Source: Ahniella affigens
Lineage (GTDB): Bacteria; Pseudomonadota; Gammaproteobacteria; Xanthomonadales; Ahniellaceae
Assembly (NCBI RefSeq): GCF_003015185.1
Contig: NZ_CP027860.1
Span: 4,268,501-4,332,500 of the forward strand
Length of the DNA: 64,000 bases
Direction: 5' to 3'
Part shown: in pieces, positions 1-64,000 of the stretch
Layout of the letters: each line of letters starts with the position of its first letter
Position numbering within the stretch: the first letter of the stretch is position 1
Program-made: the position numbers and the translations under genes
The notes under the pieces: model-generated
What the model was told of the DNA's origin: nothing
Databases searched by the model: none
The model's input: the letters and a program-made list of their open reading frames with translations, nothing else

Positions 1-822
1 ACGCAAGATCGCGAGCTCTGCAACGACCACATCGCCCGCCGATTGCACGGCCGGTAAGTTCAATAACTCGAGCGCATTGAGAATCAGCGTGAAATGGTAG
101 TGAAAGTCCTCAATCAGGCCGGGCTGCCGTATCGCATCCGTGTTCTGACTCAGTTGATCCAATTGCGGCAGCAACTGCTCGGACAATGCGGTCACGGCCA
201 ATGCCATTTCATCGGCACTGATCCAATTGCCGCCATGGCCGGTAGGGCTCGCTTCAATGTCCGCGAACGGTGCGACCACCATCGACTCGTATGGCTCGAT
301 CTGCATGCAATCGGACGCCGGGCCATCCATCATGTTTGACACAACGCTGGCGGCACCTGGCGGCGACGGCGTTTCCGCTGCGTCTGCGTCTGGAACGTAC
401 AGCGTGCGCGCGTCATCAATGAGCCGACTGATCAGCACCTCGTGCATGCGCGGAATGATCGGCGGGATCCACGGCACTTCGGCAAATGGCGCCAGCAACA
501 ATTCAACCGACTCTGGCGGCAACATCCCAATCTGCAACGCCGCCGCGTGCTGGCACCACAGAACGAGCTCAGCGGCATTCGCAGGCGTCGCCGACTGCTG
601 ATTATTGACGCGATCTCTAAGCCCGGCCGCCAGCAGCCTCAGCAACTCGGGCAGTCCCTTCGCGCCCACCAGCAGAGCCTGCTGCGCCAAACGCTGCACG
701 AGGCCGGCAAGCGCCTCAGGCGACTCATCGGCCTCTCCCGGCTCGTCCAGAGTCAGCAGCGCGGACGCCAATGCCTGCAACTGCTCGGCGAGTTGGGCGC
801 GTGGCGACAGAGTTTCAGTCAC
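1..822 (-). CDS. N-terminal part of a ChpA/PilL-like chemotaxis kinase (cut by window edge)
   Basis: The frame is open from a GTG at 822 to the window edge, giving about 274 residues. It starts 10 bp after the pilJ stop, so it is the next gene of the pil-chp operon. The visible part is leucine/alanine-rich and helical, with an acidic proline-containing linker near residues 140-190, and contains no catalytic motif. In Pil-Chp clusters the gene after pilJ (or pilK) is chpA/pilL, a very large hybrid histidine kinase with several Hpt domains, and a poorly conserved N-terminus is normal for it. The identity is therefore inferred from position, not from a recognised domain. No ATG fits the start, and GTG is the first in-frame initiation codon after the pilJ stop. 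No pilK methyltransferase gene lies between pilJ and this gene. Confidence 0.55.
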   Translation of the reverse strand, partial: MTETLSPRAQLAEQLQALASALLTLDEPGEADESPEALAGLVQRLAQQALLVGAKGLPELLRLLAAGLRDRVNNQQSATPANAAELVLWCQHAAALQIGMLPPESVELLLAPFAEVPWIPPIIPRMHEVLISRLIDDARTLYVPDADAAETPSPPGAASVVSNMMDGPASDCMQIEPYESMVVAPFADIEASPTGHGGNWISADEMALAVTALSEQLLPQLDQLSQNTDAIRQPGLIEDFHYHFTLILNALELLNLPAVQSAGDVVVAELAILR

Positions 823-832
823 GATCGCGCAC

Positions 833-3361
833 TCACGCCTTGGGCAGGCGGAATACGTTGACGGTATCGACCAGGCCGGCCGCGTACTTGACCAACTCCT
901 CGGTCGCCTCCGACTGCTCGGACAACTGGGTGATCGTGCGCTGGTTGGTATCGATCAGCTGGCGGGCGCGCTGGATCAGCACGTCCGAGACCTTCGCCTG
1001 CGACTCGGTCGTATCGACAATGCCCCGCACCGAGCTCACCAATTCTTCGGTCGAACTGCGGGTTTCCTGCATTTGGCCGCCCGCGCGCTCAGCGAGTCGG
1101 GAGATATCCACGACCTGGGTGATCGCGCTGTTCATGGCTTGCACGGTTTCCAGCGTATCGGCTTGGATCGCCGAAACCAGGGAGCCGATCTGCTGCGTCG
1201 CCTGGCGGGCGTTTTCGGCCAGGCGCTTGACCTCGTCCGCCACGACCGCAAAGCCGCGCCCCGCCTCACCCGCAGCGACCGCTTGCATCGACGCGTTCAG
1301 CGCCAGCACGGACGTTCGTTCGGCAATCTGACCGATGATGTTGACGACGCCCGTGATTTCCTGCGAACGCTCGCCGAGTCGCTTGATCCGCTTTTCGGTT
1401 TCCCGAATCTGATCGCGGGAGGCCGATATCCCATCAACGGTGGCACGCACGATGGCCAATGCCTCGTTGGTGGTCCGGATCGCCGTTTCGGCCGTACTTG
1501 ACGCCTTGGCCGCCTGCTGCGCGATGGCGCGCAGCGCCCCTGCCGCAGCATTCAGCTCCTGCGAGGCCGAAATGGCTTCCGAGCCGGAGATCTGGGCAAC
1601 CTGCAACGCATCGTCGGAACGACTGCGCACTTGCTCAGCCACTTTGGATACGGAATTGGAGATCAGGTTGACCTGCCGCAATGCCCCCGTGGTGGCCGAC
1701 GTCATCATGTTGATGGCGTCGGAAATCGTACCGGTCACATCTTCCTGCACCGGCACACGGACGGTGAGGTCGCGCTGGGCCAGTTGCGCCACCGACATCA
1801 TGATCTCGATCACCGAGTTGTTGAGCTGCTCGTTTTCCTTGGCCGCTTGCTCCAGGGTGGCGACACGTTCGTCCAGCAACTTGTCAAACGCCCGCGCCAG
1901 ATCGCCGACTTCGTCGCGCGCCACCGAGTGCACGCGGGCAGTGGAGTCGCCCGCGGCGATTTGCTGCACCACGCCTTGGAAGTGCTTCAATGGCCGGTCG
2001 ATCGACTGCGTCAGTTTGCGCGCCACGACAACCCCCAACACACCAAGAACGAGGACCGCGACCGCCGCGAAGATCAAAATCTGTCGCCGCAAGTCAGCGA
2101 CTGGTTTGAACGCTTCCGCGGCATCGATTTCGGCGATCATGCCCCATTTCTGGCCGAGCACATCGACCGGCTGGAAGGCACCCAGCACCGGTACACCTCG
2201 GTAGTCTGGATACGTCCCCACCCCAATTTGCCCGCCGAGTGCTGCTCTGGTCGCCGTGGTGTCGATCGTCAGCAGACCGATCGTGGTGCCCTTGGCAGCG
2301 ATGCGGTCGACCATATCAGTCGGCACGCCACGGGATTTCAGGTCAGCGACAAAAGCCTGGGCGTTCTCGACGACAAAGCGTGAGACCGAGCGTGGTGTCT
2401 TATCCTGGCCGACCAGATAGATTTCGCCAGACTGGCCAAGACCAGCCTGCTGCCACTTGCGACCGAGCGACATCATTGCGTCAACCTGATTGATCGGCAA
2501 CTGCACGATGATCGCACCGAGGCGCGTATCGCCGTCGAATACCGGCGCCGAGAGGAATGCGGCCTGATCGTTGTAGGACGGGAGATACGGCGCGTAGTCG
2601 GTCAGGTAGACCTGATCGCGCGCCGTAATCGCCATGGCCTTGGCATAGGCCTCGCCCAAACCGCTACTCGCCCAAGGTCCGGTCTTCAGGTTGGTCGCAA
2701 AGTCGCCTTCCTTGAAGTAGGTGTAAACCACGTTGCCATCCAAATCGACCAGGAAGAAGTCGTACACGCCAAACTCCTGGTAGATGCGCGCCGCATAGGG
2801 CTGCAACGCGGCGTGGAGCGCCGAGTAGCCGCCCAGTTCGCTTTCTTGGTTGACCAATTCATTCTTGCTCCCGAGCGGCGCTTTGTTATTGGCAATGAAC
2901 TCATACTGGAGGCGCACAGACACGGGGCTGATGTCCGCGAGTTGCGCAGCCATGTCGGTCTTACTGCCGGCATTGCGCGTCTCGTAAGCCGCAGCGAACT
3001 GGTTTTCGAAATACTGGGTCAACGCTGCTCGTTGCTCTGGTGTAGTGACCGCCGGATCGGTAGACAAGGCTTGCATGGCGGCAGTCATCTCGCGCAGCGA
3101 TTTGACCCACTCCGGCGCCGCAGCGAGCGTCAGCAGCAGCTTTCTCTGCGATTCAAAGTAGCCTTGCACTTCGGCTGCTTTGACCGTCTGCAGCGATTGC
3201 AATTGCTCATTGGCGCGCTGCTCCAGCGACTGGCGACCTGACTCGGTGGCAAAGTAACCGAGCCCGAGCGACGCCAGCAGCAGCGGCACCAGCGCCAGCA
3301 ACAGGGAGCCGGCGGTGAGGCGGCCACTGATGGTTTCAAACAGGCCTTGCAACGCTTTCAT
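833..3361 (-). CDS. pilJ: PilJ-type methyl-accepting chemotaxis protein
   Basis: Inner-membrane chemoreceptor of the twitching-motility (Pil-Chp) pathway, 842 residues. There is a membrane segment at about 18-38, a large periplasmic region at about 40-425, a second membrane segment at about 428-448, a HAMP domain at about 449-505, a second HAMP-like stretch at about 510-565, and a long cytoplasmic signalling coiled coil. The hairpin tip at about 680-712 contains ALNASMQAVAAGEAGRGFAV, the variant of the MCP tip typical of PilJ. The periplasmic domain is about 385 residues and looks like a double-Cache fold (for example VDLDGNVVYTYFKEGDF near 206-221), larger than in the Pseudomonas protein (about 680 residues in total). 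It lies between pilI and the ChpA-like gene. The family role is secure; the ligand is unknown. Confidence 0.9.
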   Translation of the reverse strand: MKALQGLFETISGRLTAGSLLLALVPLLLASLGLGYFATESGRQSLEQRANEQLQSLQTVKAAEVQGYFESQRKLLLTLAAAPEWVKSLREMTAAMQALSTDPAVTTPEQRAALTQYFENQFAAAYETRNAGSKTDMAAQLADISPVSVRLQYEFIANNKAPLGSKNELVNQESELGGYSALHAALQPYAARIYQEFGVYDFFLVDLDGNVVYTYFKEGDFATNLKTGPWASSGLGEAYAKAMAITARDQVYLTDYAPYLPSYNDQAAFLSAPVFDGDTRLGAIIVQLPINQVDAMMSLGRKWQQAGLGQSGEIYLVGQDKTPRSVSRFVVENAQAFVADLKSRGVPTDMVDRIAAKGTTIGLLTIDTTATRAALGGQIGVGTYPDYRGVPVLGAFQPVDVLGQKWGMIAEIDAAEAFKPVADLRRQILIFAAVAVLVLGVLGVVVARKLTQSIDRPLKHFQGVVQQIAAGDSTARVHSVARDEVGDLARAFDKLLDERVATLEQAAKENEQLNNSVIEIMMSVAQLAQRDLTVRVPVQEDVTGTISDAINMMTSATTGALRQVNLISNSVSKVAEQVRSRSDDALQVAQISGSEAISASQELNAAAGALRAIAQQAAKASSTAETAIRTTNEALAIVRATVDGISASRDQIRETEKRIKRLGERSQEITGVVNIIGQIAERTSVLALNASMQAVAAGEAGRGFAVVADEVKRLAENARQATQQIGSLVSAIQADTLETVQAMNSAITQVVDISRLAERAGGQMQETRSSTEELVSSVRGIVDTTESQAKVSDVLIQRARQLIDTNQRTITQLSEQSEATEELVKYAAGLVDTVNVFRLPKA

Positions 3362-3418
3362 GATGCTCCCCTTTAGTTCTTGTTGGTATCAGGTGCTGCC
3401 CAGTCTGGTCGTGCCGAA

Positions 3419-3862
3419 CTAGGCTGTGTCGTCGCCGCCACCCAACGTACGGAAGCAGCGGCGATGATCAAAATGACAGGCGGGCTCGGATTCGAATGTG
3501 CCGACCCCGAACACAAAGTTGGCCAGCGGTGAATCGGCGTCAAGCGTCGCCGAATCGGCCTGCCACACGCCTACTCGCGGCTCGCCATGAATCGCTGCGG
3601 CGGCCCCGGTTTGTCCGGTTTCGATCAGCAATAGCGGGGCGCCTTGTGCTGGCGGGCGGCCACATAAGGGCAGCAAGTCGAACACGGGATAAACCGTCCC
3701 GCGAACGTTGACGGCACCATAGATGCCAGCGCTCGCACCCGGCAACGCACACCAGGCTGGCTCCAGCAACAGCTCGGCGAGCACTCCCTCCGACAGGACC
3801 AACCAGGGCAGGTCGGGGTGTGATCGAAAGGCCAGCCGGCGCGTAGCAGGCGCCTCAATCAT
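3419..3862 (-). CDS. pilI: PilI, CheW-like adaptor
   Basis: A 147-residue CheW-domain protein that would couple the PilJ receptor to the ChpA kinase in the cytoplasm. The CheW-like core is visible in GIYGAVNVRGTVYPVFDLLP at about 46-65, where CheW proteins carry the conserved glycine-rich turn. The start chosen is the ATG at 3862, whose ATGA overlaps the pilH stop at 3859, indicating translational coupling. A longer frame reaches 4030, but it only runs antiphase through pilH. Gene order pilH-pilI-pilJ is as in other Pil-Chp clusters. The assignment rests on position plus a recognisable CheW core. It could also be called a generic chemotaxis protein CheW. Confidence 0.85.
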   Translation of the reverse strand: MIEAPATRRLAFRSHPDLPWLVLSEGVLAELLLEPAWCALPGASAGIYGAVNVRGTVYPVFDLLPLCGRPPAQGAPLLLIETGQTGAAAAIHGEPRVGVWQADSATLDADSPLANFVFGVGTFESEPACHFDHRRCFRTLGGGDDTA

Positions 3863-4218
3863 GCGAACGCCTTCAACGCGTCCAGGATTTCTTGCGGTTG
3901 ATAAGGCTTGGAGATCAGCGCCTTGCCGCCCTGCATTTTGGCCCAGAGCTGATCCGCCTTCTGATTCTTCGTCGACACAAACACCACCGGAATCGTCTTG
4001 GTACTGGCATTGGCCTGGAGCAAGCGGCACGCCTCATACCCGTCCATGTCGGGCATGACGATGTCCATCAGGATGGCTTTGGGTCCTTCGGAGCCGGCTT
4101 TCTGCACGGCTTCCGTTCCGGTCGACGCGGTGATCGTCAGGTAACCATGTTGCTCCAAGAGCGTGCGCAGTGACGCGAGTTGGGCGGCCGAGTCATCAAC
4201 AATCAGGATCTTGCTCAT
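3859..4218 (-). CDS. pilH: PilH-like single-domain response regulator
   Basis: A 119-residue stand-alone receiver domain with no output domain. The phospho-acceptor is Asp52 (MDIVMPDMDGYEA), the acidic pair is Asp8-Asp9 (LIVDDS), and the conserved Thr/Lys region reads FVSTKNQKADQLWAKMQGG followed by the SKP lysine. The KxxxxxxWAKxQGG stretch is characteristic of PilH (KVWGKRQGA in Pseudomonas). In that system PilH opposes PilG and promotes pilus retraction. The start at 4218 is preferred over the codon at 4251 because GGAG sits 7-8 nt upstream. It overlaps pilI by 4 bp and lies 68 bp after pilG. Confidence 0.87.
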   Translation of the reverse strand: MSKILIVDDSAAQLASLRTLLEQHGYLTITASTGTEAVQKAGSEGPKAILMDIVMPDMDGYEACRLLQANASTKTIPVVFVSTKNQKADQLWAKMQGGKALISKPYQPQEILDALKAFA

Positions 4219-4286
4219 TACGCACTCCAGGTCAGAATTTTGGGAATACAACGATCGCGGGGGCAGGACTACCGAGTGTCATTCAC

Positions 4287-5159
4287 CTAAGCAGTGACGA
4301 CTCGGTAGCCGCGCGCGGCCAGAGTGTCCCGGTTGCCTTGCGCATATTTATTCAGAACCTTGTCGACCGACGCGAAGAACACCTGGCTGGTGATGGGTTT
4401 GACCAGATAGGCATCGCAACCTGCGAGCGCGCCGCGCGCCCGATCGAACGGCGACGATCGACTCGTCAACATCAGGATGGGGATCTTGCGTGTGTAGGAA
4501 TTCTGCTTGATCCGGCGGCAGAGTTCGTATCCGTCAATGCCTGGCATCACGACGTCGAGAAAAATCAGATCGAAGTTGTGCTGGGCCACTTGCTTGAGCG
4601 CGGCCTCTGCACCGTCGGCCGAGTGTGCCGTGATACCCACGCGTGCGAGTACCGTCTCCAATTGGGTCCGCACGGCCAAGCTGTCGTCCACAATCAGCGC
4701 CGCCAACGGCTGCAACGACACGCCAGCTTGTGCCGCACGGTCGTTGTGGCCCGCTGCTGGTTCGACAATCGTGTCGGGCAAAGCGCGCAATTGATTGATC
4801 GTGGCCGTGCCGGAGCCGGCCCCATTCGCCAAGCGATCCTCAATCGCGCGCTCAACGGTGCGCAAAATCATCAGGAGTAGCGACGAGCGCTGCACACGAT
4901 ACCCACTCACGCTCGCTCCAGCCTGTTCGGCGATCTCAATCACGACCAGGTGGGGATTCAATGAGCGCATTTTGGCCAACGCGTCGGCAGCCTGAGGGGC
5001 TTGCGTATCGACAATGGCGAGTTCACAACGACCAATGCTGGCGGAGTCGCCCACCCTGACGGTGTATTTTGGGTTGGGTGCCCGTGCTATGACAATTTCA
5101 ATCAAACGCGCATCACGCGCCGTCAGGCCACAAAGGCCAATCGTGTACCGCTTATTCAT
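4287..5159 (-). CDS. pilG: PilG-like response regulator with an extra N-terminal domain
   Basis: A 290-residue protein and first gene of the cluster. The C-terminal receiver spans about residues 152-275, with acidic pair Asp158-Asp159, phospho-acceptor Asp202 (IFLDVVMPGIDGYELC) and Lys254. The run MLTSRSSPFDRARGALAGCD closely follows the PilG signature (SSKxGLFDKARGRxxGSD). PilG promotes pilus extension in the Pseudomonas system. Unusually, an N-terminal domain of about 110 residues precedes the receiver. It has alternating strands and helices like a degenerate receiver (CELAIVDTQAPQAADAL, then NPHLVVIEI) but lacks the acidic pair. A linker of about 40 residues joins the two. Typical PilG proteins are about 135 residues long. 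Start: ATG at 5159, with GGGAA about 6 nt upstream. Confidence 0.8.
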   Translation of the reverse strand: MNKRYTIGLCGLTARDARLIEIVIARAPNPKYTVRVGDSASIGRCELAIVDTQAPQAADALAKMRSLNPHLVVIEIAEQAGASVSGYRVQRSSLLLMILRTVERAIEDRLANGAGSGTATINQLRALPDTIVEPAAGHNDRAAQAGVSLQPLAALIVDDSLAVRTQLETVLARVGITAHSADGAEAALKQVAQHNFDLIFLDVVMPGIDGYELCRRIKQNSYTRKIPILMLTSRSSPFDRARGALAGCDAYLVKPITSQVFFASVDKVLNKYAQGNRDTLAARGYRVVTA

Positions 5160-5515
5160 GCCGATTCCCGGAACAAAACCGTGGCTGGAGCCTCACGCAA
5201 TCGACACCAAGTTGGAATAGGGGAATCCTGTGAAAGTTGCAAACGAGCGTGCCAAGGTTGCAACGTCACCGTGACAATATTCGAACGCGTTTGAAAGCAC
5301 GCGAACGCGTCTCAATAACTTGTCCTTGGCAAACGCGACATTGCCGAGCATGCGGCCGGCTCAGAAGGCACCACGCATCTCGAGGCAGCGCTACGACGTC
5401 GCCACCGTCGAGCTCAATTCATGGACTCTGGTGCCCGCTCCTTCGGCGCGCAAAAACATTTGATTCGCATTTGCACGCGAGCGATTCGCTTGGGCGTAAC
5501 GGTCGCCACGGAGAT
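5160..5515. other. Intergenic region upstream of the pil-chp cluster
   Basis: No supportable gene. This is the leader/promoter region of pilG (minus). On the minus strand, TTGCAA at about 5242-5237 followed 17 nt later by TATTCC is a weak sigma-70-like candidate. A perfect 11-bp palindrome, GTCACCGTGAC, lies at 5265-5275, about 30 bp further upstream, and could be an operator. Short reading frames here are on both strands with no recognisable protein features. Confidence 0.4.
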
Positions 5516-5735
5516 GCACTGATTCGCGTGTCAAACTGTCGATGGCGATCCGCGATTCCCACGGCCGTGCACCATCGCAAGTAACCCTCTCCCACTCGCG
5601 TGGGAGTCCGGCCGCCCCGTTGGTGCGCTTATTCGCGCATCAAACTGTCGGCGACGATGCGCGATTTTTACGACGGCGCTGTGTGGCAAGTAGCCCTCTC
5701 CCCAGCCCTCTCCCACTCGCGTGGGAGAGGGAGTC
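5516..5735. repeat. Degenerate tandem duplication of about 109 bp ending in a long hairpin
   Basis: Two imperfect copies are offset by 109 bp: ATTCGCG at 5522 and at 5631, each followed by the run CAAACTGTCG and then a CGCGATT block. Each copy ends with the CCCTCTCCCAC hairpin. In the second copy the hairpin is an 11-bp perfect stem (5706-5716 with 5721-5731) around a TCGC loop. In the first it is 7 bp (5589-5595 with 5600-5606). The copies diverge at many positions, so the duplication is old. It lies downstream of purC and upstream of pilG on the same strand. There is no T-run, so it is not a typical intrinsic terminator. It is best read as an extragenic palindromic repeat. Confidence 0.7.
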
Positions 5736-5844
5736 GGCGCGCTCCCATGCGAGCACAACATCCCCAGAGTGCAGCATGGGAACAACTCGAGGTGCCAATC
5801 GCTGGTTCGGCTGTTATGACTGGTGATGCGCGGCAGGTCAGCGG

Positions 5845-6741
5845 TCAGTCCAACTCGATACCCGTCAGCACCTTCAGCGCTTCCAGATATTTGCTGCGCG
5901 TGGCCTCGATGACGCCGGCGGGGATACGTGGCCCTGGCGGTGTCTTGTCCCAATCCAGCGTTTCCAGATAGTCGCGGACAAACTGCTTGTCGTAACTCGG
6001 TGGGCTGATGCCGACTTGGTAGGAATCCTTCGGCCAATAGCGCGACGAATCAGGCGTCAGCATCTCATCCATGATCAGTAGTTTACCGTGCTCATCCAGG
6101 CCGAACTCGAATTTGGTATCGGCGATGATCACGCCACGCTCAAGCGCGAAGTGCTGGGCGAAGCGATAGATGTTCAACGTTGCCTCGCGAACCTGCTCGG
6201 CCAGATGCCCGCCGATCAGATCGACCAGTTGATCGAAGCCAATGTTCTCGTCGTGATCGCCCACCTTGGCCTTGGTCGAGGGCGTAAAAATAGGCTCATC
6301 GAGTTGCTCAGCCATGCGCAACCCTTTGCGCAAGGAGATTCCGCCCACCTTGCCGGTGGCCTGATAGTCCTTCCACCCGCTACCAATAAGGTATCCGCGG
6401 GCAATGGCCTCGACCGGCAGCGCCTTCAAGCGCTTGGCCACGACGGTGCGGCGCTCATAGGCTCGCACGTCGGCACCACGCGGCAGCGCATCGCGAACGC
6501 TGCGTGTGCTCAGATGGTTCGGCATGAAGTGCGCCGTCTTGTGAAACCAGAAGTTGGACATTTGAGTCAGGATTTCGCCCTTACCTGGAATCGGATCGGG
6601 CAACACGACATCGAAGGCCGACAGTCGATCGGTCGCGACAATCAGAATTTCATGCTGCGTCAACGCATAGACATCGCGCACCTTGCCGCGGTGAACCAGG
6701 GTCAAGGGGTCGAGTTGCGTTTTGGCGAGCGTACTGAGCAT
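5845..6741 (-). CDS. purC: Phosphoribosylaminoimidazole-succinocarboxamide synthase (SAICAR synthetase)
   Basis: Cytosolic enzyme of purine biosynthesis that joins CAIR and aspartate with ATP to give SAICAR. The protein is 298 residues, the usual length of the longer (ADE1-like) form. Visible family motifs are [12 protein letters not shown] near the N-terminus (nucleotide-binding strands), [20 protein letters not shown], then [18 protein letters not shown] and [20 protein letters not shown], which carries substrate- and metal-binding residues. The start at 6741 is preferred to the in-frame codon at 6984 because the extra residues are low-complexity and unlike the family, and because AGGA lies 9 nt upstream of 6741. 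It is single-gene and divergent from the amidohydrolase. Confidence 0.95.
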
Positions 6742-7080
6742 GAGATTCGGTCCTGCATCGAAAGTGTCTGGGGAGACTCGGAACAAGTTCGGAGTCGACG
6801 CGGGCCATCGCTGGCCCTTGCAGAAGCAAGCCGATCGGCGCTTGATTCTGGGACTGAGTGCCGACCTGCGCCGGACCCAATGCGAGTCTGAGCGTTCAGA
6901 TTGAACGGGTTCGGACTTGCCGTAGTTTATCGCCCTCCCCGCACCGGGGCGAGCCAGCTGAAACAACTGCCCGACTGTGGGCATGAAACGCCGACCTGGA
7001 CCTGTCGAAAGTCATCCAATCGGGGCGTGTCCCTGGCGCCGCACAGACGCCATAATCGGGCACCACACCAAGGACTGACC
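6742..7080. other. Divergent intergenic region between purC and the amidohydrolase gene
   Basis: About 340 bp without a supportable gene. It must hold the purC promoter (minus) and the promoter of the secreted amidohydrolase (plus). A purine-repressor (PurR) box was looked for by eye and not recognised. In-frame extensions of both flanking genes run into this region but show no conserved residues. Confidence 0.5.
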
Positions 7081-9099
7081 ATGCGCCCGATTGCCGCTCG
7101 ATTCGTGCTCACCACACTTGTTCTTGCCGGGCTGTGCGCGCCGGTGCATGCCGCGGAGCGCGTCGAGCGCAGCACCGCGCTGATCATGGGCAAACCCGCC
7201 GGATATCAGGAAGCGCGTTACGCCGACGATGGCAGCGTGACCGTGCATTACGAGTACAACGACCGCGGGCGCGGTCCGAAACTCGATGCACGTTACACAT
7301 TGGCCCCGGACGGGACGCCCAATCAATCCGAGATCAATGGTCTGGCCTATTTCAAGACCAAGGTGGCCGAGACGTACCGCCGCGACACCAAACAAACCAG
7401 CTGGCGCAACGAGTCCGAGCAGGAGGCGCACGACGGTGCGCTACCGGGCTTTTACGTGGCGCTAGATAGCGTGCCGGAAGAGTCGATCCTGTTGGCTCGG
7501 GCGTTGATCCAGGCTCCTGATCACCACCTGACCCTGTTGCCGGTCGGCGACGTCCGGATCCGCAAGTTGAAAGAGGCCAGCCTCAAAGTCGGTGGCCGGA
7601 AGCAACAAGCGGTGCTGTGGGCGTTCGAAGGCATGGACCTCAGTCCGAGTTATCTCTGGCTGGATCATGAGCATCGCTTTCTGGCCTATTACTCCAGCTG
7701 GCAAAGCCTGGTTCGCGAAGGCTTCGAGGACGGGCTCGCCCAACTCGGCGCCTGGCAGGATCAAGTCAGCAGCGAATCCATTACCAAACGCGCCCAAACG
7801 TTGAGCCATTGGCTGAAACAGGATTTGCTGGTGGAACATGCACGTGTCTTCGATCCGGTTACCGGCACGGTAGCCGAGGATCAGAGCCTGCTGATTCGTG
7901 ACGGCCGTATTGTGGATGTCGGCAAGTCGGGCAGCCTGATGGTGTCCGACGACGCCCAGCGTCTCGACGCAAAGGGTCAGTTCGCGATGCCTGGGCTTTG
8001 GGACATGCATGTGCATGTGGGCGACAACGATGGCCTGTTGCATCTTGCTGGCGGCGTCACGACTGTGCGCGATCTGGCGAACGATCGAGACAGCCTCAGT
8101 GCCCGGATCAAGGCCTACGAGTCGGGTCAGGACATTGGGCCACGCGTGATCCGAGCCGGTTTCATCGATGGTCGGTCGCCCTACTCCGGTCCCACCAAGG
8201 TGTTTGCTGACAACGAGGACGAGGCCCGCGCCGCACTTCTGCAATTCAAGAAGGACGGGGTGTTCGAGCAGGTTAAGGTGTACAGCTCATTGAAGCCGGA
8301 GCTGGTGCCGCTGATTGCCAAACTGGCCCACGAACAAGGCATGCGTCTCAGTGGTCATGTGCCAGACGGGATGAGTCCGGAGCAGTTCGTTGAAGCCGGT
8401 GCCGACGAGATTCAACATGCGAATTTCCTGATGCTGAATTTCCTCGATCGCAGCAAGATCGACACGCGGACGCCCCAGCGCTTCAGCGCCGTGGCGGATC
8501 AGGGCAACAGTGTGGATTTGAACAGTCCGGCAGTCGCGAATTTCATCAATCTGCTGCGCCAACATGGCACGGTACTCGATCCGACCGTCATGACGTTCGA
8601 AGACATGTTCCTGGATCGGCCCGGCCGCATGGGCCCTACATACGATGAAACCCTGCACCGATTTCCAAGCACCTGGCAGCGATCGTTCCGCGCGGGCAAT
8701 GGTGGCCTCGCGGTGACCAAGGACACTGACCTGGTGCATCGCCGTTCCTATCGCAAGATGTTGGACTTGGTTGGCCTGATGCATCGTTCCGGCGTCACGC
8801 TGGTCGCTGGCACCGATGCGCTCGTGCCTTTCGGGCTCGCGCGCGAGCTGGAGCTCTACACCCATGCCGGTATTCCTCCGAAAGACGCCCTGAAAATCGC
8901 GACGTGGCAGTCCGCCCAAGTCATGAAACGAGATCGCGACTATGGCCGCCTGGCGCCTGGTTACGTGGCGGACCTGATCCTGATTGACGGCGATCCGACG
9001 CACCTGATCACCGATCTGCTGCGTGTGCGGACGGTCATTCGTGGCGATCGCTGGTTTGACGCCAAGGCGTTGCACGAAGCGGTTGGTCTTAAGCCTTGA
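7081..9099 (+). CDS. Secreted metal-dependent amidohydrolase
   Basis: A 672-residue exported protein with a signal peptide (RFVLTTLVLAGLCAPVHAAE, cleavage after about residue 23). Residues 25-250 form an extra N-terminal region I do not recognise. The amidohydrolase domain starts at about 255. Its metal-site pattern is visible: His310-x-His312 in MPGLWDMHVHVG, Lys399 (possible carboxylated lysine), His426 (SGHVPDG), His446 (EIQHANF) and Asp579 (VAGTDALVPFG). It ends with the usual composite-domain strands (LAPGYVADLILIDGDPT). This pattern matches imidazolonepropionase/prolidase-like periplasmic amidohydrolases that act on cyclic amides or dipeptides; the substrate cannot be read from sequence. 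Start: ATG at 7081 with AAGGA 7 nt upstream; an earlier in-frame codon at 6901 would bury the signal peptide. Confidence 0.85.
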   Translation: MRPIAARFVLTTLVLAGLCAPVHAAERVERSTALIMGKPAGYQEARYADDGSVTVHYEYNDRGRGPKLDARYTLAPDGTPNQSEINGLAYFKTKVAETYRRDTKQTSWRNESEQEAHDGALPGFYVALDSVPEESILLARALIQAPDHHLTLLPVGDVRIRKLKEASLKVGGRKQQAVLWAFEGMDLSPSYLWLDHEHRFLAYYSSWQSLVREGFEDGLAQLGAWQDQVSSESITKRAQTLSHWLKQDLLVEHARVFDPVTGTVAEDQSLLIRDGRIVDVGKSGSLMVSDDAQRLDAKGQFAMPGLWDMHVHVGDNDGLLHLAGGVTTVRDLANDRDSLSARIKAYESGQDIGPRVIRAGFIDGRSPYSGPTKVFADNEDEARAALLQFKKDGVFEQVKVYSSLKPELVPLIAKLAHEQGMRLSGHVPDGMSPEQFVEAGADEIQHANFLMLNFLDRSKIDTRTPQRFSAVADQGNSVDLNSPAVANFINLLRQHGTVLDPTVMTFEDMFLDRPGRMGPTYDETLHRFPSTWQRSFRAGNGGLAVTKDTDLVHRRSYRKMLDLVGLMHRSGVTLVAGTDALVPFGLARELELYTHAGIPPKDALKIATWQSAQVMKRDRDYGRLAPGYVADLILIDGDPTHLITDLLRVRTVIRGDRWFDAKALHEAVGLKP

Positions 9100-9133
9100 T
9101 GGATCGTGACACGGCAGCGGCGCAGATCGCGTT

Positions 9134-10039
9134 GTGAACGCAAGCTTCTTCGCCAGTCTTGGGCGCGCGTTGGCAGACGGCGCGCCCGTTTGCGTGGCGA
9201 CTGTGTCGGAAACACGTGGCGCCGTGCCCAGACACCGGGGCGCCATGTTGTGGTGCCAAATTGGCGCCACCAGCGCGCAGATGCATGGCAGCGTCGGCGG
9301 CGGGTTGCTGGAGGCGACGGTGCTGCAGCGCGCACACGCGCTGCTCGCGGCTGAGTTGGATGCGGATGCGGTCGCCATCGATCTATCCGGCAAGCCTGAG
9401 TCGGCTGGCATCTGTGGTGGTCAAGTGCACGTTCGGCTCAAACGCTGGCAGGGACCGTCGGCCGGCGCCCGGGCGGCGGCATTGGCCGCCGCACTAGCGG
9501 CAGGCCAGACGGTGCAGCTCTTGCCCAACGAGTTCGGGGCCGACGACCTGGCAGCGCCACTGACGATCGCGCCCGAACCCATGCTGCTGATTTGTGGGGC
9601 TGGCCATTGCGGCCAGGCACTGGCGTTGCAGGCCCAACTCATCGGCTTCCGATTGGCGGTTCAGGATAGTCGCGCCGACATGCTGGCCCATGCTGCCTAT
9701 GCGTCCGCGACCATCCTCCATGGCGACGCCAGCGTACTCCGCAACATCAGCGCGCAGCGCCCACTTTACGCCGTGCTGTTGAATCGGGATTGGGCCAGCG
9801 ATCTCGCCTGCCTCAACGTTTTGGCTGAAATGCCGCCAGATTACGTCGGCATGATGGGTAGCCGACGGCGCGTTGCTGCGGTTCGATCAGCATTACCGGA
9901 CCTCGATCGGTGTCTGCCTCTGCTCGATGCCCCGCTGGGCCTGGAACTGGGTGCCGAGACACCTGAGGAAATCGCCATCAGCATTCTGGCGCGATTGATT
10001 CAACATCGACGCTTGAATCGCCCACATTCACCGCCATAA
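9134..10039 (+). CDS. XdhC/CoxI-family protein
   Basis: A 301-residue protein of the XdhC family, cytosolic factors that insert or sulfurate the molybdenum cofactor of xanthine dehydrogenase-type enzymes. The N-terminal XdhC domain is seen in VATVSETRGAVPRHRGAMLW and GSVGGGLLEATV (residues about 19-70). The C-terminal Rossmann-like domain is seen in MLLICGAGHCGQALALQAQL (about 150-170), then MMGSRRRVAAVRS and the terminal LELGAETPEEIAISILARLI. The start is a GTG at 9134, 34 bp after the amidohydrolase stop, so co-transcription is plausible. No xanthine dehydrogenase or molybdopterin gene lies in the window, so its client enzyme must be encoded elsewhere. Confidence 0.85.
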   Translation: MNASFFASLGRALADGAPVCVATVSETRGAVPRHRGAMLWCQIGATSAQMHGSVGGGLLEATVLQRAHALLAAELDADAVAIDLSGKPESAGICGGQVHVRLKRWQGPSAGARAAALAAALAAGQTVQLLPNEFGADDLAAPLTIAPEPMLLICGAGHCGQALALQAQLIGFRLAVQDSRADMLAHAAYASATILHGDASVLRNISAQRPLYAVLLNRDWASDLACLNVLAEMPPDYVGMMGSRRRVAAVRSALPDLDRCLPLLDAPLGLELGAETPEEIAISILARLIQHRRLNRPHSPP

Positions 10040-10092
10040 ACATTTGTTCTTCACCGCCAATCCGGCAGTGCCCACCCAAACCAGGAAGTGAC

Positions 10093-10611
10093 ATGAATAT
10101 TCCGATTTACCAAGCCTCGGTGCCCGTGCTCGTGCGATTCTTGAAAGCACTCGACCGCATGCTCGACAAAGCCGTGATCTTTACGGCCGGCAAGCAGGAG
10201 AAATCAGCAGTCAAAGTGGAAGAAACGCTGATCAGAAGCCGCCTCGCCGTCGACATGTTCGACTTTGCGCGCCAGATCCAAATCACCACCGACATGGCCA
10301 AGGGTTGCGGTGCCCGCCTCGCTGGCGTCGAGATTCCGAAGTACGATGATACCGAAGCCAGTCTGGCCGAGTTGAAGTCGCGCGTCGCCAAGACCATCGC
10401 CTTTCTCGAGTCGCTCGATGCCAACGCATTCGCTGGTGCCGAAGCGCGCACCGTTCAGCTGAAGACGGGTGGCCGCGAGGTCTCGTTTTCGGGTCAGGAC
10501 TACCTGCTCGGATTTGTGTTTCCGAACTTCTACTTCCACCTGACGACCGCGTACAACATCATGCGCCAGTCGGGCGTTGAGCTCGGCAAGATGGATCTGC
10601 TCGCGACCTGA
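10093..10611 (+). CDS. DUF1993 family protein
   Basis: A 172-residue cytosolic protein with no signal peptide. It matches the DUF1993 family by its N-terminus (IPIYQASVPVLVRFLKALDR) and by its C-terminal block PNFYFHLTTAYNIMRQSGVE followed by LGKMDLL, which is the family's most conserved stretch. The predicted fold is an all-helical bundle of the DinB/YfiT type. No biochemical role is established. The start is well placed, with AGGAAG 5 nt upstream. It follows the XdhC-like gene by 53 bp on the same strand, and a strong hairpin follows it at 10643. Confidence 0.85.
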   Translation: MNIPIYQASVPVLVRFLKALDRMLDKAVIFTAGKQEKSAVKVEETLIRSRLAVDMFDFARQIQITTDMAKGCGARLAGVEIPKYDDTEASLAELKSRVAKTIAFLESLDANAFAGAEARTVQLKTGGREVSFSGQDYLLGFVFPNFYFHLTTAYNIMRQSGVELGKMDLLAT

Positions 10612-10642
10612 TCGCAGCCTCCCTTCCCGCCATGTCTTTGCC

Positions 10643-10662
10643 GACCTGTCGAAAGACAGGTC
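10643..10662. other. Perfect 8-bp hairpin with a GAAA tetraloop
   Basis: GACCTGTC (10643-10650) pairs with GACAGGTC (10655-10662) around GAAA, a GNRA-type loop. It lies 31 bp after the DUF1993 stop and 80 bp before the CSLREA gene. It is not followed by a T-run, so it may be a Rho-dependent 3' end stabiliser or an attenuator rather than an intrinsic terminator. Confidence 0.5.
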
Positions 10663-10742
10663 GCCACCCTTGCGGTGGTCAGTAGCAGCCCCGGTGTTGG
10701 TGCCACACGCTTCGCGCACCAAAACAACATCGGGGATTCATC

Positions 10743-13700
10743 ATGTCCAGTCGCATGTCCGGATACGTCTTGCTGGCGTGTCTGATTGCCGCTTCGGCCA
10801 CAACGTCTGCTGAAGCCGCCACGTTTACCGTCACCAGCACGACGCCCATCTCGACCAGCGGCGGCTGCGATGCTGATTGTTCGTTGCACGACGCCATTGC
10901 GGCAGCCAACGCTACAACGGCCGCCGATATCATCGAATTCAATATCAGCGGCACCGGCGTCAAGACGATTACGCTTGATGCCGACGGATTGCCCGCAATC
11001 ACCCGCCCGGTGACGATTAACGGCTATACCCAAACCGGCGCCGCCGTGAACACGGCTACGAACGGCAGCAACGCGGTACTGACTGTCGCGCTGACCCGAA
11101 GCAACCCGGATCCGATCAACGATACGTTGACCACGGCGCTGAATTTCAGCACCAATGCCGTCGGCTCCGTAGTCCGAGGGATCGCCTTCGTGCAGATGGG
11201 CGCCACGACGGTGGCCTTCATCTCCACCGATGCCGACAATGTGGTGATTGATGGCAATTTCTTTGGCACCAATGCCGCCGGCGATGCCGATGGCGGGCAA
11301 GCACCCGGCGTAGCAATCAACGTGCAGGCCGGCGCGAACAACACATCGATCGGCGGTGCGACTGCGGCGGCACGCAACGTGTTTGCCGGCATTGCGCAAG
11401 GCATCGCTTTGTTTGGCACGAACGCAGTGGTTCACAACAACACATTCGGGCTTGAGGACAATGGCACGACTGCCTTGGCACTGGCTGACGTTGCGATCCT
11501 CACGTCGGGAGACGGTCACGCGATTGGCGGTACCGCGGCCAATCAAGGCAATGTGTTCGCAAACATCGAGAGCCACGCGGTGCAAGTCAGTAACTCCAGT
11601 CAGGGCAATACCATCCTTGGCAACAGTTTCCGCAGCAGTAACGACGGCCTTGCGATCAACTTGCAGGCTGCGGGTGATCCCCCAAGCGGGGTGACGCCCA
11701 ATGACGGCACGGATGCCGACACAGGTGCCAACAACCTGCAGAATTACCCGGAAATCCTGTCCGCGGTGCGCAGTGGCACGTCCACGAACGTGACCTTCAA
11801 CTTGATTTCGACCGCCAACCGGACATTTCGCGTGGCGCTCTATGGCAACGACACGGCGGATCCTTCCGGATTTGGTGCGGGCGATCGCTTCCTGCAGACG
11901 GTCGACGTCACCACTAACGCGTCTGGCTTCGTGCCGTCGATCGTAACGGTCACTGGCTCCGGACTCCCCGCTGGTGACTTCGTGACCGCCACCGCGACCG
12001 ACCTGACCACGGGTGAGACGTCCGAATTCTCGGCTGCGGTGATGGTCGGTCAGACGCTGACGGTCAACGCCGCAGATGACACCACCGACGGCGTGTGCAA
12101 TAGCACGCACTGCTCGCTGCGCGAAGCCATCCTGGCGACCAACGCGGACACTGCCTTCGACCGGATCAACTTCGCGATTCCAGGCACCGGCCCACATACG
12201 ATCGTGGCCGGTGTCAGCGGCTTGCCTGATGTGGTGGCGCCCGTCGAGATCGACGGCGGCAGCCAAGCTGGCGCGAGCGAGAACACACAGACTGGCGCGG
12301 GCAACGACGCTGTGCGGATGATCGTGTTGTCGGCACCGTCGGTTGTGTCGTTGGGCGACCTGCTGGTCTTTGCGCCGGGCTCGGATGGCTCGACCATCCG
12401 CGAGATCGCGTTCAAGGACCTCGATACCGACGGCGGCAACATGCTATCGATCGAGTCGAACGAAGTCCGTGTACTTGGCTGCTCGTTCGGCGTAGATGCA
12501 AGCGGCAATGGCGATGGCGGCACGAGTGGCTTCGCCGCGCTCAGCGTCGCGGGCGATTCCAACAATATCGGTGGCACATCGCCGGGCGGTCGTCTCCAGA
12601 TTGGCGGCGTGGCATCCGCCTTGTCGGTTTCCGGCGACCAAAACACGATCACCAACATCACCGTCGGTCTGTCCGCGGCCGGAACACCAACACTGCCAGT
12701 CACTGGCGGCACGGCGATCCTGGTCACTGGTTTCGACAACACGTTCAGCGCCTTCGAATCGGCCCCGAATCGCATCGTCGGCAACGCTGGCAAAGGCATC
12801 CGCATCGCCCAGAACCGTACCGGCAATCGAATCATCGCAACGCTGTTCGAAGGTAATGGCGGCATCGGCATCGACCTTGAAGCCAGTGGCGACCCAAGCA
12901 GCGGCGTCACGCCAAACGATGTCAATGACGCCGATAGCGGTGCGAACGGCCTGCAGAACCATCCCGTAATCACGTTCGCCGAACGCAATCCCGACGGCAC
13001 CGGCACGATTCAAGGGACCCTGTCTACGAATCCGGTCAACGGAACCGGCTACGCCGTCGAACTGTTCCATAGTTCGACTGCACATCCCTCGGGCTTCGGC
13101 GAGGGCGCGACGCGTCTCGGCTCCGTAAACGTAACGGTCAACGGGGCGGGTATCGGCACGTTCGGGTTCAACCCAACCGGGCTTCCGGTCGGCGGATTCA
13201 TCACTGCATTGGCCACGCGTAACACAGGATCAAGGGATACATCCGAGTTCTCGCCAGCGGTCGCTTTAGTGAATGCACCAGTCGTCGTCACGAACACCAA
13301 CAACAGCGGCGCCGGATCGCTCAACCAAGCGATCCTGACCGCAAATGGGCAGCAAGGTGCGGACCGCATCCATTTCGCGATTCCAGGCCCGGGACCACAT
13401 CGGATCGATGTGGGTGCGTCCGGCCTTCCGGCCATCACCGATCCCGTCGACATCAATGGCTATACCCAGGCCGGGTCGGTCGCCAACAGCAGTGTGAACG
13501 GCTTCAATGGCACGATTCGGGTAGAGGTCATGACCGTGGCACCTGGGAATTTGGACCGCGTCTTGGCATTGGTTGGCGGGGCAAGCGGCAGTCGGATTCG
13601 TGGCCTATCAGTTTTCCGCTCGGGCGGCAGCACCTCGGTCACCGGCATCGTTGTCAGTGACGCCAGCGGCGTTCAGATCGACGGTAACCTGATTGGTGTG

Positions 13701-15695
13701 ACCGCCGATGGCACTAACGGCGGCGGGTTCAGCCCCGCCGTCGAGTTGGAGCAATCGGCACCCAATGGGCTGATCGGCGGTAGCGCGCTCGCCCACCGCA
13801 ACCTGTTCGCCAACAACCGGAACGTAGCCCTGATTGCCGGGGACGATGCGTCGGTGTTTGGAAACCTCGTGGGCCGGCGCCTGGACGGTTCACTGCAACC
13901 AGCCATCGGGAACGTCGCGATCTTTGTCGCTGCGGAACGAACCGTCATCGGCGGACTGCAAGACCGACGAAACGTTCTGGAAGGCCATTCGATCGGCGTC
14001 CAAGTCTTCAGCGGATCCGCAGAAATCACCCGAAACGTCATCACCGAAGTTGGCGCCATGGCGATCGATGTCGGCGCCAATGGCCCGACGCCGAACGATC
14101 CCGACGATACGGACACTGGCCCGAACGGCCTGCAGAACCACCCGCTGATCACATCAGCAGCGGTCAACGGGGCGCAAACCCAGCTCGCGGGACGTTTGGA
14201 CAGCACGCCGAACGCGACATTCCGCATCGAGTGGTTCCGCGCCATTGAAACTACTCTCGGCCTAGCTCAGGCCGTTGAGTTCCTCGGCGAAACGTCCGCG
14301 ACGACCGATTCGAATGGGGACGCTACGTTTTCCTTTACGGTCGGCCAAGCCTTGCCGATCGGATCATTGGTCACCGCCACTGCAACCGCCACTGCCACCG
14401 TGCCAGGCGTGACGTCCGAACTGGCGCCGCCTGAGGTTGTGACCGGGCTGGATTTCGTCGTCAACAGTACGAACGACGCCAACGACGGTACGTGCAACGT
14501 GAGCCATTGCTCGTTGCGCGAAGCGCTGGTGGCGGCCAATGCCAATGCCGATGCGTCGCGCATCCGATTTGCAATTCCAGGTGCCGGCCCGACGTTCACC
14601 ATCATTCCGCAGACCACGCTACCAGTGATTGTGCAGCCACTGGTTCTCGATGGTTACAGCCAGACTGGCGCCTTGCCAAATTCGAACCTGGAGCCGCCCA
14701 ATACCGCTGTTATCAAGATTGTGCTCGACGGCAGCACGATTGCCGGCCTGGGCAGCAATCCGCCGATGCTGTCACTGCAGGCTTCCGACATCGAGATCCG
14801 TGGCCTGTCGATCGTGGGGATGGAAGACGGCAGTATCGGCAACGAGGCGATCGACAGTCCGACGAACGTCAACATCAACACGGCCAACATCCGGATCCGG
14901 GGCAACTATATCGGCGTCTTGCCGGACGGCATTACCACGGACGGCAATCACGTTGGCATCGACCTCGGTGGTGAATCAAGCGCGGACCAAAACAACCAGA
15001 TCGGCGGCACGCTGCCCGAGCACCAAAACGTGATCTCCGGCAACGGCCTGCATGGCATCTCAGGTTCGGCCCCGGGTCTGTTGGTGCAGAACAACCTGAT
15101 CGGTACCGCCCGCGATGGCGTTACCGCCCGCGGCAATGGCGGCAATGGCCTGCAACTGAGCAGTGCGTTGGGCGCGCTCCTCGTCGCCAACCGGATTGCG
15201 CACAATGATGATGGCGTCGTTGTCACGAGCGCCGGTCGCGGCATCGAGCTGATCGACAATGAAATCCATCACAACCTGGGCCTGGGCATTGACCTCGGCA
15301 ATGACGGTGTCACGGCCAATGACGCGCTCGACGCGGATGTTGGCGCTAACAACCTCACGAACAAGCCAGATCTGGTGATTACCGGCAGCAACGGACAGCA
15401 ACGGCAAATCGATACGACCTTGTCGGCGCGCCCATCAACGGACTATCGGATCAGCTACTTCGGCGAACGGAGCTGTGACCTGAGTGGCTTGGCCGAAGGT
15501 GAGGTCGTACTGGCTGTGACCACTGTGACCGCTGATGCCAGTGGCAGCGCAACGGACAATCGCAGTTTGGTGCTGCCATCGGGATTCAATGAGGTGACTG
15601 CCACGGCCACCGATCTCAGTACGGGTGAAACGTCGGAGTTCTCAACCTGTGCCGTCACGCTGAGCGATTCGGTGTTCGCAAACAGCTTCGAATGA
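10743..15695 (+). CDS. Secreted CSLREA-type beta-helix protein with four internal repeats
   Basis: A 1650-residue exported protein. The signal peptide is about residues 1-26 (YVLLACLIAASATTSAEAAT). The body is four diverged units of about 400 residues. Each opens with a CSLREA-like block (CDADCSLHDAI, CNSTHCSLREAI, a cysteine-free GAGSLNQAI, CNVSHCSLREAL), continues through right-handed beta-helix sequence rich in NxFxG and IGG turns, and includes an Asp/Asn-rich block such as TPNDGTDADTGANNLQNYP that looks calcium-binding. Units end with a beta domain (ATDLTTGETSEFS). The protein ends in VFANSFE, a short aromatic-acidic tail. CSLREA proteins are usually large surface or extracellular proteins of unknown function. 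No catalytic residues are recognisable. Monocistronic, with GGGGA upstream of the ATG. Confidence 0.85.
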   Translation: MSSRMSGYVLLACLIAASATTSAEAATFTVTSTTPISTSGGCDADCSLHDAIAAANATTAADIIEFNISGTGVKTITLDADGLPAITRPVTINGYTQTGAAVNTATNGSNAVLTVALTRSNPDPINDTLTTALNFSTNAVGSVVRGIAFVQMGATTVAFISTDADNVVIDGNFFGTNAAGDADGGQAPGVAINVQAGANNTSIGGATAAARNVFAGIAQGIALFGTNAVVHNNTFGLEDNGTTALALADVAILTSGDGHAIGGTAANQGNVFANIESHAVQVSNSSQGNTILGNSFRSSNDGLAINLQAAGDPPSGVTPNDGTDADTGANNLQNYPEILSAVRSGTSTNVTFNLISTANRTFRVALYGNDTADPSGFGAGDRFLQTVDVTTNASGFVPSIVTVTGSGLPAGDFVTATATDLTTGETSEFSAAVMVGQTLTVNAADDTTDGVCNSTHCSLREAILATNADTAFDRINFAIPGTGPHTIVAGVSGLPDVVAPVEIDGGSQAGASENTQTGAGNDAVRMIVLSAPSVVSLGDLLVFAPGSDGSTIREIAFKDLDTDGGNMLSIESNEVRVLGCSFGVDASGNGDGGTSGFAALSVAGDSNNIGGTSPGGRLQIGGVASALSVSGDQNTITNITVGLSAAGTPTLPVTGGTAILVTGFDNTFSAFESAPNRIVGNAGKGIRIAQNRTGNRIIATLFEGNGGIGIDLEASGDPSSGVTPNDVNDADSGANGLQNHPVITFAERNPDGTGTIQGTLSTNPVNGTGYAVELFHSSTAHPSGFGEGATRLGSVNVTVNGAGIGTFGFNPTGLPVGGFITALATRNTGSRDTSEFSPAVALVNAPVVVTNTNNSGAGSLNQAILTANGQQGADRIHFAIPGPGPHRIDVGASGLPAITDPVDINGYTQAGSVANSSVNGFNGTIRVEVMTVAPGNLDRVLALVGGASGSRIRGLSVFRSGGSTSVTGIVVSDASGVQIDGNLIGVTADGTNGGGFSPAVELEQSAPNGLIGGSALAHRNLFANNRNVALIAGDDASVFGNLVGRRLDGSLQPAIGNVAIFVAAERTVIGGLQDRRNVLEGHSIGVQVFSGSAEITRNVITEVGAMAIDVGANGPTPNDPDDTDTGPNGLQNHPLITSAAVNGAQTQLAGRLDSTPNATFRIEWFRAIETTLGLAQAVEFLGETSATTDSNGDATFSFTVGQALPIGSLVTATATATATVPGVTSELAPPEVVTGLDFVVNSTNDANDGTCNVSHCSLREALVAANANADASRIRFAIPGAGPTFTIIPQTTLPVIVQPLVLDGYSQTGALPNSNLEPPNTAVIKIVLDGSTIAGLGSNPPMLSLQASDIEIRGLSIVGMEDGSIGNEAIDSPTNVNINTANIRIRGNYIGVLPDGITTDGNHVGIDLGGESSADQNNQIGGTLPEHQNVISGNGLHGISGSAPGLLVQNNLIGTARDGVTARGNGGNGLQLSSALGALLVANRIAHNDDGVVVTSAGRGIELIDNEIHHNLGLGIDLGNDGVTANDALDADVGANNLTNKPDLVITGSNGQQRQIDTTLSARPSTDYRISYFGERSCDLSGLAEGEVVLAVTTVTADASGSATDNRSLVLPSGFNEVTATATDLSTGETSEFSTCAVTLSDSVFANSFE

Positions 15696-15752
15696 GTTAC
15701 GCGAACCAGTATCAGCGCCCGCAGTGAACGCGCCGATTGCTGCGTTGGAATT

Positions 15753-15781
15753 ACCGCGCTGACTCAACCAGTCGGCGCGGT
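15753..15781. terminator. Hairpin between convergent genes, probable bidirectional terminator
   Basis: ACCGCGC (15753-15759) pairs with GCGCGGT (15775-15781). A T-G wobble and GACT/AGTC extend this to a 12-bp stem with loop CAACC. It sits between the stop of the CSLREA gene (plus) and the stop of the glutamate dehydrogenase gene (minus). No long T-run on either side, so the call rests on stem strength and position. Confidence 0.55.
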
Positions 15782-15802
15782 GCTGTCATGGGCGACCGCA
15801 AA

Positions 15803-18800
15803 TCAGCCGCGCGCACCTGCTTGAGCCAACTGCGCCAGACGACGCACGGCCACCGACACGGTCGGGTAATCCATGATCACCTGCGTGCGCATATCGGCGA
15901 ACATGTTGAGCGTGAACTTGAGCGCCGGGTCGTCGCGTTTCAGGAAGGTCTGCACGCGCTCGCTGCCATCGCCCTGCCCGCGTTCCAGCACCTGTGCAGC
16001 GAGCGCGCGCTGCTGCGCGAACAACTCATCTCGCAACACACCACGCGCGTGTGCGTGCCAACGACCCTCGACTGGCAGCTCTTCGATCTTCTGCATGAGC
16101 CACTTCAACGAGAGCGCCTCGCCAAGCCCAAAATAGACCTGCGCGACGGCATCGACCGGCAACTTGCGCTCGTGACTCACTTCAATGATGTCGAGCGCCG
16201 ATGCCAACGTATTCAGACTGCTGAGCTGATCGGCCAGAGCGGTATCGAAGCCAGCTTTCAGCCAGCGTTCGCGATCAGCCGTTGATGCCTGCCGATCGGA
16301 ATCGCTCATGACGTCGGTGAGCTTGGCTCGGAGCGTGATGAAGCCAGCGCCGTACTTGGCCACCGCCTGGGCGATATCGAGCCGCTCGCCAGGCAGATTC
16401 AATAGCCAACGCGTCAGCGCACGCATCAGGTTCCAGATGCGCAACATGGCGTCGATCTGCTGGTCGCCATGAACCTTGCCATCCAGCGCTTCGATCGCTG
16501 CCCACAGCGAGCGCGTGTCGAGCACCTCGCGGGCAATCGAATACGCCTTCGCGATCTGCGCTGGCGTCTCGCCCGTGTCTTCCTGCATGCGCATGACGAA
16601 CGTGGCGCCCATGCGGTTGACCATGGAATTCGTCACCGCCGTCGCAATGATCTCGCGCCGCAGGCGGTGTCGCTCCATATGCGGCTTGTAGCGATCCTGC
16701 AGCGGCTTCGGGAAATAGCGCACGAGTTCGCGGCTGAGATAGGCGTCTTCCGGTACATCGGAATCGAGCAATTGGTTGAACAGCACGATCTTCGAGTAGC
16801 TGAGCAGAATGCTGAGCTCTGGTCGGGTCAGGCCCTGACCGCGCGCCTTGCGCTCGGCGAACTCCGCATCCGACGGCAGGTACTCCAGGCCGCGATCCAG
16901 CAAGCCCTGCGACTCCAGCGTGCGGATGAAGTGCTGCTTCGACCCGAGGCGCGACACGCTCATCCGCTCCATCAGGCTGATCGCCTGGTTCTGCAGATAG
17001 TTGTCGCGCAGCACCAGTTGGCCCACTTCGTCCGTCATCTCGGCCAGCAACGTGTTGCGCGCCGGGACGGTGAGTTCATTGCTCGCGAGCACGTCGTTCA
17101 GCAGAATCTTGATGTTGACTTCGTGATCCGACGTATCCACACCCGCAGAGTTGTCGATGAAGTCGGTGTTCAGGAGCACGCCGCTCATGGCGGCTTCGAT
17201 ACGACCCTTCTGAGTCATGCCCAGATTGCCGCCTTCGCCGACGATCTTGGCCCGCAAGTCCTTACCGTTGATGCGAAGACCGTTGTTGGCGCGATCACCG
17301 CAATCGGCGTGACTCTCGCTGCTGGCTTTGACATACGTGCCGATCCCGCCATTCCACAGCAAATCGACCGATGCCTTCAGAATGGTGTTCATCAGCTCAT
17401 TCGGTGTCATCTGCTCGACATGATCGGCAATGCCAAGCACCGCGCGAACTTCTGGTGACACCGGAATCTGCTTCGCCGAGCGCGGGTACACGCCACCGCC
17501 GGCGGTGATGAGCGACTTGTTGTAGTCCTCCCAACTTGAACGCGGCAACTTGAAGAGGCGCTCGCGCTCAGCAAACGACACCGCGGCATCCGGGTTCGGA
17601 TCGAGGAAGATATGCCGATGATCGAATGCGGCCAGCAGGCGAATATGGCGAGACAGCAACATGCCGTTGCCGAACACGTCGCCTGACATGTCGCCAATCC
17701 CGACGCACGTGAAGTCCTGGCTCTGGCAATCGCGACCCAGCGCGCGGAAGTGGCGTTTGACCGACTCCCAACCGCCCTTGGCGGTAATGCCCATGCCCTT
17801 GTGGTCGTAGCCCTGTGAGCCACCGGAGGCAAATGCATCGCCCAACCAGAAGCCATGCTCTTCCGACACGGAGTTCGCAATATCGGAGAACGTGGCCGTG
17901 CCCTTGTCAGCGGCGACGACGAGGTAGGGATCATCGGCATCGTGACGCACGACATCGCTCGGATGCTTGACGGCACCTTCGACCAGATTGTCGGTAATGT
18001 CGAGCAGCCCGTTGATGAACATGCGGTAGCAGCTGATGCCTTCGGCCAACTGCGCGTCGCGATCGCCACCAACCGGCGGCTTCTTGACGAAGAAGCCACC
18101 CTTCGCGCCGACGGGCACGATCACGGTGTTCTTGACCATTTGCGCCTTGACGAGACCAAGCACTTCCGTACGGAAGTCCTCACGACGATCCGACCATCGC
18201 AACCCGCCACGGGCCACCGGACCGAAGCGCAGATGCACGCCTTCGACGCGTGGACCGTAGACGAAGATCTCGCGATACGGACGCGGCTTTGGCAGCTCCG
18301 GAATTTTGGCCGGATCAAACTTGATGCTGATGTAGTCTTTGCAACGCCCGTTCACGTGCTGGAAGAAGTTCGTGCGGAGCGTTGCTTGGATGACGGTGAT
18401 GAAGCTCCGCAAGATGCGATCGTCATCGAGGCTCTGCACACGATCGAGTGCGAGGCGCAGCAGTTTGCCGACGGCATCCATTTGGATGGCGCGGGTATCC
18501 TGGCGTGCGGCAAGCACCGCTTCGGCAGCTTGAGCCTTGGCGAGATCTTCCGGCATGACCATCTCGAGATCGCGCGCCAAGCGCTTCCGCGACTGATCGA
18601 TCGCCTGTTTGGAGGTCTGGTCACGCGCCGGGTCGAACTTGGCTTCGAACTGTTCGACCAACAGGCGCGCGATCATCGGATAGCGATTGAGCGCCTCTTC
18701 CATATAGGTTTGCGAGAACGGCACACCGGTCTGCAGCAAGTACTTGCAGTAGCCGCGCAGCATCGCCACTTGGCGCCAGTCAAGACCGGCTGACAGGATC

Positions 18801-20743
18801 AGTCGATTGAACGCGTCGCTCTCGGCATCGCCACGCCAGATGCGCTCGAACGCCGCCTGGAACGATTCGCGCACCGCTTCGGCATCGACACTGCCCGTAG
18901 CGGGCTGCACTTCGAAATCCTGGATGAAGATTCGCGCATCGTTGGCCAAGTTCATCTGGTAAGGATGCTCGCTGAGTACGCGAAGCCCCATGTTCTCCAT
19001 CATCGGCAGCGCTTCGGACAACGCGATTGGGTTGCCGTAGCGGAACAACTTGAAGCGGAGCGTTTGATCGTTCTTACGGCGCGAGCGGGTCAGGCTCAAG
19101 CGGATATCGTCGGCGCCCTTCAAAGACGCCGCGGTTTCGACATCGGCGGCAGCGACTGACGGGGTCGACTCTTCGATGTAGCCGGCGGGCAGCGCCTTGC
19201 CGAACTTCGTCGCCAGCTTCAGGCCTTTTTCCTCGCCATGCTTTTGGATCAGCGCATCGCGCAGGTCGTCGTACCAGTTGCGGACGATGCTGGCGATCTT
19301 GCTTTCCAACTCCGCCACGTCCACGTCGGCATGATCGCCGGCCTTCGGCCGAATGATCAGATGCAAGCGCGCCAGCGCTTCCTCGCCAACGTGCACGGCG
19401 GAGTCGACGCGCTCGCCACTGAACGCACGGCGCATCGTGGTCTCAATGCGCTCACGCACGTCTTGGTTGAAGCGGTCGCGCGGCAGGTAGACGAGGCAGG
19501 AATAGAAGCGACCGTAAATGTCGCGGCGCACGAACACACGCACGCGCGAGCGCTCGGCGAGTGCCAGTACTTCCATCGCGGTTTCGAACAATTCTTGCGT
19601 GCTGGCCTGGAGCAGCTCATCACGCGGCAACGTTTCCATGATGTGCCGAAGCGCCTTGCCGCTGTGACCCTGCGGCTTCAGACCGGAGTCGCGCATCACG
19701 GCTTCATGTTTGGTCCGGACCAGTGGGATGTCCCACGGCCGGGCCATGTAGGCACCCGAACTGAACAAGCCGAGGAACCGCTCCTCCCCGATGGCTTTAC
19801 CGTTCGCGTCGAAGCGCAGAATGCCGATGTAATCCATGTAGCCCGGACGATGCACGCTTGAGCGCGCGTTGGTCTTGGTCAGAATCACCACCTTGCTCGC
19901 CTCGGCGCGCGGCACGTCGCGGGCAGCCAAGCTTTTCAGCGGACGCATCTTGCCTTCCGGCAAACGCAGAATGCCAAGCCCCGTGCCGTCCACGACGCGC
20001 AGGAAATCTTCCTTGCCTTCGGTGTAGGTTTCGTACTCGCGGTAGCCGAGGAACGTGAAGTGGTCATTCGCGACCCAGCGCAAGAACGCTTCCAATTCGT
20101 CGCGTCCAAGCTGGTCAATCGGCAGATTTCGGGACTTCAGCTCATCGGCAATGGTCAGCATGCGTTGTTTCATGCCAGCCCAGTCGCGCACCGAGGCGCG
20201 CACCGCATCGAGCGCTTCCTTGATGAGTTGTTCCAACCGCTCCAACTGTTCTGGCTCGGCGCGACGATCCACCTCGAAGAACATGATGGATTCGAGCTTG
20301 CCGGCAGCCCCGGCGGCGCCTTCCTCATACATGCCAAGCAGATGGCCGCCAGCGTCGCGATGCACCAACAGCACTGGATGCACCACGGCGTGCACAAAGT
20401 TATCGGCCTGATTGATCGCCATGCCGACCGAGTCCACCAGGAACGGCATGTCTTCGACCGTCACCTGAACCACGGTGTGGTGGGTGTCCCAACCGCATTC
20501 GTCCTTGGTCGGGTTGAACACGCGCACGTTGGCGGCGTCTGGCTTCCGGACCTGGGTGAACTCAAACAACCCGGTCAACAAGGCTGCCCAGCTGTCGGCG
20601 TCGCGGGCCAGCAAGTCCTCGGCGTAAACGCGCTTCAGAAACAGGCGGACGAAGGGTTCGGCGTGCTTGAAGCGCGGCGCGGGCATTCGCGACTTCAGCA
20701 GTTCGAGAATGGCTTGGGCGCGGCCAAGGGCTGCATCGTTCAT
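15803..20743 (-). CDS. gdhB: Large NAD-specific glutamate dehydrogenase (GDH-180 class)
   Basis: A 1646-residue cytosolic enzyme that oxidatively deaminates glutamate to 2-oxoglutarate with NAD+, feeding amino-acid carbon into the TCA cycle. The length fits the L-GDH180 class (about 1600 residues). The N-terminal about 700 residues are the regulatory ACT-like and helical regions typical of this class. The catalytic core follows, with the glutamate-binding lysine region KNTVIVPVGAKGGFFVKKPP at about 872-891 and the nucleotide-binding segments DKGTATFSDIANSVSEEHGFW, GGVYPRSAKQIPVS and GEGGNLGMTQKGRIE. A helical C-terminal domain completes it. Start: ATG at 20743 with GGGAA about 8 nt upstream. 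It is monocistronic and converges on the CSLREA gene. Confidence 0.95.
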   Translation of the reverse strand: MNDAALGRAQAILELLKSRMPAPRFKHAEPFVRLFLKRVYAEDLLARDADSWAALLTGLFEFTQVRKPDAANVRVFNPTKDECGWDTHHTVVQVTVEDMPFLVDSVGMAINQADNFVHAVVHPVLLVHRDAGGHLLGMYEEGAAGAAGKLESIMFFEVDRRAEPEQLERLEQLIKEALDAVRASVRDWAGMKQRMLTIADELKSRNLPIDQLGRDELEAFLRWVANDHFTFLGYREYETYTEGKEDFLRVVDGTGLGILRLPEGKMRPLKSLAARDVPRAEASKVVILTKTNARSSVHRPGYMDYIGILRFDANGKAIGEERFLGLFSSGAYMARPWDIPLVRTKHEAVMRDSGLKPQGHSGKALRHIMETLPRDELLQASTQELFETAMEVLALAERSRVRVFVRRDIYGRFYSCLVYLPRDRFNQDVRERIETTMRRAFSGERVDSAVHVGEEALARLHLIIRPKAGDHADVDVAELESKIASIVRNWYDDLRDALIQKHGEEKGLKLATKFGKALPAGYIEESTPSVAAADVETAASLKGADDIRLSLTRSRRKNDQTLRFKLFRYGNPIALSEALPMMENMGLRVLSEHPYQMNLANDARIFIQDFEVQPATGSVDAEAVRESFQAAFERIWRGDAESDAFNRLILSAGLDWRQVAMLRGYCKYLLQTGVPFSQTYMEEALNRYPMIARLLVEQFEAKFDPARDQTSKQAIDQSRKRLARDLEMVMPEDLAKAQAAEAVLAARQDTRAIQMDAVGKLLRLALDRVQSLDDDRILRSFITVIQATLRTNFFQHVNGRCKDYISIKFDPAKIPELPKPRPYREIFVYGPRVEGVHLRFGPVARGGLRWSDRREDFRTEVLGLVKAQMVKNTVIVPVGAKGGFFVKKPPVGGDRDAQLAEGISCYRMFINGLLDITDNLVEGAVKHPSDVVRHDADDPYLVVAADKGTATFSDIANSVSEEHGFWLGDAFASGGSQGYDHKGMGITAKGGWESVKRHFRALGRDCQSQDFTCVGIGDMSGDVFGNGMLLSRHIRLLAAFDHRHIFLDPNPDAAVSFAERERLFKLPRSSWEDYNKSLITAGGGVYPRSAKQIPVSPEVRAVLGIADHVEQMTPNELMNTILKASVDLLWNGGIGTYVKASSESHADCGDRANNGLRINGKDLRAKIVGEGGNLGMTQKGRIEAAMSGVLLNTDFIDNSAGVDTSDHEVNIKILLNDVLASNELTVPARNTLLAEMTDEVGQLVLRDNYLQNQAISLMERMSVSRLGSKQHFIRTLESQGLLDRGLEYLPSDAEFAERKARGQGLTRPELSILLSYSKIVLFNQLLDSDVPEDAYLSRELVRYFPKPLQDRYKPHMERHRLRREIIATAVTNSMVNRMGATFVMRMQEDTGETPAQIAKAYSIAREVLDTRSLWAAIEALDGKVHGDQQIDAMLRIWNLMRALTRWLLNLPGERLDIAQAVAKYGAGFITLRAKLTDVMSDSDRQASTADRERWLKAGFDTALADQLSSLNTLASALDIIEVSHERKLPVDAVAQVYFGLGEALSLKWLMQKIEELPVEGRWHAHARGVLRDELFAQQRALAAQVLERGQGDGSERVQTFLKRDDPALKFTLNMFADMRTQVIMDYPTVSVAVRRLAQLAQAGARG

Positions 20744-20895
20744 GGCGGATTTCCCGGACGAAAAGCGAAAAATGGTCGCAAATTCTAGTGAGGGAACCTG
20801 AATCCCAACACCCCGGTTGTTTGAATGGCCTGCAAATGGTCAGGGATCGCCGCACCCGACTCATTCGGCCCGAACGTCTGCTTCAGCGGATCGCG

Positions 20896-21240
20896 TCAGT
20901 CGCTATTGCCGCCACTCGCGGCACTACCGCCAGTCGAACCGCCCGCACTCGAACTGCTGGTACTCGAACTGCCCGCACTAGAACTACCGGCACCCGAGTC
21001 GCCACTGCTGCCACCTGAGCCGCCGCTGTCGCCCGCCAGGTTGCGCTTCTTGTCGCCGCTCTTCTTGAAGTCTGTCTCGTACCACCCGCTACCCGCCAGT
21101 CGAAACGACGGCGCGGTGACGCGGCGCTGGATGGGGCCCTGATGACAGCGCTCGCACTGCGTCGGATCCGGATCCGACAGTTTTTGGAGGTGGTCAAACA
21201 CGTGACCGCAGGTTTGGCATTCGTACTCGTAGATCGGCAT
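20896..21240 (-). CDS. FmdB-family zinc ribbon protein with serine/glycine tail
   Basis: A 114-residue protein. The first about 60 residues are the FmdB zinc ribbon: PIYEYECQTCGHVFDHLQK, then CERCHQG, giving two CxxC zinc-binding pairs (Cys8/Cys11 and Cys29/Cys32), followed by RRVTAPSFRLAGSGWYETDF, the conserved post-ribbon block. From about residue 65 the chain is a low-complexity Ser/Gly tail (GSGGSSGDSGAGSSSAGSSS), the feature for which this family was named CxxC_CxxC_SSSS. The family's role is unclear; a regulatory or nucleic-acid role has been proposed. In many proteobacteria it precedes aspS, but here its downstream neighbour is gdhB. Confidence 0.88.
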   Translation of the reverse strand: MPIYEYECQTCGHVFDHLQKLSDPDPTQCERCHQGPIQRRVTAPSFRLAGSGWYETDFKKSGDKKRNLAGDSGGSGGSSGDSGAGSSSAGSSSTSSSSAGGSTGGSAASGGNSD

Positions 21241-21317
21241 GGCTTTTCGGAAAACTCAAATAAGCGTTGGAGTGTAACAGGCCCCTGAAACCGCCCCACA
21301 AAACCCAAGCGCGCCAC

Positions 21318-21789
21318 GCGCGCCATGGATGGCGCGCCCGCAGATCAAACGCGTCAGCGGTTGAGCCGGCGGGAGCGAGTCCGGGCATGTACCGGACTCG
21401 CGACTTGAAAAGCGCTCAGGATGAGCGGTTTTCAAAGGCAAACCACTGGCGCGCCCGCGGATCAAACGCGTCAGCGGTTGAGCCGGCGGGAGCGAGTCCG
21501 GGCATGTACCGGACTCGCGACTTGAAAAGCGCTCAGGATGAGCGGTTTTCAAAGGCAAACCACTGGCGCACCCGCGGATCAAACGCGTCAGCGGTTGAGC
21601 TGGCGGGAGCGAGTCCGGGCATGTACCGGACTCGCGACTTGAAAAACGCTCAGGATGAGCGGTTTTCAAAGGCAAACCACTGGCGCGCCCGCGGATCAAA
21701 CGCGTCAGCGGTTGAGCCGGCGGGAGCGAGTCCGGGCATGTAACGGACTTCCGACTTGAAAAGCGCTCAGGATGAGCGGTTTTCAAAGG
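21318..21789. repeat. Array of four 117-bp hairpin repeats (family A)
   Basis: Four head-to-tail copies begin GATCAAACGCGTCAGCGG at 21343, 21460, 21577 and 21694, an exact period of 117 bp. The internal copies differ by only one or two bases. Each carries two hairpins. The first is GAGTCCGG/CCGGACTC around a 7-nt loop containing CATGT. The second pairs TTGAAAA and CGCTCA with TGAGCG and TTTTCAA around GGA. The array is led by a 9-bp perfect hairpin, GCGCGCCAT/ATGGCGCGC, at 21318-21337. The last copy is degenerate in the first hairpin. It fills the space between fmdB and rpoH on the minus strand. Because 117 is divisible by three, frames stay open through the array on both strands, but the resulting 39-residue peptide repeats look artefactual. 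Confidence 0.92.
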
Positions 21790-21792
21790 GGG

Positions 21793-21828
21793 ATATAAAC
21801 GCAAACACGCGCCGAAGCGCGTGTTTGC
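21793..21828 (-). terminator. rpoH intrinsic terminator
   Basis: Read on the minus strand, a 12-bp perfect stem (GCAAACACGCGC with GCGCGTGTTTGC) closes a TTCG tetraloop and is followed by GTTTATAT. It starts 32 bp after the rpoH stop. The stem, the UUCG loop and the T-rich tail make this the clearest intrinsic terminator in the first half of the window. Confidence 0.85.
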
Positions 21829-21859
21829 AAGCAAGCAGACCGTCCCTGGCGGGCGCCGA

Positions 21860-22735
21860 TCAGGCCGCGATCAGCAATCCCTTGATCTTCTTGAACGCGT
21901 TCGCCTCGATCTGGCGGATGCGTTCGGCCGAGACTTTGTACTCGTCGGCCAGTTCTTGCAACGTGGCGGTCTTCTCGATCAGCCAGCGCCGCGTCACGAT
22001 GTCACGCGAGCGGGCGTCCAGACCGGCCAGACCTTCACGCAGCGCATCCAGCTGATGCCCGCTGGAGTCGTCCAGCTCCAATGCATCGGCGGGGCTGGCA
22101 TGGTCGTCGATCAGATACGCCACCGGCGAGGGCCTGGCATCGTCATCACTGTCGGTCGGGGCGTCAAAAGCTAAGTCATGACCATTCAGCCGGGCTTCCA
22201 TCTCGCGGACTTCGGCCGGTTCAACGTTCAGCTCGCGGGCAACGGTGTTGACTTCTTCATTGTTCATCCAGCCCAGGCGCTTTTTCGACTTCCTGAGATT
22301 GAAGAACAGCTTGCGCTGGGCCTTGGTCGTTGCGACCTTGACGATGCGCCAGTTCTTCAGGATGAACTCATGCATTTCGGCCTTGATCCAATGCACAGCA
22401 AAGCTCACCAACCGCACGCCCTGGTCGGGATCGAAGCGCTTGACCGCTTTCATCAGGCCGATGTTGCCTTCCTGAATCAGGTCGGCCATGCCAAGACCGT
22501 AACCTTGGTAGCCGCGGGCCACATGCACGACGAAGCGCAGATGCGAGAGAATCATGCGCTTGGCCGCATCCAGATCGTTGTCCTGGCGGACTTTCTGGGC
22601 CAGTTCGAACTCTTCTTCGCCCGCCAGCATCGGCACGCGATTGACCGCGCTGATGTAGGCGTCGAGCGAGCCGAGGGCACTCGGCACCAGCCAGTTCTGA
22701 TTGAAATTTTGGTTTAAAGCCAAAGCTTGAGTCAT
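21860..22735 (-). CDS. rpoH: RNA polymerase heat-shock sigma factor RpoH (sigma-32)
   Basis: A 291-residue sigma-70 family factor that directs RNA polymerase to heat-shock promoters. Region 2 is visible ([39 protein letters not shown] and [20 protein letters not shown]). The RpoH box diagnostic for this sigma subtype reads [18 protein letters not shown]. The C-terminus is region 4 ([20 protein letters not shown]). The start at 22735 is preferred over 22831 because AAGGAGGGG lies just upstream and the next residues (TQALALNQN) match the usual RpoH N-terminus. It follows terC by 92 bp; the leader carries hairpins described separately, and a strong terminator follows the gene. Confidence 0.96.
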
Positions 22736-22789
22736 GGTTCCCCTCCTTGGGGAGAGCAAGTTTAGCAGTCTACGACTTGGACTGCTAAA
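22736..22789 (-). promoter_or_regulatory. Structured rpoH leader: long hairpin and partly sequestered ribosome-binding site
   Basis: On the minus strand a perfect 10-bp stem, TTTAGCAGTC with GACTGCTAAA around a 9-nt loop, spans 22789-22761. Immediately 3' the transcript reads TCCCC AAGGA GGGGA before ACC and the ATG, so the Shine-Dalgarno sequence AAGGAGG lies partly in the loop and partly in the stem of a 5-bp hairpin. The large hairpin may also end terC transcripts, although no T-run follows. Temperature control of rpoH translation is known in E. coli; that this leader does the same is inference only. Confidence 0.5.
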
Positions 22790-22827
22790 CCTTCGGAAAG
22801 TTCCAGATGGGTCGCAGTGCGCGGATT

Positions 22828-23850
22828 TCAATGGCGGTCCGGATTGGGCAGGGGCGCCGCCGTCGGCCCTGAGTCCGATCCCGGGGCATCGGCCGCGGGG
22901 GCCATCACCTTGGGCGGCGACATCATGCTGATCAGGACGCTGGTCACCAGGATCGACACAACGATCCCGAGCGACATGAAGGCCGGAATCTTGAAGAAGT
23001 CGACGACCAGCATCTTGGTGCCCACAAAAATCAGCACCAACGCCAGGCCGTACGTCAGCAAATGGAAGCGCTCCTTCATGTCGGCGAGCAGGAAGTACAA
23101 CGCGCGAAGACCCAGGATCGCGAAGATGTTGGCGGTCATCACGATAAACGGATCTTCGGTGATCGCAAAGATTGCCGGGATCGAGTCGACCGCAAAGATG
23201 ATGTCCGTCACGGCAATCAGCACCACCACCACAAACAATGGTGTCAGCCAGCGTTTGCCGTCGCGGAAGTACGAAAACTGCTCACCCTGAAAGTCGCGAC
23301 TGAGCGGCAAGTGGCGGCGCATCCAGCGCAGGATCGGGTTCTGTTCCAGATCGGGCGCTTCATCGGCAAACCACAGCATTTTGCCGCCCGTGATCAGCAA
23401 AAACAGACCAAACAGATACAGGATCCAATGGAACTTGGCGATCAGCACGGCGCCGAGCAGAATCATCACCGCCCTAAGCACGATGGCGCCAATCACCCCG
23501 ATGATGATCACGCGCTTCTGAAACTCCAGCGGCACGGCAAAATACGTGAAGATCATCAGGAAAACGAAGATGTTGTCGACCGATAACGACTTTTCGATCA
23601 AATAGCCGGTCAAGAACTCGCTCGCTTTCTGAGCCGCCACCTGCGGCCCAAAGCTATCGCGCAGATACCACCAGAGCCCGGCGCAGAACACCAGGGCCAG
23701 CAATACCCAGATCAGCGACCAGCCGGCGGCTTCCTTTACCGACACTTTGTGCGCACCTTGGGCACGCAAAACGACCAGATCGACGACGATGGCGACTATA
23801 ACGAACGCAAAAAACGCCACCCACATCCACCACTCACCCACAGTTGTCAT
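22828..23850 (-). CDS. TerC/Alx-family integral membrane protein (probable manganese exporter)
   Basis: A 340-residue inner-membrane protein with about nine membrane segments. TerC-family signatures are seen in [19 protein letters not shown] (about 88-106) and [18 protein letters not shown] (about 216-233); both carry the conserved acidic residues expected to bind metal inside the membrane. It ends in a proline/alanine-rich cytoplasmic tail. E. coli Alx, the best-studied relative, is controlled by a Mn2+-sensing yybP-ykoY riboswitch, and the leader of this gene carries the same element at 23955-24050, which supports manganese export. The ATG at 23850 with AGGGAG 7 nt upstream is chosen over a TTG at 23874. 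rpoH lies downstream. Confidence 0.9.
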
Positions 23851-23954
23851 CAGCTTCTCCCTGAAGGAAATCAAGGAACGGAACAGGCAAATACGTCCTG
23901 GCCTCCGTTTCCGGTACAGGCATGCCCGGGCTGTAACGCCCGTACTGCCTTAGG

Positions 23955-24050
23955 CCAAGGTCTTGCTCGCCACCGACTGATGACCTGCGCGTCCGGGAAT
24001 GGTCGATTCCGTCTTGACGAAGCGCGCAGCTTGAGAGCTACTCCCCTTGG
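23955..24050 (-). promoter_or_regulatory. yybP-ykoY (Mn2+) riboswitch in the terC leader
   Basis: Read on the minus strand, the element opens with CCAAGG running into GGGGAGTAGC, the conserved 5' core of the yybP-ykoY family. It closes with GCAAGACC and CCTTGG, the conserved 3' core. CCAAGG (24050-24045) pairs with CCTTGG (23960-23955) as the closing P1 stem. An internal 7-bp stem, CTGCGCG with CGCGCAG (24029-24023 with 23991-23985), supports the long arm. About 105 nt separate it from the terC ATG. The downstream leader holds a small GGGC/GCCC hairpin and a CCTT/AAGG pairing that could compete with P1. This explains most of the 310-bp gap between terC and the DUF1244 gene. Confidence 0.85.
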
Positions 24051-24159
24051 AGTTTGTGATCCGATCCGAAACCGGACCGAATTGGTGCAGATTATTCACG
24101 AGTTTCGTGAGCGAAGCGTCAAGGGGACGCGAATCACCTGACGCAACTCGCCGCGACAC

Positions 24160-24399
24160 TCATTTCTGGTATTGCGCCTTCCAAACCTCATACGGCATGC
24201 CATAGACCCATTCCCGTACTGCTTCTTTGTCGAGCGTCTGACCTTGCTCGGCCGCCGCTTCCTGGACCCATTTGGCCAGACAATTCCGGCAAAAGCCGGC
24301 CAAGTTCATCAGATCAATGTTCTGGACATCCTTGCGCGCATCCAGGTGCGCGATCAGACGACGAAAGGCGGCAGCTTGAATAGCGTCATCGGGGTTCAT
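24160..24399 (-). CDS. DUF1244 family small protein
   Basis: A 79-residue cytosolic protein matching DUF1244. The diagnostic block is MNLAGFCRNCLAKWVQEAA (about 31-49), with a CxxC pair at Cys37 and Cys40, followed by EWVYGMPYEVWKAQYQ at the C-terminus. It is helical with no signal peptide. Function unknown; the two cysteines suggest metal or redox chemistry but this is not established. The ATG at 24399 (AGGT 6 nt upstream) is preferred to a codon at 24459, which would add residues outside the family. Transcription of this gene precedes the terC riboswitch on the same strand, so read-through into terC is possible. Confidence 0.88.
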   Translation of the reverse strand: MNPDDAIQAAAFRRLIAHLDARKDVQNIDLMNLAGFCRNCLAKWVQEAAAEQGQTLDKEAVREWVYGMPYEVWKAQYQK

Positions 24400-24519
24400 A
24401 GGGACCTGAGAAATCGACAAGAGGACGTTGATTTTGGGACAGATTGACCCATCGTGCACAGCTTACATGGGCAGCGCCATCTGCTAGAGTCGGGCCCAGT
24501 TTCCGGGGCGAGGGTGCCA

Positions 24520-25416
24520 ATGCGGCTTCACTTTCCGGATGGGGAACATGCAGATTTCGTCTTGTCCGAAGGGCAGACGTCTGTAGGCTCCACGTCCGAC
24601 AATCGGATCATGATCACCAAGGGCGGGGTGCAAGCGCACCACGCTCTGTTCACACTGGACGCCCGCGGTCTGGTGCTCGCAGTGCTGCCCGACGGTCTTG
24701 GCCGGTCTCATGTCAATGCGCGCCCAGTACGTGAAATGGCCCTCGTCCGCATGGGCGATGTGGTCACCTTCGGGGCGGTCAATGCCCTGGTGAAACCCAT
24801 CTCGGATAAACATGTGAGTGGCTTCAAACCGCCTGAATCAAGTCCCGAACCGAAGCTCTCGGACGAACCGGAAACCCGGTTCCGGAACGTGCCACCGAAA
24901 GCGGTGCTGCGCGGCGTATCGGGCCAGTACTTCGGACTGATTGTCCCGATCCCGGGACGCTTGGTGATTGGCCGCGGCAGCGAGGCCGATCTGTCGCTGG
25001 ACGAACCTGAAATGTCGCGCCGACACGCGTCTCTCGAGGTCTCGGCTGATGGCCTCTATCTGCGCGACTTGGGCTCTGCCAACGGCACGTTTGTCAACGG
25101 CGTCCAGGTTCGCGATGCCTGCCTCTATAGTGGCGACCAGATTGCCTTCGACCGGAATCGCTTTCTCGTGGAAGCGCCCGGCCTGCCGCAACGCCCCAAG
25201 GCCGACATCACGGGCCCCGTCCGGGCACCGGTTGAGTCCACGCAAACCCTGAATCAGATTCGCCTCGACCCGCCCAATCCGGCGGCCGGGACCCCGGCGC
25301 CAAGCCCGGTGCCGCCCGAAACCGGCAAGAGCAGTCGTGGCGTGCCGCCGTGGGCGCTGATGCTGATCGGCGCAGCCGTCGTCGTAGCGATCGTCCTGCT
25401 GATCAACGCGCGCTGA
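24520..25416 (+). CDS. Tail-anchored FHA-domain protein
   Basis: A 298-residue protein with two forkhead-associated-like regions. Residues 1-93 look like a degenerate FHA domain (SVGSTSDNRIMITKGGVQAHHALF, where a phosphothreonine-binding loop would lie). Residues about 137-210 are a canonical FHA domain: LVIGRGSEADLSLDEPEMSR followed by RHASLE, with GSANGTFVNGVQV after it, so the Gly-Arg, Ser-Arg-His and Asn-Gly motifs are present. A proline-rich linker (about 225-270) leads to a single C-terminal membrane helix (WALMLIGAAVVVAIVLLINA). It would dock phosphothreonine partners at the membrane. No kinase is adjacent; the nearest Ser/Thr kinase gene is at 33426. Start: ATG at 24520 with GAGGG upstream; an earlier GTG at 24454 is less likely. 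Confidence 0.87.
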   Translation: MRLHFPDGEHADFVLSEGQTSVGSTSDNRIMITKGGVQAHHALFTLDARGLVLAVLPDGLGRSHVNARPVREMALVRMGDVVTFGAVNALVKPISDKHVSGFKPPESSPEPKLSDEPETRFRNVPPKAVLRGVSGQYFGLIVPIPGRLVIGRGSEADLSLDEPEMSRRHASLEVSADGLYLRDLGSANGTFVNGVQVRDACLYSGDQIAFDRNRFLVEAPGLPQRPKADITGPVRAPVESTQTLNQIRLDPPNPAAGTPAPSPVPPETGKSSRGVPPWALMLIGAAVVVAIVLLINAR

Positions 25417-25428
25417 GACCAATAAGGC

Positions 25429-25541
25429 GGGCCTGAATAAGGCCATCCTGGACTTTCAGACCCGCAACGAGTCCGGCACGTGTCCGGACTCGTTGCTCCA
25501 GAATCAAGCACTTCCGTGCTCGACTCTGGGCGGGCCTGCCA
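25429..25541. repeat. Single copy of the 127-bp hairpin repeat (family B)
   Basis: Same element as the array at 30549-30930. It has an outer hairpin ending TCAGACC, a 13-bp hairpin GCAACGAGTCCGG/CCGGACTCGTTGC around CACGTGT, then the CAGAATC/AGCAC hairpin. Relative to the array, the 13-bp stem has two substitutions on the 5' side that are each matched on the 3' side, so pairing is kept. It lies between the convergent FHA and def genes, where it could also serve as a transcription barrier. Confidence 0.9.
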
Positions 25542-25556
25542 ATCGTTCGTTGCGCG

Positions 25557-26063
25557 TCAGGCGGCCTTGAACTTGCGTTGCTTCTCGAGTTTCTTCTTGA
25601 CCATGTCGCGCTTCAACGGCGACAGGTAATCGACGAATACTTTGCCGGCCAAGTGATCCATCTCGTGCTGAATGCAGATCGCGAGCAAACCGTCAGCCTC
25701 GATTTCGAACGCCTCGCCATGACGATTCTGGGCGCGAACGCGGATCTGATTGGCGCGGGTCACATCGGCGTAGATGCCCGGGACCGACAGGCAGCCCTCC
25801 TGATACACCTGCTCGCCAGCGCGGGTCAGCACCTCCGGATTGATGAACACCATCGGCTGATCCTTGCCTTCGCTGACATCGAGCACCAGCAATTGCTGGT
25901 GTACGTCCACCTGCGTGGCGGCCAGACCGATCCCGGGCGCGGTGTACATGGTTTCGAACATGTCATCGATCAGGGTCTGCAGACCGACGTCGAATTGCGT
26001 CACCGGTTGCGCCTTGGTGCGCAGTCGCGGGTCAGGGAATTCCAGAATGGTGAGTTTGGCCAT
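25557..26063 (-). CDS. def: Peptide deformylase
   Basis: A 168-residue metalloenzyme that removes the N-formyl group from nascent proteins. All three family motifs are present: GIGLAATQ (44-51), EGCLSVPG (89-96) with metal ligand Cys91, and QHEMDHLAG (132-140) with metal ligands His133 and His137 and catalytic Glu134. Length and C-terminal basic tail ([13 protein letters not shown]) are usual for type 1 deformylase. In many gammaproteobacteria def is followed by fmt, but here the gene stands alone, with a family B repeat downstream and FHA on the opposite strand. Confidence 0.97.
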
Positions 26064-26378
26064 GGCGATCTCCAGATCGCATCAAGATAAAGCCCCGTCC
26101 TCGTGCTTTCAACCACAGCGTTCAGCTGGCGCCTGGCGTTTTTGTCTAGCCGGGCCGACCGACGCGGGCCGCGCTGGCAAGCAAAGACCCACCTAGCCAC
26201 CTAAGCCATTGATCCTAAAGCTGTGCGCGAACGACGACATCAAGTTGCTTGCCAACCACAACAGCAAGACTCGGCCGTCTTCCGTTCACAATGGTTGTGC
26301 GCTGGAACCGCCACCCGGCATCCGGCACCCAGGACCTGCGACAGGTCCGGGTGCGAGCAAGCTTTGCAATAATGGGGT
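26064..26378. other. Divergent intergenic region between def and pepN
   Basis: About 315 bp without a supportable gene; it must hold the def (minus) and pepN (plus) promoters. Near 26327-26352 a hairpin is visible: GGACCTG pairs with CAGGTCC around CGA, extended by ACCC/GGGT across a bulged A. It lies about 27 bp upstream of the pepN ATG and so is in the pepN leader. A GGGG ribosome-binding site follows it. Confidence 0.5.
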
Positions 26379-29006
26379 ATGACCGATCCCATTCGACTTG
26401 CGGACTACACGCCGCCCCCTTACGTGATCGACCACGTGTCGCTCGACTTCCAACTGGACTTTGAGCAGACGGAGGTCGACAGCCGACTCAGGCTTCGTCG
26501 GCATCCGGACGCCTTGCCCGGCCGTGAACTACTGCTGCACGGCGAAGACTTGAGCCTGTTGGCAATCGCCATCGACGGCCAGCCGCTGGCACCGGCGCAA
26601 TACGCCGTCAGCGCAGAAGGCCTGCGCCTCATTGATCCGCCAGCCGAGTTCGAGTTGCATACGCGCGTGCGGATTCATCCCGCACGCAACACGCGCCTCG
26701 AGGGCCTCTATCAGTCCAGCGCGTTTCTGCTGACACAGTGCGAGGCGGAAGGCTTTCGCCGGATCACCTATTTTCTCGATCGCCCAGACGTCATGGCCCG
26801 CTTTACCGTGCGCCTGGAAGCCGATCAACAACAGTTCCCGGTGCTGCTGTCGAACGGCGACGATGTCGCCCAGGGCACCCTGGCGAATGGACGACATTTT
26901 GTCCAGTGGCAAGACCCATGGCCCAAACCCAGTTACCTGTTCGCGATCGCGGCCGGCGCGCTCGGCCATATCGAGGACTATTTTCGGACGCGGAGCGGTC
27001 GGGATGTTCGGCTGCGAATCTATGCCGAACCGCGCGCCCTGCCCCGTTCCTGGTTCGCCCTGGACGCGCTGAAGCGATCGATGCGCTGGGACGAAGCGCG
27101 CTACGGTCTGGAGTACGACCTCGATCAGTTCAACATCGTCGCCACCTATGACTTCAACATGGGGGCCATGGAGAACAAGAGCCTCAACATCTTCAACGCC
27201 AAGGCCATCGTCGCCGACCTCGAACGCGCGACCGACGCCGATCTGACTTATGTCGAGGCTGTGGTGGCCCATGAGTATTTCCACAACTGGACCGGCAATC
27301 GCGTGACGTGCCGCGACTGGTTCCAACTCTCGCTGAAAGAGGGGCTCACGGTTTACCGCGATCAGGAATTCTCGGCCGATCAGGGTTCCCGAGCGGTGAA
27401 GCGGATTGACGATGTCCGCTTGCTGCGCGCCAATCAATTTCCTGAGGACAGCGGCCCGTTCGCCCACCCGGTCCGACCGTCGGAATACGTCGAAATCAAC
27501 AACTTCTATACCGCCACCGTCTACGAAAAGGGCGCCGAAATCGTAAGGCTTTATGAGCGCGTGCTCGGCCGGGAGGGCTTTCGCCGGGGCATGGATTTGT
27601 ACTTCCAGCGCCACGACGGCCAGGCCGTCACCACCGACGATTTTCGCGCGGCAATGGCCGATGCCAATGGCGTCGATCTGAGCCGATTCAGCCGCTGGTA
27701 CGAACAGGCAGGCACGCCGATTCTGACCGTTACCGAACAATTCGACTCGGAGCGGGGCGTGCTCACGGTGCAGTTCAGTCAGGAAACACCAGGCACCCTC
27801 GGCCAGGCCGACAAGCTGCCCGTGCCGATTCCGATTCCAATCGCGCTCTATCGCCAGGACGGGTTACGCCTGCCCCTGCAGCAGCGCGACGTGGGACCAC
27901 CGCTGGCGGGTGCCATGCTCGTGCTGACCGAGGCCAGCCAAACGCTGCAGTTTGACGGTCTGCAGGAGAAGCCCGTGTTGTCGGTACTACATGATTTCTC
28001 GGCGCCGGTAGCGCTTCGGCATCGCCAATCCGTGGCTGAACTCAGCGTGCGCCTGGGCTTCGAGCAGGATCCGTTCTGCCGGTTTGAGGCCGCCCAGAAT
28101 CTTGGGGAGCATCTGATTCAGTCCGTGTATGCGGGCCAAGCGCTCGATGCCGTCAGCGGCCTGGCCGAGATCGGCCGAGCGTTCAAAGCACTCTGCGCCG
28201 ACGCCGGTCTGGATCCAGCCGTCTTGGCTGAATGCCTGAACCTGCCCGACGAGGCCTATTTGTCTGAACGCATGCAGGCGATCGATCCTTCCCGCCTGTT
28301 CCACGCCCGCCAGGCGGTCGCGACGTGGCTGGGGCAGCAGCTCGAAGGCGCCCTGCTCCAGCACTACCACCGCGAGGCCCAATCGGCAGGCGGTGGTTTC
28401 GACGCCCCGTCGACTGCGGCCCGTCGAATTCGCCACCGGGCGCTGGCGTTGCTGATTGCCGGCGACGCGACGCGGCACGGCGCGCTCGCATCGGAGCTGG
28501 CAGTCACCGCGCGCAATATGACAGAGCGTCTCGCTGCCCTGAGTCTTTTGGTCCATTTCGGCTTGGCCGATCAAGAAGCGGCCTTGGCGCAGTTCTATCA
28601 GCAGTACGAAGACGATCCGCTGCTGCTCGACAAGTGGCTGTCGGTTCAGGCCAGCAGCCCACAACCGGATGCGTTGAGCCGCGTTCGTGCGCTCCTCAAG
28701 CACCCTGCCTATACCCACCGGAATCCGAACAAGGTCCGTGCCCTGATCGGCACATTTGGCCGCCTGAATCGTCTGCATTTTCATGCCGCCGACGGCAGTG
28801 GCTACGCCCTCTATGCCGATGCGCTGCAAGCCGTGGATGCACTGAATCCGCAGGTCGCGGCAAGGCTCTCTGCCGCATTCAACGGCTGGCGGCGCTTCGA
28901 ACCGCTGCGTCAGGAAGCCATGCGGCGGACCCTGCAACGCCTGCTGCAAGCCGGGCTCTCGAAGGACAGTGCTGAAATTGTCACCAAAGCGCTGGAAGCC
29001 AGCTGA
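26379..29006 (+). CDS. pepN: Aminopeptidase N (M1 family zinc peptidase)
   Basis: An 875-residue zinc aminopeptidase of the M1 family (E. coli PepN type) that removes N-terminal residues from peptides in the cytosol. The exopeptidase motif GAMEN is followed by the zinc site HEYFHNWTGNR: His298, His302 and, 19 residues later, Glu321 (LKEGLTVYRDQEF), with Glu299 as the general base. The DUF3458-like Ig-fold and helical C-terminal domains typical of the bacterial enzyme fill residues about 440-875. Length is as expected (about 870). No signal peptide. Start: ATG at 26379 with GGGG just upstream. It is monocistronic and converges on a small lipoprotein gene. Confidence 0.97.
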   Translation: MTDPIRLADYTPPPYVIDHVSLDFQLDFEQTEVDSRLRLRRHPDALPGRELLLHGEDLSLLAIAIDGQPLAPAQYAVSAEGLRLIDPPAEFELHTRVRIHPARNTRLEGLYQSSAFLLTQCEAEGFRRITYFLDRPDVMARFTVRLEADQQQFPVLLSNGDDVAQGTLANGRHFVQWQDPWPKPSYLFAIAAGALGHIEDYFRTRSGRDVRLRIYAEPRALPRSWFALDALKRSMRWDEARYGLEYDLDQFNIVATYDFNMGAMENKSLNIFNAKAIVADLERATDADLTYVEAVVAHEYFHNWTGNRVTCRDWFQLSLKEGLTVYRDQEFSADQGSRAVKRIDDVRLLRANQFPEDSGPFAHPVRPSEYVEINNFYTATVYEKGAEIVRLYERVLGREGFRRGMDLYFQRHDGQAVTTDDFRAAMADANGVDLSRFSRWYEQAGTPILTVTEQFDSERGVLTVQFSQETPGTLGQADKLPVPIPIPIALYRQDGLRLPLQQRDVGPPLAGAMLVLTEASQTLQFDGLQEKPVLSVLHDFSAPVALRHRQSVAELSVRLGFEQDPFCRFEAAQNLGEHLIQSVYAGQALDAVSGLAEIGRAFKALCADAGLDPAVLAECLNLPDEAYLSERMQAIDPSRLFHARQAVATWLGQQLEGALLQHYHREAQSAGGGFDAPSTAARRIRHRALALLIAGDATRHGALASELAVTARNMTERLAALSLLVHFGLADQEAALAQFYQQYEDDPLLLDKWLSVQASSPQPDALSRVRALLKHPAYTHRNPNKVRALIGTFGRLNRLHFHAADGSGYALYADALQAVDALNPQVAARLSAAFNGWRRFEPLRQEAMRRTLQRLLQAGLSKDSAEIVTKALEAS

Positions 29007-29042
29007 AGACCACGCCGCGGTGTCGCGTTCGACTGACGGATT

Positions 29043-29060
29043 AGCCGACCCCGCTCGGCT
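29043..29060. terminator. Small hairpin between convergent pepN and lipoprotein genes
   Basis: AGCCGA (29043-29048) pairs with TCGGCT (29055-29060) around CCCCGC. It lies between the pepN stop (plus) and the stop of the lipoprotein gene (minus). There is no T-run, so it is a weak, possibly bidirectional, terminator candidate. Confidence 0.35.
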
Positions 29061-29062
29061 GG

Positions 29063-29380
29063 TCAGTTTGTCTGCACGAAGATGACTTCGGGCGGTTTCT
29101 TCGGATTGGCCGGGTCGTATTGCAGCCGGCACATGAAGTTCAGAGAACCATCCGGGTCGAGCTTTGCGGTAGCAGAGATTTCCGAAATACCGGAACTATC
29201 GGGGCTCGTCACCGCCTTCAACATGGCCTGTTTGTCAACCGTGAACACCTGATCGCCAAGACGTTCTTTCAGCCCCTGCTCGCAGAGATCGACCGCCACT
29301 TGCTCTGTCGACGGCCCGCAGCCAACGAGCGACGACAGCAAAGCCACGATCAGAAAACGCGATCCCATTGCGGTCTTCAT
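29063..29380 (-). CDS. Small putative lipoprotein of unknown function
   Basis: A 105-residue protein with a type II signal peptide: basic start, hydrophobic core (FLIVALLSSLVGC) and lipobox Leu-Val-Gly-Cys with Cys21 as the lipidation site. The mature part (about 85 residues) contains two further cysteines (DLCEQGL and FMCRLQY), which could form a disulfide, and a mixed alpha/beta pattern. I do not recognise the family. The start at 29380 has GGAGG 9 nt upstream and gives the best signal peptide; a codon at 29395 is less likely. The gene is convergent with pepN. Confidence 0.75.
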   Translation of the reverse strand: MKTAMGSRFLIVALLSSLVGCGPSTEQVAVDLCEQGLKERLGDQVFTVDKQAMLKAVTSPDSSGISEISATAKLDPDGSLNFMCRLQYDPANPKKPPEVIFVQTN

Positions 29381-29564
29381 AACGGCACCCTCCACGATGC
29401 TTTGAATCTAGCGCGAAGCAGGTAGTGCGACAATGATCACAAACGAAAACGAGTCTTACGTGGCAGCCAATCTGCTGTGCCGTTCTGGGCTTTCTTGACG
29501 AAAGGTGTCCAACTGCATGCCAAGACGCGCCCAAATCGCGTTCGCGTGTGCCGAACTTCCTTTT

Positions 29565-30488
29565 TCAGTAGCGGGGAACGCTCGGATCAATTTCGAGCGC
29601 CCAGGCATCAATGCCACCTTCAACGTTCATCACCTTGGTAAAGCCCTGCGCCACGAAATGCTCGGCCGCCGATCGACTGGAGATGCCGTGATGGCACAAA
29701 AATGCCAATGGCTGGTCCTTGGGAAGCGCAAGCACGGCCGCGAGCTGCCCTTCCAGCACCCGGTGCGGGCCAGGGAATGTCGCAACTTGGCGCGCGGCGG
29801 CGGGGCGCACATCGATGACAGTGACCGAACCGGCGGTCAGCATCTGCTGCAAGTCGCGCACGCTGATCGCCCGCACACCCTGTGGCCGGTTGGGGTTGTT
29901 TAGAACCAGACCCGCGCCTTGCACGGTTTCGGCCCAGTCGATTTCCAGGCCATCAGCGCGACGCGCCGACGCGAGGTCGAAATGGATCGTAATGCCGTTG
30001 GCGGTGGCCACGATCTCGTGCCCCTTTGCGGGCATCACCACAAACCGGGCGCGGTACTGCGCGTCGATCTGCAGGTGCAACACGTCGTCTTCGCTCTCAT
30101 CCAAACCGTCGCGAATGGCGGCTGCGGCCCGGTCCGAAATGCTCAGAACCGGCGGGGTCCGATCCGGCGTCGGCTGCCCAAGCAAGCGGTGCAATTCACC
30201 CGAGTTCGACAGTTCGCTGATGATGTCAGCGCCGCCGACGAGTTCGCCCCGGACGTAGAGCTGCGGAATGGTCGGCCAGTTGCCGTATGCCTTGATGCCT
30301 TCGCGAATGTCCGGGTCGGCGAGCACATCGACGTCGGCGAAGTCGGCGCCGACTGCGTTCATCGCTTCGAGAGCGGCCGCCGAGAACCCGCAGCGCGGCT
30401 GCTGTTTGCTCCCTTTCATGAACAGGACGACCGGATTCGCGTTCAGAATGGCTTCGATTCGGGCTTGGAGATCAGGGGGGAGGCTCAC
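29565..30488 (-). CDS. Monothiol glutaredoxin / HesB-like / rhodanese fusion
   Basis: A 307-residue three-domain protein. Residues 1-105 are a Grx4/GrxD-type monothiol glutaredoxin with the CGFS active site (Cys33) and the glutathione-binding WPTIPQLYVRGELVGGADI; such proteins carry [2Fe-2S] clusters. Residues about 115-205 resemble an A-type Fe-S carrier (HesB/IscA) by pattern, ending in QGAGLVLNNPN, but contain no cysteine, so the usual three cluster ligands are missing. Residues about 215-307 are a rhodanese with active-site Cys265 in CHHGISSR. The start is taken as GTG at 30488 (VSLPPDLQAR), because an in-frame ATG at 30566 lies inside a repeat. It probably acts in Fe-S/sulfur trafficking; no isc or suf genes are nearby. 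Confidence 0.85.
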   Translation of the reverse strand: MSLPPDLQARIEAILNANPVVLFMKGSKQQPRCGFSAAALEAMNAVGADFADVDVLADPDIREGIKAYGNWPTIPQLYVRGELVGGADIISELSNSGELHRLLGQPTPDRTPPVLSISDRAAAAIRDGLDESEDDVLHLQIDAQYRARFVVMPAKGHEIVATANGITIHFDLASARRADGLEIDWAETVQGAGLVLNNPNRPQGVRAISVRDLQQMLTAGSVTVIDVRPAAARQVATFPGPHRVLEGQLAAVLALPKDQPLAFLCHHGISSRSAAEHFVAQGFTKVMNVEGGIDAWALEIDPSVPRY

Positions 30489-30548
30489 AGTCGGCTCAGC
30501 TTTGGTTCGAGAAGAAGGCGCGGAGGGTAGCAGGCAGACAGTTATGAC

Positions 30549-30930
30549 GGGTCTGAATAAGTCCATCCTGGACTTTCAGACCCGCACTGAGTCCGGCACA
30601 TGTCCGGACTCAGTGCTCCAGAATCAAGCACTTCCGTGCTCGATTCTGGGCGGGCCATCCATGGCCAGTATTTGCTGGTCTGAATAAGTCCATCCTGGAC
30701 TTTCAGACCCGCAATGAGTCCGGCACATGTCCGGACTCAGTGCTCCAGAATCAAGCACTTCCGCGCTCGATTCTGGGCGGGCCATCCATGGCCAGTATTT
30801 GCTGGTCTGAAGAAGTCCATCCTGGACTTTCAGACCCGCACTGAGTCCGGCACATGTCCGGACTCAGTGCTCCAGAATCAAGCACTTCCGTGCTCGATTC
30901 TGGGCGGGCCATCCATGGCCCGCATCGCCT
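30549..30930. repeat. Array of three 127-bp hairpin repeats (family B)
   Basis: Three near-identical copies begin GGTCTGAA at 30550, 30677 and 30804, an exact period of 127 bp. Each copy folds into at least three hairpins. The first is GGTCTGA/TCAGACC continuing into AAGTCC/GGACTT. The second is a 13-bp stem, GCACTGAGTCCGG/CCGGACTCAGTGC, with loop CACATGT. The third is CAGAATC plus AGCAC with GTGCT plus GATTCTG around TTCC. The last copy ends in a perfect 9-bp hairpin, GCGGGCCAT/ATGGCCCGC (30904-30923). The second copy carries a one-sided change (GCAATGAG) that breaks one pair. The array fills the gap between the sensor kinase and the glutaredoxin fusion gene; a fourth copy is at 25429. Confidence 0.93.
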
Positions 30931-30948
30931 CTGAACGTGGTCAGAGGC
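30927..30948. other. Perfect 8-bp hairpin just after the sensor kinase stop
   Basis: GCCTCTGA (30927-30934) pairs with TCAGAGGC (30941-30948) around ACGTGG. It begins 3 bp beyond the end of the sensor kinase gene on the minus strand and abuts the family B array. No T-run follows, so together with the array it may act as a 3' end stabiliser or a weak terminator. Confidence 0.5.
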
Positions 30949-30951
30949 TCC

Positions 30952-31977
30952 TTATGGATCTGGCATGAGCGGCAGGCGGAGCGTCACGCGATAGTGATCG
31001 CCCTGATCAACAGCCAGGAGTTCGGCGCGCTCGGCATAGCGAAGCCGCAGGCGATCGCGGATATTGCCGAGCGCCACATGATTGCCCCGACTGAGCGCCG
31101 GGTTCAGGCCTTGGCGCGGTTTGGGGTTCAATACCGTGATCAATAAAGACCCCGCTGTCTGGCGCGCTTCGACGTGCACTTGACCGCCCTCGGCGAGCGC
31201 CTGAATCCCATGATGAATCGCGTTTTCAACCAAGGGTTGCAGACACAGCTGCGGCACGAGGGTCTGCTCCAGTTCATGGGGCAGGTCGAGCACGATGGCG
31301 AGGCGCGGGCCAAGGCGCAGCTGCTCGATTTCCAAATATCGCCGCGTCAGCGCAAACTCCTCGGCCAGCGGCCACTCCTTGGTTTCTGGTGCCAGCGCCG
31401 CCCGAAACAAGTCGGCGAGGTCGAGAATCGCTTGTTCTGCCTGCCGCGGTGCGATTTCAATCAGACTGGCCGCCGTGTTCAGGGTATTGAACAAGAAGTG
31501 CGGCCGGATACGCGCATGCAAGGCATCGAGTTGCGCCCGCGCTTGCGCAGCCACCTGGCGCTTCCAGCGTTCCTGCACGAAGAAGTAGCGCATGACCACG
31601 ATTCCGGTCAGCAGACTCAACAGCGCGAGACCCAACACGAATTGCGGCAACGACGTGGCCGGCGACAGCAGATGCAGGTTCAGACTGTGATCGAGCTTGC
31701 CCAACATCGTGCCACCGAAAATCGCAATCAGGACCGGAATCAGCAAGGCCAGAGCGATGCTCAGCGTTTGCCGAAGGTGCGCCAGCAGCGGACCGAGCTT
31801 GCACAGCAGTACAGCACTCAACAGTGCGATCCATTGCGCGGCAAAACTGGCGGCCAGGAATTCCTGCAACCGGGGCAGCACGCGTGCCTGATCGGGCGCG
31901 ATGACGATGACGGCCACCACGAGTTCGACGATCAAAATCAGGCTGGCAAGCACCGGCACCGAACAGAAGTCCGGCAT
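30952..31977 (-). CDS. LytS/AlgZ-type membrane sensor histidine kinase
   Basis: A 341-residue inner-membrane histidine kinase of the His_kinase (LytS/YehU/AlgZ) family. The N-terminal half has four or more membrane helices (for example VLASLILIVELVVAVIVIA and LGLALLSLLTGIVVMRYFF). The kinase core has the phospho-acceptor His160 in ARIRPHFLFNTLNT and the N-box LCLQPLVENAIHHGI. The opening MPDFC resembles AlgZ/FimS proteins, which pair with the LytTR regulator AlgR in alginate and pilus control. The usual LytTR partner is not adjacent: the array follows downstream. The ATG at 31977 (GGAG 4 nt upstream) is chosen over a TTG at 32037, which would overlap the upstream esterase gene. Confidence 0.83.
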   Translation of the reverse strand: MPDFCSVPVLASLILIVELVVAVIVIAPDQARVLPRLQEFLAASFAAQWIALLSAVLLCKLGPLLAHLRQTLSIALALLIPVLIAIFGGTMLGKLDHSLNLHLLSPATSLPQFVLGLALLSLLTGIVVMRYFFVQERWKRQVAAQARAQLDALHARIRPHFLFNTLNTAASLIEIAPRQAEQAILDLADLFRAALAPETKEWPLAEEFALTRRYLEIEQLRLGPRLAIVLDLPHELEQTLVPQLCLQPLVENAIHHGIQALAEGGQVHVEARQTAGSLLITVLNPKPRQGLNPALSRGNHVALGNIRDRLRLRYAERAELLAVDQGDHYRVTLRLPLMPDP

Positions 31978-32005
31978 CCACTCCGGCCGATCCCGGCGCG
32001 GTGTT

Positions 32006-32674
32006 TCAGGCAAGGCGTTCTTCCATCCAGTCGGCAATGTGACGGATCTCCTCGGCGCACACAGAGTGTGGCATGGGATAACTGTGCCAGGTGAGCGGGA
32101 ATCCGAGCTGGGTCAGGGTACCGCGGGACATCAGACCAAGGCCCTGCGGCACGACGGGGTCCATGGCCCCATGCCCCATAAACACCGGGATGCCGCGAGC
32201 AGCGCTGCCGAGCTCAGCGGGCAGACTGCCGGCGATCGGCAGATAGGTCGACAACGCGATGGCACCGGCCAACGTTTCATTACGGCGCACCGTCAATGCC
32301 AACGTGATCGCGCCGCCTTGCGAAAACCCCGCCAGGAATTGGCGCGCAGGCGGAATGCCGCGGGTGGTTTCGCGTTCCAGCAACGCCTGCACCTGCTCGA
32401 TCGACTGGCGGACCCCGGCTTCGTCCTGACGCTGCGCTATTTCCATCCCCAGAATGTCGTACCAAGCGCGCATGCGAACGCCGCCATTGATGGTCACTGG
32501 CCGCACTGGCGCGTGCGGGAATATGAAGCGCAGACCCGGCCACGTCGGCCTGACGAGCTCCGGTACGATGGGTTCGAAATCGTGACCATCCGCGCCCAGG
32601 CCATGCAACCAGATGACGCTGTGAGTCGGGTTGGGCCGGGTTTCGATTTCGATGGTTTCAAGCACGTGCGGCAT
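32006..32674 (-). CDS. Carboxylesterase/phospholipase-type alpha/beta hydrolase
   Basis: A 222-residue cytosolic serine hydrolase of the carboxylesterase II/phospholipase family. The oxyanion region is SVIWLHGLGADGHDFEPIVP (about 20-39). The nucleophile elbow is GFSQGG, and the acid and base of the triad are expected in MGHGAMDPVVP and in the histidine of SYPMPHSV. Length matches the family (about 220). The start is uncertain: the ATG at 32674 gives the usual family N-terminus but has only AAGG close by; in-frame codons at 32698 and 32737 are alternatives. It sits 28 bp upstream of the sensor kinase start, so they may be co-transcribed. Substrate unknown. Confidence 0.88.
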   Translation of the reverse strand: MPHVLETIEIETRPNPTHSVIWLHGLGADGHDFEPIVPELVRPTWPGLRFIFPHAPVRPVTINGGVRMRAWYDILGMEIAQRQDEAGVRQSIEQVQALLERETTRGIPPARQFLAGFSQGGAITLALTVRRNETLAGAIALSTYLPIAGSLPAELGSAARGIPVFMGHGAMDPVVPQGLGLMSRGTLTQLGFPLTWHSYPMPHSVCAEEIRHIADWMEERLA

Positions 32675-32865
32675 CCTTGTTTCAACGGCGTCCGACACCA
32701 TGCCGGGGCCGATCATTGCAAGCAACAAGGATCGCATGTTCCAGACCCGGACGCATGGTGCTCGGCTGAACGATCCGGATGGCCGATCCGGAACGTGCCC
32801 GAATTATCAACGCCAACTCGCGCGACTGGCTAGCATGCCGGGCTCTCCCATGGCGATCATCCATC

Positions 32866-33429
32866 ATGTCCGCACCAATGGATTTCCAGTCCTTGCAGCA
32901 AGCCTGGCGCAGCGGCGCTTTGCAGGCCCGCGATGCCCTGGTCGAATTGGTCTATCAGGAAACCAAGGAGATCGCCCGCCGCCAGCTTGCGCAGCAGATG
33001 CACGCCACCCTGGCGCCAACCGAACTCGCACACGAGGCGTTGCTGCGCGTGCTGAAACAAACCGGTGACTGGCAAGATAAGCGCCATTTGCTCAACGTGC
33101 TGGCACTGGCGACTCGGCAAGTGTTGGTGGATGCGGCGCGCCGACGCATGGCGCAGAAGCGCGATGGCGGTCATATGACGGCGTTGACTGAGCGGGCGCA
33201 ATTGGTCGCCGCTCCGGGAGACGAACTCCTGGAAATCGACACGGCGTTGATGGCGTTGGCCGAGGTGGATGCCCGCGCCGCCGAGGTGATCTCGCTGATG
33301 TATTTTTCTGGGCAAGAGCGCGATGCCATTGCGCGCCTTCTTGACTGCTCGCCGAGCACGGTTGATCGGGCATTGCGCTTTGGCCGAGCCTGGCTCAAGG
33401 ACGCCTTGCAAGGGCAACCGCAAGCATGA
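32866..33429 (+). CDS. ECF-like RNA polymerase sigma factor (TIGR02999 type)
   Basis: A 187-residue sigma factor. Region 2 spans about 10-85 (LVELVYQETKEIARRQLAQQ, then LAPTELAHEALLRVL) and region 4 about 120-185 (SLMYFSGQERDAIARLLDCS, then PSTVDRALRFGRAWLK), a helix-turn-helix typical for this group. The stop overlaps the start of the kinase gene by ATGA (33426-33429), so the two are translationally coupled. Sigma factors of this type are often encoded next to Ser/Thr kinases in Lysobacterales and Planctomycetes. No anti-sigma factor is recognisable, so the kinase may control its activity (inference). Start: ATG at 32866; the frame extends to 32779 without conserved residues, and 32878 is an alternative. 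Confidence 0.85.
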   Translation: MSAPMDFQSLQQAWRSGALQARDALVELVYQETKEIARRQLAQQMHATLAPTELAHEALLRVLKQTGDWQDKRHLLNVLALATRQVLVDAARRRMAQKRDGGHMTALTERAQLVAAPGDELLEIDTALMALAEVDARAAEVISLMYFSGQERDAIARLLDCSPSTVDRALRFGRAWLKDALQGQPQA

Positions 33430-36146
33430 CGCCTGGCGACTTGCCGCAGAGCCTGTCGGACTGGTTCGCGTTCCTGCAGCCCCTGCCGCAATCAGCCCGT
33501 GCGGCCGCTCTCGTCACGGCGCCCGAGGCCATGCGGGACCGACTGCTGGCCTTGTTGGCGGCCGACGCGGCAGCCGACAGCCGGTTAGACGCCGCACTGG
33601 CGTTGCCTATTGACGCGGATTTGCTCGAACCCGAGCGCATGGCGCAGATTGGACCCTGGCGCATTCTGGGGGAGCTGGGTCGCGGCGGTATGGGCACAGT
33701 GTGGCTCGGCGAACGTGCGCTTGATGGCACGACCCAACGTGGGGCGATCAAATTGATGCGGGGGCGGGCCGGCGCGGAAGATCGTGCCCGGTTTCGGCGC
33801 GAGCGGCACATTCTCGCCATGCTTGATCACCCTGACATTGCCCGTCTGATCGACGGGGGCGAAGGCCCTGAAGGGCAGCCGTTTCTGGTTGTTGAGTTCG
33901 TGCGCGGGGACACCTTGGCGGCCCGGGTCAAGCAAGCGCCGCCGGATCGGGATACGGCAATCGCTTGGGTCACGCGGATCGCCGCGGCGGTTCAACATGC
34001 CCATCAGCATCTGGTGATCCATCGCGACCTGAAACCCGCCAATGTCATGATCACGCCAGAGGGTGGCATCAAGCTGCTGGATTTCGGCGTGGCCAAATTG
34101 TTGGACCCTGGCACCGGCGACGACGACGCATCGACACGCGTATTCACCCCGGGCTACGCGAGCCCGGAACAGTTGGCCGGGCGTGCCGTTGGGACGGCGA
34201 GCGATGTCTTCAGCCTCGGTCGAATCCTGTCCGAACTACTCGGCCTGGCCAATTTGCCGCGCGATCTCCGGGCCATTCGCGACAAGGCTTGTGCGGAATC
34301 GGTGACCGAGCGGTATCCAACCATGGCAGCCCTGCATGCCGACTTGCGCGCCTGGCAGCACGGGCTGCCCGTGCAGGCAACGGCCCCGTCGTGGTGGTAT
34401 CGCGGCCAAAAGCTGGTCGCGCGGCACCCGATCGTCAGCGTCGCTGCGGCAATGGGACTCAGCCTCATCTTGTTTCTTGGTTGGCGTTGGTATGCCGCGG
34501 GTGTGCGCGCAGAGCAGGCACGCATCGTCGCCGAACAAGCGCGTGCCGAGACCGAGATGCAGTTGCAGCGCAGCCAGCAGGTCATTGGCTTTTATGCGCA
34601 GATGTTTGCCGGGGTCGCGCCTGAGTTCGCGGCCGGCCAAAAGCTTGCGCCCGCTGCATTGCTCGAACGCGCCGAGCGCCTGTTGCGCGCTGCGCCGCCC
34701 GCTGATCCGGTGCTGCGCGCCGAACTGAGCGCCAGCCTAGGCACCCTGTACCAGCGTTTGGGCGATGGCGAAAACGCGGTGCGTCTGTTGCAAGCGGGGC
34801 TCACCGATCATCCGCCGCCAAATGCAGCGGCCGAGTTGGATCGTGCCGACCGCGAACAAAGTCTGGCCTACATGCTGGCCGATTTGGATCGCCGCGATGA
34901 AGCACTGACGTTCGCGCGCGCAGCACAGGCCAGGCGGTTGCGCGTTGCGCCGCAAAACACCGAACTGCAATTGGAATCCGAACTCGTTTTTGTGAATCTG
35001 TTTCTGGGGCAGCGCCAAATCGACACCGCAAAGGCGGCCATGGATCGTGCTGAGACTTGGTCGCAGCAAATCGAGCTGACGCCGGCGACCAAGCTGGACC
35101 TGTTACAGGCGCGATCGGCACTGTGGATTGAACAGCAGCAATTCCAGTTGGCCGCAGACGCCGCGGTGCAAAGCCTCGAGCTGCTGGCTCAGAATGCCGA
35201 CTTGGATCAGTCTCGTCGGGTCGAGTTGAATCGGTCGCTCGCGCGGGCCCGCCAGGGTCTCGGCGATCTGCGCGGCGCAGAGACCGCCTTTGCCGCGGCA
35301 ATTGCCGCTCAGACCACCTTGGTTGGCGATCGCGGCACACGCGCGTTCGGTTTGCACAACGATCACGCGATTCTGCTCGCGACGCTTGGCCAGTTTGCTG
35401 ACGCCAAAGCTGCGTACGAACATGCCGCGGTCTTGTTTGCAGAAAGTGGCGGCCCCGAGCCGCTGTTGAATCCGCGCCACTTGAACAACCTGTGCGATGC
35501 CGAAACAGGCAGTGGGGACTACGCCTTGGCGGTCACCCATTGCCGTGCCGCGCTCGCCAGATTGATTGCAGAGCAGCGGCCGGAGTCCGATTCGGAGCGG
35601 TTGTTGGTAGAGAGCAATCTGGCACGTGCGCGCGCCTACGCAGGAGAACCCCGTCCAGCACTGGCCGAGCTCGCACTGATCCGTGCACGCGCTGTGGCGG
35701 CCCAAGGCGACGGCTCCTTCGTCGCGTGGCTGCAAGCGTTTCGCGCGGTTCGAATCAGTCTGTTGGCGCACGACACGCGCGCCGCTGACGCTTGGGCCCA
35801 ACTGACCGAAACGGGGATGCGGCAACTGTTTCCGACACCGCATCCTTGGCGCGTGCGAAGCCTGCGCATCCTGGCGCGCTGGCAGTTGGAATGCGGCAGC
35901 TATTCCGAAGCCAAACGCTACTTGGAAAAAGGTGAGCGCGAAGCCGAATCAGTGTTGCCACCTGGGCACCCGGTGCGGGCGCAATTGGCGTTGGATCGGG
36001 CCGTGATTGCGGTGGCAGAGTCCGACCTGAAGACCGCGCGATCGGCGCTTGCTCAGGCATTGCCTGCCTTGCAGCAGTGCTGTACTGCATCCGAATTGGA
36101 TCGGTCCGAAGCGGAGCGCTTGCAGACCCGCCTCGCGGGTCATTGA
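33426..36146 (+). CDS. Transmembrane Ser/Thr protein kinase with TPR-rich C-terminus
   Basis: A 906-residue membrane kinase. After about 75 residues of helical leader, the kinase domain (about 78-310) has the glycine loop ELGRGGMGTVWLG, ATP-binding Lys109 (AIKLM), catalytic loop HRDLKPANV (Asp201, Asn206) and DFG Asp219. The activation segment reads FTPGYASPEQL. A single membrane helix lies at about 335-358. The remaining about 545 residues, outside the cytoplasm, are alanine/leucine-rich helical repeats of TPR type (for example LGDLRGAETAFAAAIAAQTT). These would bind protein ligands. It overlaps the sigma factor gene by 4 bp, suggesting the kinase relays an envelope signal to that sigma factor. 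Confidence 0.9.
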   Translation: MTPGDLPQSLSDWFAFLQPLPQSARAAALVTAPEAMRDRLLALLAADAAADSRLDAALALPIDADLLEPERMAQIGPWRILGELGRGGMGTVWLGERALDGTTQRGAIKLMRGRAGAEDRARFRRERHILAMLDHPDIARLIDGGEGPEGQPFLVVEFVRGDTLAARVKQAPPDRDTAIAWVTRIAAAVQHAHQHLVIHRDLKPANVMITPEGGIKLLDFGVAKLLDPGTGDDDASTRVFTPGYASPEQLAGRAVGTASDVFSLGRILSELLGLANLPRDLRAIRDKACAESVTERYPTMAALHADLRAWQHGLPVQATAPSWWYRGQKLVARHPIVSVAAAMGLSLILFLGWRWYAAGVRAEQARIVAEQARAETEMQLQRSQQVIGFYAQMFAGVAPEFAAGQKLAPAALLERAERLLRAAPPADPVLRAELSASLGTLYQRLGDGENAVRLLQAGLTDHPPPNAAAELDRADREQSLAYMLADLDRRDEALTFARAAQARRLRVAPQNTELQLESELVFVNLFLGQRQIDTAKAAMDRAETWSQQIELTPATKLDLLQARSALWIEQQQFQLAADAAVQSLELLAQNADLDQSRRVELNRSLARARQGLGDLRGAETAFAAAIAAQTTLVGDRGTRAFGLHNDHAILLATLGQFADAKAAYEHAAVLFAESGGPEPLLNPRHLNNLCDAETGSGDYALAVTHCRAALARLIAEQRPESDSERLLVESNLARARAYAGEPRPALAELALIRARAVAAQGDGSFVAWLQAFRAVRISLLAHDTRAADAWAQLTETGMRQLFPTPHPWRVRSLRILARWQLECGSYSEAKRYLEKGEREAESVLPPGHPVRAQLALDRAVIAVAESDLKTARSALAQALPALQQCCTASELDRSEAERLQTRLAGH

Positions 36147-36306
36147 TGAACGGGTTCCCCGCACTTGGGCGTCGGAGGTGACAAACCGCCGCCACATTCT
36201 GCGCCACGGTTGATTCGGCGCCAGTTCGACGCACGATCTGGGCGCATCGGGGACGACCCCACAACAACGCAACGGCATTGCATGATCAGGCAGTCATCCG
36301 CCTAAC

Positions 36307-38031
36307 TCAGGACGCACGCTCCAGCAGGGCTGCGACGGCTTCCTGGGCGGTCGATGCGTGCACCGGCAGCACGAGCAGATCGCCCGGCGTCGCCCAGTCC
36401 AGACAGCACTGCACGGCTTCCAATTCGGTCTGGTGCTGACGGAGGCGGCTCGCGTCAAAGCCCAGATCGAGCAAGTGCTCGCGGATCAATTGCGGCACTT
36501 CACCGAATGCACGTCCGCGCATATAGCCTTGCAAGTCTTTGAGGACCAGCAAGTCCGGGCGAAAGCGCATCGCCACATCGGCCAACGCCAGAATCTCGGT
36601 GTTATCGCGATTGCCTGCCTGCCCAAGAATCAGCGCCAGACGGCCGCGTGGATTGATCGCACGAGCCACTTGCAACAGTTTGGCGAGCCCATCCGGGTTG
36701 TGCGCATAGTCGGTCAACACATCCGCACCGCGAACGCGATAGCGCTGCAGGCGCCCGGGGTTGTCGCCGTGCTCGGCGCCAAACGTCGCAAGTACGGAAC
36801 GAATGCGCGCCAGATCAACGCCCAGACGATAGGCAACAAGACTGGCGCCCATCAGATTCGCCGTGTTGTAGGGCGCGAGGCCACCGAGGCTCAGTGGAAA
36901 GTCAGCGACGGCCCCGAGGTCGTGCGCAACCTCAGCAATGGAAAGTGTCAGGCGCCCATCGCGGACTTGCAACACGGCGCTGTCGCTCTTGGCACACGAC
37001 ACGTCGCCGCTAAGACTGAACCAGTCAACGTGTGACCACGCCGCCGGGCCATAGCGGCGCAACAACGGATCATCGGCATTCAGAATCAACCGCGCATCCG
37101 GCTTCAGGCCGCGGGCGACCACGAGCTTCGCTTCAGCCAATTCCTCCAGAGTGTCAATGCCGTACTCGCCAAAATGATCATCACTGATGTTGGTGACGAG
37201 CGCGGCGTCGGCTGCCGTGAACGCAAGGCCTCGGCGCAACATGCCGCCGCGCGCGGTTTCGAGCACAGCAGCCTCGGTTTGTGGGTGCCGCAGCACGTCG
37301 CGGGCCCCCTGCGGCCCAGAGTAGTCGCCGCGCGCGAGTCGCTGACCATTCAGGAACAAGCCGTCGGTGCAATTGTGTGCGGTCCGGAATCCTTGCGCGC
37401 GCAACATGGCCGCCAACACGCGGACACTGGTGGTCTTGCCATTGGAGCCGGTCACCATAGCAACCGGTGTGGGCTCAAGTGGCAACGCCGGGTCGGCGGG
37501 CAACAATTCGGCGGGTGCCGAAATGTCCTTGGTTGCCCAGCGGACCTGACGACATTCCCGACCGATTCCGAGTGTCACGGACTCGTCGTCAAACAATATT
37601 GGGGCGAACTGCTCGCGCCACCGCAGATAATTGCGTCGGAACGCCGGGTGCGCCTCCTCCCGCTGCATGCGAGCGAGCGTTGCCAGCGCAGCGGTTTCGT
37701 CGCCAGCCAGCGGGTGGCCGGGCGCATGCATTTCGGCCTCGCTGCGAGCGGTTTGCCACGCCCATTCATTGAGCTCCGTGGCGGTCATCAACAGGTCGAT
37801 CGGCGCTTCAATGAACAGGCTCGCGCCCTGGTTATGCGGGCGGACGATACTGGCATCCGTGGCGGGCCAGTCGAGCAGGTCACGGCCGCGCTGCACGTAT
37901 CGGCGCCAACGCGCCAGGCAGTCAGACGTGACCGATCCCAAGGCCTCGAGCACGGCACCCGGTCGAGCCGAGAACAGATTCGGCCCGGTGAGTCGGCGTG
38001 AGCCTTCAAACGAGATACTGAGTTGGGCCAA
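36307..38031 (-). CDS. CphA-related Mur ligase without ATP-grasp domain
   Basis: A 574-residue Mur ligase family protein. Residues 1-185 include a diverged form of the CphA N-terminal domain (RRLTGPNLFSARPGAVLEAL resembles the opening of cyanobacterial CphA), then a helical stretch. Residues about 190-574 are a Mur ligase with P-loop VTGSNGKTT (about 193-201), then NCTDGLFLNGQRLARGDYSG, VLETARGGMLRRGLAF, NISDDHFGEYGIDTLEELAE and DYAHNPDGLAKLL, each with a clear counterpart in the CphA encoded upstream. The ATP-grasp domain that adds aspartate in CphA is absent. It starts 10 bp after cphA, so they form an operon. It could ligate an amino acid to a cyanophycin-related product; this is inference. 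Confidence 0.85.
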   Translation of the reverse strand: MAQLSISFEGSRRLTGPNLFSARPGAVLEALGSVTSDCLARWRRYVQRGRDLLDWPATDASIVRPHNQGASLFIEAPIDLLMTATELNEWAWQTARSEAEMHAPGHPLAGDETAALATLARMQREEAHPAFRRNYLRWREQFAPILFDDESVTLGIGRECRQVRWATKDISAPAELLPADPALPLEPTPVAMVTGSNGKTTSVRVLAAMLRAQGFRTAHNCTDGLFLNGQRLARGDYSGPQGARDVLRHPQTEAAVLETARGGMLRRGLAFTAADAALVTNISDDHFGEYGIDTLEELAEAKLVVARGLKPDARLILNADDPLLRRYGPAAWSHVDWFSLSGDVSCAKSDSAVLQVRDGRLTLSIAEVAHDLGAVADFPLSLGGLAPYNTANLMGASLVAYRLGVDLARIRSVLATFGAEHGDNPGRLQRYRVRGADVLTDYAHNPDGLAKLLQVARAINPRGRLALILGQAGNRDNTEILALADVAMRFRPDLLVLKDLQGYMRGRAFGEVPQLIREHLLDLGFDASRLRQHQTELEAVQCCLDWATPGDLLVLPVHASTAQEAVAALLERAS

Positions 38032-38041
38032 GGACGTGGAC

Positions 38042-40831
38042 TCAGTCTTCGGCTTCTCGCGACAGGCGGATGCCGCGCTCGTCGCGGATCATGCCCTCGC
38101 TCAACGTAAACGTCTCCTCGGGTGGTGCCGCGACCTCGGTCACCGGATTTGGCGTGACCGCAGGTCTTGGTGCCGGGCTGCCTTCCGGCCGGAAATAGAT
38201 GACCTGCTTCCACGAACGCACCAGCGCATCCGCGAAGATCAACAGCAAGTCGCCTTGCCGTCCCATCTGGAGACCGGCATCAATCGCTTCCTGCTCATCG
38301 GGAATGATGGTGATCTGGGTGTCCGGCACCCCAAGTGCCCGCAAGCGCGCGGCAATCATGTTTGGCACTTCGTCAGGCGCGCGCCCACGCAGCGAATCGT
38401 CGCGGCGGCAGATGTAGTGATCAAAGCGATTGGCCACGGCATCGGCAATGGCCTCAATGTCTTCGTTCCGACGATCACCCGGGCCGGCGACTACGACCAA
38501 CCGGCGGCCCGACACCTCAAGACGCTGCGCCAGATCAGCCATCACCGACACCGCGTGGGCATTGTGCCCATAGTCGAAGATCACTTTGAACGGGTGTTCA
38601 TGGAACACGTTCATGCGACCCGGCGCCTGATAGAACGTCGAGTCGAACGTGCGCAAGCCTTGGCGGATTGCTTCCAGCTTGATGCCCATCGCAAACGCCA
38701 TCGCCGCTGCAAACATCGCATTCTGGACGTTGTGCATCGCCCGGCCTTCGAGCGTGGCGGGAATCAAGTGTGTCCACATCAATGGGATATGGCTGCCTTT
38801 GTCGTACAGCGTGATCATGTGGCCGTTCACGCCGGCCTCGAGGGCACAGGCGCGACCGCCCGCGCGGATGTGCTCGCGGACCAGGGCATGACTCGGATTC
38901 GTCGTGACGTAACAGATCGTCTTCGCATCGGTGTAACCCGACATTTTCAGCACGTTCGGGTCGTCGGCATTCAGTACTGCGCAATCGCGCGCGACCTCGA
39001 TCACGATTCGCTTGATTTCGGCAAGTTGCTCCAACGAATCGATGCCTTTCATGCCGAGGTGATCGCTCTGCACATTCAGCACGCCGCCAACATTGACCCA
39101 CGGCACGCCCATGCCCGCGCGCAGGAGGCCACCGCGGGCGGTTTCGAGTACTGCGATGTCGATGCTCGGGTCAGACAGCACCATCCGGGCGGAGACCGGC
39201 CCGGTCATGTCGCCCTCAACGGTCCGCTGACCATCGATGTAGACGCCGTCAGTCGTGGTCAGGCCCGGCGTGAATCCGGCCATCTTGGTGATATGGGCCA
39301 ACATGCGGGCCGTAGTTGTCTTGCCATTGGTGCCCGTGATCGCTGCGATCGGCACCCGCGCGGAGGCGCCTTGCGGGAACAGCATGTCGATAACAGGGGT
39401 TGCCACATCGCGCGGCTTGCCCTCGGACGGCGCGACATGCATGCGAAAGCCGGGCGCAGCATTGACCTCGCAGATGCCGCCGCCAATCTTCTTGTAGCTC
39501 TCGGCGATATTGGTGCTCAGAAAATCGACGCCGCCGACATCGAGACCAATCGCCTTGATCGCGCGTACCGCCATGTCGCGGTTATCCGGATGAATGACGT
39601 CGGTGACATCGGTGGCGGTACCGCCGGTGGACAGATTTGCGGTCGATCGCAAGTAAACCGCCTGACCCTCAGGCGGCACCGAGTCGCCCGTCATGCCGGC
39701 CCGGGCGAGCATCATTTCGGCCTGCGCATCCAGCACGATCCGGGTGAGCACTTTCTCGTGCCCCACGCCTCGTCGGGGATCTTGATTGACGATCTCGATC
39801 AGCTCTCGAATGTTGCGTTGACCATCGCCGACCACATGACCCGGGGTTCGGCGGGTCGCCGCGACGAGTTCGCCGTTGACCACCAGCAAGCGGTGATCAT
39901 CCCCTTCCAGATAGGTTTCGACGATGACCGAGCGAGAGATGTCCTTCGCCTTCTTGAATCCTTCGATGACTTCTTCTTCGGTGCGCAGGCCAATCGACAC
40001 GCCACGACCGTGGTTGCCGTTGTACGGCTTGGTGACGACCGGATAACCAATTCGGCGCGCCGCGCGAATCGCGCTGCTTTCAGACTGGACCAGTTCCTGT
40101 TTGGGCACAGGCAGCCCGAGCGAGCCGAGAATCTTGTTGGTCTCTTCTTTGTCGGACGCGAGTTCGACGGCGATATGCGGCGTTTTGCCGGTTACGGTGG
40201 CCTGAATACGCTGCTGGTATTTGCCGTGCCCAAATTGCACGAGGCTTTGGTCGTTTAGGCGGAACCACGGAATCTCGCGAGCTTCAGCGGCACGGACCAA
40301 CGACATGGTTGACGGACCGAGCGCCCGACGCTGGGCGTAGCGAATGAACTCGTCACGCGCATCGGGCCAGCTCCAATCGTCTTCAACCGAGCCTTCTGGT
40401 CGGAGTTCGGCGGGCATCAGCGAGCACAGCAGCTTGAGCGCCAGTTCTCCGGCCTCGATGCCCTCTTCGCGCTGGATGTATTCGTAGACCACGGTGTATA
40501 CGCCGGGGCGACCATCAATGCTGCGGGTTTTGCCGAACGTGACGTCCTCGCCCGCAACGTTTTGCAGTTCAATCGCCACGTGCTCCAGCACATGGCCGAG
40601 CCACGTGCCGTCGCCTTCCTTCATGCGGCGAATGAATCCGCCGGGTTCGCGATACGAACAGCCGTGTTCCTGAAGACCCGGCAAGGCCGCGACCAGCGCA
40701 TCGACATAGGCCGCGCCCAACTTGCCAGTCGGCCATTGTTCGAGCAGACCAAGGTCCAATTCCAGCTTGATGACCGGAAAATGCGCGTACAGCGAAGGGC
40801 CTACATAAACCGAACGATCCAGGATCCGCAT
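38042..40831 (-). CDS. cphA: Cyanophycin synthetase
   Basis: A 929-residue enzyme that makes the nitrogen/carbon storage polymer cyanophycin (poly-aspartate with arginine side chains) by ATP-dependent ligation. The N-terminal domain occupies about 1-160 (PGGFIRRMKEGDGTWLGHVL, then EHVAIELQ). The ATP-grasp domain (about 215-480) shows VVTKPYNGNHGRGVSIGL. The C-terminal Mur ligase (about 490-880) has P-loop ITGTNGKTTTARML and VLETARGGLLRAGMGV. Length fits CphA (about 870-930). The ATG at 40831 has GGAG 9 nt upstream and matches the family N-terminus (MRILDRSVYVGPS). A Mur ligase paralog follows at 10 bp; no cyanophycinase (cphB) gene is visible in the window. Confidence 0.92.
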   Translation of the reverse strand: MRILDRSVYVGPSLYAHFPVIKLELDLGLLEQWPTGKLGAAYVDALVAALPGLQEHGCSYREPGGFIRRMKEGDGTWLGHVLEHVAIELQNVAGEDVTFGKTRSIDGRPGVYTVVYEYIQREEGIEAGELALKLLCSLMPAELRPEGSVEDDWSWPDARDEFIRYAQRRALGPSTMSLVRAAEAREIPWFRLNDQSLVQFGHGKYQQRIQATVTGKTPHIAVELASDKEETNKILGSLGLPVPKQELVQSESSAIRAARRIGYPVVTKPYNGNHGRGVSIGLRTEEEVIEGFKKAKDISRSVIVETYLEGDDHRLLVVNGELVAATRRTPGHVVGDGQRNIRELIEIVNQDPRRGVGHEKVLTRIVLDAQAEMMLARAGMTGDSVPPEGQAVYLRSTANLSTGGTATDVTDVIHPDNRDMAVRAIKAIGLDVGGVDFLSTNIAESYKKIGGGICEVNAAPGFRMHVAPSEGKPRDVATPVIDMLFPQGASARVPIAAITGTNGKTTTARMLAHITKMAGFTPGLTTTDGVYIDGQRTVEGDMTGPVSARMVLSDPSIDIAVLETARGGLLRAGMGVPWVNVGGVLNVQSDHLGMKGIDSLEQLAEIKRIVIEVARDCAVLNADDPNVLKMSGYTDAKTICYVTTNPSHALVREHIRAGGRACALEAGVNGHMITLYDKGSHIPLMWTHLIPATLEGRAMHNVQNAMFAAAMAFAMGIKLEAIRQGLRTFDSTFYQAPGRMNVFHEHPFKVIFDYGHNAHAVSVMADLAQRLEVSGRRLVVVAGPGDRRNEDIEAIADAVANRFDHYICRRDDSLRGRAPDEVPNMIAARLRALGVPDTQITIIPDEQEAIDAGLQMGRQGDLLLIFADALVRSWKQVIYFRPEGSPAPRPAVTPNPVTEVAAPPEETFTLSEGMIRDERGIRLSREAED

Positions 40832-40958
40832 TACTGAAACTCCACCAATCGATGTCCCAAGGAAGTGTGCATCGCCTGCCGCGCCCACCGAATGGCGCGT
40901 TAGCCTTGCCACCCTGGCGGGTCGCGGTGTTCAGCTTCTGTCCCGCACGGTCGCCAGG

Positions 40959-41915
40959 TCAGTCTCCGAAGCTATCGGAAGCACTCGGGGTCGGCAAGCT
41001 GGCATTGGCGGTGTCAGCCGCCGACGGCCGGATTCGACTGCGAATGCCAGCGGAAAACGTGTCCAGATTGCGGAACTGGGCGGCCAGATCATTGATCCGA
41101 TGGGCCTCGCGATACGTTGCTGCGGGCAAGTTCGTGTCGATCAAACCGATGTCGTAGGCAAGGTCATCAGACAGCGCCGGCAACAGCGTTCGGTAGCTGA
41201 AGGGGATTCGGCTTGGCCAAATCGCGTTCACGTGGTCGACAATATTGCTGGCGCAGGAGTTGGTCAGGGTGTTGTAGAACTCTGGTGTGCGAGCGAGCGC
41301 GTTGGTCCGGTCGAGCATCGATTGCAGCAATGCCCGGATTTGGTCGGGCCGCGCCTTGATCGGGTATAGGTAGACCGCATCGTGGCGAATGTTGGCGCGC
41401 AAGTCGATCAGGTCGCGCTCGTCGCCGAGCACGTAGATGATCTCGTAGCTCCGGACCAGCCCAAGCCAAGGCGAAAACGATTCGCCTTGCTCTTTGCGGA
41501 TTTCGACCGACACGGCCAGGTATTGGCCATTCGAAAACCCGAAACTCAAAAAAGAATGGGCCGGCCCACGCCAGTCCGCAAATGGCTCGACGACGTACCA
41601 CAGGCTGTCGACTTGGCTGAGATCGTACTCCCGGCTTTCCCACCGCAACTCGTAGTCCTGGCTGGTGCGGTAACGCGCGTTGCGAATATTGCTGATCCGA
41701 ACGCGATCAGGATCGAGCGACGTGATGCCCGCCAGGCGTGCCTGATCGGGCGACCAGTCCCGCGCATTGCTGGGGCTGGTACCGAGCACGCGGAGTCCAT
41801 ATGCCAGCACGATTACGGCGAACATCATGACCAGCCAACGACGCTTGCGCCGGGGTTTTGGTGTTTGGCCAGGGTCGTGGTCTTGGTGGGAGCGAGACGA
41901 CATCATGGGCAGCAT
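40959..41915 (-). CDS. DUF4105 membrane-anchored periplasmic protein
   Basis: A 318-residue protein with a basic N-terminus (KPRRKRR), one membrane helix at about 27-46 (WLVMMFAVIVLAYGLRVLG) and a periplasmic DUF4105 domain (Lnb N-terminal-like) at about 95-250. The family pattern is clear: FADWRGPAHSFLSFGFSNG, then YLAVSVEIRKEQGE, IIYVLGDERDLIDLRANIR, and PEFYNTLTNSCASNIVDHVN. The conserved His and the Cys in TNSCASN suggest a papain-like (NlpC/P60-related) fold; the activity is unknown. It lies 127 bp upstream of cphA on the same strand and may share its transcript. No clear ribosome-binding site is seen at 41915; an ATG at 41903 is an alternative start. Confidence 0.82.
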   Translation of the reverse strand: MLPMMSSRSHQDHDPGQTPKPRRKRRWLVMMFAVIVLAYGLRVLGTSPSNARDWSPDQARLAGITSLDPDRVRISNIRNARYRTSQDYELRWESREYDLSQVDSLWYVVEPFADWRGPAHSFLSFGFSNGQYLAVSVEIRKEQGESFSPWLGLVRSYEIIYVLGDERDLIDLRANIRHDAVYLYPIKARPDQIRALLQSMLDRTNALARTPEFYNTLTNSCASNIVDHVNAIWPSRIPFSYRTLLPALSDDLAYDIGLIDTNLPAATYREAHRINDLAAQFRNLDTFSAGIRSRIRPSAADTANASLPTPSASDSFGD

Positions 41916-42008
41916 TGACAGCCAAATCTCGTTGTACTGGTGATGACATTAATCCGTCTGACGGCGGACGGCAGTTGCGCTTCGCGATCAGCCGGCTGAC
42001 CCCGTCGC

Positions 42009-42041
42009 AAAAACAACAAGGGCCGCGCGGTGGCGGCCCTT
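42009..42041 (-). terminator. Intrinsic terminator of the pilMNOPQ-lipoprotein operon
   Basis: On the minus strand AAGGGCCGC (42041-42033) pairs with GCGGCCCTT (42026-42018) around CACCGC, followed by GTTGTTTTTGC. It starts 23 bp after the stop of the Ig-like lipoprotein gene. The strong stem followed by a T-rich tract marks the end of the operon that begins at pilM. Confidence 0.88.
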
Positions 42042-42064
42042 GCGTATCGAACGACTGACGACCG

Positions 42065-45052
42065 TTACGGGAAGGTCACATTACAGGTGATCGTCTGCCC
42101 AGCAGGCGGCATCACAATCGAAGCCGTTGCGGCAGGCGCGAAGTTGACCAGCGGTCCGCCACTCGTCTGACAGGTGAATACCGTCGGGGCGGCCGACAAC
42201 ACCAACTGTACTGACGAAGTCGGCGCGAACTCGCGGGAACAACTACCCGGACCCGTGCAGTTCAGGCCAGCAGGGACTGATCCGGCAACACCCGAACCGG
42301 TGATATTCATCAACAGCGTTGCCGCCGGGCAACCTTCTGGAACCGCCGGGCTGAACAGATCGCAGATGTTCTGCGAACCCCAGGTAACGGTATCGCTGAC
42401 CGTGCCGCCCGCAACCGTGAAGGTACAGGTGCCAGTTGCCGAACCGCTACCCGAAGTCACATCGAAGCCCTGACCGCTTGCGACGGCCTGTGTCCGGCCT
42501 TGCGCATTGGTAATCGGCGCCTGCGTCGTAATCGTCAGCGTTGCGCCACCGGTTGCAGTGCAGTTGCCGACAATCAACACACCGGGTACCGGCAGACCGC
42601 CGGCATCGACCAGCTGCAGATCAATCAAGCGGCCACCGTCTCCGGTGATCGTTTCAGGCGTCGCCGTCAAGAACATCAAGCCCACCAGGATATTGGCGGA
42701 ATCGCTTAGGATGCCAGTCGCGCCCGAAAGGGCGGGCGTTTCGAAGATGACGGACGGCGTCGTCCCGGTGGTCTGAACAACACCAGAGGTCGACACATCC
42801 ACGGTGACGCATCCATCTTGCCCTGTGGGCGTGGTGAGTGCGCCCGGACCGGTAACACCATTGACGCGACCGGTTCCGGCACCCAAGTTGGCAAAACGAT
42901 AGTTCAGCAAGATGCCCTGCGCGCCACTGCCAAGGCGGTCACGCAAGCAGGCTGTCACGGAAACAGTTCGATTGCCGGCGATATCTGATGGGTTGACCGT
43001 CAGGCTGCCGGGCGCCAGACCCGGATAGCGGACGAGCTCGACATCGGTCACCAATTCCGAACTGTTGTTGACCACGTCGCCAACGCCCTGCGCATAAATC
43101 GCCGAGAGCTTGCCGATCTTGACGACGCCATAGTTCAGCGTCACTCGGGCGACACCATTGAAGTCGGTAAACGCGGCGGCGCCGAACGAGGCTTGCGGCG
43201 GCCCTTCCACGGGCACCACGCTGCTGAAGTTGCCGTCTGTCGCGCGGCCAATGAGGTACGGCAGGACTGGTCCGTTGTTGACCGATACGCCAGTGTCGTC
43301 GTTGAAGTTGAAGCGATAGGTGGTGGTCAACGACGTCTGGCTGTTGACAGCCGAAACCGTCCTGGCGCTTTCCAGATCGCGGTTGCCAATACTGTCTTCG
43401 CCAAACACGACAACGGTGTCGCCAGGTCCTGCACCACCGCCCTGAGTTTGGAATGCGCCAGTTGGGGCAGTGAAGTTGGTCGTGCCTTCGCCCGGATTGC
43501 CATCGCTACCGAAGATCGCGAACGACCCGTTGATCTGCGGCGCATCGATCAAGCCGAAGCGGATTTCAGTCCCTGGGACTACCGGTGCACCAAAGCGGTC
43601 CGTCGCAATCGCCGACACCGTATAGCTATAGGTGCCATCTGGGCGCGGCGGAATGAGCGGGCTGAACGGATCTTGGGGATCGAGCGGGGTTGCGTCCTCC
43701 GAGAACGGATTGACGCGCAGCTCCCTGATATTGGCAGCCGTAATATCGAGGTCAAACAAGCGGCCATCGCCTACGGTCAGGCTGCGCGTCACTTGCACGC
43801 CATCTTGAATACCGTTGTCGACATTATTGTCGGCACGATCTACGGTGGTGCGGATATTGACCAGCCCGGCACGGGTTCCGGCTTGATAGCTAAACCCGGC
43901 GATGCCTGAGAACGTGCGGAACTTGATTGTGCCATCACGTACCGCCGCGCCAGCAGCGTTCGAGGCAGCCAGCTTTTCGCCACCCTGTGCGCCACCAACG
44001 ATTTCGGCTTGAATATTGTTGAACGAACTTGAACCGCTGACGGGATCTGGCACGAATCCGCCGCCACCATCGGTAACAATGGCTTCGAAGCGATCGGCGG
44101 TTGTGCCACCTGAGCCGGTGATGTAGACCTGCGCGCCGTCGCGATTCAGCGTGATGCTTGCCGGCAGGCGCGGCGTACCGTTGGTAATCGTGAACGGCAG
44201 TTCGGCCTGAATCGTCTCATCCGTATCCGGGTCGCGCGCCGAAACATAAACTGTGGTCGTCCCAGGCTGATCGAGCGATTGCAGGAAAATGACCGCGCGC
44301 CCGCCATTGGTCTCTACTGGTGCCGTGACCAGGTGCAGCAGGAACTCGATAATGTCCGTGGTATCTGGATCATCAGGCACTGAAAAGCCGCCAGTGTTAA
44401 CCACCGGCGAGACCGTCACGTCGACGATATTGGACCGTCCCGGTGGGAACGTCGTGGCCAGTTCGCCGTTCAAGCGACGCCAAGTAATCCCGACATCTGC
44501 CAAGTAGGGTGACCCGAGGAACGGCTCCACACCGAATCGGTTCGCCGGCAACGTGGTTGAAGCGGTAGTCAGCGTCAGGCGCGGATCGCTCGGCCGACCA
44601 GCCACAACGTTGACCGTCGCTTGATTGGTGCCGCTCAAACCACTGGTTCCCGTTTCAGCAGCCGATACCGTGACGATGGCACTACCCACCGCCCGGCTGT
44701 GAAAACGGAAGTTCACGACGCCAGCAGCCGTTGTCGCGGTGACGCGCTCGCCATATCTGATGGCGTCATCGCCGCCAACAGCGACGAGCGACGAGACTTG
44801 CGCCACACTTGGTGGCGTCACCTGCACTGTGACCGTGGTGCCGTCTGGCACCGCCGAGCCGTTGGCTCGTTGCACCCGGATGGGCATGTCGACGAGACTG
44901 AACGGCGTCGTGCTCGACGTGGCCGGCGAGATCGTGATCCTAAGGTTCTCATTGACCGGCGGCGTAAATGCACCGCCATCGGATCCGCCACCGCCACAGG
45001 CGCTAAGCGCCACGACGCCGGCTGCTACCAGGATTCGCGTGAAGTAATTCAT
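42065..45052 (-). CDS. Large Ig-like lipoprotein encoded directly after pilQ
   Basis: A 995-residue predicted lipoprotein. The signal peptide is FTRILVAAGVVALSAC with lipobox Leu-Ser-Ala-Cys, followed by a glycine/serine/aspartate linker (GGGGSDGGAF). The rest is all-beta, made of several Ig-like (Big_1/invasin-type) modules: segments such as DMPIRVQRANGSAVPDGTTV, DLQLVDAGGLPVPGVLIVGN and VTACLRDRLGSGAQGILLNY follow that pattern. The last about 80 residues carry paired cysteines (SVPAGLNCTGPGSCSREFAP), like InlB-type repeats. It starts 42 bp after the pilQ stop, with GGAG 8 nt upstream, and is followed by a strong terminator, so it appears to be the last gene of the pilMNOPQ operon. Function unknown; a surface or outer-membrane role is likely. 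Confidence 0.83.
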   Translation of the reverse strand: MNYFTRILVAAGVVALSACGGGGSDGGAFTPPVNENLRITISPATSSTTPFSLVDMPIRVQRANGSAVPDGTTVTVQVTPPSVAQVSSLVAVGGDDAIRYGERVTATTAAGVVNFRFHSRAVGSAIVTVSAAETGTSGLSGTNQATVNVVAGRPSDPRLTLTTASTTLPANRFGVEPFLGSPYLADVGITWRRLNGELATTFPPGRSNIVDVTVSPVVNTGGFSVPDDPDTTDIIEFLLHLVTAPVETNGGRAVIFLQSLDQPGTTTVYVSARDPDTDETIQAELPFTITNGTPRLPASITLNRDGAQVYITGSGGTTADRFEAIVTDGGGGFVPDPVSGSSSFNNIQAEIVGGAQGGEKLAASNAAGAAVRDGTIKFRTFSGIAGFSYQAGTRAGLVNIRTTVDRADNNVDNGIQDGVQVTRSLTVGDGRLFDLDITAANIRELRVNPFSEDATPLDPQDPFSPLIPPRPDGTYSYTVSAIATDRFGAPVVPGTEIRFGLIDAPQINGSFAIFGSDGNPGEGTTNFTAPTGAFQTQGGGAGPGDTVVVFGEDSIGNRDLESARTVSAVNSQTSLTTTYRFNFNDDTGVSVNNGPVLPYLIGRATDGNFSSVVPVEGPPQASFGAAAFTDFNGVARVTLNYGVVKIGKLSAIYAQGVGDVVNNSSELVTDVELVRYPGLAPGSLTVNPSDIAGNRTVSVTACLRDRLGSGAQGILLNYRFANLGAGTGRVNGVTGPGALTTPTGQDGCVTVDVSTSGVVQTTGTTPSVIFETPALSGATGILSDSANILVGLMFLTATPETITGDGGRLIDLQLVDAGGLPVPGVLIVGNCTATGGATLTITTQAPITNAQGRTQAVASGQGFDVTSGSGSATGTCTFTVAGGTVSDTVTWGSQNICDLFSPAVPEGCPAATLLMNITGSGVAGSVPAGLNCTGPGSCSREFAPTSSVQLVLSAAPTVFTCQTSGGPLVNFAPAATASIVMPPAGQTITCNVTFP

Positions 45053-45094
45053 TGCGGTTCTCCGATTCTGCGAATTCATGAACATTCGCATGTG

Positions 45095-47314
45095 TTATTT
45101 GCCTGCGCCACGTTGACGCAAAATCTTGGGCGTCACAAAGATCAGGAGCTCAGCCTTGTCCGAACTAGACTGTTGTGTCTTGAACAGATTGCCAAGCAAG
45201 GGCAGATCACCCAGGAAGGGGGTTTTCTGCAGGTCTCTGCGACTCTTATATTCGTACACGCCACCAAGGACAACGGTCTGGCCATTTTCGACCAACACCG
45301 CGGTGTTCAGTTCACGCTTGTTGATTTGCGGAACGTCGCCGATGGAGGTGCTGACAAAGCCGGTCAATTCATCCTTCTTGACCGCCATGTTCAGGAAAAT
45401 GCGGTCATCCTGCGTGATCGTCGGTGTCACCTTGAGTTCGAGCAGCACTTCCTTGAAGGCAACGGTCGGAATTGGCACGGCGCCGCCCGACGTCGTAATC
45501 GTCACGTAGCCGATTTCATCGCCCTGGCGGATGACTGCTTCGCGCTGATTGGCCGTAATGACGCGCGGATTCGCAACGACTTCGCCGGAACCTTCTTCTT
45601 GCAACGCGGACAGTTCCAGGTCAAGCAAATAGTCGGCGCCGAGGATCGACAGACCAAGGCGCGGCGCAGCGCCGGAAGCCGGCAAGTCGACGTTCAAACG
45701 GTTTTCCAGCGTTGGCGACAGGATGCCGCCGCCGCTACCGCCTGGAACCACGAGCGGGAACGTTGGCCGACCAGCGTTTCGGTTGACCAGGGCCTGATTG
45801 ATCATGTTGTTGGCGGCTGCCACCGAGCCCGACGTCGTAATGACGTTGCCATTGTGGTCTTCGTAGCCAGAGGTCACGCCGAAGCGGGCACCGATCTCCT
45901 TGCCGAACGTCTCATTGGCAACCACGATCCGCGATTCGATCAGCACTTGGTCGACGGGGCGATCGAGGATCGAAATCAGTGCCTTGAGATCCGAGATGCG
46001 CTCTGGAATATCGCTGATCAGCAGCGTGTTGGTGCGATCATCAAACGTGACACTGCCACGCTTGGACAAGAAGCCTGAGCTGGCGCTTTGCGCGCCGCCT
46101 TTCTGCCCAGCACCTTGTTTGCTGTTGTCAGTCAGCAGTACGGCAATTTCCTTGGCCTTGCCGTAATTGATTGCGATGTATTCCGAAACGAGCGACTGCC
46201 GGTCTTCGATCGCAATCCGGGCGTCTTCAAGCGCTTGCTCGCGTTGCGCAATTTCAGCAGTCGGGGCAACCCAGATCACGCCGCCTTCGCGGCGTTGGTC
46301 AAGGCCCTTCGCTTGCAGCACGACGGCCAGCGCTTGATCCCAAGGCGTGTTGACCATGCGCAGCGTAATGTTGCCCTGCACGCTGTCGGCGACGACGATA
46401 TTGAACTCACTGATGTCGGCAATCAGCTGGAGCAGCGTACGGACGGGAATGTCCTGGAAGTTGAAGGTCACTGGCGTGCCTTTGTACTCCATGGCTTCCC
46501 CTGGCTTGCGACGCTGCGCGCCTTCTTCGACTTCGCGCTTCTTGCTGACTTCGATCACGAACTGATCGCCAGTCTGGTAAGCCATGTGGTCGAACGCGCC
46601 AGTGGTACTGACAACCAATCGCGCACCACCGGCACGCTCCTGGGTCTCGATCGTACTGACCAGAGTCGCAAAGTCGGTGACATCAAGCTTGAGTGGAAGA
46701 TCGTCAGCCAGGCTTACGTCGTAAAGATCGACGACCACTCTGTTGCTGCCTTCCTTGCGGATGTCAGAGCCGGCACCATCGCGGTTGAAATTCACGACGA
46801 TACGCCCTTCGCCATTGTTGCCGCGACGGAAATCGACCGCCTGCAGGACCGGTTTCTCGGTCCAGCCCTGCGAACCCGCTGCCGCATTCGCGGTGTTGTT
46901 CTGGGCCACCGAACTGTCGGCACCAACGGTCAGGATGATGCTGTTGCCTTCGATCCGCGAGCTGTGCGTGGTCGGATGGAACAGTTCGACAACGACTCGG
47001 GTTCGCCCGCCGGCTTCGACGATGGCGATAGTCGACGCAGCCCCGCTGCCGACATTGATCCGCCGGTCGGCGACGGCGTTATTCGTGGCGTCCAGGTCAA
47101 TCGCGAGACGAGGCGGCGCCTCCGTCGCGAAGACCTTCGGCGCGACGGGCGCTTCGTCCATGACCAAGCGAATGTCGGTGGTGCCATCGGGACGACTTTC
47201 GAAGGTCACGTCCTTGAGGGTCGAGGCTTCGGCGCCGAGAGCAAGAACAAACAGCAGCAAGGCCTGAACCGAGCGGTGTCCGAAGGACTTATTTAAAGAT
47301 TCTTGTGTGTTCAT
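45095..47314 (-). CDS. pilQ: Type IV pilus secretin PilQ
   Basis: A 739-residue outer-membrane secretin that forms the pore for the type IV pilus. It has a signal peptide (LLLFVLALGAEAS) and two N-terminal AMIN domains that bind peptidoglycan (about 30-120 and 150-255). The STN/N0 domain follows (VTFNFQDIPVRTLLQLIADI), then the N1 domain (ISEYIAINYGKAKEIAVLL-like segment). The secretin domain reads VLIESRIVVANETFGKEIGA, then GEVVANPRVITANQREAVIR, and ends VLGGVYEYKSRRDLQKTPFLG and LLIFVTPKI. The chosen ATG at 47314 lies just after the pilP stop; in-frame ATGs at 47335 and 47338 overlapping pilP are possible. Length is typical (700-770). Confidence 0.96.
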   Translation of the reverse strand: MNTQESLNKSFGHRSVQALLLFVLALGAEASTLKDVTFESRPDGTTDIRLVMDEAPVAPKVFATEAPPRLAIDLDATNNAVADRRINVGSGAASTIAIVEAGGRTRVVVELFHPTTHSSRIEGNSIILTVGADSSVAQNNTANAAAGSQGWTEKPVLQAVDFRRGNNGEGRIVVNFNRDGAGSDIRKEGSNRVVVDLYDVSLADDLPLKLDVTDFATLVSTIETQERAGGARLVVSTTGAFDHMAYQTGDQFVIEVSKKREVEEGAQRRKPGEAMEYKGTPVTFNFQDIPVRTLLQLIADISEFNIVVADSVQGNITLRMVNTPWDQALAVVLQAKGLDQRREGGVIWVAPTAEIAQREQALEDARIAIEDRQSLVSEYIAINYGKAKEIAVLLTDNSKQGAGQKGGAQSASSGFLSKRGSVTFDDRTNTLLISDIPERISDLKALISILDRPVDQVLIESRIVVANETFGKEIGARFGVTSGYEDHNGNVITTSGSVAAANNMINQALVNRNAGRPTFPLVVPGGSGGGILSPTLENRLNVDLPASGAAPRLGLSILGADYLLDLELSALQEEGSGEVVANPRVITANQREAVIRQGDEIGYVTITTSGGAVPIPTVAFKEVLLELKVTPTITQDDRIFLNMAVKKDELTGFVSTSIGDVPQINKRELNTAVLVENGQTVVLGGVYEYKSRRDLQKTPFLGDLPLLGNLFKTQQSSSDKAELLIFVTPKILRQRGAGK

Positions 47315-47327
47315 GGGATCCACGACC

Positions 47328-47870
47328 TCACTCATCATCCAGGGCGATTGAAGCTGGCCGTTCCATCCAGCCGCCGTTGCCATTTGAAACCAATTCCACC
47401 AACTCCACACGGTCTTCATAGACGGCGGTAATCTGGCCGTCATTCTGTCCCATGTAGTTTCCGGCCTTGACGCGATGTACGGCGCCGGACGGGTCGGTGA
47501 TCAATGCGGTCGGCGCGTTCATCGGATCACCGATGGTGCCAACCATGTCCAGCGCGTCGAGCGGGAAGGCTTCGAGCGGTTCCTTTACACGCGTGTCGTC
47601 GGGGCCCGGAATTGCCGATTGCCCAGAGGGGCTGTCGTCGTCCCCGAAGTCTGCGAACGGATCACGCAGATCCTGCGCGGTGTAAACAAACTTCGGGTAT
47701 TCCTTCATGGCCGGCAACGGCTCGATCGGGATTCCCCGCTCGGCTTTGATGTCGGCAATCTTCTGCTCAAGGTCCTTGGTGCCTGGAATGCAGGCAGCCA
47801 ACGGTAACGTCAGCATTACACAAAGGGTGGTGCGCAGCAGCTGTCGCTGATCGCTACTCGCTCGCATCAT
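47328..47870 (-). CDS. pilP: Type IV pilus assembly lipoprotein PilP
   Basis: A 180-residue inner-membrane lipoprotein that links the PilN-PilO complex to the PilQ secretin. The lipobox is LPLAAC with Cys27 as the lipidation site. A flexible proline-rich segment follows (PIEPLPAMKEYPKFVYTA), then RDPFADF, the conserved PilQ-contacting block, and a C-terminal beta domain (DMVGTIGDPMNAPTALITDP, then VHRVKAGNYMGQNDGQITAV). Its start overlaps the pilO stop by 4 bp and its stop lies 13 bp before pilQ, consistent with a tightly coupled operon. Confidence 0.95.
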   Translation of the reverse strand: MMRASSDQRQLLRTTLCVMLTLPLAACIPGTKDLEQKIADIKAERGIPIEPLPAMKEYPKFVYTAQDLRDPFADFGDDDSPSGQSAIPGPDDTRVKEPLEAFPLDALDMVGTIGDPMNAPTALITDPSGAVHRVKAGNYMGQNDGQITAVYEDRVELVELVSNGNGGWMERPASIALDDE

Positions 47871-48556
47871 GATTTTCCTCCTGCTCGCGCACCCGCGTCT
47901 GGCGCCGCATCCGAACCGGAGACTTCGTCATCGTCCAGGTAGCGGTAGGTCTTCACGGTGCCTTCCAATGTCAGGATTCCGGTCGGCTTGTTTGCCGCCG
48001 CCTTCACCAATTTCGGGTCTTTGACCGTGGATGGCAGTGCATTTTGCGGCTTCAAGGACACGTCGTGCATCGTCAGAATCACCACGCGTGGCAATGACGC
48101 CACGCCACTGACAAATGCGCCAAACTGATGGTAAGTCCCGGCCATACGGATCTTGATTGGCTTTTCGGCGTAGAAGTCTTTCGGGGACTCGGCGCCTGGC
48201 TCAAACAGTTCGGTATCGATGCCAGAGGAAAGCGCCGTCTGCGAGATGTCTACGAGCAGATCAGGCATTTCCGTCTTGCTCGGCAACTGCCGAACCATTT
48301 GCCGGAGCAACTCTTCCATTTCGGCCAGCTGCTTTTTGTAGTCTTCTAAGTTGACGACCTTCGCTTGCTTGTCGCGGAATGTCACCAGCAGTGACTGTTC
48401 TTCGGACATCAGCTTTGATTGGGTGTCAAACGACTCTTTGATCTTGAACACATAGCCGAGCAGCAACACCACCAGAAAGATGCCCAGGCAGGCCGCCAAC
48501 TTGATGGGCATCGGCCAGTTGCCATAGTTCTTGGTTTCGAGATTCTTGAGGTCCAT
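47867..48556 (-). CDS. pilO: Type IV pilus alignment protein PilO
   Basis: A 229-residue bitopic inner-membrane protein with a short cytoplasmic N-terminus, one membrane helix at about 18-37 (IKLAACLGIFLVVLLLGYVF), a periplasmic coiled coil at about 45-95 (EDYKKQLAEMEELLRQMVRQ) and a ferredoxin-like domain (PIKIRMAGTYHQFGAFVSGV). PilO heterodimerises with PilN and holds PilP. The C-terminal tail (about 200-229) is acidic and then glycine/alanine-rich, likely disordered. Start and the pilN stop overlap by TGATG. Confidence 0.95.
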   Translation of the reverse strand: MDLKNLETKNYGNWPMPIKLAACLGIFLVVLLLGYVFKIKESFDTQSKLMSEEQSLLVTFRDKQAKVVNLEDYKKQLAEMEELLRQMVRQLPSKTEMPDLLVDISQTALSSGIDTELFEPGAESPKDFYAEKPIKIRMAGTYHQFGAFVSGVASLPRVVILTMHDVSLKPQNALPSTVKDPKLVKAAANKPTGILTLEGTVKTYRYLDDDEVSGSDAAPDAGARAGGKS

Positions 48557-49169
48557 CAGGGCGTTCCTCCCGCGCCGCCGCTGCCATCGCCGGCGGCTTC
48601 ACCTTCTTCGCCTTCACTACCTTCATCTTCGCTTCGGCGAACACCGATGCCGAGTTCATATTCGTAGGCGCCGCCCTTGTCATCGCCGACCAAGGTCGAT
48701 TTCTTGAAGTCCGGATCGCGCAGCCACTGCGCCGACTCGACATTGCGCATATACGCCGAGATGCGCGCATTCGACTGCGCCCGACCCTTGACGTTCATGG
48801 CGTCGCCAGCCTGTACCATTTCGGTCAGCCGGACGCCGTCGGGCAGGGTGCGTACCAACTCGTCAAAGACGTGCACCATCTGGTAGCGGCTACTCTGCAG
48901 GCGCTCAATGATCTGCTTGCGCCGAAGCAAGGTTTCACGCTTTTCCTGCAGCGCCTCGATTTCTTTGATCTTGGCATCGAGTGCGGCAATTTCGCGAGTC
49001 AACAGGTCTTTGCGGTTCTGATGGCCTTGGACGACGCGGTCCATCCAGGTCAACGCAACCAGAAAGGCCAGAACGCCGATCAGAAATGCACCACCCATCA
49101 TCACCTGGAACTCGCGTTCCCGTTGTTTGCGTCGCTCTGCGCGCCACGGTAATAGGTTGATCTTGGCCA

Positions 49170-49170
<1 letters not shown>
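48556..49170 (-). CDS. pilN: Type IV pilus alignment protein PilN
   Basis: A 204-residue bitopic inner-membrane protein. The conserved cytoplasmic N-terminus AKINLLPWRAERRKQREREF (residues 2-21) is the segment that docks into PilM; INLLPWR is diagnostic. A membrane helix lies at about 25-43, then a periplasmic coiled coil (about 55-95) and a ferredoxin-like domain. The last about 27 residues are an unusual acidic/glycine-rich tail (SEDEGSEGEEGEAAGDGSGG), probably disordered. Start and stop overlap by a single base or codon with pilM and pilO, indicating translational coupling. Confidence 0.96.
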
Positions 49171-50264
<1,094 letters not shown>

Positions 50265-50294
50265 TTAGCGAGAGGCATTAAAACTGATTCCTAA

Positions 50295-50333
50295 GTATGG
50301 TGAACCATACCCCAGGTAAGACTGCAATTTCAA
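50295..50333 (-). promoter_or_regulatory. Candidate pilM promoter overlapped by a palindrome
   Basis: On the minus strand, TTGAAA (50333-50328) and TATGGT (50309-50304) are 18 nt apart, a good sigma-70-like pair about 75 bp upstream of the pilM GTG. The perfect palindrome GTATGGTTCACCATAC (50310-50295) covers the -10 box and the expected start site, so it could be an operator or the first hairpin of the transcript. The rest of the 373-bp divergent gap (50229-50601) holds no supportable gene. Confidence 0.45.
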
Positions 50334-50559
50334 TAGCTTGGAAGCTACTCCTACGATCAATTCTTCGCAAGCGCCAAGCCTGTCACAATCTCGCGGGCTG
50401 ACCCCTGCCTGGCACCACTAGGACTTGTGGCATGGTCGGCGGTCTACCTCAAGATGTTGCTGCAAGTCCTTGATTCAAAAATAACGAGCTGTGACACACG
50501 GGACCCGGCGAATGCCGCCGGCATACCGGAAATGCCATATTTGGCTGTCCCGGTAGCCG

Positions 50560-50565
50560 TATACT
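50560..50565 (+). promoter_or_regulatory. Candidate -10 element of mrcA
   Basis: TATACT lies 36 bp upstream of the mrcA ATG, a five-of-six match to the -10 consensus. The expected -35 region (around 50537-50543) is AT-rich but matches poorly. No clear Shine-Dalgarno sequence precedes the ATG. Low confidence. Confidence 0.35.
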
Positions 50566-50601
50566 TTCCGACCTTGCCTTGATTCCGCCGACCGGTTCTC
50601 A

Positions 50602-53127
50602 ATGTCGAAGATTCGCCGTTTGCTCCGCTGGCTGTTCTGGCTCGGCTTTGCCGGCGTGCTCGCCGCCGTCCTGGCGGTGGGTGGCGCCTACTATGTACTG
50701 GAGCCGCGGCTGCCGGACGTGAGCCAGATCAAGGATATCCCGCTGCAGGTGCCGCTCAAGGTCTATACGAGCGACGGCAAGTTGCTGGCCATCATTGGCG
50801 AGGCTCGACGCACGCCCGTAAAGATCGACGACGTGCCCCAGGTGGTCCGTGCCGCGTTCATTGCCATTGAGGACGCCCGGTTCTACGAGCACCAGGGAAT
50901 TGATGTGATGGGCATTGGCCGGGCGGTCTGGCTGCTCGCCACCACTGACAACAAGCGTGTGCCCGGCGGCAGCACCATTACGCAGCAGGTGGCCAAGAAC
51001 TACTTTCTGAGCAACGAGTACTCGTACACGCGGAAGATCAGCGAGATGTTCCTCGCGCTGAAACTGGAGCGGGAGCTCACCAAGGACGAAATCCTCGAGC
51101 TGTACCTGAACAAGATTTTCTTCGGCTACCGCTCTTACGGAATTGCCGCCGCCGCCGAATTTTATTACGGCAAGACCTTGGATCAATTGACGCCAGGCGA
51201 GGCTGCCATGTTGGCGTCGATCCCGAAGTTCCCCTCCAGCGGCAACCCGCTGATCAACCCGGATCGCGCCATGGAGCGCCGGAACTATGTGCTGACGCGC
51301 ATGGGCGAACTCGGCTATCTGCAGCCTGAGGATGTCACGGCGGCGATTGCCGAGCCCGATCACGCGCATCCGCACGAGCCGCCCCTGGACCTGGATGCCC
51401 CCTACGTTGCCGAAGTGGCGCGCGTGGAGGCGATCGAAAAGCTGGGCAACGAAGCACTGATCGGCGGCTACCGGCTGTTCACGACCATTCACTCGACCGA
51501 GCAGGAAAGCGCCAACCGCGCCGTCCGCGATCAACTGATCGCTTTTGATCGTCGTCATGGCTATCGGGGACCGGAAGCGCATCTGGAGCCGGAACAGAAC
51601 GAAACCGACGAGTCCCGGCGTGCTGCCATGAGCGGTCTGACCGCAATTCAAGGTCTGCTGCCCGCCGTGGTAACCGAAGTCGACGCCGAGCAGGCTCTGG
51701 TCTGGCTGCAAGATGGTCAGCAGGTCAGCCTGGCTCTGGATGCAGTCAAATGGGCACGCCCGTTCATAAACGAGAGCGCGGTCGGCCGCGCGCCCGGCAA
51801 AGTCAGCGACGCGCTGAAAGTCGGCGATGTGGTCCGCGTGTCCTTGGACGCCGAGGGGAACTGGCGATTCGAACAATTGCCCAAGGTGCAGTCAGCTTTG
51901 GTCGGCATGGACCCGGAGAGTGGCGCCATCCGAGCGCTGGTTGGCGGCTTCAGTTTTTCGCGCTCCAAGTTCAATCGGGCACTGCAAAGTACCAGGCAGC
52001 CGGGTTCCAGCTTCAAACCGTTTGTCTACAGCGCGGCGTTCGACAAGAATTTCACGCCGGCCTCGATCGTAAACGACGCCCCGCTGAGTTTTGCCGACCC
52101 ATCCTCGCCCGATGGCGTCTGGCGGCCGCAGAATGACAATGAGAAGTTCAACGGCCCAATGCGGCTACGCGAGGCCATGGTCAGCTCCCGCAATCTGGTG
52201 TCGGTCCGGATTCTTGACGCCATCGGGATCCGGTATGCCCGCGATTACGTCCAGCGCTTTGGCTTTCCGCCCGAGGCACTGCCTGAGAACCTGTCTATGG
52301 CGCTCGGCACGGCATCACTGTCGCCACTCAACATGGCGCGGGCTTACAGCGTGTTCGCCAACGGCGGCTATTTGATCGACCCGTTTGTCGTGCAGAGCAT
52401 TGTCGACGCCAATGGGAAAACGGTTTACGAAGCGACACCCGCAGTCGCATGCCGCGCCTGCCCAGAACGCCAGAGTCAGGAGGGCCAGGGGTCGGGTAAT
52501 GCCGCAGCAGATCTCAGTGCCATGTTGGGCGGCGGACCAGCGGCGGCACCAAGTCCCACCACCACGCCGGCGCCGACCGAATCGGTCACAGCCGTCCCGC
52601 CCGCGTCCAGCACCATCGGGGCGCCGGCGCTGCTGCTTGCGCCGAGAGTCATGGACGAACGCACCGTATTCTTGATCCGCAGCGTGTTGAACGACGTGGT
52701 CAAACGCGGCACTGGTCGCGCAGCCATGGTGCTTGAGCGCCCCGACCTTTCGGGCAAAACCGGCACCACAAACGAACACCGCGATGCCTGGTTCTCAGGC
52801 TTCACGGCGGGCGCCGTCGGTACGGTGTGGATGGGGTACGACGACTTCAAGACGCTCGGCGAAGGCGAATTTGCTGCGCAAACCGCACTGCCGATCTGGA
52901 TTGAATACATGCGTACGGCGCTGGCAACGGTTCCAATCGATCCGATGACACCCCCCGAAGGCATTACGCCAGCGATGATTTCGCCCGCAACCGGACAACT
53001 GATGGCAGCGGGCGCAGGTGGCGTGCTGGAGTACTTCAAGAATGAGGACTTGCTCCGATTGTCCGAGGCGGGCCTTCAGGAAAGCACCGACGAACATGCG
53101 GAACAGCAGACGCTCGAAATCTTCTGA
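50602..53127 (+). CDS. mrcA: Penicillin-binding protein 1A (bifunctional peptidoglycan synthase)
   Basis: An 841-residue class A PBP anchored by one N-terminal helix (about 10-32). The glycosyltransferase domain (about 55-230) has catalytic Glu90 in AIEDARFYEHQGID and the motifs GGSTITQQVAKN and EILELYLNKIFFG. An OB-fold-like insert occupies about 310-430. The transpeptidase domain has the nucleophile Ser469 in QPGSSFKPF, the SxN motif in SSRNLVS (about 527) and KTGTT (Lys719). Between SxN and KTG is a low-complexity Pro/Ala/Thr insert (about 640-675) preceded by a CRAC cysteine pair. The mrcA-pilM divergence is a common arrangement in gammaproteobacteria. The downstream gene overlaps its 3' end. 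Confidence 0.96.
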   Translation: MSKIRRLLRWLFWLGFAGVLAAVLAVGGAYYVLEPRLPDVSQIKDIPLQVPLKVYTSDGKLLAIIGEARRTPVKIDDVPQVVRAAFIAIEDARFYEHQGIDVMGIGRAVWLLATTDNKRVPGGSTITQQVAKNYFLSNEYSYTRKISEMFLALKLERELTKDEILELYLNKIFFGYRSYGIAAAAEFYYGKTLDQLTPGEAAMLASIPKFPSSGNPLINPDRAMERRNYVLTRMGELGYLQPEDVTAAIAEPDHAHPHEPPLDLDAPYVAEVARVEAIEKLGNEALIGGYRLFTTIHSTEQESANRAVRDQLIAFDRRHGYRGPEAHLEPEQNETDESRRAAMSGLTAIQGLLPAVVTEVDAEQALVWLQDGQQVSLALDAVKWARPFINESAVGRAPGKVSDALKVGDVVRVSLDAEGNWRFEQLPKVQSALVGMDPESGAIRALVGGFSFSRSKFNRALQSTRQPGSSFKPFVYSAAFDKNFTPASIVNDAPLSFADPSSPDGVWRPQNDNEKFNGPMRLREAMVSSRNLVSVRILDAIGIRYARDYVQRFGFPPEALPENLSMALGTASLSPLNMARAYSVFANGGYLIDPFVVQSIVDANGKTVYEATPAVACRACPERQSQEGQGSGNAAADLSAMLGGGPAAAPSPTTTPAPTESVTAVPPASSTIGAPALLLAPRVMDERTVFLIRSVLNDVVKRGTGRAAMVLERPDLSGKTGTTNEHRDAWFSGFTAGAVGTVWMGYDDFKTLGEGEFAAQTALPIWIEYMRTALATVPIDPMTPPEGITPAMISPATGQLMAAGAGGVLEYFKNEDLLRLSEAGLQESTDEHAEQQTLEIF

Positions 53128-53737
53128 CGGCCGCGCGCCGATCGGCCCAGGTCGACGCAACCGGCAGGAGTTGGCCGCCTACGCCGCTCGCTTGATTGCC
53201 GAAACCGGACTTCGTGATTTTGAGGACGCCAAGCAGCGTGCCGCCGAAGCGTTTGGCATTGGGGGTCAGGCGGGGTTGCCAAGCAACCTGGAGATCGATG
53301 CCGAGTTGCGCGCGTACCAACGCTTGTTCCAATCGCAGTCCCAGCCGCAGGCATTGCGCCGGCGTCGCGAGGCCGCGCTGCCAGCCATGCAGTTTTTCGC
53401 GCAGTTTGAGCCCCGTCTGGTGGGCGCCGTGCTTGACGGCAGCGCCGATGGATTTTCGGCCGTGTGCCTCCATCTGTTTGCCGACGATCCCCGTGCCGTT
53501 GCGTGGTTTCTCGACGACCAGCGCATCCCGTACGAAAGCTTCGAGCGGACCTTCCGGCAGCAAGACCGCCAAGCCTATAGCGTGCCGGCGTATCGGTTCG
53601 AGCGCGACGGTCTGGAATTCGATCTGACCGTGTTCGAGGTGGACGCCCTCCGGCACCCACCGCTCGACCGGATCAGTCAGAAGCCGATGAAGCGATCCGA
53701 CCGTCAGGCAGTAGAAAAACTGCTGAGCACCGGCTGA
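53096..53737 (+). CDS. Conserved hypothetical protein downstream of mrcA
   Basis: A 213-residue cytosolic protein with no signal peptide or membrane helix. The basic N-terminus is followed by a helical region (QELAAYAARLIAETGLRDFE, then DAKQRAAEAFGI) and a mixed domain with LVGAVLDGSADGFSAVCLHL, then RIPYESFERTF and YRFERDGLEFDLTVFEVDA. The alternating strands with a Gly-Ser turn recall nucleotidyltransferase-like folds, but I see no convincing active site and do not assign a family. The ATG at 53096 overlaps mrcA by 32 bp and is the only start upstream of the conserved region. The stop overlaps the convergent acyP stop. Confidence 0.7.
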   Translation: MRNSRRSKSSDGRAPIGPGRRNRQELAAYAARLIAETGLRDFEDAKQRAAEAFGIGGQAGLPSNLEIDAELRAYQRLFQSQSQPQALRRRREAALPAMQFFAQFEPRLVGAVLDGSADGFSAVCLHLFADDPRAVAWFLDDQRIPYESFERTFRQQDRQAYSVPAYRFERDGLEFDLTVFEVDALRHPPLDRISQKPMKRSDRQAVEKLLSTG

Positions 53738-55484
<1,747 letters not shown>

Positions 55485-55499
55485 CCGCCCCATGAGGGG

Positions 55500-55706
55500 G
55501 CCTTCGGGCCCGAAACGAATTTGCCGCATCACCGTTCGCTGTTTGTAGGAGGGCCTTCAGGCCCGAACCAAGCTTGCCGCATCGCCGTTCGCGGCTGAAG
55601 CCGCTCCCACAAAAACCATCGCTCCCACAAAAACCGCTGCTCCTACAAAAACCGCTGCTCCTACAAAACCGCTGCTCCTACAAAAACCGCTGCTCCTACA
55701 AGAACT
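55500..55706. repeat. REP-like palindromes followed by an 18-bp minisatellite
   Basis: Two imperfect copies of a 45-bp unit start CCTTCGGGCCCGAA at 55501 and CCTTCAGGCCCGAA at 55554; each contains a GGGCC/GGCCC hairpin and the run TTGCCGCATC. The second continues into GCGGCTGAAGCCGC, a REP-type inverted repeat. Then about six tandem units of GCTCCTACAAAAACCGCT (17-19 bp, positions 55602-55706) follow; the first two read CCCACA instead of CCTACA and one unit has lost an A. The whole 359-bp gap between the DUF2069 gene and ppk holds no supportable gene. Confidence 0.8.
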
Positions 55707-55843
55707 ACCGCCCGAACCAGTCTTGCGGCCGGCCCTGCCGTACTCGGCGTCGGTTCGCCTGGACGGGGCCACAAGCCTGTCACACGAGCCTGCTAGCATC
55801 GTGGGGCTTCATTTCGTCCGAATTCACCGCATAAGCAGGGACC

Positions 55844-57925
55844 ATGGCAAAAGCGCCCAACCTTCGCGATCCCAAGTGGTTCATCAACCGCGAACTGTCG
55901 CAACTCGAGTTCAACTTCCGGGTACTGGCCCAGGCTAAGGACCAGAGCGTCCCGCTGTTGGAGCGTCTGCGCTTTTTGTGCATTTCGTCAACCAATGTCG
56001 ATGAGTTCTTCGAAATTCGAGTATCAGCGCTGAAGCATCAACTCGGGTTCGCGAATGGCGCGATGATCGGCCCCGACGGGCTCAGCGTATTGGAGACGTT
56101 GCACCGAGTGCGCACCCGGGCGCTTGAACTCGTTGACGCGCAATACGAGCTTTGGAACAAGACGCTGCGGCCGGCGCTGCGCAAACACGGCATTCGGTTC
56201 TTGATGCGTGATGAATGGAATGCCCGGCAACGCCGCTGGTTGCAAACGTACTTCGAGGACGAGATCTCGCCCGTGCTGTCGCCCCTCGGACTCGACCCGG
56301 CGCATCCGTTTCCGCGCATCCTGAACAAGTCGCTGAACATCATCATTGGCCTGAAGGGCAAGGACGCGTTTGGTCGCGAAGGCCAGTTTGCCGTGGTGCG
56401 CGCGCCGCGCTCGCTGCCACGCGTGATCCGCCTGCCCCCGGAGCTGAGCGATGGCTCCGAGGACTTTGTGCTGCTGTCAGCCATCCTGGCCGAGTTTGCC
56501 GATGAGCTGTTTCCGGGTATGCAGGTCAAGGGTACCTGGCAATTCCGCGTCACGCGTGACAGCGAATTGATCGTCGACGAGGACGACGCCGAAAACCTGG
56601 CTCACGCACTGAAAGACGAACTGCGTGGCCGCGGGTTCGCGCGCGCGGTCCGCATCGAAGTCTCAGACCAAATCCCGAAGACCACGCTCAAGTACCTGAT
56701 GGGCAACTTCGAGGTGAACGAAGACGATGTCTATCGCGTGCACGGCCCGGTTAACCTGAATCGCGTCATTGCGATCTATGACATGGTGGACCGGCCAGAC
56801 CTGAAGTTCCCAAAATACACGCCGCACGTGCAGGGCAAGATCGCCAAGAGCGCGACCATTTTCGATGCGATCCGGGAAGGCGATCTGTTGCTGCACCATC
56901 CGTTCGATTCGTTCACGCCGGTACTTGATCTGATCCGGCAGGCCAGCATCGACCCGGGCGTTCTGGCGATCAAGCAAACTCTGTACCGTACGGGCAAGGA
57001 TTCGACGATTGTCGGTTATCTGATCGACGCGGCCCGCAACGGCAAAGACGTAACAGTCGTCATCGAACTCCGCGCGCGCTTCGATGAGGAGGCGAACCTG
57101 AGCCTTGCGGATCGCCTTCAGGAAGCTGGCGTGCAGGTCGTGTACGGCATCGTTGGCTACAAGACGCATGCGAAGATGCTGCTGATCGTCCGCCGCGAAC
57201 CCGACCGCCTGCGCCGCTACGTGCATTTGTCGACCGGCAACTATCACTCGGGCACCGCCCGGGCGTACACCGATCTGGCGTTGATGACCTGCCAGCCCGA
57301 CATGGGCGAGGACGTCCACAAGATGTTCCAGCAAATGTCGGCGCTCGGCCCCGAAATTGAACTCAAGCATTTGTTGATGAGCCCGTTCACCTTGCACAAA
57401 GGCCTGCTCGAACGGATCGATCGCGAGATACGCAACGCCCAGGCCGGGCAACCCGCTGCGATCCGGGCGAAAATCAACCATCTGAACGAGGTGGCGGTGA
57501 TCGAAAAGCTGTACCAGGCCTCACGTGCCGGCGTGGAAATCGATCTGATCGTCCGTGGCACCTGCGCACTGCGTCCGGGCATTCCGAACGTTTCCGAGCG
57601 CATCCGCGTGCGCTCGGTGGTAGGCCGCTTCCTGGAACACAGTCGCATTTACTGGTTCCTCAATCATGGGCACGAGCCGGAGCTCCTGTGCGCGTCCGCC
57701 GACTGGCTGGAACGCAACCTGTTGCGCCGGATCGAGGCGTGCTTCCCACTGCTCGACCCCGAACTGCGGGCACGTGCCTATGACGAGGAAATCGCCAATT
57801 ATCTGGCCGATAATCAGCAGTCCTGGCAGTTGGATGCCGAAGGCCGATATCACCGTGTTGAGGCCTCCATGGATGTGATGCCGCACTCGGCCCAAATGTC
57901 CTTGCTTTCCAGACACTGCAGCTGA
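55844..57925 (+). CDS. ppk: Polyphosphate kinase 1
   Basis: A 693-residue membrane-associated enzyme that reversibly polymerises the gamma-phosphate of ATP into inorganic polyphosphate. The N-terminal domain starts WFINRELSQLEFNFRVLAQA (family hallmark). The catalytic C-terminal halves contain the autophosphorylated His442 in GYKTHAKMLLIVRRE and the second essential His599 in VGRFLEHSRIYWF. HLSTGNYHSGTARAYTDLAL is also characteristic. Length is standard (about 690). It is followed at 9 bp by ppx, the usual ppk-ppx operon for synthesis and breakdown of polyphosphate. Confidence 0.97.
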   Translation: MAKAPNLRDPKWFINRELSQLEFNFRVLAQAKDQSVPLLERLRFLCISSTNVDEFFEIRVSALKHQLGFANGAMIGPDGLSVLETLHRVRTRALELVDAQYELWNKTLRPALRKHGIRFLMRDEWNARQRRWLQTYFEDEISPVLSPLGLDPAHPFPRILNKSLNIIIGLKGKDAFGREGQFAVVRAPRSLPRVIRLPPELSDGSEDFVLLSAILAEFADELFPGMQVKGTWQFRVTRDSELIVDEDDAENLAHALKDELRGRGFARAVRIEVSDQIPKTTLKYLMGNFEVNEDDVYRVHGPVNLNRVIAIYDMVDRPDLKFPKYTPHVQGKIAKSATIFDAIREGDLLLHHPFDSFTPVLDLIRQASIDPGVLAIKQTLYRTGKDSTIVGYLIDAARNGKDVTVVIELRARFDEEANLSLADRLQEAGVQVVYGIVGYKTHAKMLLIVRREPDRLRRYVHLSTGNYHSGTARAYTDLALMTCQPDMGEDVHKMFQQMSALGPEIELKHLLMSPFTLHKGLLERIDREIRNAQAGQPAAIRAKINHLNEVAVIEKLYQASRAGVEIDLIVRGTCALRPGIPNVSERIRVRSVVGRFLEHSRIYWFLNHGHEPELLCASADWLERNLLRRIEACFPLLDPELRARAYDEEIANYLADNQQSWQLDAEGRYHRVEASMDVMPHSAQMSLLSRHCS

Positions 57926-57934
57926 GGCCCGAGC

Positions 57935-59443
57935 ATGAGCGCGATTCAGGAAGGCGATGAACTGGCAGCAGTGGATCTGGGCTCCAACAGCTTCCACATG
58001 GTGGTGGCACGATATGAGCACCAGCAACTGCGGGTCATCGATCGCCTGCGCGAATCCGTGCGCCTTGCAGCCGGCCTGAGCGAGGACGGGTCGTTGTCAG
58101 CCGAGAAGCGGCGCATGGCGCTGGGCTGTCTGGCCAAATTCGGCCAACGGATTGCACATCTGCCTGACGACCGCGTGTGGGCGGTGGGCACCAATACCGT
58201 ACGTCGACTGAAGAACCCGCGCGCGTTCCTGATCGCCGCCGAAACCGCGCTTGGCCATCCCATCGAAATTGTCTCGGGTCGAGAAGAAGCGCGCCTGATC
58301 TATCTCGGTGCCGCCCATGGCATTGCGGACAAAGGCAAGCAGCGGCTCGTCATCGACATCGGGGGTGGTTCAACGGAATTCATCATCGGGCTCGCGTTTC
58401 AGACGCTGGAGCGCGAAAGCCTGCAGATGGGCTGTGTCGCCACGACCAAGGCCTGCTTCCCCGATGGCAAGATCACGCCAAAGCGCTATGACGATTTCAA
58501 GCGCGGCATCGTGCTTGAGATGCAGCAGTTCGTCGCCGAGTACAAAGCGCGCGGGTGGGTCGACACTTATGGCTGCTCCGGCACCATCAAGGCCATCGCG
58601 CAAGTGGCGCATGAACTCGGCTTTACGCAAGGCATTCTGACGCCCGCCTCGATGGCTGAGGTCCGTGAGGCGCTTCTGAAATCCAAATCGATCGACACCC
58701 TGCGCCTGCCGGGATTGAATGACGAACGTCGACCGGTGTTCCCGGGCGGGTTCCTCGTGCTCGACGCGGTATTCGAGGGCTTGAAACTCAAGTCGATGAA
58801 CATCTGCGAAACCGCCATGCGTGAGGGCCTGCTCTACGACATGCTGGGCCGCGCCGAGCATCGTGACCCGCGCATGGATACGGTCGACGCCATGTGCCTG
58901 CGCTATGGCGTGGATCGCAATCACGTCGCCCGCGTCGAGGCGACGGCGCTGCGCATGTTCGATGCCGTTGCCAAAGACTGGGGGCTGGACGAGACACATC
59001 GGGAGTGGCTGACATTCGCCGCCCGCGTGCATGAAATCGGGCTGGCCGTGGCCCATAGCCAGCACCACCACCATGCCGAGTACCTGCTGGAAAACTCCGA
59101 CATGGCAGGCTTTACCAAACGCGAGCAGGAGATTCTGGCGATTCTGGTGCGTTCGCACCGCCGTGGCTTGCCGGTCAATCGCTTGCGTGCGCTGAGCCTT
59201 CGCTATGCAAAATCGGTCGAACGCCTCGTCGCGATTCTGCGATTGGCAGCGCTGCTGCATCGCTCGCGCATCGATGTGCGTCTGCCAAAACTCGAACTCC
59301 AGGCCATGGATCGCGGGCTTCGGCTCGGCATTCCGGGCAAGTGGCTGAGCGCGCACCCGTTGACGATGACCGACTTGGAGCAGGAGCTCGACCACTTACG
59401 GGAGATCGACTTCACACTCGTGGTGGTGGGCGAAGGCAGCTGA
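57935..59443 (+). CDS. ppx: Exopolyphosphatase
   Basis: A 502-residue Ppx/GppA family enzyme releasing phosphate from polyphosphate ends. The actin-like ATPase-fold motifs are AAVDLGSNSFHMVVARYEHQ (phosphate 1; residues 10-29), then IEIVSGREEARLIYLGAAHG, DIGGGSTEFIIG (phosphate 2) and YGCSGTIKAIAQV (adenosine motif). The C-terminal HD-like domain is present (FAARVHEIGLAVAHSQHHHH). The length favours Ppx over GppA. GAGG lies 7 nt upstream of the ATG. It is coupled with ppk. Confidence 0.94.
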   Translation: MSAIQEGDELAAVDLGSNSFHMVVARYEHQQLRVIDRLRESVRLAAGLSEDGSLSAEKRRMALGCLAKFGQRIAHLPDDRVWAVGTNTVRRLKNPRAFLIAAETALGHPIEIVSGREEARLIYLGAAHGIADKGKQRLVIDIGGGSTEFIIGLAFQTLERESLQMGCVATTKACFPDGKITPKRYDDFKRGIVLEMQQFVAEYKARGWVDTYGCSGTIKAIAQVAHELGFTQGILTPASMAEVREALLKSKSIDTLRLPGLNDERRPVFPGGFLVLDAVFEGLKLKSMNICETAMREGLLYDMLGRAEHRDPRMDTVDAMCLRYGVDRNHVARVEATALRMFDAVAKDWGLDETHREWLTFAARVHEIGLAVAHSQHHHHAEYLLENSDMAGFTKREQEILAILVRSHRRGLPVNRLRALSLRYAKSVERLVAILRLAALLHRSRIDVRLPKLELQAMDRGLRLGIPGKWLSAHPLTMTDLEQELDHLREIDFTLVVVGEGS

Positions 59444-59527
59444 ATAGGCCGGACCGGTCCCGTCGCCGTTTCTGCCCCAATTCTTGCCATCTTGCTGCGA
59501 TAATGTCGGGCTTTCCGGAACTGCCCC

Positions 59528-60388
59528 ATGACCGCGCGAATTCTTGACGGCAAACGCATTGCCGATGAAATCCTGGATGAACTCGCCCAGCGAGTCCGCG
59601 CCCGACGCAAGGCAGGCCTGCCGCGGCCTGGGCTGGCGGTGGTACTGGTGGGTGATGACCCAGCCTCCAGCGTGTATGTCCGCAACAAGCGCCGAGCCTG
59701 TCAGCACGTTGGGTTCCATACGCTGGATTTCGACCTGCCGGCGACCGTCAGCGGCACCGAGCTCTACGCGCTGATCGACCGCCTGAACAGAGACCCAGCA
59801 GTGCACGGGATCCTCATTCAGTTGCCACTGCCGGCGCACATAGACGCGACCGACCTGATTCAACGGATTCGCCCGGACAAGGATGTGGACGGCTTCCACG
59901 CGGAAAACGTTGGCCGCCTGGCGTTACGGCAGCCCGGATTGCGACCATGCACCCCAAAAGGCGTGATGACCTTGCTGGCCCACACCGATAAACCGGTGCG
60001 CGGTCGCCACGCCGTGGTGGTGGGTGTCTCGAATCACGTGGGCCGTCCGTTGGGCCTGGAACTGCTGCTGGCCGGGGCGACCGTCACATCCTGCCATCGC
60101 TTTACCCAGGACTTGGCCGGCTTCGTTGGCATGGCGGACCTCCTGATCGTCGCGGTGGGCAAGCCCGGGCTGGTCAAAGGCCATTGGGTCAAACCCGGCG
60201 CAGTCGTCATCGACGTCGGCATCAACCGACTGGAAGACGGCAGCCTGACCGGCGATGTCGAGTTCGGACCAGCGGCCGAACGCGCGTCCTGGATCACGCC
60301 CGTGCCCGGCGGGGTCGGGCCCATGACGGTGGCCACCCTGATGCAAAACACGCTGGAAGCGGCAGAACGCACTGCTGGCGGCTTGTAA
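59528..60388 (+). CDS. folD: Bifunctional methylenetetrahydrofolate dehydrogenase/cyclohydrolase
   Basis: A 286-residue cytosolic enzyme interconverting 5,10-methylene- and 10-formyl-tetrahydrofolate with NADP+. Family motifs are [13 protein letters not shown] (about 46-58) with the catalytic tyrosine and lysine, [38 protein letters not shown], and the NADP-binding [20 protein letters not shown], then [20 protein letters not shown]. The NADP loop reads GVSNHVGRP rather than the more common GRSNIVGKP; the arginine that contacts the 2'-phosphate is replaced by valine, so cofactor preference may differ. Single gene. Confidence 0.96.
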
Positions 60389-60540
60389 AACAGACACTTA
60401 GCTGTGCACGTCGCATTCGTTCAGTTTTCGTCCCGGCCACGGTCGCTAAGCTGAAGCCGCAGCCCCGCGCCTTCGGGCACAATAGCTGCAATATTCACAT
60501 CGGATGATGGCGGTCTGGTGCAAGCGATGATGGGAATGGG

Positions 60541-61398
60541 ATGAGACGGATTTCACCACTGCTGGCGGCAGGTCTGGCGCTTCTGCTCGCCTCCTGCGCC
60601 TCAATAACCGAAAAGGCCGGTAGCAAACTGGCTGACAGTCTTTCCGATGGCATCAGCAATGCCAAGGACCCGGAAATGGTCCGGAGCGGGCTGCCCGCGT
60701 ACGTCCTGCTGATCGACGGTTTCATTCGGGGCGAACCTGATAGCGCGACGATGCTGCTGGCCGGCGCCCGGCTATACAGCGCCTACGCGGGCGGATTCGT
60801 CAGCGATGCCGACCGCGGCCGCATGCTCGCCGATATTGGGCTGGACTACGCGCGACGGGGCCTGTGCGCCGACCACGGCGATTTCTGCGTGGCGCTCAAC
60901 GGCAGCGATTTTGACGCGTTCCAAACCGAACTCGGCGCGTTCGATGCCGACGATATCGGCCCGCTCTACACGCTGGCATCGAGCTACGCGGCCTGGGTAC
61001 AGGCCGACACCAGCGACTTCGCCCGGATCGCCGAGCTGCCGCGCATCGAAGCGCTGCTGAAGCGCGTGGCCGAACTCGATCGCGGCTATGACCACGGCAA
61101 TGCCCTCGCCTACCTGGGCGTGATGAACTGCCTGCGGCCCGAATCGCTGGGCGGCAAGCCGGAAACAGGAAAGGCGCTGCTGCAAGAAGCCTTCACGATC
61201 TCCGGTCAAAAAAACCAGATGAGCAAGGTGCTGGAAGCCCAGTTTTGCGCGCGATTGCTATTTGATCAGGAACTTCACGACGGTCTGCTGAATCAAGTGC
61301 TGGCAGCCGACCCCGTGGCCGACGACCTGACGTTGAGCAACGTGCTGGCCCAGGACCGCGCCAAACAACTTATGGAATCAGGCAAGGACTATTTCTGA
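60541..61398 (+). CDS. TatT-like TPR lipoprotein of a TRAP transporter
   Basis: A 285-residue lipoprotein with lipobox LLLASC (Cys19). The mature protein is all-helical with degenerate TPR-like hairpins (MLLAGARLYSAYAGGFVSDA, then LADIGLDYARRGLC) and a conserved internal disulfide candidate (GLCADHGDFC). It matches the TAtT family (TRAP-associated TPR protein), known from Treponema Tp0956, where a TPR lipoprotein trimer docks the substrate-binding protein. Its stop overlaps the start of the downstream receptor gene (TGATG), strongly supporting that pairing. Confidence 0.86.
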   Translation: MRRISPLLAAGLALLLASCASITEKAGSKLADSLSDGISNAKDPEMVRSGLPAYVLLIDGFIRGEPDSATMLLAGARLYSAYAGGFVSDADRGRMLADIGLDYARRGLCADHGDFCVALNGSDFDAFQTELGAFDADDIGPLYTLASSYAAWVQADTSDFARIAELPRIEALLKRVAELDRGYDHGNALAYLGVMNCLRPESLGGKPETGKALLQEAFTISGQKNQMSKVLEAQFCARLLFDQELHDGLLNQVLAADPVADDLTLSNVLAQDRAKQLMESGKDYF

Positions 61399-62402
61399 TG
61401 AAGCGAATTCTGATGGCCGGGCTGTTGGCCCTGGCGCCAGTTCTGGCATCTGCTGCCACCGTATTCAAGATCGCGACCGTCGCCCCCGATGGCACGACTT
61501 GGATGAAGGAAATGCGCGAGGCCGCCGCGAACGTCAAGGCGCAGACCGAAGGACGGGTCGAGGTGAAATACTTCCCGGGCGGCGTCATGGGCAACGATGT
61601 CGCGGTGCTGCGCAAGATGAAGCTTGGCCAACTGCAAGGTGGCGCGTTCACTGGCGGCGAGATTTCGCAGGTGCAAGGCGATATCCAGATTTACAGTCTG
61701 CCGTTCTTGTTCGACGACTTGAATGAAATCGCCTACGTCCGGAAGACGATGGACGCCGAGGTCAAACAGCGTCTGGCCGCAAAAGGCATCGTGCCGCTCG
61801 GCATCGCCGGCGGTGGGTTTGCCTACCTGATGAGCACCAAACCGCTGCGCAATCAGCATGATTTACGTGCCAGCAAGGTGTGGGTCCCGCAGAACGACAA
61901 GATCGCCCAGGTGGCATTCGAGCAAAGTCAGGTCAACCCGATTCCGCTGCCACTGGGCGATGTTTACACGTCGCTGCAGACCGGGCTTCTGGAAACAGTT
62001 GGCACCACCACCAGCGGTGCGATCATCTTCCAGTGGCACACGAAGGTGAAATACGCGTTTGATCTGCCACTCACTTATGTGCTCGGCGTGTTCGCAGTCG
62101 ACAAGCGCCCCTACGACAAATTGAGCCCCGCGGACCGTACCGTGGTCGATCGCGAATTCGCCCAGGCGTTTCAAGATATCGAACTGGCCGCCGCCAAGGA
62201 CAACGAAAACGCGTGGCAAACCTTGGTGAAGAACGGCGTCAGTTTTGTCAAACCGGATGCGACGGAACACCAGGCTTGGATCGATGTCGGAGTCCGGACC
62301 CGCGATGCGATGGTCGCGAACGGCGGCATCTCCAAGGATCTGCTCGACAAGATTCTGGCGCTGAAGGCCGAATATCAGTCGCAACAGGCCGCGAAGCCAT
62401 GA
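61398..62402 (+). CDS. TRAP transporter substrate-binding protein (DctP/TatP type)
   Basis: A 334-residue periplasmic receptor with signal peptide (ILMAGLLALAPVLASAAT, cleavage near 19-20). DctP-family landmarks are FKIATVAPDGTTWMKEMREA (about 23-42), EVKYFPGGVMGNDVAVLRKM, LRASKVWVPQND in place of the usual arginine-containing GLKIR motif, and PLPLGDVYTSLQTGLLETVG. It belongs to the branch found with TatT lipoproteins. The usual carboxylate-binding arginine in the KIR motif is not visible, so the ligand may be hydrophobic or non-carboxylate; this is inference. It overlaps tatT and precedes dctQ by 31 bp. Confidence 0.88.
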   Translation: MKRILMAGLLALAPVLASAATVFKIATVAPDGTTWMKEMREAAANVKAQTEGRVEVKYFPGGVMGNDVAVLRKMKLGQLQGGAFTGGEISQVQGDIQIYSLPFLFDDLNEIAYVRKTMDAEVKQRLAAKGIVPLGIAGGGFAYLMSTKPLRNQHDLRASKVWVPQNDKIAQVAFEQSQVNPIPLPLGDVYTSLQTGLLETVGTTTSGAIIFQWHTKVKYAFDLPLTYVLGVFAVDKRPYDKLSPADRTVVDREFAQAFQDIELAAAKDNENAWQTLVKNGVSFVKPDATEHQAWIDVGVRTRDAMVANGGISKDLLDKILALKAEYQSQQAAKP

Positions 62403-62433
62403 CGGATCGCGGCGCAGCGACCCAATCGCCACG

Positions 62434-62916
62434 ATGATTCAACGGGTCCTGAAAATTCTGGAGCAGATCGAAAACACCGCGATGGCGGTGCTTGCGCTGG
62501 TGCTGATCTTTGCGGCCGCAGCGCAAGTAGTGCTGCGGCTGTTTGACGTCGGTGTCGTGTGGCTCGACCCGGTGCTGCGTGCGTTGGTCATGTGGATCGC
62601 GATGCTCGGCGCCCTGGCTGCCACCCGACACGATAAACACATCAATCTGGATGCACTCACGCGCCTGCTGTCGGGTTGGTCATTGCGGGCAGCGCGCCTG
62701 CTGACCTTGCTGTTTGCGGCAGCGATCTGCGTAGTGCTGGCCAACGCCTCGTATGGCCTGGTGCAGCTTGATCGGGAAAGTATGACGCCTCTGGTCAATG
62801 ACATCCCCGCCTGGTGGGTCGAGGTGATCCTGCCCGTCGGCTTTGGCCTGATGGCCCTGCGCTTTGCGCTGCGCGCGTTTGTGCTGCCTGCCCCGTCGCA
62901 GCCGGAGGCGACATGA
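62434..62916 (+). CDS. TRAP transporter small permease subunit (DctQ type)
   Basis: A 160-residue integral membrane protein with four predicted helices (AMAVLALVLIFAAAAQVVLR, ALVMWIAMLGALAAT, LLTLLFAAAICVVLANASYG, VILPVGFGLMALRFALRAF). The DctQ signature is VLRLFDVGVVWLDPVLRALV followed by RHDKHINLDALTRLL. It partners with the large permease to form the sodium-coupled translocator. Its stop overlaps the dctM start (ATGA at 62913). Confidence 0.92.
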   Translation: MIQRVLKILEQIENTAMAVLALVLIFAAAAQVVLRLFDVGVVWLDPVLRALVMWIAMLGALAATRHDKHINLDALTRLLSGWSLRAARLLTLLFAAAICVVLANASYGLVQLDRESMTPLVNDIPAWWVEVILPVGFGLMALRFALRAFVLPAPSQPEAT

Positions 62917-64000
62917 TCTGGCTGGCAATCCTCGCCATCATCGCGCTCGCCGCTTTTGGCGCCCCGCTGTTTGCGCTGATTGCGGCCGTGGCGTTGATTG
63001 GCTTGCAGTTGTCGGACTACGAAAGCACAGTGCTCGCAGTGGAGTTCAATCGCCTGGCGGAAAGCCCCGTCCTGATTGCGATTCCGCTCTTCACCATCGC
63101 CGGCTATGTCCTCAGCGAAAGCGGCGCGCCGAAGCGCCTGGTGCGCTTGACCGAAGCGATGTTCGGCTGGCTGCATGGCGGTCTCGCAATCGTCGCGATT
63201 CTGGCCTGCGCGATGTTCACGGCGTTCACCGGCGCATCGGGCGTCACCATTTTGGCCATTGGTGCGTTGATTTATCCGGCATTGCGCCAAGCGCAATACA
63301 GCGAGCGATTCTCGCTTGGGCTGGTGACCACTTCCGGCAGCCTGGGCTTGTTGTTTTTCCCGGCAGTGCCGTTGATTCTGTATGGCATCGTCGCGCAATC
63401 GCTCGGCACGTCACCGAGTGCCGGCGTCGAAGACATGATCAAGGCGGGGGCGCTCCCTGGCCTGCTGATGGTCAGCGCACTCGCCGCCTACAGCATGTAT
63501 GCCGCACCGAAGCGCGCCCATGACGTCCCATTCTCGGCGGCTGAACTCCGGGCCGCACTCTGGGATGCGCGTTACGAATTGCCATTGCCGTTCATCGTGC
63601 TCGGCGGTGTGTTCTTGGGCACCTTTGCCGCGTCCGAAGCGGCCGCGATCACCGCTGCTTACGTACTCATCATCACGGTGGTGATCCGCCGCGAAATTCC
63701 ACTGCAGCGGCTGCCGGCAGTGCTGCGCGAAGCCATGGAACTGGTCGGCGCCATTCTGCTGATTCTCGGCGTGTCACTGGGCTTGACCTATGTGCTGATT
63801 GATGCGGGCGTCCCGGAGCAGATCTTCGGCTTCGTCAACACGCACATTGGCAACAAATGGGCGTTTCTCCTGCTGCTGAATGGATTTCTGATCATTCTCG
63901 GCATGTTGCTCGATATTTTCTCGGCGACGGTGATCATGGTCCCCATCCTGGTGCCGATCGCCATCTCGTACGGCATTCATCCGGTCCATCTCGGCATCAT
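62913..64000 (+). CDS. TRAP transporter large permease subunit (DctM type), truncated by window end
   Basis: The frame opens at ATG 62913, overlaps the dctQ stop by 4 bp, and is open to the window end (362 residues visible of a usual 430 or so). It is highly hydrophobic with eight or more membrane helices. Family landmarks are SPVLIAIPLFTIAGYVLSES (near 54-73), FTGASGVTILAIGALIYPAL, GSLGLLFFPAVPLILYGIVA (the large-permease pore region) and a late GFLIILGMLLDIFSATVIMV. It is the main transport subunit of the operon tatT-dctP-dctQ-dctM. Confidence 0.92.
   Translation, partial: MIWLAILAIIALAAFGAPLFALIAAVALIGLQLSDYESTVLAVEFNRLAESPVLIAIPLFTIAGYVLSESGAPKRLVRLTEAMFGWLHGGLAIVAILACAMFTAFTGASGVTILAIGALIYPALRQAQYSERFSLGLVTTSGSLGLLFFPAVPLILYGIVAQSLGTSPSAGVEDMIKAGALPGLLMVSALAAYSMYAAPKRAHDVPFSAAELRAALWDARYELPLPFIVLGGVFLGTFAASEAAAITAAYVLIITVVIRREIPLQRLPAVLREAMELVGAILLILGVSLGLTYVLIDAGVPEQIFGFVNTHIGNKWAFLLLLNGFLIILGMLLDIFSATVIMVPILVPIAISYGIHPVHLGI

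Follow-up and report, generated by a model that had tools for sequence, protein, structure and literature searches.

The four 117-bp repeats between rpoH and an fmdB-family gene of Ahniella affigens are best explained, with a probability of roughly 0.8, as the tandem inner module (four hairpins, HP1–HP4) of a non-autonomous MITE, the intact relatives of which appear to owe their movement to a common IS5-type transposase, while the array itself, in the window analysed here (the whole 64,000-nt stretch of DNA), would be an immobile relic of a B-type lineage. In the intact relatives, one module or several in a row are enclosed between two ends: the left end is a terminal inverted repeat that doubles as the HP1 outer arm, and the right end is a fifth hairpin that closes with the matching repeat. 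These elements lie within a 4-bp duplication, mostly YTAR. The 127-bp (A-type) elements, multi-unit forms included, would be moved in trans by the IS5 transposase; because YTAR contains TAA or TAG, some insertions would fall precisely at a stop codon and many directly after a gene, a position in which they may be tolerated. The 117-type array belongs to a second, B-type lineage, whose ends in other genomes resemble those of a different IS5-family transposon in one such genome, and, having neither ends nor duplication, would gain or lose units through replication slippage or local recombination.

Tandem Repeats Finder placed a 117-bp period (3.9 copies, 97% matches) at positions 21330–21789, between the gene for an FmdB-family zinc ribbon (20896–21240, minus strand; TIGR02605) and rpoH (21860–22723, minus strand; TIGR02392), in agreement with the first-pass annotation, which had seen four copies between these genes; the array lies 3′ of rpoH, in sense. 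Relative to copy 2, copies 1–4 differ at 1, 0, 3 and 10 of 117 bases, and the final bases of copy 4 merge into the flank. A covariance model of the unit (R1) recovered all four units on the minus strand, at 21321–21437 (113 bits), 21441–21554 (95 bits), 21558–21671 (90 bits) and 21675–21788 (74.8 bits; the unit with a damaged core hairpin), with HP1–HP4 running 5′ to 3′ on that strand. In unit 1, the sole unit of the array with a complete HP4, the hairpins are HP4 at the outer end of the array (21318–21337; GCGCGCCAT-GG-ATGGCGCGC), HP3 (21338–21372, from the fold), HP2, which is the core shared with the 127-bp family (21375–21401; GCGAGTCCGG-GCATGTA-CCGGACTCGC, from the fold and the core count), and HP1 (21405–21435; loop AGGAT on the plus strand and ATCCT on the minus strand). 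The unit at 21443–21565 folds far better than its dinucleotide shuffles (z = −7.5 on the plus and −5.5 on the minus strand), with none of 200 shuffles equally good.

The hairpin core that the first-pass annotation had noticed in both families recurs genome-wide: the genome (6.12 Mb) contains 124 instances of AGTCCGG-N(3–14)-CCGGACT and none of a reversed-pattern control. The 9-bp stem ending in CCAT/ATGG that had been described as bordering both families is also real, being HP4 (21318–21337 in the 117-bp array and 30906–30921, GGGCCAT-CC-ATGGCCC, in the last unit of the 127-type array in the window). The flanking modules, by contrast, are not different, as had been thought, but homologous once the strand is taken into account: on the minus strand, the 117-bp unit matches the 127-bp unit over its whole length, with four hairpins in identical order (HP1, with a loop around TCC; HP2, with the GAGTCCGG core; HP3, with a loop that is often TTGC or TTAC; and HP4, CCATCCATGG) and with compensatory changes between them. 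HP4 is retained in every unit of the 127-bp array, whereas among the 117-bp units in the window only the one at the end of the array has it complete. Double changes were found in 13 of 31 pairs in an alignment of 14 units, and a structure-blind MAFFT alignment of 21 units (18 of them from 17 other genomes, the remaining 3 from this one) had 94% of cells pairing and both-side changes in 23 of the 31 pairs; shuffles of this alignment averaged 78.5% pairing and 11.1 such pairs, and none of 500 attained the observed values. Sliding one partner by one to three columns reduced pairing to at most 43.2%, a comparison that somewhat favours the unslid version, as the structure was taken from one alignment row.

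A tree of the core (HP1 excluded; 39 of 53 rows, after 14 near-copies were dropped; bootstrap not settled) placed the window 117-bp unit in a 16-row fork (12 B, 3 C and 1 A2; support 91/93), closest to the other B-type units of this genome, and the 127-bp units within a fork of 5 A rows from this genome and genome G003 (90/91). Alignment, covariation and tree support the proposal that the 117-bp and 127-bp families form one superfamily of composite intergenic elements; the core is present in many other repeats, and the distributions of the two families are not unrelated. R1 had at least 150 matches in the genome, and the matches listed group into 117 loci, of which 103 hold a single unit and 14 an array of 2–5 units, in line with the tandem amplification that the first-pass annotation had also proposed.

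Evidence for transposition comes from the A-type elements, whose boundaries, set by aligning loci with their flanks, enclose 152 bp in single copies and 152 + 127n bp in multi-unit copies. The left end reads YTAR-GGAGGGTCTGAA and the right end is a fifth hairpin, GCCTCTGAACTTGTTCAGAGGCTCC-YTAR; among the 101 of 117 own-genome loci covered by the end analysis, both terminal inverted repeats (GGAGGGTCTGAA and GGAGCCTCTGAA) were recognisable in 81. An exact 4-bp duplication, mostly YTAR, flanks 52 of these 81 loci (permutation of right ends: mean 12.6, maximum 25 in 20,000) and three of four positions agree in 22 more; exact duplication is absent in 29, including 3 of 8 arrays. The alternative that the flanks are palindromic, with the left being the reverse complement of the right, fits 18 of the 81 loci, and we consider pairs that are equal yet depart from the consensus (CTTT, AAAG and TTTG) to be the most telling sign of target duplication. 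Six-frame translation of one 152-bp copy confirmed that the element is too short to encode a transposase.

The window itself holds a complete A-type MITE of three tandem units (406 bp; 30546–30951, plus strand; GACGGGTCTGAA... to ...CAGAGGCTCC), which lies outside the 81 loci because its left end is imperfect (GACG). It is flanked by TTAT at 30542–30545 and at 30952–30955, and the right copy, read as ATAA on the minus strand, holds the TAA stop of the downstream minus-strand gene (30952–31977). Besides the arrays, two more units are present in the window: a single A-type unit lacking the right end (25430–25540, plus strand; R1 106 bits) and a degenerate A-type unit (6803–6917, minus strand; R1 60.8 bits) followed by a degenerate right-end hairpin. 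An 18-bp tandem array (GCTCCTACAAAAACCGCT, 5.8 copies; 55603–55705) in the window is unrelated to either family.

Some variants were seen elsewhere in the genome. A 28-bp palindrome at G000:C1:1228198–1228233 consists of two A-type ends alone, with YTAR on both sides, and adjoins a three-unit array; for the exact pattern tried, it is the only such minimal palindrome in the genome. Twelve units are at least 130 bp long (at G000:C1:72707, 1082001, 2293849, 4070269, 5121838 and 5234286, and six more), and all 6 sequences examined among them carry an extra GC-rich hairpin, CCCCGGCGAAGGCCGGGG, in the HP2 loop.

We identified a candidate helper in the same genome. A DDE_Tnp_1 search returned 15 matches, 13 of which share one 344-aa DDE frame within a 1,223-bp element that has GGAGGGTCTGAACAAGTC at both ends and is present in 13 near-identical copies (99.8–100% identical; L164–L176). 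The transposase was assigned to the IS5 family (NF033581 of NCBIfam, 325 bits against a cut-off of 140). All 14 copies with these ends (the 13 and a 1,213-bp copy, L177) lie within exact 4-bp duplications (CTAG, CTAA, TTAG and once CTTA), and the fifteenth match (L178) is without the ends. That 13 near-identical copies all lie within exact duplications is a sign of recent activity. A-type elements and the resident IS5 thus share the same ends and the same 4-bp YTAR target duplication, which makes the resident element the likely source of transposase for the A-type elements, presumably acting in trans. With inverted repeats, a target duplication, an autonomous relative with the same ends and a length too short for a transposase, the 127-bp family is an IS5-group MITE.

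Multi-unit A-type elements are most likely to descend from a multi-unit ancestor and to move as such. All ten 127-type arrays have the same 10-bp linker, AGTATTTGCY, between units, and this linker was found near none of 87 single copies; single copies amplifying independently would hardly have yielded one linker, which argues for the multi-unit ancestor. The 127-type elements contain 1–5 units between the same fixed ends, and exact duplications flank 5 of the 8 arrays with both ends, as well as the three-unit array of the window. Units are slightly more alike within than between arrays (96.2% versus 94.5% identity in nine of the ten 127-type arrays), which suggests some local homogenisation. 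Linkers of about this length but different sequence separate the units of the 117-type arrays, and TTTGC or TTTG occurs in several of them.

On counts that depend on a home-made gene caller, 2 of the 100 loci examined fall within a called gene, and the remainder lie between tandem (48), convergent (31) or divergent (12) genes or have a gene called on one side only (7). An element edge falls right at a gene's 3′ end in 16 of 103 cases and at a 5′ end in 0 of 67, and edges at 3′ ends fit a YTAR target whose TAA or TAG is a stop codon.

For the B-type lineage, units similar to those of the window array occur at six more loci of this genome (L063–L068; L068 only a fragment). No end was seen at any of them, and the A-type right end was absent in the five that entered the end scan. 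B-type ends were found in other genomes, reading CTAG-CA...TGTTGAGAAA on one side and ...TTTCTCAACAGCCTG-CTAG on the other. The window array yielded neither an end nor a right-end hairpin nor a target duplication, and beyond HP4 (21318–21337) no terminal inverted repeat was seen; its transposon origin is accordingly drawn from homology, and we infer an immobile relic from the missing ends and target duplication. The nearest relatives of the neighbouring RpoH were MAGs (one labelled Lysobacterales) and Rudaea; a scan of 12 out of 80 RpoH relatives for an ancestral array gave matches only in L087 (best 18.5 bits, E = 0.024, behind rpoH), and FmdB searches next to rpoH found nothing in the four nearest relatives examined, so no empty site can be demonstrated for the array. 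We file the array, by homology, as an end-less relic that is probably immobile and has been kept as a tandem array. Elsewhere in the genome, two RNA genes are followed in sense by B-type units, the SRP RNA gene at a distance of about 19 nt (L063:1394–1742) and the RNase P RNA gene at about 109 nt (L067:1042–1618).

Beyond this genome, R1 matches were found within the order in 32 of 200 genomes (28 of 158 when only good ones are counted; 22 of 69 genera), in 5 of 10 genomes of the family and in 24 of 369 genomes sampled from the class, each count including this genome; 22 of the 24 lie outside the order. The matches listed span the whole model, with several copies in many genomes, and copy number is erratic, with at least 150 here versus 0–23 among family members. 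In the other genomes, exact 4-bp duplications flank 36 of 68 elements with definable ends (72 entered; permutation mean 13.6, maximum 25 in 20,000), where the expected ends were set per genome by eye from aligned copies, with two offsets allowed in G145, and where L191, L197, L319, L322 and L327 (no exact duplication visible) and L314–L317 were left out of the 72. In G014, G024 and G188, 0 of 12 definable elements had an exact duplication.

Several types of end were observed across genomes (GGAAGGTCTGAA, CAGGCTGTTGAGAAA, GGCAACACTGAA and GAGTTTGTGA), and local IS5 elements matched the ends of local elements to varying degrees. The match was good in G011, where the ends of an IS5-family IS (CACGCTGTTGAGAA/CAGGTTGTTGAGAA; CTAG duplication) resemble those of that genome's elements, partial in G115, G055 and G524, and limited to one side in G021. 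The ends of the abundant IS5 in G459 are unlike those of the local element L319, and an IS in G163 (L263/L329) with perfect 14-bp ends (GATTCTGTTGAAAA), GGCC flanks and a 472-aa DDE frame has ends unlike those of the local elements. For several genomes, either no IS5 transposase was found (PF01609, 7 of 10; PF05598, 7 of 15) or no ends could be set. When end types were mapped onto the core tree (36 rows, labelled by hand, with the B rows of this genome labelled by HP1 alone), 6 changes were counted with A and A2 merged and 8 with four labels (minimum 3; shuffled mean 16.1); in AU tests, one clade each was not rejected for A with A2 (P = 0.059), B (P = 0.088) or C (P = 0.42). These patterns suggest that ends may have been exchanged between cores. 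BLASTN searches of plasmids and phages returned no A-type match, and of plasmids no B-type match, in collections from which records near this genome may be absent. It is possible, though we hold this only tentatively, that the superfamily is a class-wide modular parasite, with one structure-kept core spread by several IS5-family transposons via end exchange and twice amplified in tandem, once as mobile multi-unit A-type elements and once as end-less B-type arrays.

Other origins for the array were weighed against descent from an IS5-moved MITE. Palindromic, intergenic and high in copy number, the repeats could be REP- or BIME-like elements spread by a REP-associated tyrosine transposase (RAYT), as the first-pass annotation had asked, and the genome has three Y1-type transposase genes; yet the surroundings of these genes contain no proper unit (one 26-bit match, about 1.2 kb from one of the three), no tag is fixed (GTAG in 4 of 53 units, at no position common to two, and CGTC in 30 of the 53, with at most 9 at any one position), and the elements have IS5-group inverted repeats and 4-bp duplications that are matched by 13 IS copies. 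A RAYT/REP origin was dropped on the Y1 surroundings and tag counts, and we regard it as very improbable. Scarcely credible is a locus-specific satellite without mobile ancestry that resembles the 127-bp family by chance or convergence: the window array does lack ends and duplication, but the end-to-end alignment with covariation between the families, the ends of B-type elements in other genomes and the related units at six further loci of this genome (one a fragment) all speak against it.

The conservation of the hairpins, as distinct from their origin, permits other explanations. What the MITE carries in its module could be a structured RNA or a cis RNA element, conserved as such, for example as a decoy for CsrA/RsmA, which are GGA-binding proteins. 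The hairpins are conserved with strong covariation, TCC (GGA on the other strand) occurs in both the HP1 and HP4 loops in 31 of 40 units, and five of the six full B-type loci here (those at rpoH and at the SRP RNA and RNase P RNA genes, with L064 and L065) directly follow a gene or RNA gene in the sense orientation, as does the fragment L068 (L066 does not), although B-type loci are too few for weight to be put on orientation. Over all 31 model pairs in 53 rows, G·T exceeds A·C (55 versus 24), but through two loop-closing pairs, which hold 30 of the 55; without these, G·T is about as frequent as A·C (22 versus 17, in the 40 of 53 rows left after near-copies were dropped), and the 21-row alignment less one loop-closing pair gives a similar balance (12 versus 15), whereas an RNA read from one strand should favour G·U. 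This absence of strand bias inside stems does not favour RNA; A-type copies, moreover, have no orientation preference (26 sense and 22 antisense), and no Rfam family was matched by the window at gathering scores, or by the array and one B-type element at an E-value threshold beyond weak rsmX, Leu leader and mir-7386 hits below gathering scores, so that we consider an RNA role improbable. The strand balance fits a DNA-level cause, whether cruciform or single-strand binding or replication-based palindrome correction. In quasi-palindrome correction, one arm is copied onto the other, producing compensatory changes, and hairpins might thus be kept perfect by mutation during replication and not by selection, in keeping with mismatches that lack strand bias within stems; this would leave the conserved loops, arm sequence, hairpin order and near-constant length across the class unexplained, and the TCC kept in the HP1 and HP4 loops is hard to explain by correction alone. 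We think it rather doubtful that correction accounts for the hairpins.

Several known elements invite comparison with the IS5-moved MITE proposed here. ERIC, RIME, Correia and Nezha are MITE-like palindromic intergenic elements, many of about 100–150 bp; they were set beside the unit by description, and the unit matched no Rfam family. In kind, the A-type element is a known one, a MITE with internal tandem modules like pneumococcal BOX. According to the portion of the report drawn on here, BOX of Streptococcus pneumoniae is a composite, folded intergenic MITE with variable internal tandem boxB modules between fixed ends, which are said to resemble a resident IS (the proposed helper being ISSpn2), and S. 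suis has the same boxB flanked by either of two different pairs of ends, A/C or E/F (PMC3049150). The A-type element likewise has fixed ends around variable tandem modules, a likeness of description and not of sequence; as far as that portion of the BOX report goes, it differs in that the helper is an IS5-group IS, the module is a whole four-hairpin unit found class-wide and there is also a tandem form without ends. MITEPsy1 of Pseudomonas syringae, also compared by description, is a small IS5-type MITE (100 nt) with ends like those of ISPsy2, inserts at CTAG or YTAA with a 4-nt duplication and has been observed to transpose; unlike for the A-type, the parts of its report used here mention no multi-hairpin core or tandem modules (PMC3189936). 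QMITE1 of Coxiella burnetii is said, in the excerpted account, to have variable ends and a conserved core, resembling the superfamily by description, although its variation is among insertions in one species' genome (PMC5896051). REPs, as summarised in extracts from one source, are 20–40-bp palindromes with a GTAG or CGTC tag, the GTAG ones being linked to RAYT, and are likewise short, palindromic, intergenic, clustered and sometimes tandem (PMC3733652), whereas the element here has 152 bp, five hairpins, inverted repeats and a target duplication. No match to the superfamily was present in the sections used of a 2024 review of prokaryotic MITEs (PMC10969869), and the papers searched, mostly outside subscription journals, contained no description of it. 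What is new is the breadth of the conserved core, the differing ends and the mobile multi-unit forms.

Together, these results unite scattered repeats of many gammaproteobacterial genomes into one structurally conserved superfamily and provide a testable case of a MITE core that is retained while ends differ between hosts. Stop codons within the YTAR target offer a reason for the position of repeats behind genes. Were the superfamily indeed a modular parasite, a host or transposon factor would bind the conserved loops, and arrays would be multi-site binding platforms. Finally, variable-number arrays, such as the one next to rpoH, could be tried for strain typing.
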